The translations under genes and the position numbers were made by a program. Below, one piece after another: positions 1-47,168 of a DNA stretch of 47,168 bases; within the stretch, counting starts at the first letter, position 1; every line of letters begins with the position of its first letter. A model generated the notes under the pieces. The model was not told the origin of the DNA and ran no database searches. It worked only from the letters and a program-made list of their open reading frames with translations. The stretch covers positions 1-47,168 of the forward strand of contig JAADFK010000199.1 in NCBI GenBank assembly GCA_013152925.1, written 5' to 3'. Source of the stretch: Acidobacteriota bacterium (lineage in GTDB: Bacteria; Acidobacteriota; Thermoanaerobaculia; Thermoanaerobaculales; Sulfomarinibacteraceae).

Positions 1-1
1 C

Positions 2-58
2 TACCGCCGCACCCTGGAGCTCGGCGGGCGGCCACTCAAGCGCAACGGCGGGGCGTAA
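2..58 (+). CDS. C-terminal fragment of an unidentified protein (5' truncated by window edge; ...YRRTLELGGRPLKRNGGA*)
   Basis: Open frame from base 2 to TAA at 56-58. The 'YRRTLELG' string weakly resembles the end of a Fis-type HTH, but the fragment is too short to classify. Confidence 0.4.
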   Translation, partial: YRRTLELGGRPLKRNGGA

Positions 59-75
59 GGGAAGCCGTTCGCCGC

Positions 76-960
76 TCGCCGTCATCCCGACCCAGGCGGT
101 GCGAAGCCCACGCCCCCTGTCATCCCGACCGGAGCGGTCCGGAGGACCGCGGAGTGGAGGGATCTCACCCGGCATTGCGGGCCCTGTCGAGCACCCCTTC
201 GGGGCCATTGCGCCGGGAGATTCCTCCACTCGCTTCGCTCGGTCGGAATGACAGGGGGAGCGTGTGGGTCGGGACGACCGCGGGGGAGTCGGTCGGAATG
301 ACAGAAGGGAGAGGTGAAGCGGGGTCGGGATGACAGAAGGAAGAGGTGGAGCGGGGTCGGGATGACAGAGGGGCCATCCCGACCGCAGCGGTGCGGAGCA
401 CACGCCCTCTGTCCGACCGGAGCGGTCCGGAAGACACGCCCCTCCTGTCATCCCGACCGGAGCGGCATCGCCACCCCCCCCCTGTCATTCCGACCGGAGC
501 GGCATCGCCACCCCCCCCTGTCATTCCGACCGGAGCGGCATCGCCACCACCCCCCTGTCATTCCGACCGGAGCGGCACGGAGTGCCGCGGAGTGGAGGAA
601 TCTCATGGGAGCCCCGACAACGCTCCGGGGAAGATGTTGTATTCCTGGGGAGATCCCTCCACTCGCTTCGCTCGGTCGGGATGACAGGGGGAGGGAGTGG
701 TCGGGATGACAGGGGGAGGGAGCGGTCGGGATGACACCCCACCCTGTCATCCCGAGCGAAGGCGCGAAGCGCCGGAGTCGAGGGATCTCCCCCATGACCA
801 CGAGCTCCCGGGAGAGCCCACTTGCATCACGATGCCGGGGAAGATCCCTCCACTCGCTTCGCTCGGTCGGGATGACAGGGGGAGGGAGCGGTCGGTATGA
901 CAGGGGGAGGGAGCGGTCGGGATGACCGGGAGGGAGCTGGTCGGGATGACAGGGGGAGTT
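76..960. repeat. Intergenic cluster of inverted-repeat modules and short tandem units built on GTCATCCCGACCGGAGCG / GAGCGGTCGGGATGACAGGGGGAGG
   Basis: Seen directly: repeated 'tgtcatcccgaccggagcg...gagtggagggatctc' paired with its inverse 'gagatccctccactcgcttcgctcggtcgggatgacag' around ~118-271, ~558-690 and ~745-882. Tandem 33-34 bp 'cattccgaccggagcggcatcgccacccccccctgt' copies lie at ~447-575. Confidence 0.9.
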
Positions 961-1013
961 GGTTGGCATTGGGACTTGACGGGTGATGGCGGTGTCTCGG
1001 GACGGGAACTGGC

Positions 1014-3110
1014 TCAGTTGACGGTGCCGCTGGACCCCTCCGGGTCGTCATCGTCCGGCGGGGCGTCTGTTTCCAGGAAGGCCGGGAGGTCGTAGCGGGA
1101 ACCCTGATGGAGGGCCGGGAGCTCCGCATCGCTCTCGGGCGGGTGGATCACGAGGTGCTCCATCAGGTCCCCGGGGAGCTCCAGGAGAAAGCGGGAGGGG
1201 TCGAGGAGGACGTCCACCCGGTAGCGATCACGGGCGGTCTCCGGATGGAGCAGGTGGAGAAGATCCCTGGCCCGGGTCGCCGCCACGTAGAAGAGGCGCC
1301 GCTCCTCCTCGTCGTCCTCGGCCCGGGCGGTTGGAAAGCGTCCCTCGGACAGCCAGATGATGAACACGATCTTCCACTCCAGTCCCTTGGCCTGGTGGAT
1401 GGTGGACAGGGTCAGCACCTCGTCCGGGGGACCACCGGCCACGTCCTCGCCGGAAAGCTCGTTGAGCAGGGTGACGTCAGCCAGGAAGGCGTCGGTGTCG
1501 GGGTAACCACTGGCGAAGAGCGCCAGCTGTTCCAGGTCCTGGAGGCGGGAACCGGGGTTGTCAAGGTTGTCGCGGGCCCAGCGGTCGTAGAACTGCTCCA
1601 CGACCCGGCGGATGGACTCACCGGGCTGGCCGCGCAGCCTGGGGGTCGACAGCTCGTCGAAGAGGGAGCGAAGCTCTTCCAGGGAGGTGCGGGCGTTTCG
1701 CGTCAGCCGGATTGCGGCAGGATCGAGGTCCAGGAGCGCTCGCAGGGCGTCTCCGCCGGCGACCCGTTGCCACACCCGGGCGGCCAGGCGTGCGCCGAAG
1801 CCCCGGCGGAGCTTGAGCAGCCGGGCGAAGGCCACCTCGTCCCGCGGGTTCTCGACGAAGCGGAGGTGGGCGAGCACGTCCTTGACGTGCCGCTGTTCGA
1901 AGAATCGGAGGCCCGAGCGGACCAGGAAGGGGATGTTACGCCGGGTCAGCTCCACCTGGAGCTCGAGGGAATGGGCGTGGTTGCGGTACAGCACCGCCAT
2001 GTCCTCGAGGCCGAAGCCCTCGTCGCGGAGCTCAAGAATCCTGTCGGCCACCCACGTGGCCTGGATCTCGGGCGTTGGCACCGAGACCCGCGCTGGACGG
2101 TCGCCGGCGTGCCGGATGGCCCGGAGCTCCTTGTGGAACTGCCGCTCGTTATGGAGTATCGAAGCGTTGGCCAGGTGCAGGATCTCCGGCACGGAACGGT
2201 AATTGAGCTCGAGCCGGAAGATCGTACACTCCGGGTGCCGCTCGGGGAAGCCGAGGATATTCTCGAAGTCGGCGCCCCGAAACGCGTAGATCGACTGTGC
2301 GTCGTCGCCGACAACCATCAGGTTCTTCTCCGGGCCCAGCAGGGAGTCGACGATGTCCGCCTGGAGCCGGTTGGTGTCCTGGTACTCGTCCACCAGGACG
2401 TGCCGGAAGCGGCGCGCGATCTCCCGCCGTACCTCGGGTTGCCGCCTCAGGAGCAGGAGCCAGTTGAGCAGCAGGTCGTCGAAGTCCATGAGATCGGCCG
2501 ACCGCTTGCGCTCCAGGTAGCGCTTGAAGATGGCCGCGATCAGCTCGTCCTGGTCCAGGTATTGCGGGGCGCGCTCGGCCAGGACCTTGTCCAGGGTCCG
2601 GCCGGTGTTGATGACGAAGCTGTACAGGTCCACCAGGAGGCGGGCGCGGGGCAAGCGGCGCGTGGGGAGCTCGGGGACGACCTCGGCGAGAGCGCTCCCC
2701 ATCAGCTCGGTGGCATCCTCGCGATCGAGAATGGAGAACCGGGGGGTGTAGCCCACCAGCTCGGCGTAGCGCCGCAGGAGCCGGTGGCCCACCGAGTGGA
2801 AGGTACCGCCCATGACCCGTCCGGCCCCGCCCTCCACCAGTTGCCCCACCCGGTCGAGCATCTCGCGGGCGGCCTTGTTGGTGAAGGTCAGGAGGAGGAT
2901 CTGGCCGGCCGGGACGCCGTCCTCGATCAGCCGGCAGACGCGGTAGACGAGGGTGCGGGTCTTGCCGGTGCCGGCGCCGGCCAGCACCAGCATCGGACCA
3001 CCTGGATGGAGCACCACCTCGAGCTGGCCCTCGTTGAGCTCCCGTTCATAGTCGACCCTGCGGCGCCTGGGCGCCGGGGGTGGTGCGCCGGGTAGCAGCT
3101 TTCCGGTCAC
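1014..3110 (-). CDS. UvrD/PcrA-family ATP-dependent DNA helicase (SF1)
   Basis: Walker A 'LAGAGTGKTRTLVYRV', 'LVDEYQDTN', 'VVGDDAQSIYAFRGA', 'LSTIHQAKGLEWKIVFI', 'RRLFYVAATRARDLL'. GTG start at 3110 overlaps the upstream gene's stop (GTGA); the longer ORF to 3794 overlaps the GNAT gene. Confidence 0.93.
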   Translation of the reverse strand: MTGKLLPGAPPPAPRRRRVDYERELNEGQLEVVLHPGGPMLVLAGAGTGKTRTLVYRVCRLIEDGVPAGQILLLTFTNKAAREMLDRVGQLVEGGAGRVMGGTFHSVGHRLLRRYAELVGYTPRFSILDREDATELMGSALAEVVPELPTRRLPRARLLVDLYSFVINTGRTLDKVLAERAPQYLDQDELIAAIFKRYLERKRSADLMDFDDLLLNWLLLLRRQPEVRREIARRFRHVLVDEYQDTNRLQADIVDSLLGPEKNLMVVGDDAQSIYAFRGADFENILGFPERHPECTIFRLELNYRSVPEILHLANASILHNERQFHKELRAIRHAGDRPARVSVPTPEIQATWVADRILELRDEGFGLEDMAVLYRNHAHSLELQVELTRRNIPFLVRSGLRFFEQRHVKDVLAHLRFVENPRDEVAFARLLKLRRGFGARLAARVWQRVAGGDALRALLDLDPAAIRLTRNARTSLEELRSLFDELSTPRLRGQPGESIRRVVEQFYDRWARDNLDNPGSRLQDLEQLALFASGYPDTDAFLADVTLLNELSGEDVAGGPPDEVLTLSTIHQAKGLEWKIVFIIWLSEGRFPTARAEDDEEERRLFYVAATRARDLLHLLHPETARDRYRVDVLLDPSRFLLELPGDLMEHLVIHPPESDAELPALHQGSRYDLPAFLETDAPPDDDDPEGSSGTVN

Positions 3111-4033
3111 GGCAGGCAAGGGAGACCCGCGATGTACCGGTCCAGGTGCGGCCTCTCGCCCCGTACGTAAATCTGCACGCAGCACTCCACGAGACGGGCG
3201 CCGCCTTCCAGCAGGGCCTCGATGGCCGGCTCGAAGGCCGCGGGGACGCGAACGGTGAGAACCCGTTTCGGCGCCGCCGAGTGGGCCGAGGCGATGGCCT
3301 GGCCGAGGGCTGCCATGGCCGCCTCCTGGGTCGTGCCGGCCACCGGGCCCACCTGGGCGCGTCCGCCGTAGCCGTACGCCGCGGTCCGCGCCCCCTGGCG
3401 AATGAAGGAGACGTCGAGCCCCAGGCGCTTGAGCCAGAACACGTGGTCGATCTCGCGCGTCAGTCCGCGGGCCACCTTGTCGATCCGGTCGGCATCCGCC
3501 TGGCCGCGCCGCTCCAGCAATTCCTGGCTCTGATCGTGACCGGGGAGAAGGCGTGCGAGAGCCGGCGCCAGCTGCTCGGCCGCGGCGGGTGTCATCGCGA
3601 GGCTGTACAGTGGCATCAGGGGCCGGAAACCGTGAGAGAGGAGCAGGGCCGCGGCGGAGGGCTCGGGGGGAACGACAGCGAGATAGGAGCGCACGCCGGC
3701 ACGCTCTCCGTAGGCCAAGAGGCGCGTGATCAGGGCGCCGCCCGCCCCGCGGCCCCGGTGCTCCGGCAGGACAGCCAGCTCGGAGAGGATCCACTGGCGG
3801 GCCCGCACGTGGGCAATGCCGTAGCCCAGCGTGTTCTCGTGGTCGATGGCCGAGAAGAAGCCGTTGTTGTCGTGCGCCATCAGGTGGGCGAGGGTCGGAT
3901 CGATCTCCATGTCCAGGTCGAGGACCTGGCGATGATCCTGGTCCCGCCGCGCGACCAGGCCCATGGATTCCCTCAGCAGCGCAATGCCGGGGAGCTCCTC
4001 GCGGTGGGTCCGGCGGATCTTGATCCTACCCAT
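3107..4033 (-). CDS. GNAT-family N-acetyltransferase
   Basis: 'ELAVLPEHRGRGAGGALITRLLAYGERAGV' acetyl-CoA binding motif; 308 aa. Confidence 0.85.
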   Translation of the reverse strand: MGRIKIRRTHREELPGIALLRESMGLVARRDQDHRQVLDLDMEIDPTLAHLMAHDNNGFFSAIDHENTLGYGIAHVRARQWILSELAVLPEHRGRGAGGALITRLLAYGERAGVRSYLAVVPPEPSAAALLLSHGFRPLMPLYSLAMTPAAAEQLAPALARLLPGHDQSQELLERRGQADADRIDKVARGLTREIDHVFWLKRLGLDVSFIRQGARTAAYGYGGRAQVGPVAGTTQEAAMAALGQAIASAHSAAPKRVLTVRVPAAFEPAIEALLEGGARLVECCVQIYVRGERPHLDRYIAGLPCLP

Positions 4034-4373
4034 CGCTGACCCCCCGGCCGCCGACGAACCAGCAGATGACGCTGAAGCTGAACGCGCCGAGCACCGACCA
4101 ACCGAAGCTATCCACGCGGAAGCCGGGTACCAGGGCTGCGGCCAGCGCGAAGGCGAAGCCGTTGATGACGAGGTAGAACAGACCGAGGGTCACGATGGTG
4201 ATGGGGAGCGTCAGCAGGGTCATGACCGGCCGGATGACGGCGTTGACGAACCCGAGCGCCAGGGCTCCCACCAGGAGGGCCGGGGTGGAGCTCAGGTGGA
4301 CCCCCGGCAGAATCCACGCGGTCGCCCACAGGGCGAGCACCATGACCAGCCATCTCAGGAAAAAGCGACCCAC
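4026..4373 (-). CDS. Phage holin family / small 4-TM membrane protein
   Basis: VGRFFLRWLVMVLALWATAWILPGVHLS...FVNAVIRPVMTLLTLPITIVTLGLFYLVINGFAF. GTG start at 4373 preceded by gaggaggt. Confidence 0.8.
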   Translation of the reverse strand: MGRFFLRWLVMVLALWATAWILPGVHLSSTPALLVGALALGFVNAVIRPVMTLLTLPITIVTLGLFYLVINGFAFALAAALVPGFRVDSFGWSVLGAFSFSVICWFVGGRGVSDG

Positions 4374-4417
4374 CGTACCTCCTCGATTCGAAACCCCGGC
4401 TCCCCGGAACGGGCGGC

Positions 4418-4630
4418 TCAGCCGGACTCCTTCGCCTTCATCTTCTCGATGGCGGCCTGATGGTGAGCGCTCCCCTCGCGGAACATCGCCTTCCCGCAGT
4501 CGGGGCACCGTTCCTCCATGCAGGGAACGCCCGGCCGATGCGGGATCTTGGTGCCGCAGGCGACGCACACACAGTTGCCACCCGCTCCCATACCACCGAT
4601 ACCACCGCCGTGGCCATGCCGTCCAACCAT
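4418..4630 (-). CDS. Small zinc-ribbon-like protein
   Basis: MVGRHGHGGG...NCVCVACGTKIPHRPGVPCMEERCPDCGKAMF with paired Cys motifs; ATG at 4630 preceded by ggaggt. Confidence 0.7.
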   Translation of the reverse strand: MVGRHGHGGGIGGMGAGGNCVCVACGTKIPHRPGVPCMEERCPDCGKAMFREGSAHHQAAIEKMKAKESG

Positions 4631-4943
4631 CTCGACCTCCCCCGGGCCCCAGCGGCCCATCATCGGCTCCCGGCGCCGCAAGATGCAACGAGGCTCCGCA
4701 CACGGGCGGACACGCGCCTGGAACGTGCCGGCCGCCGGACCAGCTCCGACCCGAGCATGATAGCAGGCGGAGGTGGAGCATGTTGCGTTGTGCTCTGTGC
4801 CGGGCGCCACGCGGATGACGGCGGTCTGAGCATTGTCTCACGAGGCCATGCCCACGTCGCATTCGAAGGGGGCAATTGCCCCGAGGCGACGGGTAGCTGG
4901 AACGTGACGGCGCGCCGGGCTACACTCCACGGCGGAGGCTGGA

Positions 4944-6611
4944 ATGCCGAGAACCCTACCGCACAGCATCGAGAAGGATGTCGCGTACCAGACCAACCGG
5001 GATCACTGGCACAACGAGCTGCGAATCTTGGAGGCCCAACGGGAGACCGTGCGCCAGGGCGGCGGCGAGCGGGCCGCCGAGCGCCAGAAGGCCAAGGGCA
5101 AGATGCTGGCCCGTGAACGAGTGGAGGCCCTGATCGATTCCGGCACACGGCTCCACGAGCTCGGCAGCTTCGCCGCGTGGAAGATGTACGAGGAGTGGGG
5201 CGGGGCGCCATCCGCCGGGGTTGTGATTGGCCTCGGCACGGTGCGCGGGCGGGAGTGCGTTATCGTCTCCAACGACGCCACCGTCAAGGCCGGAGCGTGG
5301 TTCCCCATGACCTGCAAGAAGGTTCTTCGCGCGCAGGAGATCGCCATGGAGAACCGGCTGCCGATCATCTACCTGGTGGACTCGGCCGGTGTCTTCTTGC
5401 CGTTGCAGGACCAGATCTTCCCCGACAAGGAGGATTTCGGAAGGGCCTTCTTCAACAATGCCCGGCTTTCGGCGGAGGGGATCTACCAGATCGCGGCCAT
5501 CATGGGTTCCTGCGTGGCTGGCGGGGCCTACCTTCCCATCATGTCCGACGAGGCCCTGATCGTGGAGGGAAACGGGACGATCTTCCTCGCCGGAGCCCAT
5601 CTGGTGCGGGCCGCCATCGGAGAACAGATCGACAATCAGTCGCTGGGCGGCGCGGAGGTCCAGGTGGACATCTCCGGGGTCGTGGACGACCGGTTTCCCG
5701 ACGACCTTTCGGCCATCGAGCACATCCGGGCGCGGATCGGCGAGCTGGCACACCCGGCGCCGGCGCCTTTCGACCGGATCGAGCCCGTGGAGCCCCTGGC
5801 CGATGCCGAAGACCTGCTCGGGATCCTGCCGGTGGACCGGAGCCGTCCCTACGACACCTACCGGCTCCTGGCCTGCCTCCTGGACGGCTCGGAGCTTACC
5901 GAGTACAAGGCCACCTACGGCAGGACGCTGATCTGCGGCACCGGCCGGATCGGAGGTTGGGCCGTTGGGGTCGTCGCCAACCAGCGCCTGATCGTCCACC
6001 GGCGGCGGGGCCTTGGGGCGAGCGAGAAGGAGATGCAGATCGGCGGTGTCATCTACCCGGACGCGGCGGACAAGGCGGCTCGCTTCGTCGAGCTGATGAA
6101 CCAGAAGGGCGTGCCGCTGCTCTTCCTCCAGGATGTGACGGGGTTCATGGTGGGCTCCACGGCCGAGCGGGAAGGAATCATCAAGGATGGCGCCAAGCTG
6201 GTCAACGTGGTGGCCAACTCGGTCGTGCCCAAGATCACCGTCTTCATCGGCAACTCCTTCGGCGCCGGGAACTACGCGATGTGTGGCCGAGCCTACGGGG
6301 CGCGCTTCTACTACGCCTGGCCCTCCGCGTCCATCGCCGTCATGGGGGGCGCGCAGGCCTCCAACACCCTGCTGTCGATCCAGCTGAAGAACCGGGGCGA
6401 TGACATCTCCCAGGAGGAGAGGGCTGCGTTGCTGGCCGAGATCCAGGCCCGGTACGACGCGGCGGCCAACCCGCGCTACGCGGCGGCGCGGCTGTGGGTC
6501 GACGAGATCATCGATCCACGTGCAACGCGCGAGATCGTGGCGCGCAGTCTGGCCGCGGCGGCTCACAACCCGGATCTCCCGCCGTTCCGCCAGGGCGTCC
6601 TCCAGACCTGA
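4944..6611 (+). CDS. Acyl-CoA carboxylase carboxyltransferase (beta) subunit, methylcrotonoyl/propionyl-CoA carboxylase type
   Basis: 555 aa; 'GKMLARERVEALIDSGTRLHELG', 'PMTCKKVLRAQEIAMENRLPIIYLVDSAGVFLPLQDQIFPDKEDFGRAFFNNARLSAEGI', 'FGAGNYAMCGRAYGARFYYAWPSASIAVMGGAQA'. Confidence 0.93.
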   Translation: MPRTLPHSIEKDVAYQTNRDHWHNELRILEAQRETVRQGGGERAAERQKAKGKMLARERVEALIDSGTRLHELGSFAAWKMYEEWGGAPSAGVVIGLGTVRGRECVIVSNDATVKAGAWFPMTCKKVLRAQEIAMENRLPIIYLVDSAGVFLPLQDQIFPDKEDFGRAFFNNARLSAEGIYQIAAIMGSCVAGGAYLPIMSDEALIVEGNGTIFLAGAHLVRAAIGEQIDNQSLGGAEVQVDISGVVDDRFPDDLSAIEHIRARIGELAHPAPAPFDRIEPVEPLADAEDLLGILPVDRSRPYDTYRLLACLLDGSELTEYKATYGRTLICGTGRIGGWAVGVVANQRLIVHRRRGLGASEKEMQIGGVIYPDAADKAARFVELMNQKGVPLLFLQDVTGFMVGSTAEREGIIKDGAKLVNVVANSVVPKITVFIGNSFGAGNYAMCGRAYGARFYYAWPSASIAVMGGAQASNTLLSIQLKNRGDDISQEERAALLAEIQARYDAAANPRYAAARLWVDEIIDPRATREIVARSLAAAAHNPDLPPFRQGVLQT

Positions 6612-6668
6612 TGCGGCAGCCCCTGGGGCCAGCGAGGGTCCCGTTGCGAGTGAGCGCCCATCGAGGCG

Positions 6669-6846
6669 CCTGGATGGGAACAGCGTGGTTCCTGAGGTGA
6701 AAACGAGCGCTCTATCCCTGCAAGGTCAAGAGAGGCAGGGAATCCCGCGGAGCTGCGCTGTGGTACGCCGCCCAAGGGAATCCGCAGCATGACCTGTTTG
6801 CCTGCAGGTCATCCGCGCAGGCAGGCGCCGGGATTGCAAGAGAACA
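6669..6846. repeat. Dispersed intergenic repeat, copy A
   Basis: 'ctggatgggaacagcgtggttcctgaggtgaaaacgagcgctctatccctgcaaggtcaagagaggcagggaatcccgcggag..ggtacgccgcccaagggaatccgcagcatgac...gccgggattgcaag' aligns along its length with 32709-32850. Confidence 0.8.
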
Positions 6847-6863
6847 CGGTTTCTGGAGGGGAG

Positions 6864-7601
6864 CTAGTTGACTCGCCGGGACAGGAGCTCGAGGGAGGCT
6901 TTCAGGCTGGGCCCGGAGAAGGTGACCGCAAATCCGGCCATCTCCTCCCTTCCGGGGCGCGTGTGGCGCACCACTCGGGCGGGCAGGTTCAGCGGTTCCT
7001 CGAGGTCGGGGTGGGAGATCACCGTCTTGACCGTGGCGCCCAGCATGGGCCGGACGGGAGACCGGAGCAGGAGTCCACTGGCGGAGATGTTGACGACCCC
7101 CTCGGCGGGAATCAGCGAGCCGTCGGGGTTCCGGACCCGGACCTCGAGCCCGGAGCTCGGCGGGCAGCGTTCCGGAACGTCGAGGAGTCTCCGGAGGGCC
7201 TCCTCGAGCTGGGTCTGCGGCACCCAGCGGGGGAGGACGGCATTGGCGCCGTGACCGACGAAGCGGGAGGCCCCGCTGAGCAGCTCGGGTATCGCCAGGA
7301 CCACCATGGAGCAGTGCCGGCTGGCACAGGTCGCGTGCCGCAGGCGCTGCAGGAAGTGCCGGAGGAGCAGGTGGGGGAGCGGGTAATTGCACACGACCAG
7401 CGAGTGCTCATGGAGACAAAGGTCCTTGAGGGCCAGCGTTGCGTTGTCAGCCGTCACCAGGGTGCATCCCAGCCCGCCGAGCGCGGTCTCGACGCGAAGG
7501 AGCGTCTGGGTATCGAGGGCCACCACCATCGCGCGGTGCAACCCCACGCCGCGAGCCCTGCCCGGCCTCCTCGCCGTTCCCATCCAGCCGAAAACCATCA
7601 T
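6864..7601 (-). CDS. PilZ-domain protein with N-terminal pseudo-receiver-like domain
   Basis: C-terminal 'EGVVNISASGLLLRSP...ARVVRHTRPGREEMAGFAVTF' PilZ-like. The N-terminus resembles a REC fold with 'LVVCNYPLPH' at the phosphoacceptor strand. Confidence 0.7.
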   Translation of the reverse strand: MMVFGWMGTARRPGRARGVGLHRAMVVALDTQTLLRVETALGGLGCTLVTADNATLALKDLCLHEHSLVVCNYPLPHLLLRHFLQRLRHATCASRHCSMVVLAIPELLSGASRFVGHGANAVLPRWVPQTQLEEALRRLLDVPERCPPSSGLEVRVRNPDGSLIPAEGVVNISASGLLLRSPVRPMLGATVKTVISHPDLEEPLNLPARVVRHTRPGREEMAGFAVTFSGPSLKASLELLSRRVN

Positions 7602-7863
7602 CGCGCCCGTTTCTGCGGATCCGCTGGTCCGCCTTTGCAGACTGCCATGAAGTGACGAGGAACGAGTGTGATCCAGATCATCATCGCGGCGACAACGTTC
7701 GCATTCCTGGGCGTTTCCATCGCCAGGTGGCGTCCAGGTTGCTCGTGGGGCGGACTCGGGCAGGTTCCGCTGGCTTTCCCCGGCAGCCGGTTCGTGGCAG
7801 AATGCCGCTCACGCGGGACGCCCGGGGTCCTGAAACCCAACCTCGATTCTCCGTGAGGTACCG

Positions 7864-8313
7864 ATGACAGCACCCTCGTTCGATCTTCTGATCCGTCTCT
7901 TCGAATCCGTACCCTTCATGCAATACCTGGGCATGCGCTTCGAGACGCTGGAGAGCAGCCACGCCGTGATCCGGATTCCCTTCCGGCCGGAGCTCATCGG
8001 GAACCCGGAGCTTCCGGCCCTTCATGGGGGCGTCATATCGGCGCTGCTCGACACCTGCGGCGGGGCCGCCGTCTGGACGCGGATCGGCAGCCACGACAGG
8101 GTTTCCACGGTGGATCTTCGTGTGGACTATCTCAGGCCGGGGCGGCCGGAGGACCTGTTGGGGATGGCCCGGGTCATCCGGGCCGGAAACCGCGTGGGCG
8201 TGACCGAGCTTCGCGCCTACCACCCCGGCTCCAGGGAGGAGCCGATCGCCGTGGGGACCGGTGTGTACAACATCCACCGCCGCAGGGGACAGACCGCGCA
8301 GACTTCGCCGTGA
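7864..8313 (+). CDS. PaaI-family hotdog thioesterase
   Basis: 'FMQYLGMRFETLE...NPELPALHGGVISALLDTCGGAAVWTRIG...VSTVDLRVDYLRPGRPEDLLGMARVIRAG'; gaggt SD upstream. Confidence 0.85.
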   Translation: MTAPSFDLLIRLFESVPFMQYLGMRFETLESSHAVIRIPFRPELIGNPELPALHGGVISALLDTCGGAAVWTRIGSHDRVSTVDLRVDYLRPGRPEDLLGMARVIRAGNRVGVTELRAYHPGSREEPIAVGTGVYNIHRRRGQTAQTSP

Positions 8314-8320
8314 TACACGA

Positions 8321-8346
8321 CGGCCCGGGCCGAGCGGCCCGGGCCG
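8321..8346. terminator. GC-rich hairpin between convergent genes; possible bidirectional terminator
   Basis: Perfect 11-bp arms cggcccgggcc-gagc-ggcccgggccg between convergent 7864-8313(+) and 8372-9847(-); no U-tract. Confidence 0.5.
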
Positions 8347-8371
8347 GCATCGTTGAAACCGCGGAATGCGC

Positions 8372-9847
8372 TCAGGCCAGCTTGGCCAGGACGCCCTTGA
8401 CTGCTTCGTAGAAGCGTTGTACCGATGAGATCTGAACGCGCTCGTCCGGCGAGTGCGGGCTCCGGATCTCCGGTCCGATGGACACGATGTCCATGTCGGG
8501 GACCTTCTCGAGCAGGAGGCCGCACTCCAGGCCGGCGTGGATGGCCTTGAGCTCGGGTTTTCTTCCGAAGAGCTCCTCGTAGACCTCGACGGTGGTCTTG
8601 ACGATGGGAGAATCCGGGTTGGGCTTCCAACCGGGATAGGCGTCGTGGACCTCAACCGTGGCCCCTGCCAGGACGCAGATGGACCGCACCTGGCTCTGAA
8701 CGGCGAAGAGGGAGGGCATGACCGACGAGCGATGGGAGGTGGTCAATACAGCCCGTGTCTCCTCGGTATTGATGACGGCCAGGTTGTTGGAGGTCTCCAC
8801 CAGGCCCGGAACCTCCCGGGACATGGCCAAGACGCCGTGCGGAATACCGTTGAGCGCGTGCAACAGCCGGTCGCGGGCGTGGATGTTCATGGGTTTGCCG
8901 ACGGCCTCGCCGTCCTCGAGCTCCTCCAACACGATTTCCAGGTCCGGGTCCATGGTGCCCAGCTCATCCTTGAAATCGGTCAGACGGGTCTCGATGATAT
9001 CCCGCATGACCGGTACCGAGGCCTCGGGAAGCCGGAACTCCGCGAAGGCCTCCCGCGGGATGGCGTTGTGCTTGGATCCGCCGTTCATGGAGATCAGGTC
9101 GAGCTCCAACTCCTGGTCGAGGGCGGCCAGCAGCGTACGGACGGCGATCTTGATGGCATTGCCACGGTTTTCGTGTATGTCGACACCCGAGTGCCCGCCC
9201 TTGAGGCCTCGTACGGTCATCTTCAGTGGCACGGAGCCGATCAGGGCGGTGCGGCGGGAGATGGAGAACTCGGCGGTGGAGTCCGCCCCGCCGGCACAAC
9301 CGATATAGACCTGCCCGTCTTCCTCGGTGTCCAGGTTGAGCATGATGCGGCCCTTGAGCATCGAGCCGTCCAGGTCCATGGCACCGGTCAGCCCCGTCTC
9401 CTCGTCGACGGTCATGAGGAGCTCCAGGGGCCCGTGCACGGCCTCCGGATCATCGGCGATCGCCATGCCCGTGGCAACACCTATTCCGTTGTCGGCGCCC
9501 AAGGTTGTGCCGACCGAGCGCAGCCAGTCGCCGTCCACCACGACCTCGATGGGATCGTTCATGAAGTCGAACTCCACGTCGGAGTTCTTCTCGCAGACCA
9601 TGTCCAGGTGGCCCTGGAGCACCACGGTCGGCGCGTTCTCGTGTCCCGGTGTGGCCGGAATGCGGATCACCAGGTTGCCGATGCCGCCCGCCGTGTCCTG
9701 GAGGACCTCGAAACCCCGGTCCTTCGCCCAGCTCTTGATGGCCTCGACGATCTTTTCCTCGTGCTTGGATGGACGGGGAGTCTGCCGGATCATATCGAAA
9801 TGGCGCCACAGGTACCGCGGCTCCAGGTTTTCGAGTGGACTGCTCAT
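8372..9847 (-). CDS. pepD: Aminoacyl-histidine dipeptidase (Xaa-His dipeptidase, M20)
   Basis: 'PRYLWRHFDMIRQTPRPSKHEEKIVEAIKSWAKDRGFEVLQDTAGGIGN', 'VVLQGHLDMVCEKN', 'LGADNGIGVATGMAI', 'VDEETGLTGA', 'KGGHSGVDIHENRGNA'. Confidence 0.93.
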   Translation of the reverse strand: MSSPLENLEPRYLWRHFDMIRQTPRPSKHEEKIVEAIKSWAKDRGFEVLQDTAGGIGNLVIRIPATPGHENAPTVVLQGHLDMVCEKNSDVEFDFMNDPIEVVVDGDWLRSVGTTLGADNGIGVATGMAIADDPEAVHGPLELLMTVDEETGLTGAMDLDGSMLKGRIMLNLDTEEDGQVYIGCAGGADSTAEFSISRRTALIGSVPLKMTVRGLKGGHSGVDIHENRGNAIKIAVRTLLAALDQELELDLISMNGGSKHNAIPREAFAEFRLPEASVPVMRDIIETRLTDFKDELGTMDPDLEIVLEELEDGEAVGKPMNIHARDRLLHALNGIPHGVLAMSREVPGLVETSNNLAVINTEETRAVLTTSHRSSVMPSLFAVQSQVRSICVLAGATVEVHDAYPGWKPNPDSPIVKTTVEVYEELFGRKPELKAIHAGLECGLLLEKVPDMDIVSIGPEIRSPHSPDERVQISSVQRFYEAVKGVLAKLA

Positions 9848-9920
9848 GCGTGAACCTCCTTAATGGTTCGAAATGGTCCATGTGCGGGGCGGAGAATCCA
9901 CGCCCCACCGCCCGGGCATG

Positions 9921-10862
9921 TTAGAACAACGAATCCAACAACTCCAGTGCCGTGCGGGCGCCCCCGAAGAGGAGACCGTCCAAGGTGGCCGTCACCGTCA
10001 GCAGGCGGCCGCTCGAAGACACTGAAGGGGGACCGACGAGGATCGACCCGCTATCCGGGGCCTCCGCCATGTCCAGGCCAGCTGGGGCCATCCGAAGGCT
10101 CTCGGAAGAACGGCAGAGCGTCTCGAAGGTCTCCGCGGAGATTGCCTCGGGAAAGAGGAGGCTCAGGTGGACGACATGACCGTGGAACCGTCCCACGGCG
10201 GCCCGCGTGAGCGAGACCTCCACTGGTGCCAGGAGCGCTGAGGCCTCGGCGCCGGCCCCGTCGTCCGGCAGGCCGCGGAAGTTGAAGGCCAGCACCGCTC
10301 CGAGCTCCTCCGTGGGAGCCGGCTCGCCCTGGAGACGGGCTGCCGCCTGCCGTGCCAGGGCCTGCACTGCCCCCGGCCCGAGAACCGAGACGGGTTCCTC
10401 GCTGTGGATACCCGCCGCCAGGGGCCGCAGCCCGGAGACCGCCTCGAGAACATGGAGGGTGGCCACGACCGATGGATCCGGGACCCGGAAATGGAGAGGA
10501 AGCTCCTGGGTTTGGGCCGCCGGCGCCGCGACGCGCGTGGCGGCGCGCAGTACCGGAGCACGGGCGGCGTCCACCACGGGGAGCTCCTGCGGGAGCTCGT
10601 CGAGGGCCTCGGCCAGCGCCGTCATACGCGGCGTGGCCTCGCGGCCGGCGGTGAGGACGCCGTCGTAGCCCGCCAGGACCATGGGATCGTCCAGCGGCGC
10701 CACCAACGCCGCCCCGCCGCCGACCTCGGCGACCCGATGCTCCTCCTCCGTACCCGTGTGGAACGAGTCGACGGTGGGGGAGAGCCCCGGCCACGTGGGA
10801 AGCAACCTCGCGAGCTCCTTGCCCACGAGACTGGTTGGATCAATCAGGGCGATCTTCGTCAA
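9921..10862 (-). CDS. Aspartate-semialdehyde dehydrogenase-like protein, probably catalytically inactive (USG-1-like)
   Basis: N-terminal 'KIALIDPTSLVGKELARLLP' and overall ASADH-like layout. The usual PNCST catalytic segment appears as 'VPDPSVVATLHVLEAV' with no Cys. Confidence 0.65.
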   Translation of the reverse strand: MTKIALIDPTSLVGKELARLLPTWPGLSPTVDSFHTGTEEEHRVAEVGGGAALVAPLDDPMVLAGYDGVLTAGREATPRMTALAEALDELPQELPVVDAARAPVLRAATRVAAPAAQTQELPLHFRVPDPSVVATLHVLEAVSGLRPLAAGIHSEEPVSVLGPGAVQALARQAAARLQGEPAPTEELGAVLAFNFRGLPDDGAGAEASALLAPVEVSLTRAAVGRFHGHVVHLSLLFPEAISAETFETLCRSSESLRMAPAGLDMAEAPDSGSILVGPPSVSSSGRLLTVTATLDGLLFGGARTALELLDSLF

Positions 10863-11673
10863 CGGGAACCTCCGTACGCTGGGGAGTCGCAGCCGGCGGG
10901 TCGGCGGGTGCTGCTCCCTCCGTCTCGGGACCGGAGCTCTTGCGAATCATGCCGCGAAGCACCTGGAAGGGGGCCGAGAGGATGTAGACGGTGAGCAGGC
11001 TGGCCAGGACGTATTTTGGAGCGAATGCCAGCAGCGAGAAGAAGAGGGCGATGAAGAACAGAGCGGTCGTCGGCTGGCGTTTCTTGAGGTCGATCCTCTT
11101 GAAGGACGGGTAGGGAAGGGTGGAGACCATCAGCGTTGCCACGCCGAGGACGAAGACCACAACCACAGGAAGAAAGGCGGAGTGCACGACGGGCTCCGGC
11201 GAGACCAGCACCAGCAGCGCCAGGGCGTTCGCGCCACCCGGGATGGGGAGGCCCGAGAACTCCGTCTCCTGGGAGGGTTGGATGTTGAACCGGGCCAGCC
11301 GGATCGATCCGGCCACCAGGAAGAGGAAGGCCACGGCCAGGCCGAGACGGGGCTTCTGCCACAGGCCCCACTGGAAGATCAAAAGGGCCGGCGCGATGCC
11401 GAAGGAAACCACGTCCGCCAGGGAGTCGTACTCCTTGCCGAACGCCGTCACGGTGTTGGTCATCCGGGCGATTCGGCCGTCCAGAAGGTCCGCAAAGGTG
11501 GCAACGATGATGAGGACGGCAGCCGTTTCCAGATTGCCACGGAGCGTCTCCACCATCGAGAAGAACCCGCAAAACATGTTGCCGACGGTGAAAAGCGACG
11601 GAAGGATGTAGATCCCCTTCCGAAGCCTCCTGCGGCTCCCCCGCCGGTCCCTGCGGCTCCTCCGCGCGCTCAC
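10840..11673 (-). CDS. pssA: CDP-diacylglycerol-serine O-phosphatidyltransferase
   Basis: CDP-alcohol phosphatidyltransferase motif 'DGRIARMTNTVTAFGKEYDSLAD' in a multi-TM protein, ATGA-overlapped with psd. Confidence 0.92.
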   Translation of the reverse strand: MSARRSRRDRRGSRRRLRKGIYILPSLFTVGNMFCGFFSMVETLRGNLETAAVLIIVATFADLLDGRIARMTNTVTAFGKEYDSLADVVSFGIAPALLIFQWGLWQKPRLGLAVAFLFLVAGSIRLARFNIQPSQETEFSGLPIPGGANALALLVLVSPEPVVHSAFLPVVVVFVLGVATLMVSTLPYPSFKRIDLKKRQPTTALFFIALFFSLLAFAPKYVLASLLTVYILSAPFQVLRGMIRKSSGPETEGAAPADPPAATPQRTEVPVDEDRPD

Positions 11674-12311
11674 GATGGCATCGCTTCGCCCGAGTAACGG
11701 GCCAACAAAGACGCACCGGCGAGAACACGGTCTCCCCGTTGGACGAGGATCTCGGCATCGGACGGAAGAAAAACATCGACCCTCGATCCGTAACGGATCA
11801 GACCGATCCGATCACCCCGTGCCACGGAATCACCGACGGAGAGATCAAAGACGATGCGCCGGGCAATGCTCCCGGCGATCTGCTTGAAGGCGATCTTTCC
11901 CACGGGTGTTTCCCAAACGGAGAGGTTCTGCTCGTTGGCCAGGGAGGCCTTCTCCTTGAACGCAGAGACCTTCTTGCCCGGGTTGTAGTGGTACTCCACG
12001 AGTGTCCCGCCCAGCGGCGCCCGGTTGACGTGGACGTTGAAGACGGACATGAACACGCTGATCCGCCTGGGCAGGCCCCGTTCGGCAAGCTCGGCAGGGG
12101 CGTCGTCGACGGCAATGATCCTGCCGTCCGCCGGGGAACAGGCGACGTTGGCCGGCGCGGTGCACTGCCGCTCGGGATTCCGGAAGAAGAAGAGGCCGAA
12201 GACGCCCAGCCCCACCAGGAACCAGCCAAGAATAGCCCACCCGACAACGATGGCAGCGATTCCAAGGCACATGGGTATCAGAATGAAGGGCCAACCCTCC
12301 GGAGCGATCAT
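11670..12311 (-). CDS. psd: Phosphatidylserine decarboxylase (short form)
   Basis: 213 aa; 'FFRNPERQC...ADGRIIAVDD', 'FMSVFNVHVNRAPLGGTLVEYHYNPGKKVSAF', C-terminal 'YGSRVDVFLP' (processing Ser in GSR). Confidence 0.92.
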   Translation of the reverse strand: MIAPEGWPFILIPMCLGIAAIVVGWAILGWFLVGLGVFGLFFFRNPERQCTAPANVACSPADGRIIAVDDAPAELAERGLPRRISVFMSVFNVHVNRAPLGGTLVEYHYNPGKKVSAFKEKASLANEQNLSVWETPVGKIAFKQIAGSIARRIVFDLSVGDSVARGDRIGLIRYGSRVDVFLPSDAEILVQRGDRVLAGASLLARYSGEAMPS

Positions 12312-12333
12312 GGTGTGGCCTCCCGGGCGCCTG

Positions 12334-12540
12334 TCAGGAGCTCGTACGCGAAAGGCGGGCGAGGCGGTCCTTGATCCTGAGTTTCATCTTCTTGATCTGT
12401 TTCTCCTCGAGCTCTTCGCCGGGCGTCAACCACGCCTTCTTGTTGAGCTCCTCCAACCGGCGTTCGTACTCCTGGTGTTGCTGGAGCAGAGCTTCGTAGC
12501 TGTTCTCGTTGGTCCCCGCCGACTGAGTTTCCGTGCCCAT
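12334..12540 (-). CDS. YdcH/DUF465-like small coiled-coil protein
   Basis: MGTETQSAGTNENSYEALLQQHQEYERRLEELNKKAWLTPGEELEEKQIKKMKLRIKDRLARL; ATG at 12540 after gggaggc. Confidence 0.75.
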   Translation of the reverse strand: MGTETQSAGTNENSYEALLQQHQEYERRLEELNKKAWLTPGEELEEKQIKKMKLRIKDRLARLSRTSS

Positions 12541-12647
12541 TGGCAGCCTCCCTTGAAACCGGTTCAGCTTCATCATACCAGAACACGGACGGAGTGTTCA
12601 CGGGCATTTGACGGCCGGATTCGACCGCCGCCAGGACCCTCGAATCC

Positions 12648-12676
12648 AACCTGATGCCGCCTGGCGGCACCAGGTT
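12648..12676. repeat. Inverted repeat in the divergent intergenic region between the YdcH-like gene and miaB
   Basis: aacctgatgccgcc-t-ggcggcaccaggtt, 14-bp arms with one mismatch. Confidence 0.6.
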
Positions 12677-12777
12677 TGACACAATCCCGCCGCCCGTTCC
12701 GGGCCCTCCGGACCGGCGGCGGCCGGCGGGCGAGCCGTGGTATAGTGAGCTGCGAATGGAGGCTACGGAGTCTCAGT

Positions 12778-14148
12778 ATGAGTATGACCTACACCATTGA
12801 AACGTGGGGTTGCCAGATGAACCACCACGACAGCGAGCGGCTCGCGGGAGCCTTCGAGCGGGCCGGGTTCCGGGCGGTCGACGACCCGCGGCAGGCGGGA
12901 ATCGTCGTTCTCAACACCTGCTCCGTCCGCGAAAAGCCCGTTCAGAAACTCCTCAGCCGCATCGGCGAGCTCTCCAACCTCGCCAACGGCCCGCGTATCG
13001 GCGTGTGCGGCTGCGTGGCCCAGCAGGAGGGCGAGGAGCTCCTCGCACGCGCGAAGGCGATCGCCTTCGTGCTCGGGCCGGGGCAGATCCACCGCCTTCC
13101 TGAAGCCCTCGACGCCATCGCCCGCGACCGCAGGGTCGTGCTGACCGGTTTCGATGCCGCCGCAGAACACAACGCCGGCGCCATCTTCCGCACGAGCTCC
13201 ACGCGCGGCATGATCACCGTCATCGAGGGGTGTAACGAGCACTGCACCTTCTGCGTCGTGCCCTACACCCGCGGGCCCGAGATCAGCCGGCCTCTCAAGG
13301 ACGTGGTGCAGGAGGCGAGCGGGCTCGCCGCCGCCGGCCTCAAGGAGATCGAGCTGCTGGGACAGACGATCAACGCCTACCGCTGCCCGGTGAGCGGCGC
13401 TGGCTTCGCCGAGCTTCTGGAAGAGATCGCCACCATCGAAGGGCCGAGCCGCATTCGCTTCATCACCTCCCATCCCCGTCTCTTCGACGATCGCCTGATC
13501 GACGTTCTCGCTCGGCATCCCAAGGTTTCACGGTACTTGCACCTTCCATTCCAATCGGGTTCCGACAGAATCCTCGCCAGGATGCGCCGCCGCTACACGC
13601 GGGCGGAGTATCTCGACCTGGTGCGGCGAATCCGCCGCGCCGTGCCCGACATCAATCTGTCCGCCGATGTCATCGTTGGTTTTCCCGGAGAGAGCGAGGA
13701 GGACTTCGCCGAGACCCTCTCCCTGCTGGAAGAGGTCCGTTTCGGCCAGGTCTTCGCGTTCGCGTACTCCCCGAGGCCTCGCACCCCTGCGGCGCGCTAC
13801 GGTGATCAGCTTCCCGGCGAGATCAAGAAGCGCCGCCTCGCCGCTCTCTTCGAGCGTACGGATGCGATCGCGACCGAGCTCAACCAGCGCCTCGTCGGTT
13901 CGGTCCTGCCCGTCCTGATCGACGGCGAGAGCCGCCGTTCCGCAAGCGACTGGCAGGGACGTTCCGAGGACAACCGCGTGGTCAACTTCCCCAAGGCCGG
14001 TGATTTCGGGGTGGGGGAGATCGTGAACGTGCGGATTGTCCGGGCCGGTGCCCACTCGCTCTATGGCCGGTGCGTCGAGGCAGTCCCCGCGCGGCTTCCT
14101 CTGGCCGAAACCGTCCCCGCCGGCCGGCCGGCAGACGACGCGCCTTGA
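12778..14148 (+). CDS. miaB: tRNA-2-methylthio-N6-dimethylallyladenosine synthase
   Basis: 'YTIETWGCQMNHHDSERLAGAF', radical-SAM 'EGCNEHCTFCVVPYTRGPEISR', 'LHLPFQSGSDRILARMRRRYT', 'DVIVGFPGESEEDFAETL'. The exact start is ambiguous (12778 or 12784). Confidence 0.95.
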   Translation: MSMTYTIETWGCQMNHHDSERLAGAFERAGFRAVDDPRQAGIVVLNTCSVREKPVQKLLSRIGELSNLANGPRIGVCGCVAQQEGEELLARAKAIAFVLGPGQIHRLPEALDAIARDRRVVLTGFDAAAEHNAGAIFRTSSTRGMITVIEGCNEHCTFCVVPYTRGPEISRPLKDVVQEASGLAAAGLKEIELLGQTINAYRCPVSGAGFAELLEEIATIEGPSRIRFITSHPRLFDDRLIDVLARHPKVSRYLHLPFQSGSDRILARMRRRYTRAEYLDLVRRIRRAVPDINLSADVIVGFPGESEEDFAETLSLLEEVRFGQVFAFAYSPRPRTPAARYGDQLPGEIKKRRLAALFERTDAIATELNQRLVGSVLPVLIDGESRRSASDWQGRSEDNRVVNFPKAGDFGVGEIVNVRIVRAGAHSLYGRCVEAVPARLPLAETVPAGRPADDAP

Positions 14149-14218
14149 CAAGCTGCCCTCTGGTCAACACATTACACATGTGGACCAGAAACATGACGAA
14201 CACGACGAGCTGATCCGG

Positions 14219-14686
14219 ATGGAGGTCAAGGGGTTGACCAATGACCCCGTGTCCAACACACCCATCGTGATCCTGGGGCGCGCTGACGGCGAGGCCTTTC
14301 TCCCCATCTGGATTGGCCTGTGCGAGGCCAACGCCATCGCCCTCGAGCTCGAGTCCATCACCACGCCCCGGCCGATGACCCATGACCTTCTGGCCGCCGT
14401 TCTTCGTGGGGCCCGCCATACCCTCGAGCGGGTGACGATCAACGCCCTTGAAGACAACGTCTTCCGGGCGGATCTCCAGTTCCGTGGGCCCGGCGGCGCC
14501 TCCTGGAGCCTCGACGCACGCCCCTCGGACGCCATTGCCCTCGCCCTCCGCACCAGGGCCGGCATTTTCGCCACTCCGGATGTTCTCAAGAAGGCCCAGC
14601 TGAGAGCGGCCGTGGATGAGGATCACGCTATCCGGCTTGTTCTCGAATGTTTACGACCGGAAGACCTTGGAAAGTACAAGATGTGA
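14219..14686 (+). CDS. Bifunctional nuclease family protein (DUF151/BFN)
   Basis: 'MEVKGLTNDPVSNTPIVILGRADGEAFLPIWIGLCEANAIALELESITTPRPMTHDLLAAVL...DARPSDAIALALR'. A GTG at 14180 is an alternative start. Confidence 0.88.
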   Translation: MEVKGLTNDPVSNTPIVILGRADGEAFLPIWIGLCEANAIALELESITTPRPMTHDLLAAVLRGARHTLERVTINALEDNVFRADLQFRGPGGASWSLDARPSDAIALALRTRAGIFATPDVLKKAQLRAAVDEDHAIRLVLECLRPEDLGKYKM

Positions 14687-14695
14687 CTCCCGCGG

Positions 14696-14725
14696 TTGAC
14701 ACTCTCTCGAAGCCCCCCCTATAGT
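14696..14725 (+). promoter_or_regulatory. Sigma70-type promoter for parA-parB
   Basis: TTGACA (14696-14701), 18-nt spacer, TATAGT (14720-14725); parA ATG at 14758. Confidence 0.65.
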
Positions 14726-14757
14726 GAACGGGCAGCGAGGGGAGGGGCGAAGATTCG

Positions 14758-15519
14758 ATGATCATCTCCATAACCAATCAAAAGGGCGGCGTGGGCAAGA
14801 CCACCACGGCCGTCAATCTGTCCGCGGGTCTCGCCGAAAAGGGACTCAAGACCCTGGTTGTCGACCTCGATCCCCAGGGGAACTCCACCATGTCGTTCAC
14901 CGATGTGACGCCGGAAGAGCCCAACATGTTCGATGTTCTCGCCCGGACGCTTCCCATGGACGAGATCATCCGTCAGAGCGCTGAAAGCCCCAACCTTTTC
15001 GTGGCGCCTTCCAGGATCTCCATGGCGAAATTCGAAGCTTCCCTGGTGGGGGAGTTGGACGCTCCCTACCGCCTCAAGGACTCCGTGGAGCTCGTTGCCG
15101 ACGAGTACGACGCCATCATCATCGACACCCCGCCGACGCTGGGGCTGACGACGGTGAACTCCCTGGTCGCTTCCACGCACGTTCTCATTCCTATCCAGGC
15201 CTCCTACTTTGCACTGGAAGGCACCGACGACCTCCTGGAGACCATCGACAAGATCAAGGCCCGTCCCAACCGAGAGCTCCGGATCCTTGGAGTTTTGGTC
15301 ACGCTTTTCGACAAGCGGACCATCCTCTCCCGGCAGGTCTTCGAGGAGATCAAGGGCGTTTTCGGGGACCTGGTTTTCGACAGTGTCATCAGCAAGTCCG
15401 TTCGCCTCGAGGAATCCCCCGCCCACCGTCAGAGTATCTTCACCTACGCTCCGAGCTCCTCCGGGGCCTTCGAGTACTACCAGCTGTGCGAGGAGGTTCT
15501 GCAACGTGTCGGCACCTAA
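14758..15519 (+). CDS. parA: ParA-family chromosome partitioning ATPase
   Basis: Deviant Walker A 'KGGVGKTTTAVNLSAGLA', 'LVVDLDPQGNSTM', 'IIIDTPPTLGLTTVNSL'. Confidence 0.95.
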   Translation: MIISITNQKGGVGKTTTAVNLSAGLAEKGLKTLVVDLDPQGNSTMSFTDVTPEEPNMFDVLARTLPMDEIIRQSAESPNLFVAPSRISMAKFEASLVGELDAPYRLKDSVELVADEYDAIIIDTPPTLGLTTVNSLVASTHVLIPIQASYFALEGTDDLLETIDKIKARPNRELRILGVLVTLFDKRTILSRQVFEEIKGVFGDLVFDSVISKSVRLEESPAHRQSIFTYAPSSSGAFEYYQLCEEVLQRVGT

Positions 15520-16441
15520 ACGCGGCCTTCCAGAGAGACGCCGGATGCGCCACGACCGGCATTTCGTCGACGAGCTCACCGGTCGGATGGGGGAGGGGTT
15601 CGGCCTCATGGTCCCCATCACCTCCATCCGCAGCAACCACGACCAGCCCAGATCTTCTCTGGGCGATCTTTCGGACCTCGTCGACAGCATCCGCCGTCAC
15701 GGCATCCTCGAACCCCTCCTCGTTCGCCGGACCGAAGGCCGTTCGGAGTACGAGCTCGTTTCCGGGGAGCGGCGCTTTCACGCTGCCCTCGAGGCGGGCC
15801 TCCACGAGGTTCCCTGCATCGAGCTCGAGGTCACCGATCAGCACGCTCTCGAAATCGCCCTTATCGAGAACCTCCAGCGAAAGGACCTCGACCCCTTCGA
15901 GGAGGCGGAGGGCTTCCAGACGCTGATCGAAAAGTACGGCTACACCCACGCCCAGGTTGCCGAGGCCGTGGGACGATCCCGTGTCACCGTCACCGAGGCC
16001 CTCCGGATCCTCCGGCTTCCGCCCCCCGTCCGTGCCCGATGTCGGCATGCCGACATTCACGCCAAGGGCGTTCTCCTGGAGCTCGCACGTATCGACGATC
16101 CGGGTCTTCTCGAAGAAGCTCTCCAGGCCCTCGAAAAGGGCGACCTCGATCGTGCCGCACTGCGTCTCATGAGGAAAGACCCCGAGGATGGCGACGGAGC
16201 CACCACGAGCTCCGAAGAAGATGGAGCGGCACCCGAGGTGGCCAAAGCCTCCGGGCAGGGTGCACGCCGCCCCTTCGTCTTCCGCTTCCGCCATCCCGAG
16301 GAGCCGGTCACCATCTCGATCTCCTTCAAGGGCGCCGAGGAACAGCCCGAGCCCGGGCGCCTGATCCACATCCTCGAGGAGCTTCTCGATGACCTCAGGC
16401 GCCAGGCGGCGGAGAACGACTCCCCAGGCACAGACTCGTAG
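15506..16441 (+). CDS. parB: ParB/Spo0J-family partition protein
   Basis: 'VPITSIRSNHDQPRSSL', 'YELVSGERRFHAALEAGLHEVPCI', 'ALIENLQRKDLDPFEEAEGFQTLIEKYGYTHAQVAEAVGRSRVTVTEALRILRLP'. GTG start at 15506 with aggagg upstream, overlapping the parA end. Confidence 0.93.
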   Translation: MSAPKRGLPERRRMRHDRHFVDELTGRMGEGFGLMVPITSIRSNHDQPRSSLGDLSDLVDSIRRHGILEPLLVRRTEGRSEYELVSGERRFHAALEAGLHEVPCIELEVTDQHALEIALIENLQRKDLDPFEEAEGFQTLIEKYGYTHAQVAEAVGRSRVTVTEALRILRLPPPVRARCRHADIHAKGVLLELARIDDPGLLEEALQALEKGDLDRAALRLMRKDPEDGDGATTSSEEDGAAPEVAKASGQGARRPFVFRFRHPEEPVTISISFKGAEEQPEPGRLIHILEELLDDLRRQAAENDSPGTDS

Positions 16442-16606
16442 CTCCGTCAGCCCCAGGCACCCGCGCTGTGGTCTTCCAACCCCTGACCGACCGCCGGGCC
16501 CGATCAGCCCGCCCGGAAAGGTGGGAACCGACCCCTGGGATCCATCGGTCATGCCGCCAATGGGGGCGCAGCGTTGGGTATGTGCTCGTCGAACACGCCT
16601 CGGACG

Positions 16607-16733
16607 GCGAGCGTGGCCCCACCGGTCCGCCCATCGCAGCGGGAACGGGTATGTGCGGTGCGTTGGGTGCCGACCGGGACCCTTCGAGAAGCGAGCGTGG
16701 CCTTACCAGTCCGCCCATCGCAGCGGGAACGGG
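16607..16733. repeat. Two direct copies of a ~43 bp repeat, period 84 bp
   Basis: 'gcgagcgtggccccaccggtccgcccatcgcagcgggaacggg' (16607-16649) and 'gcgagcgtggccttaccagtccgcccatcgcagcgggaacggg' (16691-16733), 3 mismatches. Confidence 0.85.
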
Positions 16734-16734
16734 C

Positions 16735-16765
16735 ATATTATGTCAACCGCAGGTTGACATAATAT
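16735..16765. repeat. Perfect AT-rich palindrome (14-bp arms, 3-nt centre)
   Basis: atattatgtcaacc-gca-ggttgacataatat, immediately after the second 43-bp repeat. Confidence 0.95.
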
Positions 16766-16797
16766 ATCTTATCGGACGTTGAATATGGGAGCTTTCT

Positions 16798-16866
16798 TGT
16801 GGAAGCTCTCCTGGCCTGTGGAAAAGCTGTCGAGAAGCCCGCGACCTCCCCCGGCCCTGTGGAAAA
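16798..16866 (+). promoter_or_regulatory. Cluster of three DnaA-box-like TGTGGAA motifs
   Basis: TGTGGAAgc (16798), TGTGGAAAA (16817), TGTGGAAAA (16858); the latter two differ by one base from TGTGGATAA. Confidence 0.35.
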
Positions 16867-16887
16867 CCGTGTAAACTCTTCGGCGTC

Positions 16888-19368
16888 ATGACGACTCGCG
16901 TTCGCCGTTTCCTCGCCGCTCTGAAACCCTTTTCCCAGGTGGACCGCCTGGTGCTGCACGAGGTTCTCGGGCCCACCGCCCTGGGATTCGTCGTCTACAC
17001 GTTCTTCCTGATGATGCGAGCGATCTTCAGCCTGGTCGAAGAAGTTCTCGTCCGCGGGCTGTCCTTGATGGACGCCGGCCGTCTGCTCTACGTCACGGTG
17101 CCGCACGTGGTGGTCCTGACACTGCCCATGAGCTTTCTTTTTGGCGTCCTGATCGGGGTCGGACGGCTCCACGGAGACAACGAGGTCATCGCTCTTGAGG
17201 CTGGAGGGATTTCACTCGCACGGCTCCTCCGGCCGGTCCTCATGTTGTCCCTGATCCTGATGAGCTTCAACCTGTGGCTGACCACTGGTGTGATGCCCGA
17301 AGCCAACCGGGAGCTTCGGCAGCTCAAGGTACGGCTCTTCAAGTCCGCCAGTCTGATAGGCCGTATCGAGCCAAAGGTCTTCTACGAGGACTTCCCGGGG
17401 ATGCTTCTGTACGTTCGCAGCATCGACCCGGGAACGGGGATCTGGCGGGGCGTCTTGATTTTCCAGCGGGGAGACTCGGGACGGGGTTCACAGCTCGTGG
17501 TTGCTGAACGCGGGCGAATGGCCGAGCGGGCGCCGGAGGCTGGCGAAGCTCCGGGCGCCATTGAGAGACCCTGGCTGATGCTCAGTGGGGTGACCCGCTA
17601 CCAGTTCGACCCCAAGGACCCAGCGAAGCTTAGTATCAACAGCAGCGAGTCGGAGCTGGTTCAGCCCTCGCCGAAACACAGGGGTACGGTTACGATCAAT
17701 CTTGGCATGCGCGAGCGGTCCACCGGCGAGCTGCTGGGAATCGTCCGGAGGGCGGCTCATTCCCGCAAGGGTGGGCGTGGCGGGGCCGCATCGGGGAGTG
17801 TCAGCCGGCGCGATCTCGATTTCGCCAGGGTGGAGTTGCAGAAGCGGATTGCCATTCCGGCGGCGTGCTTCGTATTCGGGTTGATCGCCGTTCCCCTGGC
17901 CATCGGGTCCCGTGCCACCGGCCGCGGACGTGGTTTTCTGATCTCCGTCGGCGTCATCATCGTGTACTACGTCATCCTCAATAACGGGGAGTTTCTGGCA
18001 CGCCAGGGGAGAATCCCGGCCTTTGCCGGTGTCTGGGCCGCCAACCTGCTGGCGGCCGGCACCGCGCTGGTCCTTCTCCGCCGCAAGGGGCGTTGGCTCG
18101 GTGAACGGAGCCGTGGCAGTGGTTGGATGGCCGCGGCGATCCAGGCCGTCGCCGACTGGCTGCAAACCGTGCGGACGGCGTTGTCCGCGGGTGGAAGGAC
18201 GGATGTCGCAAGGCCTCCGCTGACGGGATCGATCCCTCTCGCGCTCCAGAGACAACGTTCGACCGTGCGCTTCCCCACCCTGCTGGACCGGTATCTCAGC
18301 CTGCGTTTCCTTGGCCCGGTGGCCTTCGTTCTGCTCAGCGTTTCGGCGCTCTACATCATCGTCGATCTTGCGGACAAGATCGATGAGATGGCCAAGCACA
18401 CCGCAACGGCGGTCATTTTCCTGCGGTACTACTGGAACATCATCCCGCAGATCGTCCTGGACGTTACACCGCTGGGGATGCTGATCGCGGTATTGCTGCT
18501 GTTCTCGCTTCTCGAGAAACACCTGGAGCTGACAGCTTTGAAAGCCGGCGGCATTTCGCTGTACCGCGTCATCGTGCCGATCTTGCTGGTCACACTTGCG
18601 GCCACCGCCGGCATTGCGGTCTTCCAGGAATCGGTGGCGCCCAGGGCCAATCGCAAGGCCCAACAGCTCCTCGACATTATCAAGGGCCGGAAGGCCCCAC
18701 ATGCCGTCATGGTCGCCGACCGGCAGTGGCTCTTTTCCCGTGACGGCACGACCTTGTTCAACTACCTCCGGTACGATCCCGAGCGGCAAACCCTGATCCG
18801 GTTCTCCATGTACCGCTTCGATGACACGGGCAAGCTCTCCTTCCAGCTCTTCGCCGAACGGGCGCAGTACGTGGACGGCGCCTGGGAGGTCGATTCCGGC
18901 TGGTTCCGGCAGATCCACCCCAACGGGAGGGACGAGTTCCACAAGGTGACCTCCCGCATGGCGCTCCAGGTGGCGGAGCCACCCGGTTATTTCGCCGCGA
19001 AGCGGCACGCCCCCTCCGAGATGTCCTACCGGGAGCTCCGGCGGCACATTGCCGACCTGGCGGCCTCCGGCTACCACTCCAGCCGGCTGGATGTCCGTCT
19101 CCAGCAGAAGCTGACCTATCCCCTCTCGGTCTTCATCATGGTCTTGCTCGGCCTGCCCTTCGGCCTCAACCGGAGCGGCGGCCGGCGCGCCTCGGCCATG
19201 CAGGGCGTCGCCGTGGGGCTGGCATTGGGTATCGGCTACTTTCTCCTGATGGCGTTGTTCGGCAAGATGGGAGAGGCCAATCTCCTCCCGCCGGTTCTCG
19301 GCGCCTGGGCTCCGGTGATCCTCGCCGGACTCTTCGGGATCAACCGGCTGACGACCCTGCGGACCTGA
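16888..19368 (+). CDS. LptF-LptG fusion: LPS export ABC transporter permease with two YjgP/YjgQ domains in one 826-aa polypeptide
   Basis: N-half 'DRLVLHEVLGPTALGFVVYTFFLMM...HGDNEVIALEAGGISLARLLRPVL...MPEANRELRQLK...ELQKRIAIPAACFVFGLIAVPLAI'. C-half 'LDRYLSLRFLGPVAFVLLSVSALYIIVDL...EKHLELTALKAGGISLYRVIVPIL...RLQQKLTYPLSVFIMVLLGLPFGL'. Confidence 0.88.
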   Translation: MTTRVRRFLAALKPFSQVDRLVLHEVLGPTALGFVVYTFFLMMRAIFSLVEEVLVRGLSLMDAGRLLYVTVPHVVVLTLPMSFLFGVLIGVGRLHGDNEVIALEAGGISLARLLRPVLMLSLILMSFNLWLTTGVMPEANRELRQLKVRLFKSASLIGRIEPKVFYEDFPGMLLYVRSIDPGTGIWRGVLIFQRGDSGRGSQLVVAERGRMAERAPEAGEAPGAIERPWLMLSGVTRYQFDPKDPAKLSINSSESELVQPSPKHRGTVTINLGMRERSTGELLGIVRRAAHSRKGGRGGAASGSVSRRDLDFARVELQKRIAIPAACFVFGLIAVPLAIGSRATGRGRGFLISVGVIIVYYVILNNGEFLARQGRIPAFAGVWAANLLAAGTALVLLRRKGRWLGERSRGSGWMAAAIQAVADWLQTVRTALSAGGRTDVARPPLTGSIPLALQRQRSTVRFPTLLDRYLSLRFLGPVAFVLLSVSALYIIVDLADKIDEMAKHTATAVIFLRYYWNIIPQIVLDVTPLGMLIAVLLLFSLLEKHLELTALKAGGISLYRVIVPILLVTLAATAGIAVFQESVAPRANRKAQQLLDIIKGRKAPHAVMVADRQWLFSRDGTTLFNYLRYDPERQTLIRFSMYRFDDTGKLSFQLFAERAQYVDGAWEVDSGWFRQIHPNGRDEFHKVTSRMALQVAEPPGYFAAKRHAPSEMSYRELRRHIADLAASGYHSSRLDVRLQQKLTYPLSVFIMVLLGLPFGLNRSGGRRASAMQGVAVGLALGIGYFLLMALFGKMGEANLLPPVLGAWAPVILAGLFGINRLTTLRT

Positions 19369-20479
19369 ACGTTTCAGCGACCGCCAGGGTGTGAAACCGC
19401 CGCCGCAAGGGATGGAGCTCCACACCGCGGTGCGCGGGATGGTGCCGGTTCGTCAGGAGAACGAACACCATCCGCCACCGCGGCTCGACCCAGACCGAGG
19501 TTCCGGTGAAACCCGTGTGCCCGAACGCCTCGCGGGAGAGGGCCGGACCCGCCGAGCAACCCGGCGTGGCGGCCAGTTGCCACCCCAGCCCCCGGGCCTG
19601 CTCCAGGCCCTCCGTGTGGTTGCAGGTCGCCAGGGCTGTCTCCTCGGCCTCGAGGAGCCGGCCCCCACCGGGGAGGTGCTCGGCCGCCAACACGGCCACG
19701 GCATGGGCCGTACCCCACAGGCCGGCATTGCCCGCAGCGCCGCCGAGGAAGCGGGTGTTCCCATCGTCGGGCAACCCCTCCCCTACCGGCGGCAAGTGGC
19801 GGCTCGATTCCTCGAGGCCCATGGTGCGAAGCAGCTCTTCCTCGATCCGTCCGTCTGCGGCCCCGCCGGCCAGCGGCAACCGGGTGGGATCCGGCGTGTA
19901 CAGAAGCTCGTGAGACAGACCGAGCGGCCGGCACACCAGCTCGCGAAACGCCACGGGCAGCGGCCGCTCCAGGACCCGTTCGAGGATCCAGCCAAGGAGC
20001 AGGAATCCCGGGCACGAGTAGATCACCTGGCCACCAGGAGGCCCCACCGGCTCAGTACCGAGGATCGCGCCCAGGGCAGCCCGCCGGCGTCCGCGGGCCA
20101 GAACATAGACCGGCAGCCAGCCCGGGAGCCCCGCCGTGTGGGTCAACAGCTGCACCATGGTGACATTCGCCCACGCCGTGCCGCCCGCCTCGTCGAGAAC
20201 CTCGCCGACCGTGGTCTCCAGGGCCAACAGTCCCTCCCGCCGGGCCAGCAGGAAGAGTGTCGCCGTGGCCAGGGGCTTGGTCAGGGAGGCCAGGTCGTAC
20301 AGCACGTCGCAGGACGTGCGCCGCGCCGAGGGTGCGACGCCGGCCTTTCCAACCGCGACGCACGAATCGCTCCCGCCAGGTCCCCTGACGTGAGCCACAG
20401 CGCCCGGTGCCAAACCCGCGGCCACGGCCCGGCCCAACAGTGTTGTTACGGCCTGCAAACGACGGGATGAGCCGTTCAC
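19340..20479 (-). CDS. Serine hydrolase / class C beta-lactamase-like protein
   Basis: 'YDLASLTKPLATATLFLLARREGLLALETTVGEVL', 'LLTHTAGLPGW', 'YSCPGFLLLGWILERV', C-terminal 'FGHTGFTGTSVWVEP'. GTG start overlaps upstream stop. Confidence 0.88.
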   Translation of the reverse strand: MNGSSRRLQAVTTLLGRAVAAGLAPGAVAHVRGPGGSDSCVAVGKAGVAPSARRTSCDVLYDLASLTKPLATATLFLLARREGLLALETTVGEVLDEAGGTAWANVTMVQLLTHTAGLPGWLPVYVLARGRRRAALGAILGTEPVGPPGGQVIYSCPGFLLLGWILERVLERPLPVAFRELVCRPLGLSHELLYTPDPTRLPLAGGAADGRIEEELLRTMGLEESSRHLPPVGEGLPDDGNTRFLGGAAGNAGLWGTAHAVAVLAAEHLPGGGRLLEAEETALATCNHTEGLEQARGLGWQLAATPGCSAGPALSREAFGHTGFTGTSVWVEPRWRMVFVLLTNRHHPAHRGVELHPLRRRFHTLAVAETFRSAGSSAG

Positions 20480-20874
20480 AGGTGATCGGGCCGGGCGTTC
20501 GGGTTGAGGGGTGTCGGCCGGCTCTGTTCATCGAGGTTGACGTAGACGATCTCGGCGGTCGTCACCTCGGCCACCTCGTTCCGGTTCCAGCCCCGGGCCG
20601 CGTTGACCACCACGCGGACCGTCACCGAGGTCGTTCCGACCTTGATCAACGCCGTGTTGAACGAGACCAGGTCTCCCACGTACACCGGCTCCTGAAAGAC
20701 CACCTCCTTCATGGCCACGGTGGCGATCCGCCGGTCCATGCCGTGGAGCTTGGCCTCCTCGGCGCCGGCCTGGTCGATGTAGGACAGGATGACGCCGCCG
20801 AAGATCGTCCCGGCGGGATTCGTGTCCCTGGGCATCATCAGCACGCGGATTGCGGGTTCCTGCATTCGTTTCAT
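20476..20874 (-). CDS. Acyl-CoA thioesterase (hotdog, YciA-like)
   Basis: MKRMQEPAIRVLMMPRDTNPAGTIFGGVILSYIDQAGAEEAKLHG...ATVAMKEVVFQEPVYVGDLVSF; ATG 20874 preceded by ggaggg. Confidence 0.88.
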   Translation of the reverse strand: MKRMQEPAIRVLMMPRDTNPAGTIFGGVILSYIDQAGAEEAKLHGMDRRIATVAMKEVVFQEPVYVGDLVSFNTALIKVGTTSVTVRVVVNAARGWNRNEVAEVTTAEIVYVNLDEQSRPTPLNPNARPDHL

Positions 20875-20953
20875 TACACCCTCCTGGTCCTGCGATCCGG
20901 ACCGGTCACCCAGCGCCGGCCTCCGGTTCACCGGTTCTGACTATACTCCAGGT

Positions 20954-21517
20954 ATGACGTTGTCCGGCTGGATCCCCGAGGAGGCTCGCAGAGTACCGTC
21001 GAGACCCATCGAGCTTCATTACATCGCCCTGACCCCCTCCCTGCCCTCCAACGCGGCGGCCCTCCTCGAGGAAGCGGCCGTGGCCGCTGGCCTGAGTATC
21101 CAGTCGGCAGCCGCTGCCTCGTGGGCTTTCGGCCTGCCGTGGCGGACCAAGGTCTACGGATTGATCGCCCGGGATGTGGTGGAGACGGTAACCGTGACAC
21201 TGGAATCTGACCCCATGCAGGGCGTCGGGCTTCGCCTCCGTTGTTTCCCGTCGCTCACCCACAACGCGCATGCCGCAGGCCTGGCGGGCGTGCTGGCCTT
21301 CGCCGTCGCCGGATGGCTCCTCGGGGGCCTGGTCGGTGGCATACCGGTCGGCATGACCGCGCTCGCAGGCGGCTGGCTGTGGGTCACCTTCACACGGCAG
21401 CTGGCCCTTCAGTCCTTGGAGGCTCGGCTGCGGCATGTGGCCGCGCTCCTGGGATCGGCCGTCTGGCCAGGAATACCGGCCCAGCTCTTGCCCCCTCCCC
21501 GTCCCCTGGGCCGTTGA
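20954..21517 (+). CDS. Hypothetical membrane protein
   Basis: MTLSGWIPEEARRVPSRPIELHYIALTP...AGLAGVLAFAVAGWLLGGLVGGIPVGMTALAGGWLWV; TATACT 6 nt before ATG. Confidence 0.6.
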   Translation: MTLSGWIPEEARRVPSRPIELHYIALTPSLPSNAAALLEEAAVAAGLSIQSAAAASWAFGLPWRTKVYGLIARDVVETVTVTLESDPMQGVGLRLRCFPSLTHNAHAAGLAGVLAFAVAGWLLGGLVGGIPVGMTALAGGWLWVTFTRQLALQSLEARLRHVAALLGSAVWPGIPAQLLPPPRPLGR

Positions 21518-21551
21518 GGGGCGCCGCGTCCGGCGCTCGCTCCGGCTGTCC

Positions 21552-22115
21552 TCAGTCCGCTGGCTCCGCGCTGGGGACCAGCTCTTCGGGATCCGGCAGG
21601 TCCTCGGGTTTTTCCAGGCCGAAGTGCACCAGGAACTCCTTGCTCGTCCGGTAGAGAAAGGGCTTCCCGACAACCTGCTTCCGCCCGGAGACGCGAATCA
21701 GCTTGCGATCCAGGAGGGTCTTGAGAACGCCCGCCGAGTTGGTGCCACGGACGAAGTTGATCTCGGGCAGCGTCACCGGTTGCCGGAAGGCGACGATGGA
21801 GAGCACTTCGAGCGCCGCCTGGGAGAGCCGTTGCCTGGAGGCCGCACCGTGGAAGGCCTTGAGGTACGGCTCCAACTGCGGGGGCGTCGCGCATCTCCAC
21901 CCCCCCGCCACGGGCTCGACGCGCAGGCCCCGGTCGGGCGCGTCGGTTTCCCGCCGCAGCTCCTCGAAAACGGCCTCGACACGTTCCTCGGTGACGTCGT
22001 CCTCCCCCACCGCATCCACCACCTGGAGGGCCCGCACCGGAGATCTCGATGTTATCAAAATTCCTTCAATAATAGCCTTGATTGTCGCGTTATCCACTGG
22101 TGTCCTGCTCCACAA
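21552..22115 (-). CDS. scpB: Segregation and condensation protein B
   Basis: 'IKAIIEGILITSRSPV', 'GGWRCATPPQLEPYLKAF...RLSQAALEVLSIVAFRQPVTLPEINFVRGTNSAGVLKTLLDRKLIRVSGRKQVVGKPFLYRTSKEFLVHFGL'. Confidence 0.93.
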   Translation of the reverse strand: MWSRTPVDNATIKAIIEGILITSRSPVRALQVVDAVGEDDVTEERVEAVFEELRRETDAPDRGLRVEPVAGGWRCATPPQLEPYLKAFHGAASRQRLSQAALEVLSIVAFRQPVTLPEINFVRGTNSAGVLKTLLDRKLIRVSGRKQVVGKPFLYRTSKEFLVHFGLEKPEDLPDPEELVPSAEPAD

Positions 22116-22875
22116 AGAGTTGTTCGGGCCGCAGTTGCCGTTCCCCGGGCCGGAGGTAGATTTCGGCGAAGGGGCGGCGCTGTTCCGCGTGGACTCCCCC
22201 GAGCCGCGCCAGCTCCAAGGTGGCCACGACGGCCGTCACCACCTCCTCCGGGTCCTCCGCGGAGTGGAGGTGACGCAGCAGCGGCAGCGACCCTTCCTCC
22301 AGGACCCGGCCGTAAAGCTCCCGCATGGTCCGTTCGACGGTGAAGCGCAGGGGCTGCACCCTCAGCGGGGGCGGATGGGCAGCCGCGAACCGTTCCATGG
22401 CCTCCGTGTAGGCCTGGCAGATGACGTTGAGATCCACCTCCTCCCAGTCGAGCTCGACCTCCTCCTCACCGCCGAGATCGAGAGTGACCGAGGCCGGCCA
22501 CATGCCACGCCGCACCACGTGGATCTCCGAGAGGATTCCGGCAAGCTCCTTGACTCGCCGGTACTCCAGCAGCCGTTCCACAAGCTCGGTCCTCGGATCC
22601 TCGCCGGACTCTGCGACCCTGGGCAGGAGCATCCGGGATTTCAGGTGCAGGAGCCAGGCGGCCATCCAGAGGAACTCTCCCGCCACCTCGAGGTCGAGAT
22701 CTGCCATGGCGGCCAGGTACCCGTGGTACTGGTCGCAGATCCTGGCGATCGGGATGTCGTAGATGGACACCTCTTCCTTCTGGATCAGATGAAGCAGCAG
22801 GTCCAGCGGACCGGAAAAGGCCGGCAGCTCCACCGCCGGCCCGGCGATCCCTCCACCGGCCCCCGGACCGCTCAC
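22090..22875 (-). CDS. scpA: Segregation and condensation protein A
   Basis: 'FSGPLDLLLHLIQKEEVSIYDIPIARICDQYHGYL', 'LDLEVAGEFLWMAAWLLHLKSRMLLP'; GTG start at 22875 in GTGA overlap with the M50 gene. Confidence 0.93.
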   Translation of the reverse strand: MSGPGAGGGIAGPAVELPAFSGPLDLLLHLIQKEEVSIYDIPIARICDQYHGYLAAMADLDLEVAGEFLWMAAWLLHLKSRMLLPRVAESGEDPRTELVERLLEYRRVKELAGILSEIHVVRRGMWPASVTLDLGGEEEVELDWEEVDLNVICQAYTEAMERFAAAHPPPLRVQPLRFTVERTMRELYGRVLEEGSLPLLRHLHSAEDPEEVVTAVVATLELARLGGVHAEQRRPFAEIYLRPGERQLRPEQLFVEQDTSG

Positions 22876-23558
22876 TGGACCACCAGGCGCACGATGAGAA
22901 TCATGATAGGGCGAAATACCAGGTCGAAGGCGCCGAGCCACAGGAGCCCCAGCACGATCAGGAAGCCGAAGCGGCCCAGCCGCCGGTAGGAATCGGCCAT
23001 ATGGGGAGGGAGCAATCCCTCGACGATTCCGGCCCCGTCCAGCGGCGGGATGGGCACCATGTTGAAGACCGCCAGGATGACGTTGATGATCAGTGTGAAG
23101 GTCAGAATGGTGACAACGAGACCGAGCAGGCCGCCGCCGAAAAAGGTCTCCGAGGTGAGGGCGCCGAGCACCAGTCGCGGCACACCGGGTGCCATGGCCC
23201 GCAGCACCCGCAGCCCGATCAGAGCACCGACCGCCAATAGCAGGTTGGCCGCTGGTCCGGCCACCGAAACCTGCATCATCGCACGCCGCGGATCCCGGAG
23301 CCGAAGCGGGTTGACGGGGACCGGCTTGGCCCAGCCAAAGACCGGCATGCCGCTGATGGCCAGCATGGCCGGCACCAACAGCGAGCCGAAGAGGTCGATA
23401 TGCTTGATTGGATTGAGGGTGATCCGGCCAAGATCCCGCGCGGTCGTGTCGCCAAAGCGCTCGGCAACCCAACCGTGGGCCGACTCGTGGGCCGATACGG
23501 CAATCAGCAGCACCGCAATCTCCACGACCACCGAGACGAGGCGTTCGATAATCGGCAT
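22872..23558 (-). CDS. Site-2 protease (M50) family membrane metalloprotease
   Basis: 'AVSAHESAHGWVAERFGDTTARDLGRITLNPIKHIDLFGSLLVPAML', 'VPIPPLDGAGIV'. Confidence 0.9.
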   Translation of the reverse strand: MPIIERLVSVVVEIAVLLIAVSAHESAHGWVAERFGDTTARDLGRITLNPIKHIDLFGSLLVPAMLAISGMPVFGWAKPVPVNPLRLRDPRRAMMQVSVAGPAANLLLAVGALIGLRVLRAMAPGVPRLVLGALTSETFFGGGLLGLVVTILTFTLIINVILAVFNMVPIPPLDGAGIVEGLLPPHMADSYRRLGRFGFLIVLGLLWLGAFDLVFRPIMILIVRLVVQ

Positions 23559-23580
23559 GGGCGCATGGTACACGATCCAA

Positions 23581-24444
23581 CTACGCCGGATCGGTATCGA
23601 CCATGACCTCCGTGCCTTCCCCGAAGCGGGCCCGCAGCCTGCCGATCAGCTCCTCCGTCAGCTCGTGGGAGCGTTCGAAGCTGACCTCGCGGTCCAGGTG
23701 CAGGCGCAGCTCGATGAAGAGGGTCTTGCCCGCCCGGCGCGTGCGCAAGCGGCGGTATCCCCGCACCTCGGGTCCCAGCTCGTGGACCGTTCGCGCGACC
23801 TCGGCCTCCAGCTCCTTGGGGAGGCCGCGGTCCAGCAGCTCGTCCGCACCCTCGCGCAGGATGTCAACGGACTGCCAGACGATGTAGACGGAAATGACCA
23901 GGGAGCCGATGGGGTCCCACCAGTGCTGTCCCGTCAGCCGCACTGCCATCAGCGCCGCGATGGCCGTCCCGTTGGTGAAAACATCCGTCAGGTAGTGGAA
24001 GGCGTCGGCCTTGAGCGCCACCGAGCGGTACCGCCGGGCCTGGAAGCGCAGGTAGAGACCGAGGAGCAGCGAGATGACCAGGGAGGCGCCGGCGACAATC
24101 AGCCCCGGCAGCGTCGCGTGAATCTCGCCGCCCACACCCAGCTCCCAGATGGACCGGCCCAGGAGAACGAGGCCGCCCGTGGCGATGATGGTCGCCTGGA
24201 TCACGCCCGACAGTGCCTCAGCCTTGCCGTGGCCGAAGGGGTGCTCCTCGTCCGGCGGTTTCCGGGCCACACCGAGGAAGAACACATTGAGCCCCGAACA
24301 GGCCACGTCCAGCAGGTTGTCCGCAGCGGCGGCAATAACCGCCAGTGACCCCGTCAACAGGCCGACCACCAGCTTTGAAGACGCCAGGACCAACGCCGTC
24401 ACCACCGCCACGACCGCCGGCCCGCGGGGAACGGGGCCGTTCAC
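23581..24444 (-). CDS. Cation diffusion facilitator (CDF) family transporter
   Basis: 'SKLVVGLLTGSLAVIAAAADNLLDV', 'DEEHPFGHGKAEALSGVIQA', 'ALKADAFHYLTDVFTNGTAI', C-terminal cytoplasmic domain; GTG start 24444. Confidence 0.92.
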   Translation of the reverse strand: MNGPVPRGPAVVAVVTALVLASSKLVVGLLTGSLAVIAAAADNLLDVACSGLNVFFLGVARKPPDEEHPFGHGKAEALSGVIQATIIATGGLVLLGRSIWELGVGGEIHATLPGLIVAGASLVISLLLGLYLRFQARRYRSVALKADAFHYLTDVFTNGTAIAALMAVRLTGQHWWDPIGSLVISVYIVWQSVDILREGADELLDRGLPKELEAEVARTVHELGPEVRGYRRLRTRRAGKTLFIELRLHLDREVSFERSHELTEELIGRLRARFGEGTEVMVDTDPA

Positions 24445-25058
24445 GTTCGGCCGCCTCCCCGAACGGGCCCCCGCACCATCTCGTCCCACAGCGCCGGCCC
24501 GCGAAGCGTGACCCCCGCAGGCACCAGCACGATCCCCAGGGACGTGCTCCGGATGCTGGATCCGTCCAGTGGCACGGCGAGCTCCTCGAACCCGCCCCCG
24601 ACCTTGGCCAGCGCGCCGGCCAGCTCCTCCGCCATGGCGCCGCGGCTCTCCCCGGCCGACATCCGGTACTGGATCTCCGGTCTCAAGGAGCTCAACACCC
24701 GAGAGCGGAACGCCGCCAGCGGCTCGCCGAGATGGGACACGGCCCCGAGGGCCTCCGAACGGTAGAACCGCAGCTCGAGCCCAAGAAGCGCCGCGGCCAG
24801 CAGCTCGCCGGCGTCCGCCGGAAGCTCCGGTCCCCCGTCCCATGTTTCGAAGGGATGGGACGCCACGTCCACCACCAGCCACGGCTCGCCGGCGCGGGCC
24901 GCGGTCTCGGTGGCCATCAGGTGCAGGTGGCCCCGCACCCTCTCCTCCCAGACAACCGGCTCCAGCCATAGGGTGGCATGCAGGTAGGATGTCCAAGGCC
25001 CGGCGGGATGGTCCGGGGGCGGCAGCAGACGGGAGGGAGGAACGGTCTTCCATCGCAT
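24441..25058 (-). CDS. Hypothetical protein
   Basis: 205-aa ORF coupled (GTGA) to the CDF gene: MRWKTVPPSRLLPPPDHPAGPWTSYLHATLWLEPVVWEERVRGHLHLMATETAARAGEPWLVVDVASHPFETWDGG. Confidence 0.65.
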   Translation of the reverse strand: MRWKTVPPSRLLPPPDHPAGPWTSYLHATLWLEPVVWEERVRGHLHLMATETAARAGEPWLVVDVASHPFETWDGGPELPADAGELLAAALLGLELRFYRSEALGAVSHLGEPLAAFRSRVLSSLRPEIQYRMSAGESRGAMAEELAGALAKVGGGFEELAVPLDGSSIRSTSLGIVLVPAGVTLRGPALWDEMVRGPVRGGGRT

Positions 25059-25148
25059 GGCCCCATGCTACACTCGCCGCGCCCCGGGCGGGGGCTGCGG
25101 CGCCTCCGGCGCACGGCCGGCCCGATCACGGGCGGACGGAGGATCTTC

Positions 25149-25745
25149 ATGGAAACCTGGGACGGGCAGATGGGTCTGTTCGACGACAACCCGGCACGTG
25201 AGGTGCCGCGCGACCGGCTGGTGGTCGTCTTCGACCTGGAGACGCAGCGGTCCTTCGACGAGGTCGGCGGCCGGAGCCAGATGCACAAGCTCGGCGTCTC
25301 GGTCGGCGTCGCCTACCGCTATGACACCGACCAGTTTCTCTCCTACTCCGAGGAAAACATCCGCGACCTGATCGCCCTGCTCCGGCAGGCCGACCTGGTG
25401 GTCGGATACAACATCAAGGGCTTCGACTACGAGGTGCTCCGGGGTTACGAGGACCTGGACTACGCAGCACTCCCCACCATGGACCTGATGTACGACCTCC
25501 AGGAGAGGCTGGGCTTCCGTCCCAAGCTGGAGAGCGTCGCCTCGGCGACCCTCGGGACGGGCAAGTCGGCCGACGGCCTCCAGGCCCTCGAGTGGTGGCG
25601 GCGCGGCGAGATCGAGAAGATCGAGCGCTACTGCCGCGACGACGTCCGGGTCACCCGGGACCTCTACAACTTCGGCAAGCGCAACCGCTTCGTCCTCGTC
25701 TCCCGTTTCGGCGGCAAGCCCCGGCGCGTGGAGGTCGATTGGTAG
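25149..25745 (+). CDS. RNase H-like / DEDD-type 3'-5' exonuclease domain protein (YprB-like)
   Basis: 'VVVFDLETQRSFDEVGG', 'DLVVGYNIKGFDYEVLRGY', 'KIERYCRDDVRVTRDLYNFG'; ATG preceded by cggagga. Confidence 0.8.
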   Translation: METWDGQMGLFDDNPAREVPRDRLVVVFDLETQRSFDEVGGRSQMHKLGVSVGVAYRYDTDQFLSYSEENIRDLIALLRQADLVVGYNIKGFDYEVLRGYEDLDYAALPTMDLMYDLQERLGFRPKLESVASATLGTGKSADGLQALEWWRRGEIEKIERYCRDDVRVTRDLYNFGKRNRFVLVSRFGGKPRRVEVDW

Positions 25746-26503
25746 GAGCCGCTTCCGACGGCCCACTGGCCAGGCTGCCACGAGGTGCCTGGCTCGTCAC
25801 AGGCGCCAACGGTCTCCTGAGCTCCACCATTGCGGCCCGGCTCGACGCCGAGGGCCTGCCGTTGCTTCTCCACCTCCACCACCATACGAACCGCGTGACC
25901 GGCCTGAAGCAGCGTCATCCAGCCGTCGAGGCCGACCTCGCCACCGCGGCGGGCCGGGCCCGGCTGGTCCAGGCGGTCTCCCGCCTGGGGCTCCTCGGCG
26001 GCCTCCTCCTCGGCGCCTCCAACTTCCGGGCCACGCCCCCCAGCGGCGCTCCCGGGGTCTCCCCGATCCTCAGGCTGGACCTCGAAGCGCCCCTCGACCT
26101 GGCCCTGCGGCTGGCTCCTCGACTGGCCCCCGGCGGCCGGATCATCCTCTTCTCCGACGCCGGAGCCACCTTGGGGTGGCCCTCCTACCCGGTCTATCTC
26201 GCCGCCAAGGGAGGCCTCGAGGCGGCCACGCGCTCCCTGGCCCGCCGCCTGGGCCCGCGCCTCGTGGTCCTCTGCGCCGCGCCGGGCGCCCTGGAAGGTG
26301 CCCCTCCCCCACCGGACCCCGTCGTCCTCCACCTCACCCCACTGGCCCGCCTCGGCACGCCCGCCGAGGCCGCCGAGGCCATCCTCCGATTCGCCGCCCT
26401 CCCGCCATCCGTGTGCCACGGCGCCTGCCTCCCCATCGATGGCGGCCGCCGCCTGACCCCTGATCTTCCGCCGGCGGACTGGACGCCGGTTGTGTTCCCG
26501 TGA
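25739..26503 (+). CDS. SDR-family oxidoreductase
   Basis: 'GAWLVTGANGLLSSTIAARL', 'GRIILFSDAGATLGWPSYPVYLAAKGGLEAATRSLARRL' (YxxxK), 'CLPIDGG'. Probable TTG start overlapping the upstream stop. Confidence 0.75.
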   Translation: MVGAASDGPLARLPRGAWLVTGANGLLSSTIAARLDAEGLPLLLHLHHHTNRVTGLKQRHPAVEADLATAAGRARLVQAVSRLGLLGGLLLGASNFRATPPSGAPGVSPILRLDLEAPLDLALRLAPRLAPGGRIILFSDAGATLGWPSYPVYLAAKGGLEAATRSLARRLGPRLVVLCAAPGALEGAPPPPDPVVLHLTPLARLGTPAEAAEAILRFAALPPSVCHGACLPIDGGRRLTPDLPPADWTPVVFP

Positions 26504-26735
26504 GATCCCTCCACTCCGCGACCCTCCGGGTCGCTCCGGTCGGGATGACAAAAGCAGGCGTGCCCGCAGCGCTTCACGGGGATGACATTGACATTCGGCT
26601 GCGCGAGCGGGAGCTCGCTGGCTGATGGGGGCTGACTCGGCCATTGTTTGGAGGCTTCAGGGTGCCGGCTTCGTTGGAGAGATCCCTCCGCTCCGGTCGG
26701 GATGACATTCGGCTGCGCGAGCGGGAGCTCGCTGC
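26500..26735. repeat. Additional copies of the CTCCGGTCGGGATGACA repeat family plus a duplicated ~29 bp unit
   Basis: 'gagatccctccactccgcgac..ctccggtcgggatgacaaaagcagg' and 'gagagatccctccgctccggtcgggatgacattcgg'. 'acattcggctgcgcgagcgggagctcgctg' occurs at ~26591 and ~26705. Confidence 0.8.
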
Positions 26736-26736
26736 C

Positions 26737-27885
26737 TCATGTCACTTCGGTGGTGAGGGCGCGGGCGATGACCATCTTTTGGACTTCGGATGTGCCCTCG
26801 TAGATGGTGGTCACGCGGGCCTCGCGGTAGAGGCGCTCGACGGTGTATTCGCGGGAGAAGCCGTAGCCGCCATGGATCTGGACGGCCCAGGCCACCAGGC
26901 GGTTGACCATCTCCGAGGCGTAGAGCTTGGCGCGGGCGGACTCCCGCGAATGGCGGCCAGGGCGCCCGGCGGCCCAGGCGGCATGGTGGAGGAGCTGCCG
27001 GGCCGCGGTAAGCTCGGTATCCATCTCGGCCAGGCGGAAGGCGATGGCCTGGTGCTCGATCAGCGGGCGGCCGAACTGCCGGCGATCGCGAGCGTAGCGG
27101 ACGGACTCTTCCAGGGCCGCCTGGGCGATGCCAATGGCCTGGGCGGCGATGCCGAGCCGGGAATGGTCGAGGGTGGCCAGGGCGATCTTGAAACCCTGTC
27201 CCCTCTCGCCGAGCATGGCATCGAGGGGAACCTCGGCCCCTTCCAGGGTCACCATGGAGGTCTTGGAGGAGCGCAGCCCCATCTTCTCCTCGGGACGGCT
27301 GACGATGACCCCGGGCTGCTCGGCGTCGAGGATGAAGGCCGAGATGCCGTGGGCCCTCTTGGAGGGATCCTCGGTGGCCAGGCAGACGAAGTAGCGCCCG
27401 ACGCCGGCGTTGGTGATCCAGGCCTTGGAGCCGTTCAGCACGTACCGGTCGTCCTCCTGACGGAACCTGGTCGTGAGACTCGCGGCGTCGGAGCCTGCGG
27501 AGGGCTCGGTCAGCATGAAGCCGCCAATGACCTCGCCGGAAGCCAGGGGCCGGAGGTAGCGCTCTTTCTGCTTTTCGGTGCCGAAGGTGAGAATCGGCCA
27601 GCAGCAGACGGAGTTGGTCACGGACATGGTGACGGCCACGGAGGCGTCCACGCGGGCCAGCTCTTCGACCGCCAGGAGGTAGGAGAGCACGTCCATGTCC
27701 GCACCGCCGTACGCCTCGGGAACCATCATGCCCAGCAGACCGAGCTCCCCCATCTCGCGGATGATGTCGAAGGGGAACTCGCCGCTGACATCGCGCTCGC
27801 CGGCGCCCGGACGAATCCGGTCCTCGGCAAAGGAACGCACCATGTCCCGGACCATTTCCTGGTGTTCGTTCAGCGAAAAGTCCAT
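26737..27885 (-). CDS. Acyl-CoA dehydrogenase
   Basis: 'MDFSLNEHQEMVRDMVRSFAEDRI', 'GGFMLTEPSAGSDAASLTTRF', 'YVLNGSKAWITNA', 'DRRQFGRPLIEHQAIAFRLAEM', 'QIHGGYGFSREYTVERLYREARVTTIYEGTSEVQKMVIAR'. Confidence 0.95.
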   Translation of the reverse strand: MDFSLNEHQEMVRDMVRSFAEDRIRPGAGERDVSGEFPFDIIREMGELGLLGMMVPEAYGGADMDVLSYLLAVEELARVDASVAVTMSVTNSVCCWPILTFGTEKQKERYLRPLASGEVIGGFMLTEPSAGSDAASLTTRFRQEDDRYVLNGSKAWITNAGVGRYFVCLATEDPSKRAHGISAFILDAEQPGVIVSRPEEKMGLRSSKTSMVTLEGAEVPLDAMLGERGQGFKIALATLDHSRLGIAAQAIGIAQAALEESVRYARDRRQFGRPLIEHQAIAFRLAEMDTELTAARQLLHHAAWAAGRPGRHSRESARAKLYASEMVNRLVAWAVQIHGGYGFSREYTVERLYREARVTTIYEGTSEVQKMVIARALTTEVT

Positions 27886-27915
27886 CGTCCAACCTCCATC
27901 CAAGGGTCTCGTTCG

Positions 27916-28548
27916 TCAGCCGGAGCTGTCGCCGAAATCGGGTTTCCGGTGCTCCAGGAAGGCCGTGGCACCCTCCTCCGGATCGCCCACGGCGAAGAGC
28001 AACCGGAATACCGCCGACTCGAGGGCCAGGGCGCCGGCCCCGGCGGCGTTGCTGCGAAGGAGGTCCCTGGCGGCGGTCAGGGCCGGCAGCGAACCTCCCA
28101 GTGGAAGGGGGAGCGGGTCCCCCGGGTCAAGAACGCCGTGGATCAGGCCCAGCGCAACGGCCTCCTGGGGCGGAAGCTCTCCCCCACCCAGGAGGACACG
28201 GCGCAGCGCGCGCGGCCCCGCCCGTCCGGCGGCGAGGATCAGGGCCGGCGGCGGCAGATCTCGGGGCGAGGGCAGCTCGAGACGGGCCCCGGCGCGCAGA
28301 TAGACCAGGTCGGCGCAGAGAGCGAAGCCGAGCGCGGGCCCTTCCACGCGGGCGGCGATATCGGCGACAGTGACCGCGCGGCTCGCCGTCCAGGCCTCGA
28401 GCTCCCGGCGGCCGATCGCGACGCCGGCGCTCCGGGGTTCCTCAAATCGCACCACGAAGACGCCGGGTCGGCATGCCGACTCGGCGAGCCGCTCGAGGAT
28501 ATCCACCGGATCCTCCCGGAAGCTCCACCGCTCCACCCTCACGGGCAC
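27916..28548 (-). CDS. Enoyl-CoA hydratase/isomerase (crotonase)-like protein, divergent
   Basis: 'VTVADIAARVEGPALGFALCADLVYLRAGARLELPS...GPRALRRVLLGGGELPPQEAVALGLIHGVL', C-terminal 'EEGATAFLEHRKPDF'. The N-terminal AGxDL-type oxyanion segment is not apparent. Confidence 0.7.
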   Translation of the reverse strand: MPVRVERWSFREDPVDILERLAESACRPGVFVVRFEEPRSAGVAIGRRELEAWTASRAVTVADIAARVEGPALGFALCADLVYLRAGARLELPSPRDLPPPALILAAGRAGPRALRRVLLGGGELPPQEAVALGLIHGVLDPGDPLPLPLGGSLPALTAARDLLRSNAAGAGALALESAVFRLLFAVGDPEEGATAFLEHRKPDFGDSSG

Positions 28549-28602
28549 AGTGTACCCGTGTTTCTCTCCGGAATGGAGGGACGGCGCCGGGGCGCACCCG
28601 CC

Positions 28603-31600
28603 TCACAGGGGCCAGTCCGTCTCCAGCTCCCTGGAGGAGACGACCCGGTTGCCGCCATGTTCCTTCGCCCGGTAGAGGCAACGGTCGGCCAGCTCCAGGA
28701 GCTCCTGGTGCACCGACATGGTGGGCAGGGCGGCGGCGACGCCGCAACTGACCGTCGGACAACCGCCACCCCTGGCAACGGCCCAATGTTTGCGGATCTT
28801 CTCGGCCTGCGCCCGGATCTCCTCCGCCAACACCACCCCTCCCTCCACCGGGCTTCCCGGGAGGAGAACGGCGAACTCGTCCCCACCGATGCGCGCCGCG
28901 AGATCGCTGGCCCGGGCGGTGACGCCGGTCAGGATCTTTGCCAGCTCCCTGAGGTAGTCGTCCCCCGCCGGGTGGCCGTGGCTGTCGTTCCACGCCTTGA
29001 ACCCGTCGATGTCCACGATGATGAGGCCCAGGGCCTGGCCGGCTCTGAGGGCACGCCGCCATTCGGCCTCGAGGGCCTGGTCGAAGGCCCTCCGGTTGGC
29101 CAACCCCGTCAGAGGGTCTTCCCGCGCCAGCTCCTCCAGGCGTGCGTTGGCCTCCGCCAGCTCGCGGGTCCGATCCTCCACCAGGGAGGCCAGGCGGCTC
29201 TCGCGATCCCGGATGGCCCGGGTTCTCAGACCGAAAGCCAGCCAGATCAGCGCTGCAAGACCGAGGAGCATCAGCAGGCGCGCCCACCAGGTCTGCCAGG
29301 GCGCAGGCTCAATCTCGAAGGGAAACTCGACTGGCCCGGAAACGTTGCCCGCATAGTCCCGGCCCCAGACCCGGAAGGTGTAGAAACCGTGGGGCAGGTT
29401 GCGATACTCTTGCGTCCCCAGGACATGCCACTCCGAGGGCTCCGCGTCGAACCCGGCCAACTCTGTCCGGTAGCGGGTGTCCCACCCGCGAAACAGGCTG
29501 AGAAGCGTCGCGCGAAACACGATGTGCTTGTCGTTATACGCCAGCCGGCAGCCCGGCTCGAGCTTCACCGGCTTGGCTCCCTCGCGGTACACGTCGAGGA
29601 GCAACCTCTTGGCGGTCCTGTCCGGCAGCACCGATTCCGGATCCAGGAGGGCGGCCCCGCCGGCCGTTCCAACCAGGATTCTCCCGGAACGATCGAAGAG
29701 ACCGGCACCCCGGCTCCCCTGGTTGGAGGGAAGGCCGTCCTCGGCCGTGAATACCGTCAGGTCGTAGTCCGAGGCGGCCTCTGGCATCTTCACCCTTGGG
29801 GTGAGCCGGGAAACGCCCCGGTTCGTCAGGACGTAGATCCGGCCCCGGTGGTCCTCGCCGATCCAGTAGACCACGTCGTTGGAGAGGCTGCCGGATACCG
29901 TCGTGCCAAACGTGAACAGCGTGCGGGGAGCTCCCGAGACGTCCAGGACGGTGATGCCGCCGCCGTCGGTGCCAACCCACAACCGCCGGCCGCTGCCCGT
30001 CTCCTGGAGCATCAAACACTGGACGGGAGCGTTGTAAAGGCCCGAGCTTGGCGGAAAGACCGCCCAGCGTCCCGAAGCCCGCCGCGCCAGCCGCCCCCCG
30101 ACGCCGGCCCACAGGATCGGGTCTCCGTCTCCGGTACCCGCTGGCAGGAGCACGGCGACGGACTGTTCCACGGCCTCATCCACCCGTTGCAACGGCCCGG
30201 CTTTCCCGTGGCGCATCGTGTACAGGCCCCGCCGCGTCCCGATCCACAGTGTGGCTCCGCCGTCGCCTCCGGGGGTCTCGGCCAGCGCCTGGATCATGTC
30301 GCAATCCAGGAAAGAGCTCTTCTTTGAATGGAATCGGACCCTTCCTCTGTGGATTTCGGCCAGGCCGGCGGTCCGCGTGCCGGCCCAAACGGTTCCATCA
30401 CCCCCCGCCAGGAGGCACTGGATGGTGCGTCCGCGCAGCTGCGGCACATCGCTCCAAGTCCCGCCCACATGGTGGAAGAGACCCAAGCCGTCGGTCCCGA
30501 TCCAGTACTCGCTGCAACCCCGGCGAGAACGGGTCTCGGCGACGGACAGTACGGGCACGACACGGCCGGCAGGGCCCGGCCACACCCGCTGCCACTTGCC
30601 CTCCATCAGGCGAAGCAAGCCGCCGTTCCGCGTCCCGATCCAGACCGCTCTGGCCCCCTGGGCCTCCGTGGTCGTCAGCAGGGAGTAGGCAGCGTTCGAC
30701 GGCAGGCCGTCGGCCAGCCCGAATACCCGGATCTTCCCCCCGGAAATCCGAGCAACCCCGCCACCGTCCGTGCCGGCCCAGATGGTCAGACGGCCCTCAG
30801 GATCCCGGGAGGTGGCCAGACTGGTCAGGAAGTTGCTTCCCAGACCGTCGTGGCGCGTCAGGTGGGTCCACGTTCCGTTTTCGAAGCGGTACAGGCCGGA
30901 GCCGTAGGTGCCGGCCCAAAGGACCTCCCGCCCGCTGTCGGGCTCAGGGATGGCCAGGAAACTGTTGACCGAAGCTCGCGGGAAACCGGCGCCACGCTCG
31001 AAGCGGGCGGCGCCGGACGGCAGACGAACGAGCCCCTTGGAGGTTCCCGCCCAGACCGTCACGCCGCCACCGGGCTCCGTGGTGGCTCCAAGCCCCCACA
31101 GCTGATTGCTGGGAAGGCCTTCAGCCCGTGTAAACCACCTCCATACACCGTGTTGAAACCGGGCGATGCCGCCGCTGTGGGTCGCCACCCAGAGGACCGG
31201 CTGGCCCTCCGGCGACAGCGTCTCCAGCAGCGCGTTGACCCGACTGTGGCCGGAGCCGACGAATTCCCTGCGGAACCACGTCCACCGGCCGTTGTCATAG
31301 CGGTAGAGGCCGTTGGAACGGGTTCCAAGCCACACGCTCCCATCCGAGGCGCCCAGGACGCACCGGATGAAGCCGTCCTCAATCGCTCGTTCCGGAAGGG
31401 GTACGGCGGTCCACAGGCGGCCGTCGTAGTAGGCCGCACCGTCCTGGGTCGCCGCCCAGAGGAATCCCCTGGCATCCAGGCTCACGGACTGCACGGTGTC
31501 CTGCGGCAGGCCATCGGTATCTCGGAACACCCGTAACGAGAAGCTGCCGTCCGACGCGGGGTCCGGGCACGATGGCTGCCGATCCCCGGGCACAGCCCCC

Positions 31601-31665
31601 ACGGGCCACGCCAGCGAGGCCAGTGCGAGCACGCAGCACGTGCGGATCAGTTGTTTCGCGTTCAA
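28603..31665 (-). CDS. Secreted/membrane propeller (Reg_prop)-Y_Y_Y-TM-GGDEF diguanylate cyclase
   Basis: Repeated 'G.LWAGT.GGGVARI' propeller strands, 'YRTELAGFDAEPSEWHVLGTQEYRNLPHGFYTFRVWGRD', one TM helix, 'DPLTGLANRRAFDQAL', 'RASDLAARIGGDEFAVLLPG'. TTG at 31665 precedes a signal peptide; the ORF extends to 31752. Confidence 0.88.
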   Translation of the reverse strand: MNAKQLIRTCCVLALASLAWPVGAVPGDRQPSCPDPASDGSFSLRVFRDTDGLPQDTVQSVSLDARGFLWAATQDGAAYYDGRLWTAVPLPERAIEDGFIRCVLGASDGSVWLGTRSNGLYRYDNGRWTWFRREFVGSGHSRVNALLETLSPEGQPVLWVATHSGGIARFQHGVWRWFTRAEGLPSNQLWGLGATTEPGGGVTVWAGTSKGLVRLPSGAARFERGAGFPRASVNSFLAIPEPDSGREVLWAGTYGSGLYRFENGTWTHLTRHDGLGSNFLTSLATSRDPEGRLTIWAGTDGGGVARISGGKIRVFGLADGLPSNAAYSLLTTTEAQGARAVWIGTRNGGLLRLMEGKWQRVWPGPAGRVVPVLSVAETRSRRGCSEYWIGTDGLGLFHHVGGTWSDVPQLRGRTIQCLLAGGDGTVWAGTRTAGLAEIHRGRVRFHSKKSSFLDCDMIQALAETPGGDGGATLWIGTRRGLYTMRHGKAGPLQRVDEAVEQSVAVLLPAGTGDGDPILWAGVGGRLARRASGRWAVFPPSSGLYNAPVQCLMLQETGSGRRLWVGTDGGGITVLDVSGAPRTLFTFGTTVSGSLSNDVVYWIGEDHRGRIYVLTNRGVSRLTPRVKMPEAASDYDLTVFTAEDGLPSNQGSRGAGLFDRSGRILVGTAGGAALLDPESVLPDRTAKRLLLDVYREGAKPVKLEPGCRLAYNDKHIVFRATLLSLFRGWDTRYRTELAGFDAEPSEWHVLGTQEYRNLPHGFYTFRVWGRDYAGNVSGPVEFPFEIEPAPWQTWWARLLMLLGLAALIWLAFGLRTRAIRDRESRLASLVEDRTRELAEANARLEELAREDPLTGLANRRAFDQALEAEWRRALRAGQALGLIIVDIDGFKAWNDSHGHPAGDDYLRELAKILTGVTARASDLAARIGGDEFAVLLPGSPVEGGVVLAEEIRAQAEKIRKHWAVARGGGCPTVSCGVAAALPTMSVHQELLELADRCLYRAKEHGGNRVVSSRELETDWPL

Positions 31666-31808
31666 CGGCTCAGGTCGACCTTTCGCACACGCCGCCAACG
31701 AAGCGGAGATTTTGAGAGCTTCGTTTCGGCACCAGGAATGTACAGGAACCACTCCTCCTTTCGCAAGCCTCTCGCCGTGCTCCCGTGGGAGAAGTACACT
31801 CCCTCACC

Positions 31809-32666
31809 ATGAAGCGGTGGATGGCGACCCTGGGTCTCCTGGGCGTGACCATGGTCTGGGGATGGACCTTCGTCCTGGTTCGCGAGGCGGTGGCCGCGTA
31901 CAGCGTCATGGGCTTTCTCGCCATCCGTTTCGCCATTGCCGCGGTGGCCGTTCTGGTGGTCGCCGGTCCACGGCTGAGCCGCCTGGCGTTCAGGACCGGC
32001 CTGGGCATCGGCCTGATCCTGGCCGCCGGCTACCTGCTCCAGACCTGGGGCCTGACGCTGACGACCGCAACGAGCTCGGGCCTGATCACCGGCCTCTTCG
32101 TCGTCGTAGGACCGCTGGCCGACCGGCTGTTCTTCGGCGCCCGCCTGCGCCGTGAGGCGCTGGCCGCGGTGGTGCTCAGCCTGGCCGGCATGGCGCTGTT
32201 GACCGGTGGAGCCCCCGCCGGCCTGGCCTTCGGCGACCTGTTGACCCTCGGGTGCGCAGTGGCCTTCGGCGTTCACATCGCCCTGCTCTCCCACGCCTCG
32301 CCCCGCCACGACGCCCTCGCCCTGACGGCGGCGCAGATGATCTCGGTGGCGGCGGTCTTCCTGGTCCTGTGGCCGCTCAGCGGACCCATCACGGCACCGC
32401 CCAAAGAGGTGTGGCTCGCCCTGGGCCTGACCGGGATCGTGGCGTCGGCACTGGCCTACTTCATCCAGACCTTCGCCCAGCAGCATCTCTCGACTGCGCG
32501 CACGGCGGTGATCCTCACCATGGAGCCGGTGTTCGCCGGGATGTTCGGTTACCTGCTGGCGGGTGAACGGCTGGCCCCCGTGCAGTGGCTCGGCGCCGTC
32601 CTGATCCTCGGCGCCGTCTTCGTCAGCGAAATCCTTCCCGTCATGCGACCGGTCCGGGAGAGATGA
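31809..32666 (+). CDS. DMT-superfamily (EamA) transporter
   Basis: 'MKRWMATLGLLGVTMVWGWTFVLVREAVAAYSVMGFLAIRFAIAA', second half 'IVASALAYFIQTFAQQHLSTARTAVILTMEPVFAGMFGYLLAGERL'. Confidence 0.9.
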   Translation: MKRWMATLGLLGVTMVWGWTFVLVREAVAAYSVMGFLAIRFAIAAVAVLVVAGPRLSRLAFRTGLGIGLILAAGYLLQTWGLTLTTATSSGLITGLFVVVGPLADRLFFGARLRREALAAVVLSLAGMALLTGGAPAGLAFGDLLTLGCAVAFGVHIALLSHASPRHDALALTAAQMISVAAVFLVLWPLSGPITAPPKEVWLALGLTGIVASALAYFIQTFAQQHLSTARTAVILTMEPVFAGMFGYLLAGERLAPVQWLGAVLILGAVFVSEILPVMRPVRER

Positions 32667-32708
32667 GCCGTTCCCGACGAAACAGGCTCGCGTGCTCCCA
32701 TACCAGGA

Positions 32709-32850
32709 AACTGGATCGGAACAGCGTGGCTCCCGGGGCAGAAGCGAGCGGTTTTTCTGCAAGATCAAGGAAGTCCAGGAATTCCGCGGAGGCGTAACCC
32801 GGTACGCCGCACGAGGGGATCCGCAGCCTGACGCCGAGATTGCGAGAAGG
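32709..32850. repeat. Dispersed intergenic repeat, copy B (same family as 6669-6846)
   Basis: 'ctggatcggaacagcgtggctcccggggcagaagcgagcggtttttctgcaagatcaaggaagtccaggaattccgcggaggcgtaacccggtacgccgcacgaggggatccgcagcctgacgccgagattgcgag'. Confidence 0.8.
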
Positions 32851-32932
32851 CGCCGTATTGGGCCGGAGCTGGCGTACAATTCCTGTGATCCGGCGCAGCA
32901 CCGCCGCGCCGCCTGAGATCCTGGGAGGCAGC

Positions 32933-35098
32933 ATGCGCACCGATTCCGTCCGTAACCTGATCCTGACAGCCGGCCTTCTCACCCTGACTGCCTGTGGCGT
33001 CCTGAGCGGCGGGAAGCTGCACTACCCAGCCGCTCGCATCGACTCCGTGGTCGACGAGTACAACGGTGTCAGGGTCGCCGACCCCTACCGGTGGCTGGAG
33101 GATACGGACTCTCAGGAAACGCGCCGCTGGATCGAGGCGGAGAACGCCCTGACCTCCTCCTACCTCAAGTCCATTCCTGCGCGCACGCTCATCCACGAGC
33201 GCTTGGAGAAGCTGTGGAATTACGAACGCTACGGGGTCCCCTTCGTTCGGGGGGGGCACTACTTCTTCACGAAGAATGACGGCCTGCAACCCCAGAGCGT
33301 TCTCTATGTGGCGAGCTCCATCGACGCCGAGCCGAGGGTCTTGCTCGACCCGAACACCTTCTCCAAGGACGGCACCATCGCTCTTTCGGGGCTCTCGGTC
33401 TCCTGGGACGGCCGGCTTCTCGCCTACGCCACCTCGGACGGCGGCTCCGACTGGCAGGACTGGCACGTGCGCGATGTGGAGACCGGGCGTGATCTGCCGG
33501 ACCACATCCGGTGGAGCAAGTTCTCGGACGCTTCCTGGACCCGCGACGGCCGGGGCTTCTATTACGAGCGCTTCGTCGCTCCCAGGCCGGGCGAGGAGCT
33601 CAAGGAGGCCAACTACAACCAGATGGTCTTCTACCACCGCATCGGCAGCCCGCCGGAAAAGGACACACTGGTGTACCAGCGTCCGGACCACAAGGACTGG
33701 ACCTTCGGCGCCGAGGTCAGTGAGGACGGCCGCTGGCTGATTCTCACGGTCTACAGGGGAACGGACAGCCGGAACCTGCTGTTCTACGAGGACCTCAAGG
33801 CTTCCAAACCGGTGATCCGGGAGCTGGTGCGGGATTTCGTGGCCGGACACCGCTTCGTCGCCGACGCCGGGAACGTGTTCTACCTGTGGACCGACCGCGA
33901 CGCACCCCACGGACGGCTGGTGGCCGTCGACCTGAGGCATCCGGAGCCCGCCAACTGGAAGGACGTGATCCCCGAGGGCACGGACACGCTTGAGGGCGTC
34001 AGCCTCGTCCATGACACCTTCATCGCGCGATACCTTCACGATGCCCACTCACGCGTCGCCTTCTACGCCCCCGACGGCACCCCCCGGGGCGGTCTCGCGC
34101 TGCCCGGCATCGGCAGCGTCCGGGGCTTCGCCGGACGGCGCGCCGACACGGAGACCTTCTACGCCTTTTCCGGTTTCACGACGCCAACGACCATCTACCG
34201 GGTCGACCTGGCCACCGGGCAGAACACCGTTTTCAAGAGGCCAAAGGTCCCCTTCGATCCCTCCCGTTTCGAGACCCGGCAGGTCTTCTTCACCAGCCGG
34301 GACGGTACCCGGGTCCCCATGTTCATCACCGCGCGCAAGGGTCTGCGTGCCGGCGGGCTCAACCCGACGCTCCTCTACGGCTACGGCGGCTTCGACATCT
34401 CGCTGACGCCCCGCTTCTCGGTCAGTCGCATGGTCTGGATGGAGATGGGCGGCGTTTACGCCGTGGCCAACCTCCGGGGTGGTGGCGAGTACGGCGAGGC
34501 ATGGCACCGGGCCGGCATGCTGAAGAACAAGCAGCACGTGTTCGACGACTTCATCGCGGCGGCTCAGTGGCTGATCGATAACGGCATCACCTCTCCCCGC
34601 AAGCTCGCCATCGAGGGTGGCTCCAACGGCGGGCTCCTCGTCGGCGCCGTCCTCAACCAGCGTCCCGACCTCTTCGGCGCCGCCGTGGCCCAGGTGGGCG
34701 TCATGGACATGCTGCGGTTCAACAAGTGGACCATCGGATGGGCGTGGCAGTCGGAATACGGATCGCCCCAGGATCCCGAGATGTTCGAGGTGCTCCGCGC
34801 CTACTCTCCATACCACAACATCCACCGAGGTACCCATTACCCTGCGACGCTGATCACCACGGCCGACCACGACGACCGGGTGTTCCCGGCCCATTCCTTC
34901 AAGTACGCCGCCCGCCTCCAGGCGGCCCAGGGCGGCCCGGCGCCCATCCTGATCCGTATCGAGACCCGGGCGGGCCACGGCGCTGGCATGCCCACACAGA
35001 AACGCATGGACGAGGCCGCCGACATCATGGCCTTCCTGAGCAAGAACCTTGGCGTGGGCGTGCCGTCGTCCTGGAGCAAGACGAAAGGCGGCGAGTAA
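32933..35098 (+). CDS. Prolyl oligopeptidase family serine peptidase (S9A), probable lipoprotein
   Basis: 'YPAARIDSVVDEYNGVRVADPYRWLED', 'GGGEYGEAWHRAGMLKNKQHVFDDFIAAAQWLIDNG', nucleophile 'IEGGSNGGLLVGAVLNQRPDLFGAAV', 'DHDDRVFPAHSFKYAA'; lipobox-like LTAC. Confidence 0.93.
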   Translation: MRTDSVRNLILTAGLLTLTACGVLSGGKLHYPAARIDSVVDEYNGVRVADPYRWLEDTDSQETRRWIEAENALTSSYLKSIPARTLIHERLEKLWNYERYGVPFVRGGHYFFTKNDGLQPQSVLYVASSIDAEPRVLLDPNTFSKDGTIALSGLSVSWDGRLLAYATSDGGSDWQDWHVRDVETGRDLPDHIRWSKFSDASWTRDGRGFYYERFVAPRPGEELKEANYNQMVFYHRIGSPPEKDTLVYQRPDHKDWTFGAEVSEDGRWLILTVYRGTDSRNLLFYEDLKASKPVIRELVRDFVAGHRFVADAGNVFYLWTDRDAPHGRLVAVDLRHPEPANWKDVIPEGTDTLEGVSLVHDTFIARYLHDAHSRVAFYAPDGTPRGGLALPGIGSVRGFAGRRADTETFYAFSGFTTPTTIYRVDLATGQNTVFKRPKVPFDPSRFETRQVFFTSRDGTRVPMFITARKGLRAGGLNPTLLYGYGGFDISLTPRFSVSRMVWMEMGGVYAVANLRGGGEYGEAWHRAGMLKNKQHVFDDFIAAAQWLIDNGITSPRKLAIEGGSNGGLLVGAVLNQRPDLFGAAVAQVGVMDMLRFNKWTIGWAWQSEYGSPQDPEMFEVLRAYSPYHNIHRGTHYPATLITTADHDDRVFPAHSFKYAARLQAAQGGPAPILIRIETRAGHGAGMPTQKRMDEAADIMAFLSKNLGVGVPSSWSKTKGGE

Positions 35099-35194
35099 CA
35101 CCTCGACATTCTCAAGGCGCCCGTCGCCACCGGGTCTCGACCGGCCGCACAGGGCGGTGCTATCCTGTGCCACCAGTTCGGTGCTGGAGGGGGC

Positions 35195-37120
35195 ATGCGC
35201 GATACCTACTACATCACTACGCCTATCTACTATGTCAACGACCTGCCCCACATCGGTCACATCTACACCACGGTGATGGCCGACATACTCGCTCGCTACC
35301 ACCGGATGGCCGGCCGGGACGTCCGCTTCCTCACCGGCACCGACGAACACGGCCAGAAGATCGAGCGGGCGGCCGCCGCCCAGGGGATTCGGCCCATCGA
35401 GCTTGCCGACCGGGTCGTCGCCAGGTACCACCACCTCTGGGAGCAGCTGGAGATCTCTCACGATGATTTTATCCGTACGACGGAGCCCCGGCACCAGCGG
35501 GGCGTCACGGAGATCATTCGCAGGATCCAGGCCAAGGGAGACATCTACAAGGGGGAATACTCCGGCTGGTACTGCGCCGGCTGCGAGGCCTTCTTCCCGG
35601 AAACGCAACTGGTCGAGGGCCGCTGTCCCGATCAGGGCCATCCCGTGGAGCTCCTCTCCGAGCCCAGCTACTTCTTCCGCCTCTCCGCGTACCAGGAACG
35701 TCTTCTGGAGTGGTACCGCGACCACCCAGGGTGCGTCGAGCCGAGATCCCGCTACAACGAGGTGCTGCGCTTCGTGGAGGGCGGGTTGCGTGATCTCTCC
35801 ATCTCACGCCGCTCGCTCAGCTGGGGTATCCCCTTTCCGGGCGACGAAGACCACGTGGTGTACGTCTGGCTGGACGCCCTGACCAACTACCTCTCGGCCC
35901 TGGGCTTCGGATCGGCTGACGACACCCTCTTCCAGCGCTACTGGCCGGCCCAGCTCCACCTGGTTGGCAAGGACATCCTCCGCTTTCACTGCGTCTACTG
36001 GCCAGCCTTCCTGATGTCGGCGGGACTGCCGCTTCCCGAGAAGGTGTTCGGCCACGGCTGGTGGATGCGCGACGAGGCCAAGATGTCCAAGTCGCTGGGC
36101 AACGTCGTTCGCCCCGACCACCTTCTGGAACGCTTCGGGCCCGACGCCTTGCGCTACTTCCTGGCGCGGGAGATGGCCTTCGGCCAGGACGCAACCTTCT
36201 CCGACGAGGCGTTCCTGGAACGGTACAACGCCGACCTGGCCAACAACCTGGGCAACACAACTTCCAGGACCCTCTCCATGACCCACCGCTACCTGGAGGG
36301 CCGGGTCCCGGTCCCCGGAGGAGGTGGCCAGGTGGCCGCCGCCGCCGGCCAGGCCACGGCCGCCTACCTCGGCGCCATGGACCGCCTGGAGCCGCACCGT
36401 GCCCTGGAGGCGGTCTGGCAGCTGCTCGCTGCCATCAACGGGTTCATCCAGGAGAGCCAACCCTGGGCGCTCGCCAAGGCCGGCGCCCAGTCCCAGGACC
36501 ACCTGGAAGAGGTGCTGGGAAGCTCGCTGGAAGGGCTGCGCATCGTCACCCTGATGATCGCTCCCTTCATGCCGGGCGTAGCCCTCAGGCTCGGGTTGCA
36601 GCTCGGCCTCCCGGAGCCGCGGCGCGAGTTGTCACGAGAGATTGCATGGGACGCCGGCCCGCGGGGCCGGAAGCTCGGCGAAAGCCAACCCCTCTTTCCC
36701 CGTGTGGACATCAAGGCCTACCTCAAGGAGGTTGCCATGGAAGCCGAGAAGCAACAGGAAGTCAAGCCGGCGGAGACACCGGCCAAGGAATCCACCATCA
36801 GCATCGACGAATTCGCCAGGATTCAACTGAAGGTCGGTACAGTGCGGGAGGCCGAGAGGATCCCGAAGTCCAAGAAGCTGCTGCGGCTGATGGTCGATCT
36901 CGGCGAAGACGAGCTGCGGCAGGTCGTCGCCGGGATCGCCGAACGGTACGATCCCGAGGAGCTTCTCGGCCGGCGAATCGTCATCGTCGCCAACCTCGAG
37001 CCGGCCCGGCTCATGGGTGTCGAGTCCCGCGGCATGATCCTGGCGGCCACCGACGCCGACGGCCACCCCTACATCCTCTCCCCCGACGGCGACGTGCCGC
37101 CCGGGTCCGAGGTCCGCTAG
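35195..37120 (+). CDS. metG: Methionyl-tRNA synthetase with C-terminal tRNA-binding domain
   Basis: 'YYITTPIYYVNDLPHIGHIYTTVMADILARY', 'GTDEHGQKI', 'KMSKSLGNVV'; C-terminal 'IQLKVGTVREAERIPKSKKLLRLMVDLG'. Confidence 0.96.
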   Translation: MRDTYYITTPIYYVNDLPHIGHIYTTVMADILARYHRMAGRDVRFLTGTDEHGQKIERAAAAQGIRPIELADRVVARYHHLWEQLEISHDDFIRTTEPRHQRGVTEIIRRIQAKGDIYKGEYSGWYCAGCEAFFPETQLVEGRCPDQGHPVELLSEPSYFFRLSAYQERLLEWYRDHPGCVEPRSRYNEVLRFVEGGLRDLSISRRSLSWGIPFPGDEDHVVYVWLDALTNYLSALGFGSADDTLFQRYWPAQLHLVGKDILRFHCVYWPAFLMSAGLPLPEKVFGHGWWMRDEAKMSKSLGNVVRPDHLLERFGPDALRYFLAREMAFGQDATFSDEAFLERYNADLANNLGNTTSRTLSMTHRYLEGRVPVPGGGGQVAAAAGQATAAYLGAMDRLEPHRALEAVWQLLAAINGFIQESQPWALAKAGAQSQDHLEEVLGSSLEGLRIVTLMIAPFMPGVALRLGLQLGLPEPRRELSREIAWDAGPRGRKLGESQPLFPRVDIKAYLKEVAMEAEKQQEVKPAETPAKESTISIDEFARIQLKVGTVREAERIPKSKKLLRLMVDLGEDELRQVVAGIAERYDPEELLGRRIVIVANLEPARLMGVESRGMILAATDADGHPYILSPDGDVPPGSEVR

Positions 37121-37129
37121 GAACGCACG

Positions 37130-38722
37130 GTGGGAGGATTGGCCTTCAAGGCATCCAAGGGCGGCCTCAAGGTCGCTCTGGTCAACGCCTTCGACCGTCC
37201 GTTCGACAACGTGGTCGCTGCCGCCAGGAGCTGCTACTCGCCCACGCCCGTGACGGCAGAGATGGCTTCGGGCGAGCTGATCGACGATCCTCAGAAACGG
37301 CAGCAGGCGCAGCTCCGAAGGGATGAGCTCGCCTACTCCATCTACGAGGCCGGTCACCACACGACGTACCAGCACGCACACTTCCAGTTCGTCATTCAGG
37401 GAATCAGCAGGCTGGCCCTGTGGAGCTTCCTGCACGCCCATCAGTTCTACAACTCCGAGCAGGGCTCCCAGCGGTACGTGCCGGTCAGCGCCTCGGCCGT
37501 TCACATCCCGCCGGCCTTGGGCGGCCAGGCCAGGACCTTCTTCCTCAACGCGGTCAGGCGGGCCCACGCCGCCTACCTCTCCCTGGCCAAACGCCTCGAA
37601 CCCGTGGCACGGGCGGCGGTCCTCCGCCAGTTTCCCTCCCTTGCCAAGGCCGCCCACGCCCGCCGCCTGGAGCGGCTCGTCCGCCACCGTGTCCAGGAAA
37701 CGGCACGCTACGTGCTGCCACTGGCGACAACAGCCCACTTGCACCACACCATCTCGGTCCTGACGCTATTCCGCTACTACCGTGCCTGCCGCCAGCCCGA
37801 CGCGCCGGAGGAGCTGAGCGCGCTGGCCGGCACCATGATCAAGCTCGTCCTCGAGCTCGATCCCAACTTCCGGAAGGTGCTGGAGGAACCGCTGGAGGGC
37901 CTCCCGGTCGGCCTGTCCCTGACCGTGCCCGAAGCGACCCCCGGACAGGTCGCCGCCTACCGCCGCGAGTTCGACGGGCGGCTCGGACCCCTGAGCTCCC
38001 TCCTCCTCAGCGACCCCTTCCAGCTTCGGCCCGGGGTCGCCGCCGGCGTGCGCGCCGTGCTCAGCCAGCCGCAGACGATGCTGAGCGACGAGGACGCCAT
38101 CCGGCGTGTTCTCGATCCTGCGAGGAACCCGCTCCTGGCGGAAACGCTCAACCTGACAACGGTGGATCCCCTCAGCCGCTCCTTGCACCATGCCACCGTC
38201 ACCTTCGCCACCAAGCTGTCCCACACGGCGGACAGCCAGAACCAGCGCCACCGCATGGTTCCCGGCGCCCGTCCCGTTCTCGCCGCTGCTGTCGACGACC
38301 AGCCGGATTACATCGTCCCCGGCCTGGTTCAGCGGGACGAATCCCTGCTCTCCTCATACCGGGCGTTGATGGACCAGACCTGGGCCGCGGTCACCTGGAT
38401 GCGGCGGAACGGCCCCGACCCCGCGCTGGCCAGCTACCTCCTTCCCAACGCCGTCGCCGTCCGCCTCGTGGAGACCGGGGACCTGCTCCATTTCCACCAC
38501 AAGATGCGGATGCGCCTGTGCTGGAACGCCCAGGAGGAAATCCGGCGCGCCGCCTGGCAACAGGCGATGCAGATCGCCCAGGCTGATCCCCTGATGGGGA
38601 GCTTCCTCCTGCCGCCCTGCGGTGTCCGCCGTGCCGCCGGCCGGACCCCATACTGCCCCGAGGGTGAGCGGTTCTGTGGCACCCCCGTCTGGAAGCTCTC
38701 TCTCGGCGAGCAGAAACCCTGA
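37130..38722 (+). CDS. ThyX-like (FAD-dependent thymidylate synthase family) protein, apparently two-domain and divergent
   Basis: First half 'AARSCYSP...YEAGHHTTYQHAHFQFVIQGISRLALWSFLHAHQFYNSEQGSQRYVPV'. Second half 'LLHFHHKMRMRLCWNAQEEIRRAAWQQAMQI'. GTG start. Confidence 0.7.
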   Translation: MGGLAFKASKGGLKVALVNAFDRPFDNVVAAARSCYSPTPVTAEMASGELIDDPQKRQQAQLRRDELAYSIYEAGHHTTYQHAHFQFVIQGISRLALWSFLHAHQFYNSEQGSQRYVPVSASAVHIPPALGGQARTFFLNAVRRAHAAYLSLAKRLEPVARAAVLRQFPSLAKAAHARRLERLVRHRVQETARYVLPLATTAHLHHTISVLTLFRYYRACRQPDAPEELSALAGTMIKLVLELDPNFRKVLEEPLEGLPVGLSLTVPEATPGQVAAYRREFDGRLGPLSSLLLSDPFQLRPGVAAGVRAVLSQPQTMLSDEDAIRRVLDPARNPLLAETLNLTTVDPLSRSLHHATVTFATKLSHTADSQNQRHRMVPGARPVLAAAVDDQPDYIVPGLVQRDESLLSSYRALMDQTWAAVTWMRRNGPDPALASYLLPNAVAVRLVETGDLLHFHHKMRMRLCWNAQEEIRRAAWQQAMQIAQADPLMGSFLLPPCGVRRAAGRTPYCPEGERFCGTPVWKLSLGEQKP

Positions 38723-38784
38723 GGACGCCAGCCTTCACAACGGAGCATCTGGACGCGCAACCCCGAGCGGTCTAAGATGCTTCC

Positions 38785-39339
38785 ATGCCCAGCCACCTGC
38801 CCACCGAGGTTCGCCGCCGGCTGCAGCCCATACGGCTGCTCGTTCTCGACGTGGATGGTGTGCTGACCGATGCGATCCTGATCTACGGCTCCGCCGGAGA
38901 GGCGTTGAAACGATTCAACGTCCGGGACGGCCTGGCCCTGCACCTGCTCCGCCGCGCGGGAATCGATGTCGCCGTCATCTCGGGGCGAAGGAGCGAGGCC
39001 GTCGCCATACGCTGCCGGGAGTTGGGCCTGAGGGAGGAGCTGGTCATCCAGGGATCACGCGACAAGTCCGCCGACCTCGATACGCTGACGGGAATCCTGG
39101 AAATCGGTGACGACGCCGTTGCGGCCATGGGGGACGACCTGCCCGACCTGCCGCTGCTGCGCCGTGCGGGCTTCGCCGCCTGTCCGGCCGACGCCGCACC
39201 GGAGGTTGTCGCCGTGTGCCACCACATCTGCGGCGCCGAGGGTGGCCGCGGCGCCGTCCGCGAGGTGGCCGAGCTCATTCTCAAGGCGCAGGGCCGATGG
39301 CAGGGTCTGACCTCGCACTGGAGCGAACCCGTCGGGTAG
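38785..39339 (+). CDS. kdsC: 3-deoxy-D-manno-octulosonate 8-phosphate phosphatase (HAD, KdsC-like)
   Basis: 'LLVLDVDGVLTDAILIYGSAGEALKRFNVRDGLALHLLRRAGIDVAVISGRRSEAVAIRCRELG...VAAMGDDLPDLPLLRRAGFAACPADA'. Confidence 0.9.
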   Translation: MPSHLPTEVRRRLQPIRLLVLDVDGVLTDAILIYGSAGEALKRFNVRDGLALHLLRRAGIDVAVISGRRSEAVAIRCRELGLREELVIQGSRDKSADLDTLTGILEIGDDAVAAMGDDLPDLPLLRRAGFAACPADAAPEVVAVCHHICGAEGGRGAVREVAELILKAQGRWQGLTSHWSEPVG

Positions 39340-39373
39340 CTGCCGCCGGCTGGCTCGGCTCTTGTTCTCATCC

Positions 39374-39555
39374 GGCCCGGGGTCTTCGGGAGACTTTCGT
39401 CGCGAGACCGGGGAGTCGCCCGTCAGTGTGGTGTTGAGGCCAAGGCGCCGCCGAGGCGTACTCCCTGTACGCCGCAGGCGCCGCCGCCGACTGAAACGCC
39501 GCAATGACGGGCGAATCCCCGGTCGCAGCAGAAAGTCTCCCGAAGACCCCGGGCC
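39374..39555. repeat. 182-bp intergenic inverted-repeat element (large hairpin)
   Basis: ggcccggggtcttcgggagactttc (39374-39398) is exactly inverted at the right end (39531-39555); inner accgggga and tcgcccgtca blocks also pair; core gaggcgtac-tccct-gtacgcc. Confidence 0.93.
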
Positions 39556-40100
39556 TAGAAGCCCTCGAGAATCGTGCTCACCAGGGAGCGGGCATACTCC
39601 TCAGAGAGCACGTCCATCGCCTGAGTCTGGCGGTCGAAATAGTCGGCTGCCCGGGGGTCCACCACGTAGGATGTCCTCCTGGAAAACGACTTGTCCTGCC
39701 ACAGCAGCTTGGGTTTTTCCCCACGAACGTCGTACAGCGCCATGGAGGCGATCAGCGTCATCTGGTACTTGCTGGCGCGCCCGGTTTCATCGAACTGAAC
39801 CGGCGACACGACCACCGCCGTGATCCGTCCCTCCAGGGAAAGGTCGGCCTTCTTTTTGTCGTCGACCAGTTGAAAACGGCGGCGGCGCACCCATTCCCTG
39901 GTGACCGCCTCCGTCAGGCGCTGACCCATGTCCGACCACTGGGTCTGGTTGCTGAATGTGGAAACGTACAGCGTCTGGAGCTCGGGCCCGAGGTAGCTCC
40001 CCGAGGTCCCCACGAGGTGGTAGCCGCAGGCGCTGGAAAGGACGATCATGAGAAACAGCAGCAACCCAACACCGAGGTACGAACCGTCGTGCTCATCCAT
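39555..40100 (-). CDS. lptE: LptE-like LPS assembly lipoprotein
   Basis: Lipobox 'VLSSAC', then 'GYHLVGTSGSYLGPELQTLYVSTFSNQTQWSDMGQRLTEAVTREWVRRRRFQLVDDKKKADLSLEGRI'. Confidence 0.82.
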   Translation of the reverse strand: MDEHDGSYLGVGLLLFLMIVLSSACGYHLVGTSGSYLGPELQTLYVSTFSNQTQWSDMGQRLTEAVTREWVRRRRFQLVDDKKKADLSLEGRITAVVVSPVQFDETGRASKYQMTLIASMALYDVRGEKPKLLWQDKSFSRRTSYVVDPRAADYFDRQTQAMDVLSEEYARSLVSTILEGF

Positions 40101-40311
40101 GGCGAAGACACACTACCATGGACCCTGGCGGCCCCCAAGATCCCCACCAGCTTGAGCTCTCGTCCGGTAACGGCGCGGCAGCGCGCCCTCGGTGCAGACC
40201 TTCGCAGCTCCCCGAGCACCCGGGGGCGAACGCCATGCGCTCCGCGTGGAGACATGGGGAGCCGGCTTGTTGCTTCGGGAACCTTCGGGAAAACCACGTT
40301 ACAATCCCCGC

Positions 40312-41886
40312 ATGGCTCCCATCCGCGCCCTGATCACCGTCGTCGTCATCATCGTGATCGTCGCCACGGTATGGACGGCCGTGCACCGTGCGCCATGGGA
40401 CCCAGACGAGACCCGCTACCTGGAGGTCAGCCAGGAGATGCTGCAGACGGGGAATCCGTTTTTCCTCATGTTCAACGGTGAGCCGTACCCGCACAAGCCG
40501 CCCCTCTTTTTCTGGCTCCTGACGCTCTCCGTCGCCCTCCTTGGGCCGACGGCCCTGGCGGGCGCCATTCCCAGCGTGGTGGGCTGGATCCTGCTCGGGG
40601 TCGGTGCCCGGCGCCTGGCCCGAACGGCCGACCTGCCGGTCGCCGTGATCGAATGGGCGCCGGCCCTGACCATGACCGCCGTCCTTCCCCTCCTGCTGAC
40701 CGTGGCCTGTCGCATGGACCTCCTCTTCGCCGCACTGTGCACGCTGGCCCTGGATCGGCTGGTCGCCCTGGCGGATCCACGGTATCCAGGCCGCTCGGAC
40801 CACCTCATGCTCTGGGTCTGGATGGCACTGGCCGTACTGACCAAAGGACCCATCGCCCTGGTGTTCGTGTTCCTGCCGCCGCTCTTTCTCGGGCGCGGGG
40901 GTCTGGAGGTCCTCGGGAGGGCCTTTCGGGGTCCCGGGCTCTTCATGGCCATGGCGATCGTCGGACTCTGGCTCGTCCCGGCAGCCATCCACGGCGGCTG
41001 GGGCTGGCTTGAGGACGTGGTCATTCACCAGAGCGCTGGCCGCGCGGTCGCCTCGTTCGCCCACCGCGAGCCATGGTGGTATCACCTGGCCGTCGTCCCG
41101 CTGACGCTCCTGCCCTGGTCGTTGGTGGCCCTTGCCGCGACCGTCGCTGTCTTCGGCCAGCGCCACGTGCTGGACCGGCGCGGACGGCTGATCGCCATCT
41201 ATCCGGTGGTTGGCCTGCTCTTCCTGACCCTGCTCTCGGGCAAGACGCTCCTCTATCCCCTGCCCCTCTTCCCGGCGGCCTGCGTGATCGCCGCGTGGTG
41301 GCTCGAACGGCATCCGGACGGCCACTATCAGCGGATAGCCCTGGGCGTGATGACGGTCTGCATCGCCGTCATCGGCGTGGCTATGGGCTACCTGGCCGTG
41401 CACCGCCCCGAGCTTGCGCTCTCCAGACCCTGGGCCGTCCTGCTGGGAGCGACCCTCGTCGTGCCGGCTCTGATCGCTCTCACCATGGTGATGATCGGTG
41501 CCATGAGGCCAGCCGTGGCGGCCCTGAGCCTGGCCTTCCCGCTCTTCATGCTGCTGGGTCTGACGCAGATCATTCCGCCGGCCAACCGCCTGCTCTCGCT
41601 GAAGCCCTTCGGTACGGCGTACAACGCGGCGGACGCGGCGACCGGCGGAGGGCCTGGACTGGTGTGGCAACATCTCAATCCGGGCTATGTTTTCTACACC
41701 CATCGCCGCTTCCGGACGATCAAGAAGGTTGAAGAGCTTGAGGCGGCCCTGGAACGTGGACGCGCGGTGGCCCTCAACCTCAAGGCTTCCCAGCGGTTGC
41801 GCCGGAAGTCTCAGGTGAAATGGCGTGAGGCGGCCCGGATCCCCTACCGGCATACCGAGATCCTGATCGTCGTGGCGCCCCGGTAA
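40312..41886 (+). CDS. ArnT-like glycosyltransferase family 39 membrane protein
   Basis: 'WDPDETRYLEVSQEMLQTGNPFFLMFNGEPYPHKPPLFFWLLTLSVALLGPTALAGAIPSVVGWILL', multi-TM. Confidence 0.85.
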   Translation: MAPIRALITVVVIIVIVATVWTAVHRAPWDPDETRYLEVSQEMLQTGNPFFLMFNGEPYPHKPPLFFWLLTLSVALLGPTALAGAIPSVVGWILLGVGARRLARTADLPVAVIEWAPALTMTAVLPLLLTVACRMDLLFAALCTLALDRLVALADPRYPGRSDHLMLWVWMALAVLTKGPIALVFVFLPPLFLGRGGLEVLGRAFRGPGLFMAMAIVGLWLVPAAIHGGWGWLEDVVIHQSAGRAVASFAHREPWWYHLAVVPLTLLPWSLVALAATVAVFGQRHVLDRRGRLIAIYPVVGLLFLTLLSGKTLLYPLPLFPAACVIAAWWLERHPDGHYQRIALGVMTVCIAVIGVAMGYLAVHRPELALSRPWAVLLGATLVVPALIALTMVMIGAMRPAVAALSLAFPLFMLLGLTQIIPPANRLLSLKPFGTAYNAADAATGGGPGLVWQHLNPGYVFYTHRRFRTIKKVEELEAALERGRAVALNLKASQRLRRKSQVKWREAARIPYRHTEILIVVAPR

Positions 41887-42145
41887 GCCGGCTGCGGAAG
41901 GGATGCCGGGATTGTCTCTCTCGATCGCCTTGTAACCTTTTTCTTGCGCCGGCGTATCAACGAATGCGACCCGAGATCCGTATATGGAATGAGGGTCGCC
42001 AAGAACGACCCAACCTCCTCCTTCCTTCGGCTCCCATACGGGAGCCACTTTTTTGCTCCATGCTCGCCACCCGCTCCCCGCTGCGACCGGATGTCCGGCG
42101 CCCTTGCGGGATGCCAGACGAAGCTCTCGCTGGTACCCTTGGATC

Positions 42146-43642
42146 ATGGAGATGATCGCAACCTTGACGCCGGAATGTGCCGGCGAGCCACTTGAATCCC
42201 TGGCCCGGCCGCCGGAGGGCGTGGGTGTCGTCGAGCTCCGTGCCGACCTTTTCCCCGGCCTCGACCCCGGCGCCGCTGCGGCGGCCTGTCCCCTGCCGTT
42301 GATGTACACCTTGCGATCGACCGCCGAAGGGGGACGTGGCCCCGGGGACGCGGCGACCCGGGAACCCCTGCTCCGGAGGGGCTGGGAGAGCGGGTGCGCC
42401 TTCGTCGACCTGGAGGCGGAGCGGGACGGCCAGCTCCTCTCCGGCGGTGGTTTGGATCCACAGCGTGTGGTCCTCTCGTGGCACGATCCGCAGGGAACGC
42501 CCGAGGATCTTGAGGACCGCGCGGCGACCCTCCTGGCGACCGGTGCCCGGTGGGTCAAGGTCGTGCCGGCGGCGCGGTCTCTCGCCGATCTGCGGAGGAT
42601 CCTGGCCCTGCACCAGCGCTTCAATCGCGCGGCACCAGCCCGCCGCCGCCTGCTCGCCTTCGCCATGGGCCCTGCGGGTCAGGCGAGCCGGTTTCTGGCG
42701 CCGTTGCTCGGCCCTCCCATGACCTACGTCGCATGGGATGCATCGGCGCCCGCCGCGCCCGGACAGATCACGGCCGCCGATCTGGCCGCCGTCGTCGGCC
42801 ACTTGCCGGGGCCTCCACGGAGGCTTTTCGGCGTGGTTGGGCGGGACGTCACCGGGAGCCGGAGCCCACGGCTTCACGGAGCCGCCTTCACCGCTCTCGG
42901 TCTCCCCTGGGCGCTTCTGCCGTTCAGCGTATCGGAAGCACAGGAGCTCGAGCTCTTGTTTCAGCCCCAGGGCGAGACGATGCTGGATCAGCTTGGTCTG
43001 TCCACCGGGGGGTGGGCCGTCACCGCGCCATACAAGGAGAACGCCGCCGAGGCGGCGACGGTGGCCGCCCCGCGGGTCCGGCGCGCTCGCTCGGCCAACA
43101 CGCTGCTGCTTCGGCCGGGGCAGATCCTCGCCGACACCACCGATGCCGACGGCATCGTCGGCGCGCTGAAGGCTGCCGGCATGGACCCCTGCGGGCTCGA
43201 GGTTGTCATCCAGGGAACCGGAGGCGCTGCCAGGGCTGCCGCGGTCGGTCTCGATCTGGCCGGCGCCACCGTCTTTCTTCGAGGCCGGGATGCTCCGCGG
43301 ACACACCGGGTGGCCGAGCTGACCGGCGTCACGGCACTGCCGCCGGGCCAGTTGCCGCCGGGACGGCCGATCCTGGTCAACGGAACACCCCTGGGGAGCC
43401 GGAGTGGGGACCCCAGTCCCTTTCCACCCGAAGAGGTGGCCCATGCTGCGGCGGTGGTCGACATGGTGTACGGCCCCGGCGCCTCCTTGATGCAGTCGGC
43501 CGCGGAGGAGGCCGGCGTGGCCTACGTCGATGGGCTCTCCGTTCTCCTGCACCAGGGGATCGCACAGATCGCGGCCTTCACGGGCAAGATCCCGCCCAAG
43601 GAGGTACTCGCCGCGGCCCTGGAGTCAAACCCAGTCGCCTGA
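42146..43642 (+). CDS. Bifunctional 3-dehydroquinate dehydratase (type I) / shikimate dehydrogenase
   Basis: AroD part 'VELRADLFPG...YTLRSTAEGGRG...VVLSWHDPQGTP...ARWVKVVPAA'. AroE part 'GRDVTGSRSPRLHGAAFTALGLPW...VTAPYKENAAE...IQGTGGAARAAAVGL...VNGTPLG...GLSVLLHQGIAQIAAFTG'. Confidence 0.9.
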   Translation: MEMIATLTPECAGEPLESLARPPEGVGVVELRADLFPGLDPGAAAAACPLPLMYTLRSTAEGGRGPGDAATREPLLRRGWESGCAFVDLEAERDGQLLSGGGLDPQRVVLSWHDPQGTPEDLEDRAATLLATGARWVKVVPAARSLADLRRILALHQRFNRAAPARRRLLAFAMGPAGQASRFLAPLLGPPMTYVAWDASAPAAPGQITAADLAAVVGHLPGPPRRLFGVVGRDVTGSRSPRLHGAAFTALGLPWALLPFSVSEAQELELLFQPQGETMLDQLGLSTGGWAVTAPYKENAAEAATVAAPRVRRARSANTLLLRPGQILADTTDADGIVGALKAAGMDPCGLEVVIQGTGGAARAAAVGLDLAGATVFLRGRDAPRTHRVAELTGVTALPPGQLPPGRPILVNGTPLGSRSGDPSPFPPEEVAHAAAVVDMVYGPGASLMQSAAEEAGVAYVDGLSVLLHQGIAQIAAFTGKIPPKEVLAAALESNPVA

Positions 43643-43683
43643 TGAGGTTGTTCCGTTGTGCCCCGGCGTTGGAGGTAGCCAGC

Positions 43684-43862
43684 ATGGAGTGCGGGTTTCG
43701 GCCCGCATCCTGTTGAGCCACAATGAGATGAAGATGAAAACGAACAACGCCCTCTAAGGACTGAAGTCCGCGCTCCGGGGCGGCGCCGTGACGGCGTGCA
43801 TTGAGCTCGCACCTTGGGGCGAGGCGCTCATCGGCGTCCCCGTATCTTCCGCTGTCGCGAAC
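43684..43862. repeat. Hairpin-rich intergenic repeat, copy 1
   Basis: 'tggagtgcgggtttcggcccgcatcctgttgagccac...ggactgaagtccgcgctccggggcggcgccgtgacggcgtgcattgagctcgcaccttggggcgaggcgctcatcggcgt' shared with 44144-44318. Confidence 0.85.
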
Positions 43863-44143
43863 GTTTGCAGCGGCGCAACAACCTCACCCGGGAACAGCGG
43901 TTCGAACCAATCCGGCTTTGCCGCGCCGCCGGCGCGCCGCCTCTTTCCTCTGCGTTCCCGGCGATCCCTGCGCGAAACATTTCCGGGTGGGGGCGGAGAG
44001 AAGAGAGTTTCGCGCAGAGAACGCAGAGAACGCGGAGAACGGAGAATGTATTCGTGTGGCTTTTTCCCCCTCAGCGCGAACTTCCCGGCCCAGCGCTGTA
44101 CCCAGAGGCTGCTGCGCTGCGCCCAAGCTTCGGGAGTGTCCGG

Positions 44144-44318
44144 GATGGAGCGCGGGCTTGAGCCCACATCGTGGTGAGCCACGGTGGGATGCAAGCGAAT
44201 GACGGTTTATGCGGACTGAAGTCCGCGCTCCGGGGCGGCGCCGTGACGGCGTGCATTGAGCTCGCACCTTGGGGCGAGGCGCTCATCGGCGTCACCCTAT
44301 CTCCCGCTATCACGAACC
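44144..44318. repeat. Hairpin-rich intergenic repeat, copy 2
   Basis: 'tggagcgcgggcttgagcccacatcgtggtgagccac...gcggactgaagtccgcgctccggggcggcgccgtgacggcgtgcattgagctcgcaccttggggcgaggcgctcatcggcgt', near-identical to copy 1 over its 3' ~90 bp. Confidence 0.85.
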
Positions 44319-44351
44319 TCCACCGGTCGCGCTGGAGAGCTCTCGGCTTCC

Positions 44352-45317
44352 TCAGCGCAGGCCGACCCGCCGCCGGACCTTCTCCATTAGTGGCGCCACC
44401 ACCTGGCGAGCCCGGTTGGCACCGTCCTGGAGGATCTCCTCCACCTGGCCGGGGTCGGCGCTCAGCTTCTCGTAACGGCGCCGAGCCTCGCCGAAGGTTT
44501 CCAGGTACCAGCCGAAGAGCCGCTTCTTCATGTCGCCGTACCCGACGCCGCCCTCGTCGAAGGCCCGTTCCACCCAGGCCTTCTCCCCCGGCGGAGCAAA
44601 GAGCTTGAGCAGGGCGTACAGGCCGTTGCCCTCACGCGGTTTCGGCGACTCCACGGGAGTCGAGTCGGTCACCATGGACATGATCCGTTTCCTGATGGCC
44701 TTCTCCGGACCAAAGATGTCGATGGTGTTGCCGTAGGACTTGCTCATCTTGCGGCCGTCGATCCCGGGGACCACCGCCACCTCGTCCAGGATGATCGGTT
44801 CCGGGAGTGTGAACACGCCGTCACCGTAGCGGGCGTGGAAGGAAGCGGCGATGTCCCGGGTCACCTCCAGGTGTTGCTTCTGGTCCTTCCCGACGGGAAC
44901 CAGGTCGGACCTGACGATCAGGATGTCGGCAGCCATCAGGACTGGATAGGCGAAAAGCCCGTGACTCGGCACGATACCCTGGGACACCTTGTCCTTGTAG
45001 GAGTGGCACCGTTGCAGAAGCCCCATGGAGGTTACGGTCGAGAGGATCCAGGTCAGCTCGGGGATCTCCACAAGGTCCGACTGGCGGTAGAGCACCGCCT
45101 TTGCGGGATCGAGGCCCAGCGCCAGGAAGGCCGTGGCGAGCTCCCACGTGTTCCTTCGAAGCGCCTCCGGATCGTGGACCGTGGTCAGGGCATGAAGGTC
45201 CGCCAGGAAGTAGAAGCAGTCGTTCTCCTCCTGCAGCTCGATGAACTGGCGGATCGCCCCGAAGTAGTTCCCGATGTGCAGCGTCCCCGAAGGCTGAACG
45301 CCGGAAAGAACCCTCAT
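44352..45317 (-). CDS. trpS: Tryptophanyl-tRNA synthetase
   Basis: 'MRVLSGVQPSGTLHIGNYFGAIRQFIELQ', 'GIDGRKMSKSYGNTI'; ATG at 45317 preceded by ggaggt. Confidence 0.96.
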   Translation of the reverse strand: MRVLSGVQPSGTLHIGNYFGAIRQFIELQEENDCFYFLADLHALTTVHDPEALRRNTWELATAFLALGLDPAKAVLYRQSDLVEIPELTWILSTVTSMGLLQRCHSYKDKVSQGIVPSHGLFAYPVLMAADILIVRSDLVPVGKDQKQHLEVTRDIAASFHARYGDGVFTLPEPIILDEVAVVPGIDGRKMSKSYGNTIDIFGPEKAIRKRIMSMVTDSTPVESPKPREGNGLYALLKLFAPPGEKAWVERAFDEGGVGYGDMKKRLFGWYLETFGEARRRYEKLSADPGQVEEILQDGANRARQVVAPLMEKVRRRVGLR

Positions 45318-45347
45318 GCCCAAACCTCCATCGCCGGTTCGACAAGA

Positions 45348-45369
45348 GGCCGGCTCCGCAAAGCCGGCC
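45348..45369. terminator. Hairpin between ferredoxin gene and trpS; possible terminator/attenuator
   Basis: ggccggct-ccgcaa-agccggcc, 8-bp arms; no clear U-tract. Confidence 0.4.
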
Positions 45370-45409
45370 CCCACATGGTTTCTGTTGTCGCCTCGCTATG
45401 CCGGAGCGT

Positions 45410-45649
45410 TCAGCAATCCTCGCCGTCGTCGCCGATGGCCTCGACGGGGCAGGACTCCATGGCCTCCTGGCACTGGGCCTCTTCCTCGTCGTTCTCTGGT
45501 TGCTTGCTGACGTAGGAATACCCTTCGTCCTCGTTGGCCGCGAAGTTGTTGGGTGCCGTGGTACGGCAAACGTCGCAATCGATGCAGTTGCTGTCCACGT
45601 AGTACTTGCCCGGAGCGTTCCCCTCTACCTTGTCGTTACAATCCGCCAT
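45410..45649 (-). CDS. Ferredoxin (single Fe-S cluster type)
   Basis: MADCNDKVEGNAPGKYYVDSNCIDCDVCRTTAPNNFAANEDEGYSYVSKQPENDEEEAQCQEAMESCPVEAIGDDG; CxxCxxC...CP. Confidence 0.92.
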   Translation of the reverse strand: MADCNDKVEGNAPGKYYVDSNCIDCDVCRTTAPNNFAANEDEGYSYVSKQPENDEEEAQCQEAMESCPVEAIGDDGEDC

Positions 45650-45741
45650 TGCCGTTTCTCCTTTCCCCCGGCCCCCCGGGGCGTGTCGGGGCGCATGCTA
45701 ACACACGCCCCGGCGATGTCAATTCCGTCAAGAGTTAGGTT

Positions 45742-46920
45742 TCAGCGCCGGGGGGGAATCCTCAAAGGCTCCCGCCGGCCGGCCGGCAGGATGTCGTTTC
45801 CGTGGATCCTGATCGAGCGGCTCGAGGCCGCCGCGGCTGGTGTTGGCGTTGGTGTGGGTGTCGGCGTCGGTGTGGGTGTCGGTGTGCTCCTGCCCCACAT
45901 GCAGTCGATGTCGTAGGGAAAATCGAAGGACGGCAGCACGGCCGTCGGATCGTTGCTCCGGTTGTCCACAATCGATCCGTAGCAGGTAAAGCTTGGGACG
46001 ACCTTGTCGGGAGGCGCCGAGGAGGACCAGCTCTGGAAGGTGACGATGATGGTGATGTCGCTGACGTCCTTGATGCCGAAGAGACTCTCGAGGATTCCGT
46101 TGTACTGGATGTGTCCCAAGGGACCCAGGGTCACGGTACGGAACACCTCCTGGTCGTTGCTGTCGATGAACGGCGTTCCGTCGGAGTGAAACGGCTGGAT
46201 GTTCAGCCGGATAGAGGTCTGGAGGTCCGAGGTGTTGAAGATCCCCACGTTGTACCGGAAAGTGTCGTCCTGCCGTCCACCGATCAGTACCTGGTAGGAC
46301 AAGTCCTTCTCACCATCGACCGCCCCCGCATCGGCGGAGTTGTACCAGGCCACACCCGGAAGGACCATGCCGTAGGTGGCGTCCTTCTCGATGAAGCTCC
46401 CCTCGTTGTCGGGGTCCGGCACCCAGATCGTCGTTGCGTTGTAGGTCCTGGAGGTGACCGTGATGTTGCGCGGCGTGCTGGTGCCATCATCCTGCAAGGT
46501 CCCCGACTCCCAGGCGAAGATGACGAAGGCGCCGATCTCGCTTACCGGCCCGAGATCGGCCGCCCAGTACTGGCCGATGATGTCCTCGATGGTGACGCTT
46601 CCGGCCGGGGGAATGTCGGCGAGCCGGCTATCCACCTTGCCCCAGCCGTCCTCCTCACGTCCGCCCAGGCCCTTGTCCCGGTTGCGGAGATAGCCCGAGT
46701 TGTCGCTCACACCGGAAGGCACAAAGTACACGGCCACGTCGACGTTGGTGGTATCGGCGTTGGCGATGGTCAGGTCCGTGCGCCAGTGGCTGCCGTTGAG
46801 CCCATCGTTATGGGCACCGGCGGGCACGAAGATCAGGTGGGACGCGTTGAACTGCGCCGCTGCCGGCAAGGCCAGCCCGATAGCCGCCATCACGGCCAAC
46901 GCAAGGGCGAATCGCTTCAT
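45742..46920 (-). CDS. Secreted protein of unknown function with signal peptide and C-terminal (TP)n linker
   Basis: MKRFALALAVMAAIGLALPAAAQFNASHLIFVPAGAHNDGLNGSHWRTDLTIAN...; TPTPTPTPTPTPTPTP near the C-terminus; ATG 46920 after ggagga. Confidence 0.8.
   Translation of the reverse strand: MKRFALALAVMAAIGLALPAAAQFNASHLIFVPAGAHNDGLNGSHWRTDLTIANADTTNVDVAVYFVPSGVSDNSGYLRNRDKGLGGREEDGWGKVDSRLADIPPAGSVTIEDIIGQYWAADLGPVSEIGAFVIFAWESGTLQDDGTSTPRNITVTSRTYNATTIWVPDPDNEGSFIEKDATYGMVLPGVAWYNSADAGAVDGEKDLSYQVLIGGRQDDTFRYNVGIFNTSDLQTSIRLNIQPFHSDGTPFIDSNDQEVFRTVTLGPLGHIQYNGILESLFGIKDVSDITIIVTFQSWSSSAPPDKVVPSFTCYGSIVDNRSNDPTAVLPSFDFPYDIDCMWGRSTPTPTPTPTPTPTPTPAAAASSRSIRIHGNDILPAGRREPLRIPPRR
45838..45893. 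repeat. Hexanucleotide-type minisatellite encoding the TP repeat
   Basis: ggtgttggcgttggtgtgggtgtcggcgtcggtgtgggtgtcggtgtg. Confidence 0.85.
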
Positions 46921-47168
46921 TCTTTCCTCCCCCGGCCGCCGTCCGCCGGCGCCGGTTGCTCCATCTTGCCATTGCCCATGGACCAAGGCAAGACGACCCG
47001 GGCTTCGAAGCCCCGGGGATCCAGGTTTTTCAACTCGATCCATCCACCATGATTCCGGGCGACGCGTTCGGCAATCGCCAGTCCAAGACCGGTTCCGCCC
47101 GGACGCTTGGTGTAGAAGGCCGTGGTGATTTTCCGGAGCTCCTCCTGAGGAACGCCCCTTCCCCTGTC
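46917..47168 (-). CDS. Sensor histidine kinase, C-terminal HATPase end (5' truncated by window edge)
   Basis: Manual minus-strand translation: DRGRGVPQEELRKITTAFYTKRPGGTGLGLAIAERVARNHGGWIELKNLDPRGFEARVVLPWSMGNGKMEQPAPADGGRGRKE*; DxGxG and GTGLGL boxes. Stop overlaps the next ATG (ATGA). Not in the supplied ORF track. Confidence 0.88.
   Translation of the reverse strand, partial: DRGRGVPQEELRKITTAFYTKRPGGTGLGLAIAERVARNHGGWIELKNLDPRGFEARVVLPWSMGNGKMEQPAPADGGRGRKE

Follow-up and report, generated by a model that had tools for sequence, protein, structure and literature searches.

Besides being a target for antibacterials, flavin-dependent thymidylate synthase (ThyX/FDTS) is a textbook example of an active site assembled from three subunits. 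The canonical enzyme, as represented by TM0449 of Thermotoga maritima (Tm) and by ThyX of Mycobacterium tuberculosis (Mtb; 3gwc), and as captured by the families PF02511 and TIGR02170, is a homotetramer of single-domain chains that has four identical sites and a contiguous RHRx7SxRY signature. In the Mtb homotetramer, one site is built from RHR and R199 of chain A, S71 and R190 of chain B, and R87, S105, R107 and Y108 of chain C (PMC6514825), contributions that are herein referred to as roles A, B and C. Double-length forms have also been noticed, and a domain-duplicated ThyX of Chloroflexi was mentioned in 2009 as “not characterized” (Valas and Bourne 2009, PMC3224940), the passage on duplication in that paper not analysing the sequences of its halves. 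Tandem ThyX genes annotated as “FAD-dependent thymidylate synthase” are further carried by plasmids of Bacillus, Paenibacillus, Parabacteroides, Euzebya and Miltoncostaea and by a Tunturiibacter phage (L141-L146). The ThyX of Chlamydia, which is probably double length as well at about 530 aa, has been purified and is active.

The window analysed herein, i.e., the whole stretch of 47,168 nucleotides of acidobacterial DNA, encodes a tandem ThyX that shares with the canonical enzyme its fold, the order of its motifs and its inferred reaction, and in which all of the canonical catalytic residues are found once the two halves are combined; in contrast to the canonical enzyme, the two domains are fused and the signature is split across them. 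The plasmid and phage proteins have the same N/C partition as the window protein, although they belong to a second type (type 2, see below), which is without the cysteine tail and has the role-B Arg preserved in its N half. The Chloroflexi protein probably falls into the same broad class. PolB, a UMP/dUMP C5-methylase of polyoxin biosynthesis (4p5b), has the ThyX fold in common with the tandem protein, but it is single-domain, serves secondary metabolism and is no close relative in sequence.

Domain structure of the tandem ThyX

The tandem thyX gene occupies positions 37130-38722 of the forward strand (as do all features below), an uninterrupted reading frame of 530 aa with a GTG start and a TGA stop. 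Two independent Pfam Thy1 matches, each above the curated cut-off, were found in it, for a Thy1 score of 163.2 bits against a cut-off of 24.8. The N-terminal ThyX domain (residues 17-245, 37178-37864) matched with an E-value of 8.3e-28. The C-terminal domain was delimited at about residues 262-490 (37913-38599) from its Thy1 match and the AF2 model, and its match, which covers about residues 350-487 (38177-38590; E 3.6e-19), is the weaker of the two by profile. The protein also passed NCBIfam TIGR02170 (thyX) with 91.9 bits against a cut-off of 87.9, and Thy1 was the sole family matched in the Pfam search, the protein not qualifying for PF00303 (ThyA). These matches bear out the first-pass annotation in its description of a tandem ThyX-like protein of ~530 aa.

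Structure prediction, which had been proposed as a check, likewise gave two ThyX-like halves. In the AF2 model, which was built from 50 relatives and has a mean pLDDT of 91.4, each half runs through a short strand, helices, a long strand, a helix, a long helix, a strand and two further helices. The top 50 listed PDB matches of this model were without exception single-domain ThyX chains or the ThyX homologue PolB, with E-values from 3.5e-7 downward, and the AF2 model of a type-2 protein gave matches of the same kind. No tandem ThyX was found in the PDB by sequence using three tandem profiles, which retrieved single-domain ThyX and marginal non-ThyX matches only.

Partition of the catalytic residues between the two halves

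The N half carries the putative dUMP-loop side of the active site (roles C and B). G75-H76-H77-T78 (37352-37363) is the equivalent of Tm H53/T55 (Mtb H69/S71) and is kept in the N half only according to our residue table, while alignment to 3gwc places R94, in S93-R94 (37406-37411), at the dUMP residue Mtb R87. Downstream of these, A103-H104-Q105 (37436-37444) aligns as a degenerate RHR and S113-Q114-R115-Y116 (37466-37477) corresponds to Tm S88/R90/Y91, residues that are absent from C halves; both had been read correctly from the letters alone, as AHQ in place of RHR with S and RY conserved. The C half, proposed to be the FAD/RHR side (role A), holds the true RHR motif, R373-H374-R375 (38246-38254), which falls on the RHR columns of single-domain ThyX without gaps in profile and multiple alignments, and R462 (38513-38515), the equivalent of the dUMP-activating Tm R174 / Mtb R199. 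Among 53 type-1 relatives (those like the window protein), no variation was seen at S93, R94, S113, Q114 and R115 in half 1 or at R462 in half 2, and R373 and R375 were found in 53/53 and H374 in 52/53. The full set of dUMP/FAD contact residues is reached only by combining the N and C halves, apart from the role-B Arg (Mtb R190 / Tm R165), which is lost from both halves of type 1 and present in both halves of a type-2 group (g2). Since this Arg is gone from both halves, the FAD phosphate contacts in type 1 must differ.

Neither domain has a contiguous RHRx7S, a motif that, as written, matches 25 of 30 single-domain controls (the remaining five carry K for the first R). The first-pass annotation, which described the protein as being without this signature, was nevertheless incorrect, since both pieces of it exist, RHR only in half 2 and S-x-R-Y only in half 1. 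The string SHTADSQNQRH of half 2, which the same annotation had aligned to S-x-R-Y, was ruled out for that role, as the residues next to it complete R373-H374-R375, which aligns to RHR, and S-x-R-Y is precisely what half 2 has lost.

We compiled a residue table in Tm numbering that sets 104 tandem proteins, which share kinship and hence do not represent 104 independent events, against 30 single-domain ThyX. Type 1 (n = 56) includes viral contigs, an archaeal MAG and a gammaproteobacterial MAG, and type 2 (n = 48) comprises other Acidobacteriota, plasmid genes of Bacillus, Parabacteroides, Euzebya and Miltoncostaea, and phage and viral contigs. At position 78, R occurs in 104/104 C halves versus 6/104 N halves, and R174 is found in 104/104 C halves versus 3/104 N halves. 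Conversely, S88 and R90 are each present in all 104 N halves and in none of the C halves, as is position 91 (Y in 103 N halves and F in one; 0 in C halves), and H53 (H in 101/104) and S/T55 (104/104) are kept in N halves at columns that are not conserved in C halves. The 30 single-domain proteins hold both residue sets within one domain (with R or K at R78). The two types share only about 25% identity, yet the partition is the same in both. The nearest named relatives of the window protein are from Acidobacteria and Thermoanaerobaculia MAGs (63-69% identity), and full-length relatives at 35-69% identity carry the same RHR / S-x-R-Y pattern, so the split is not a product of chance; among viral sequences, the 491-aa ThyX of Microcystis phage LMM01 is a full-length match. 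Judged from sequence, neither half looks functional alone, each having lost a different part of the catalytic residues. The duplication and fusion with complementary loss that had been suggested earlier agrees with the identical split in 104/104 tandem proteins, although the loss had been misplaced, as RHR is kept in half 2.

Some local variation was observed around the RHR motif. Tandem proteins of the Bacillus/Paenibacillus type (L127-L134, L139, L141, L142) have RHNR, one residue more, in its place, and a type-1 protein from a Woesearchaeota (DPANN) MAG (L015), possibly acquired by lateral transfer, has RQR. Type 1 is further marked by four conserved cysteines, C464 and the tail C497-x11-C509-x6-C516 (38519-38677), which sit in PPCxxR...CPEGxRFCG (residues 464-516). 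They are kept in 55-56 of the 56 type-1 rows of the alignment, while the C497 and C509 columns are gapped in every type-2 row, and the pattern is a possible metal or redox site.

Genome context and function

The genome that contains the window is 96% complete, and the tandem ThyX is its single Thy1 protein. A search for thyA or a canonical thyX, which had been recommended at the outset, found neither: ThyA (PF00303) gave no match in the 96% complete genome, where a missed thyA is possible though unusual, and no second ThyX was found elsewhere in it. A FolA-type DHFR was not found in the genome either, in keeping with dTMP being made by ThyX alone. The genome does encode a thymidine kinase and salvage is therefore possible, but the search of this genome found no de novo thymidylate synthase besides the tandem ThyX. 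With the only ThyX of the genome at this locus, and neither ThyA nor a FolA-type DHFR found, it is almost certain that de novo thymidylate synthesis in this cell is carried out by the tandem protein. Its gene lies 9 bases downstream of metG and upstream of a HAD-family phosphatase gene, the three together spanning 35195-39339, and metG is again found beside thyX in the closest relatives for which context was covered (L003, L004, L013 and L014).

The same exclusivity was seen across the phylum, in a sample of 297 genomes for which counts were made by hand from a table. Thy1 was found in 209 of these, about 150 of which have at least two Thy1 matches, usually within a single reading frame of ~480-600 aa. 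Full-length ThyA was found in 70/297 genomes, just one of which also has Thy1, in single-domain form, and in none of the ~150 genomes with at least two Thy1 matches. An independent COG survey of Acidobacteria reported ThyX in 6/6 and ThyA in 0/6 (PMC5954106). This mutual replacement is strong evidence that the tandem ThyX makes dTMP. Two observations from the sample stand apart: a genome of the window's own class (G286) has full-length ThyA together with single-domain ThyX, and in many genomes of one family (f37) the only ThyA-like matches are weak ones of about 28-46 bits, with no Thy1 among the matches listed.

Discussion

We consider it probable that the window protein is a flavin-dependent thymidylate synthase in fused double form, working as a dimer of fused chains with composite sites. 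When mapped onto the chain roles of Mtb ThyX, the C half holds exactly the role-A residues, and the N half the role-C residues plus the role-B H/S segment. Two fused chains would then form a ThyX-like pseudo-tetramer that converts dUMP, methylene-THF and NADPH to dTMP, in which the C domain would take role A only and the N domains roles C and B. Each pseudo-tetramer would have two composite sites, each combining one C domain with both N domains, while the remaining two sites would be dead. For a D2 tetramer of two N and two C domains, assigning role A to the C domains and roles B and C to the N domains is self-consistent, with two of the four sites complete and the other two incomplete. Placing role B in the C domain is geometrically consistent too; however, it is disfavoured because the H53/S55 segment is lost from C halves. 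Such an arrangement may have arisen when fusion relaxed selection on four redundant sites, with each half retaining one side of the site.

Pseudo-enzyme halves are common following duplication, and the weaker profile score of the C half could suggest that it, or its partner, has degenerated into a structural or regulatory domain while ordinary ThyX sites are formed by the other half unaided. We regard this as highly improbable, given that no half has a complete residue set and that the part of the site kept by each is a different one and strictly conserved (104/104); a degenerate domain would not retain RHR and R174, or S88, R90 and Y91, without exception. Another rival reading is that of a ThyX relative that methylates another nucleotide, e.g., UMP in the manner of PolB, or that makes a modified base. 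The divergent sequence, the additional cysteine motif of type 1 and the existence of ThyX homologues with altered substrates (PolB, PMC5003785; 4p5b being among the structural matches) would all fit that reading, but every dUMP-contacting residue is present if both halves are counted, no other ThyX and no ThyA was found in the genome, and ThyA and the tandem ThyX are mutually exclusive in the phylum sample. It is therefore very unlikely, and the altered thymidylate synthesis or other methylation raised in the first-pass annotation is not supported. Because ThyA and the tandem ThyX replace each other, the best reading is that dTMP is made in the ordinary way by an enzyme whose subunits are unusually arranged, and new chemistry is unlikely.

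How often the split arose is a separate matter. The data are compatible with a single origin of the fusion, though short of demonstrating it. That type 1 and type 2 are instead independent fusions which converged on the same partition is a tentative alternative that we hold to be somewhat the less likely: a separate duplication of either type was not rejected when the signature columns were removed (AU p 0.32 and 0.27), whereas in free trees, with weak or moderate support, the N halves group together and the C halves mostly do so as well.

The double ThyX form is already known, while no account of the residue partition was found in the literature that we searched, which consisted mostly of open-access papers. 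Should the Chlamydia enzyme prove to be tandem, the class would already have a demonstrated activity, a result that would speak for the mechanism and make the finding less new. A bolder proposal, which we regard as rather doubtful, is that tandem ThyX is a widespread obligate two-domain class with tetramer subunit roles fixed per domain (two working and two dead sites), in which the dead sites and the four-cysteine element of type 1 would have taken on a new function, e.g., in regulation, in the binding of a partner, or in sensing metals or redox state.

For annotation, the consequence is that a scan for RHRx7S misses the tandem ThyX, which is apparently the sole thymidylate synthase in much of Acidobacteriota. 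For the family, a natural class with subunit roles split into two fused domains would reveal which residues cooperate in one site, would permit asymmetric mutagenesis that is impossible in a homotetramer, and would constitute a clean case of complementary degeneration following fusion.
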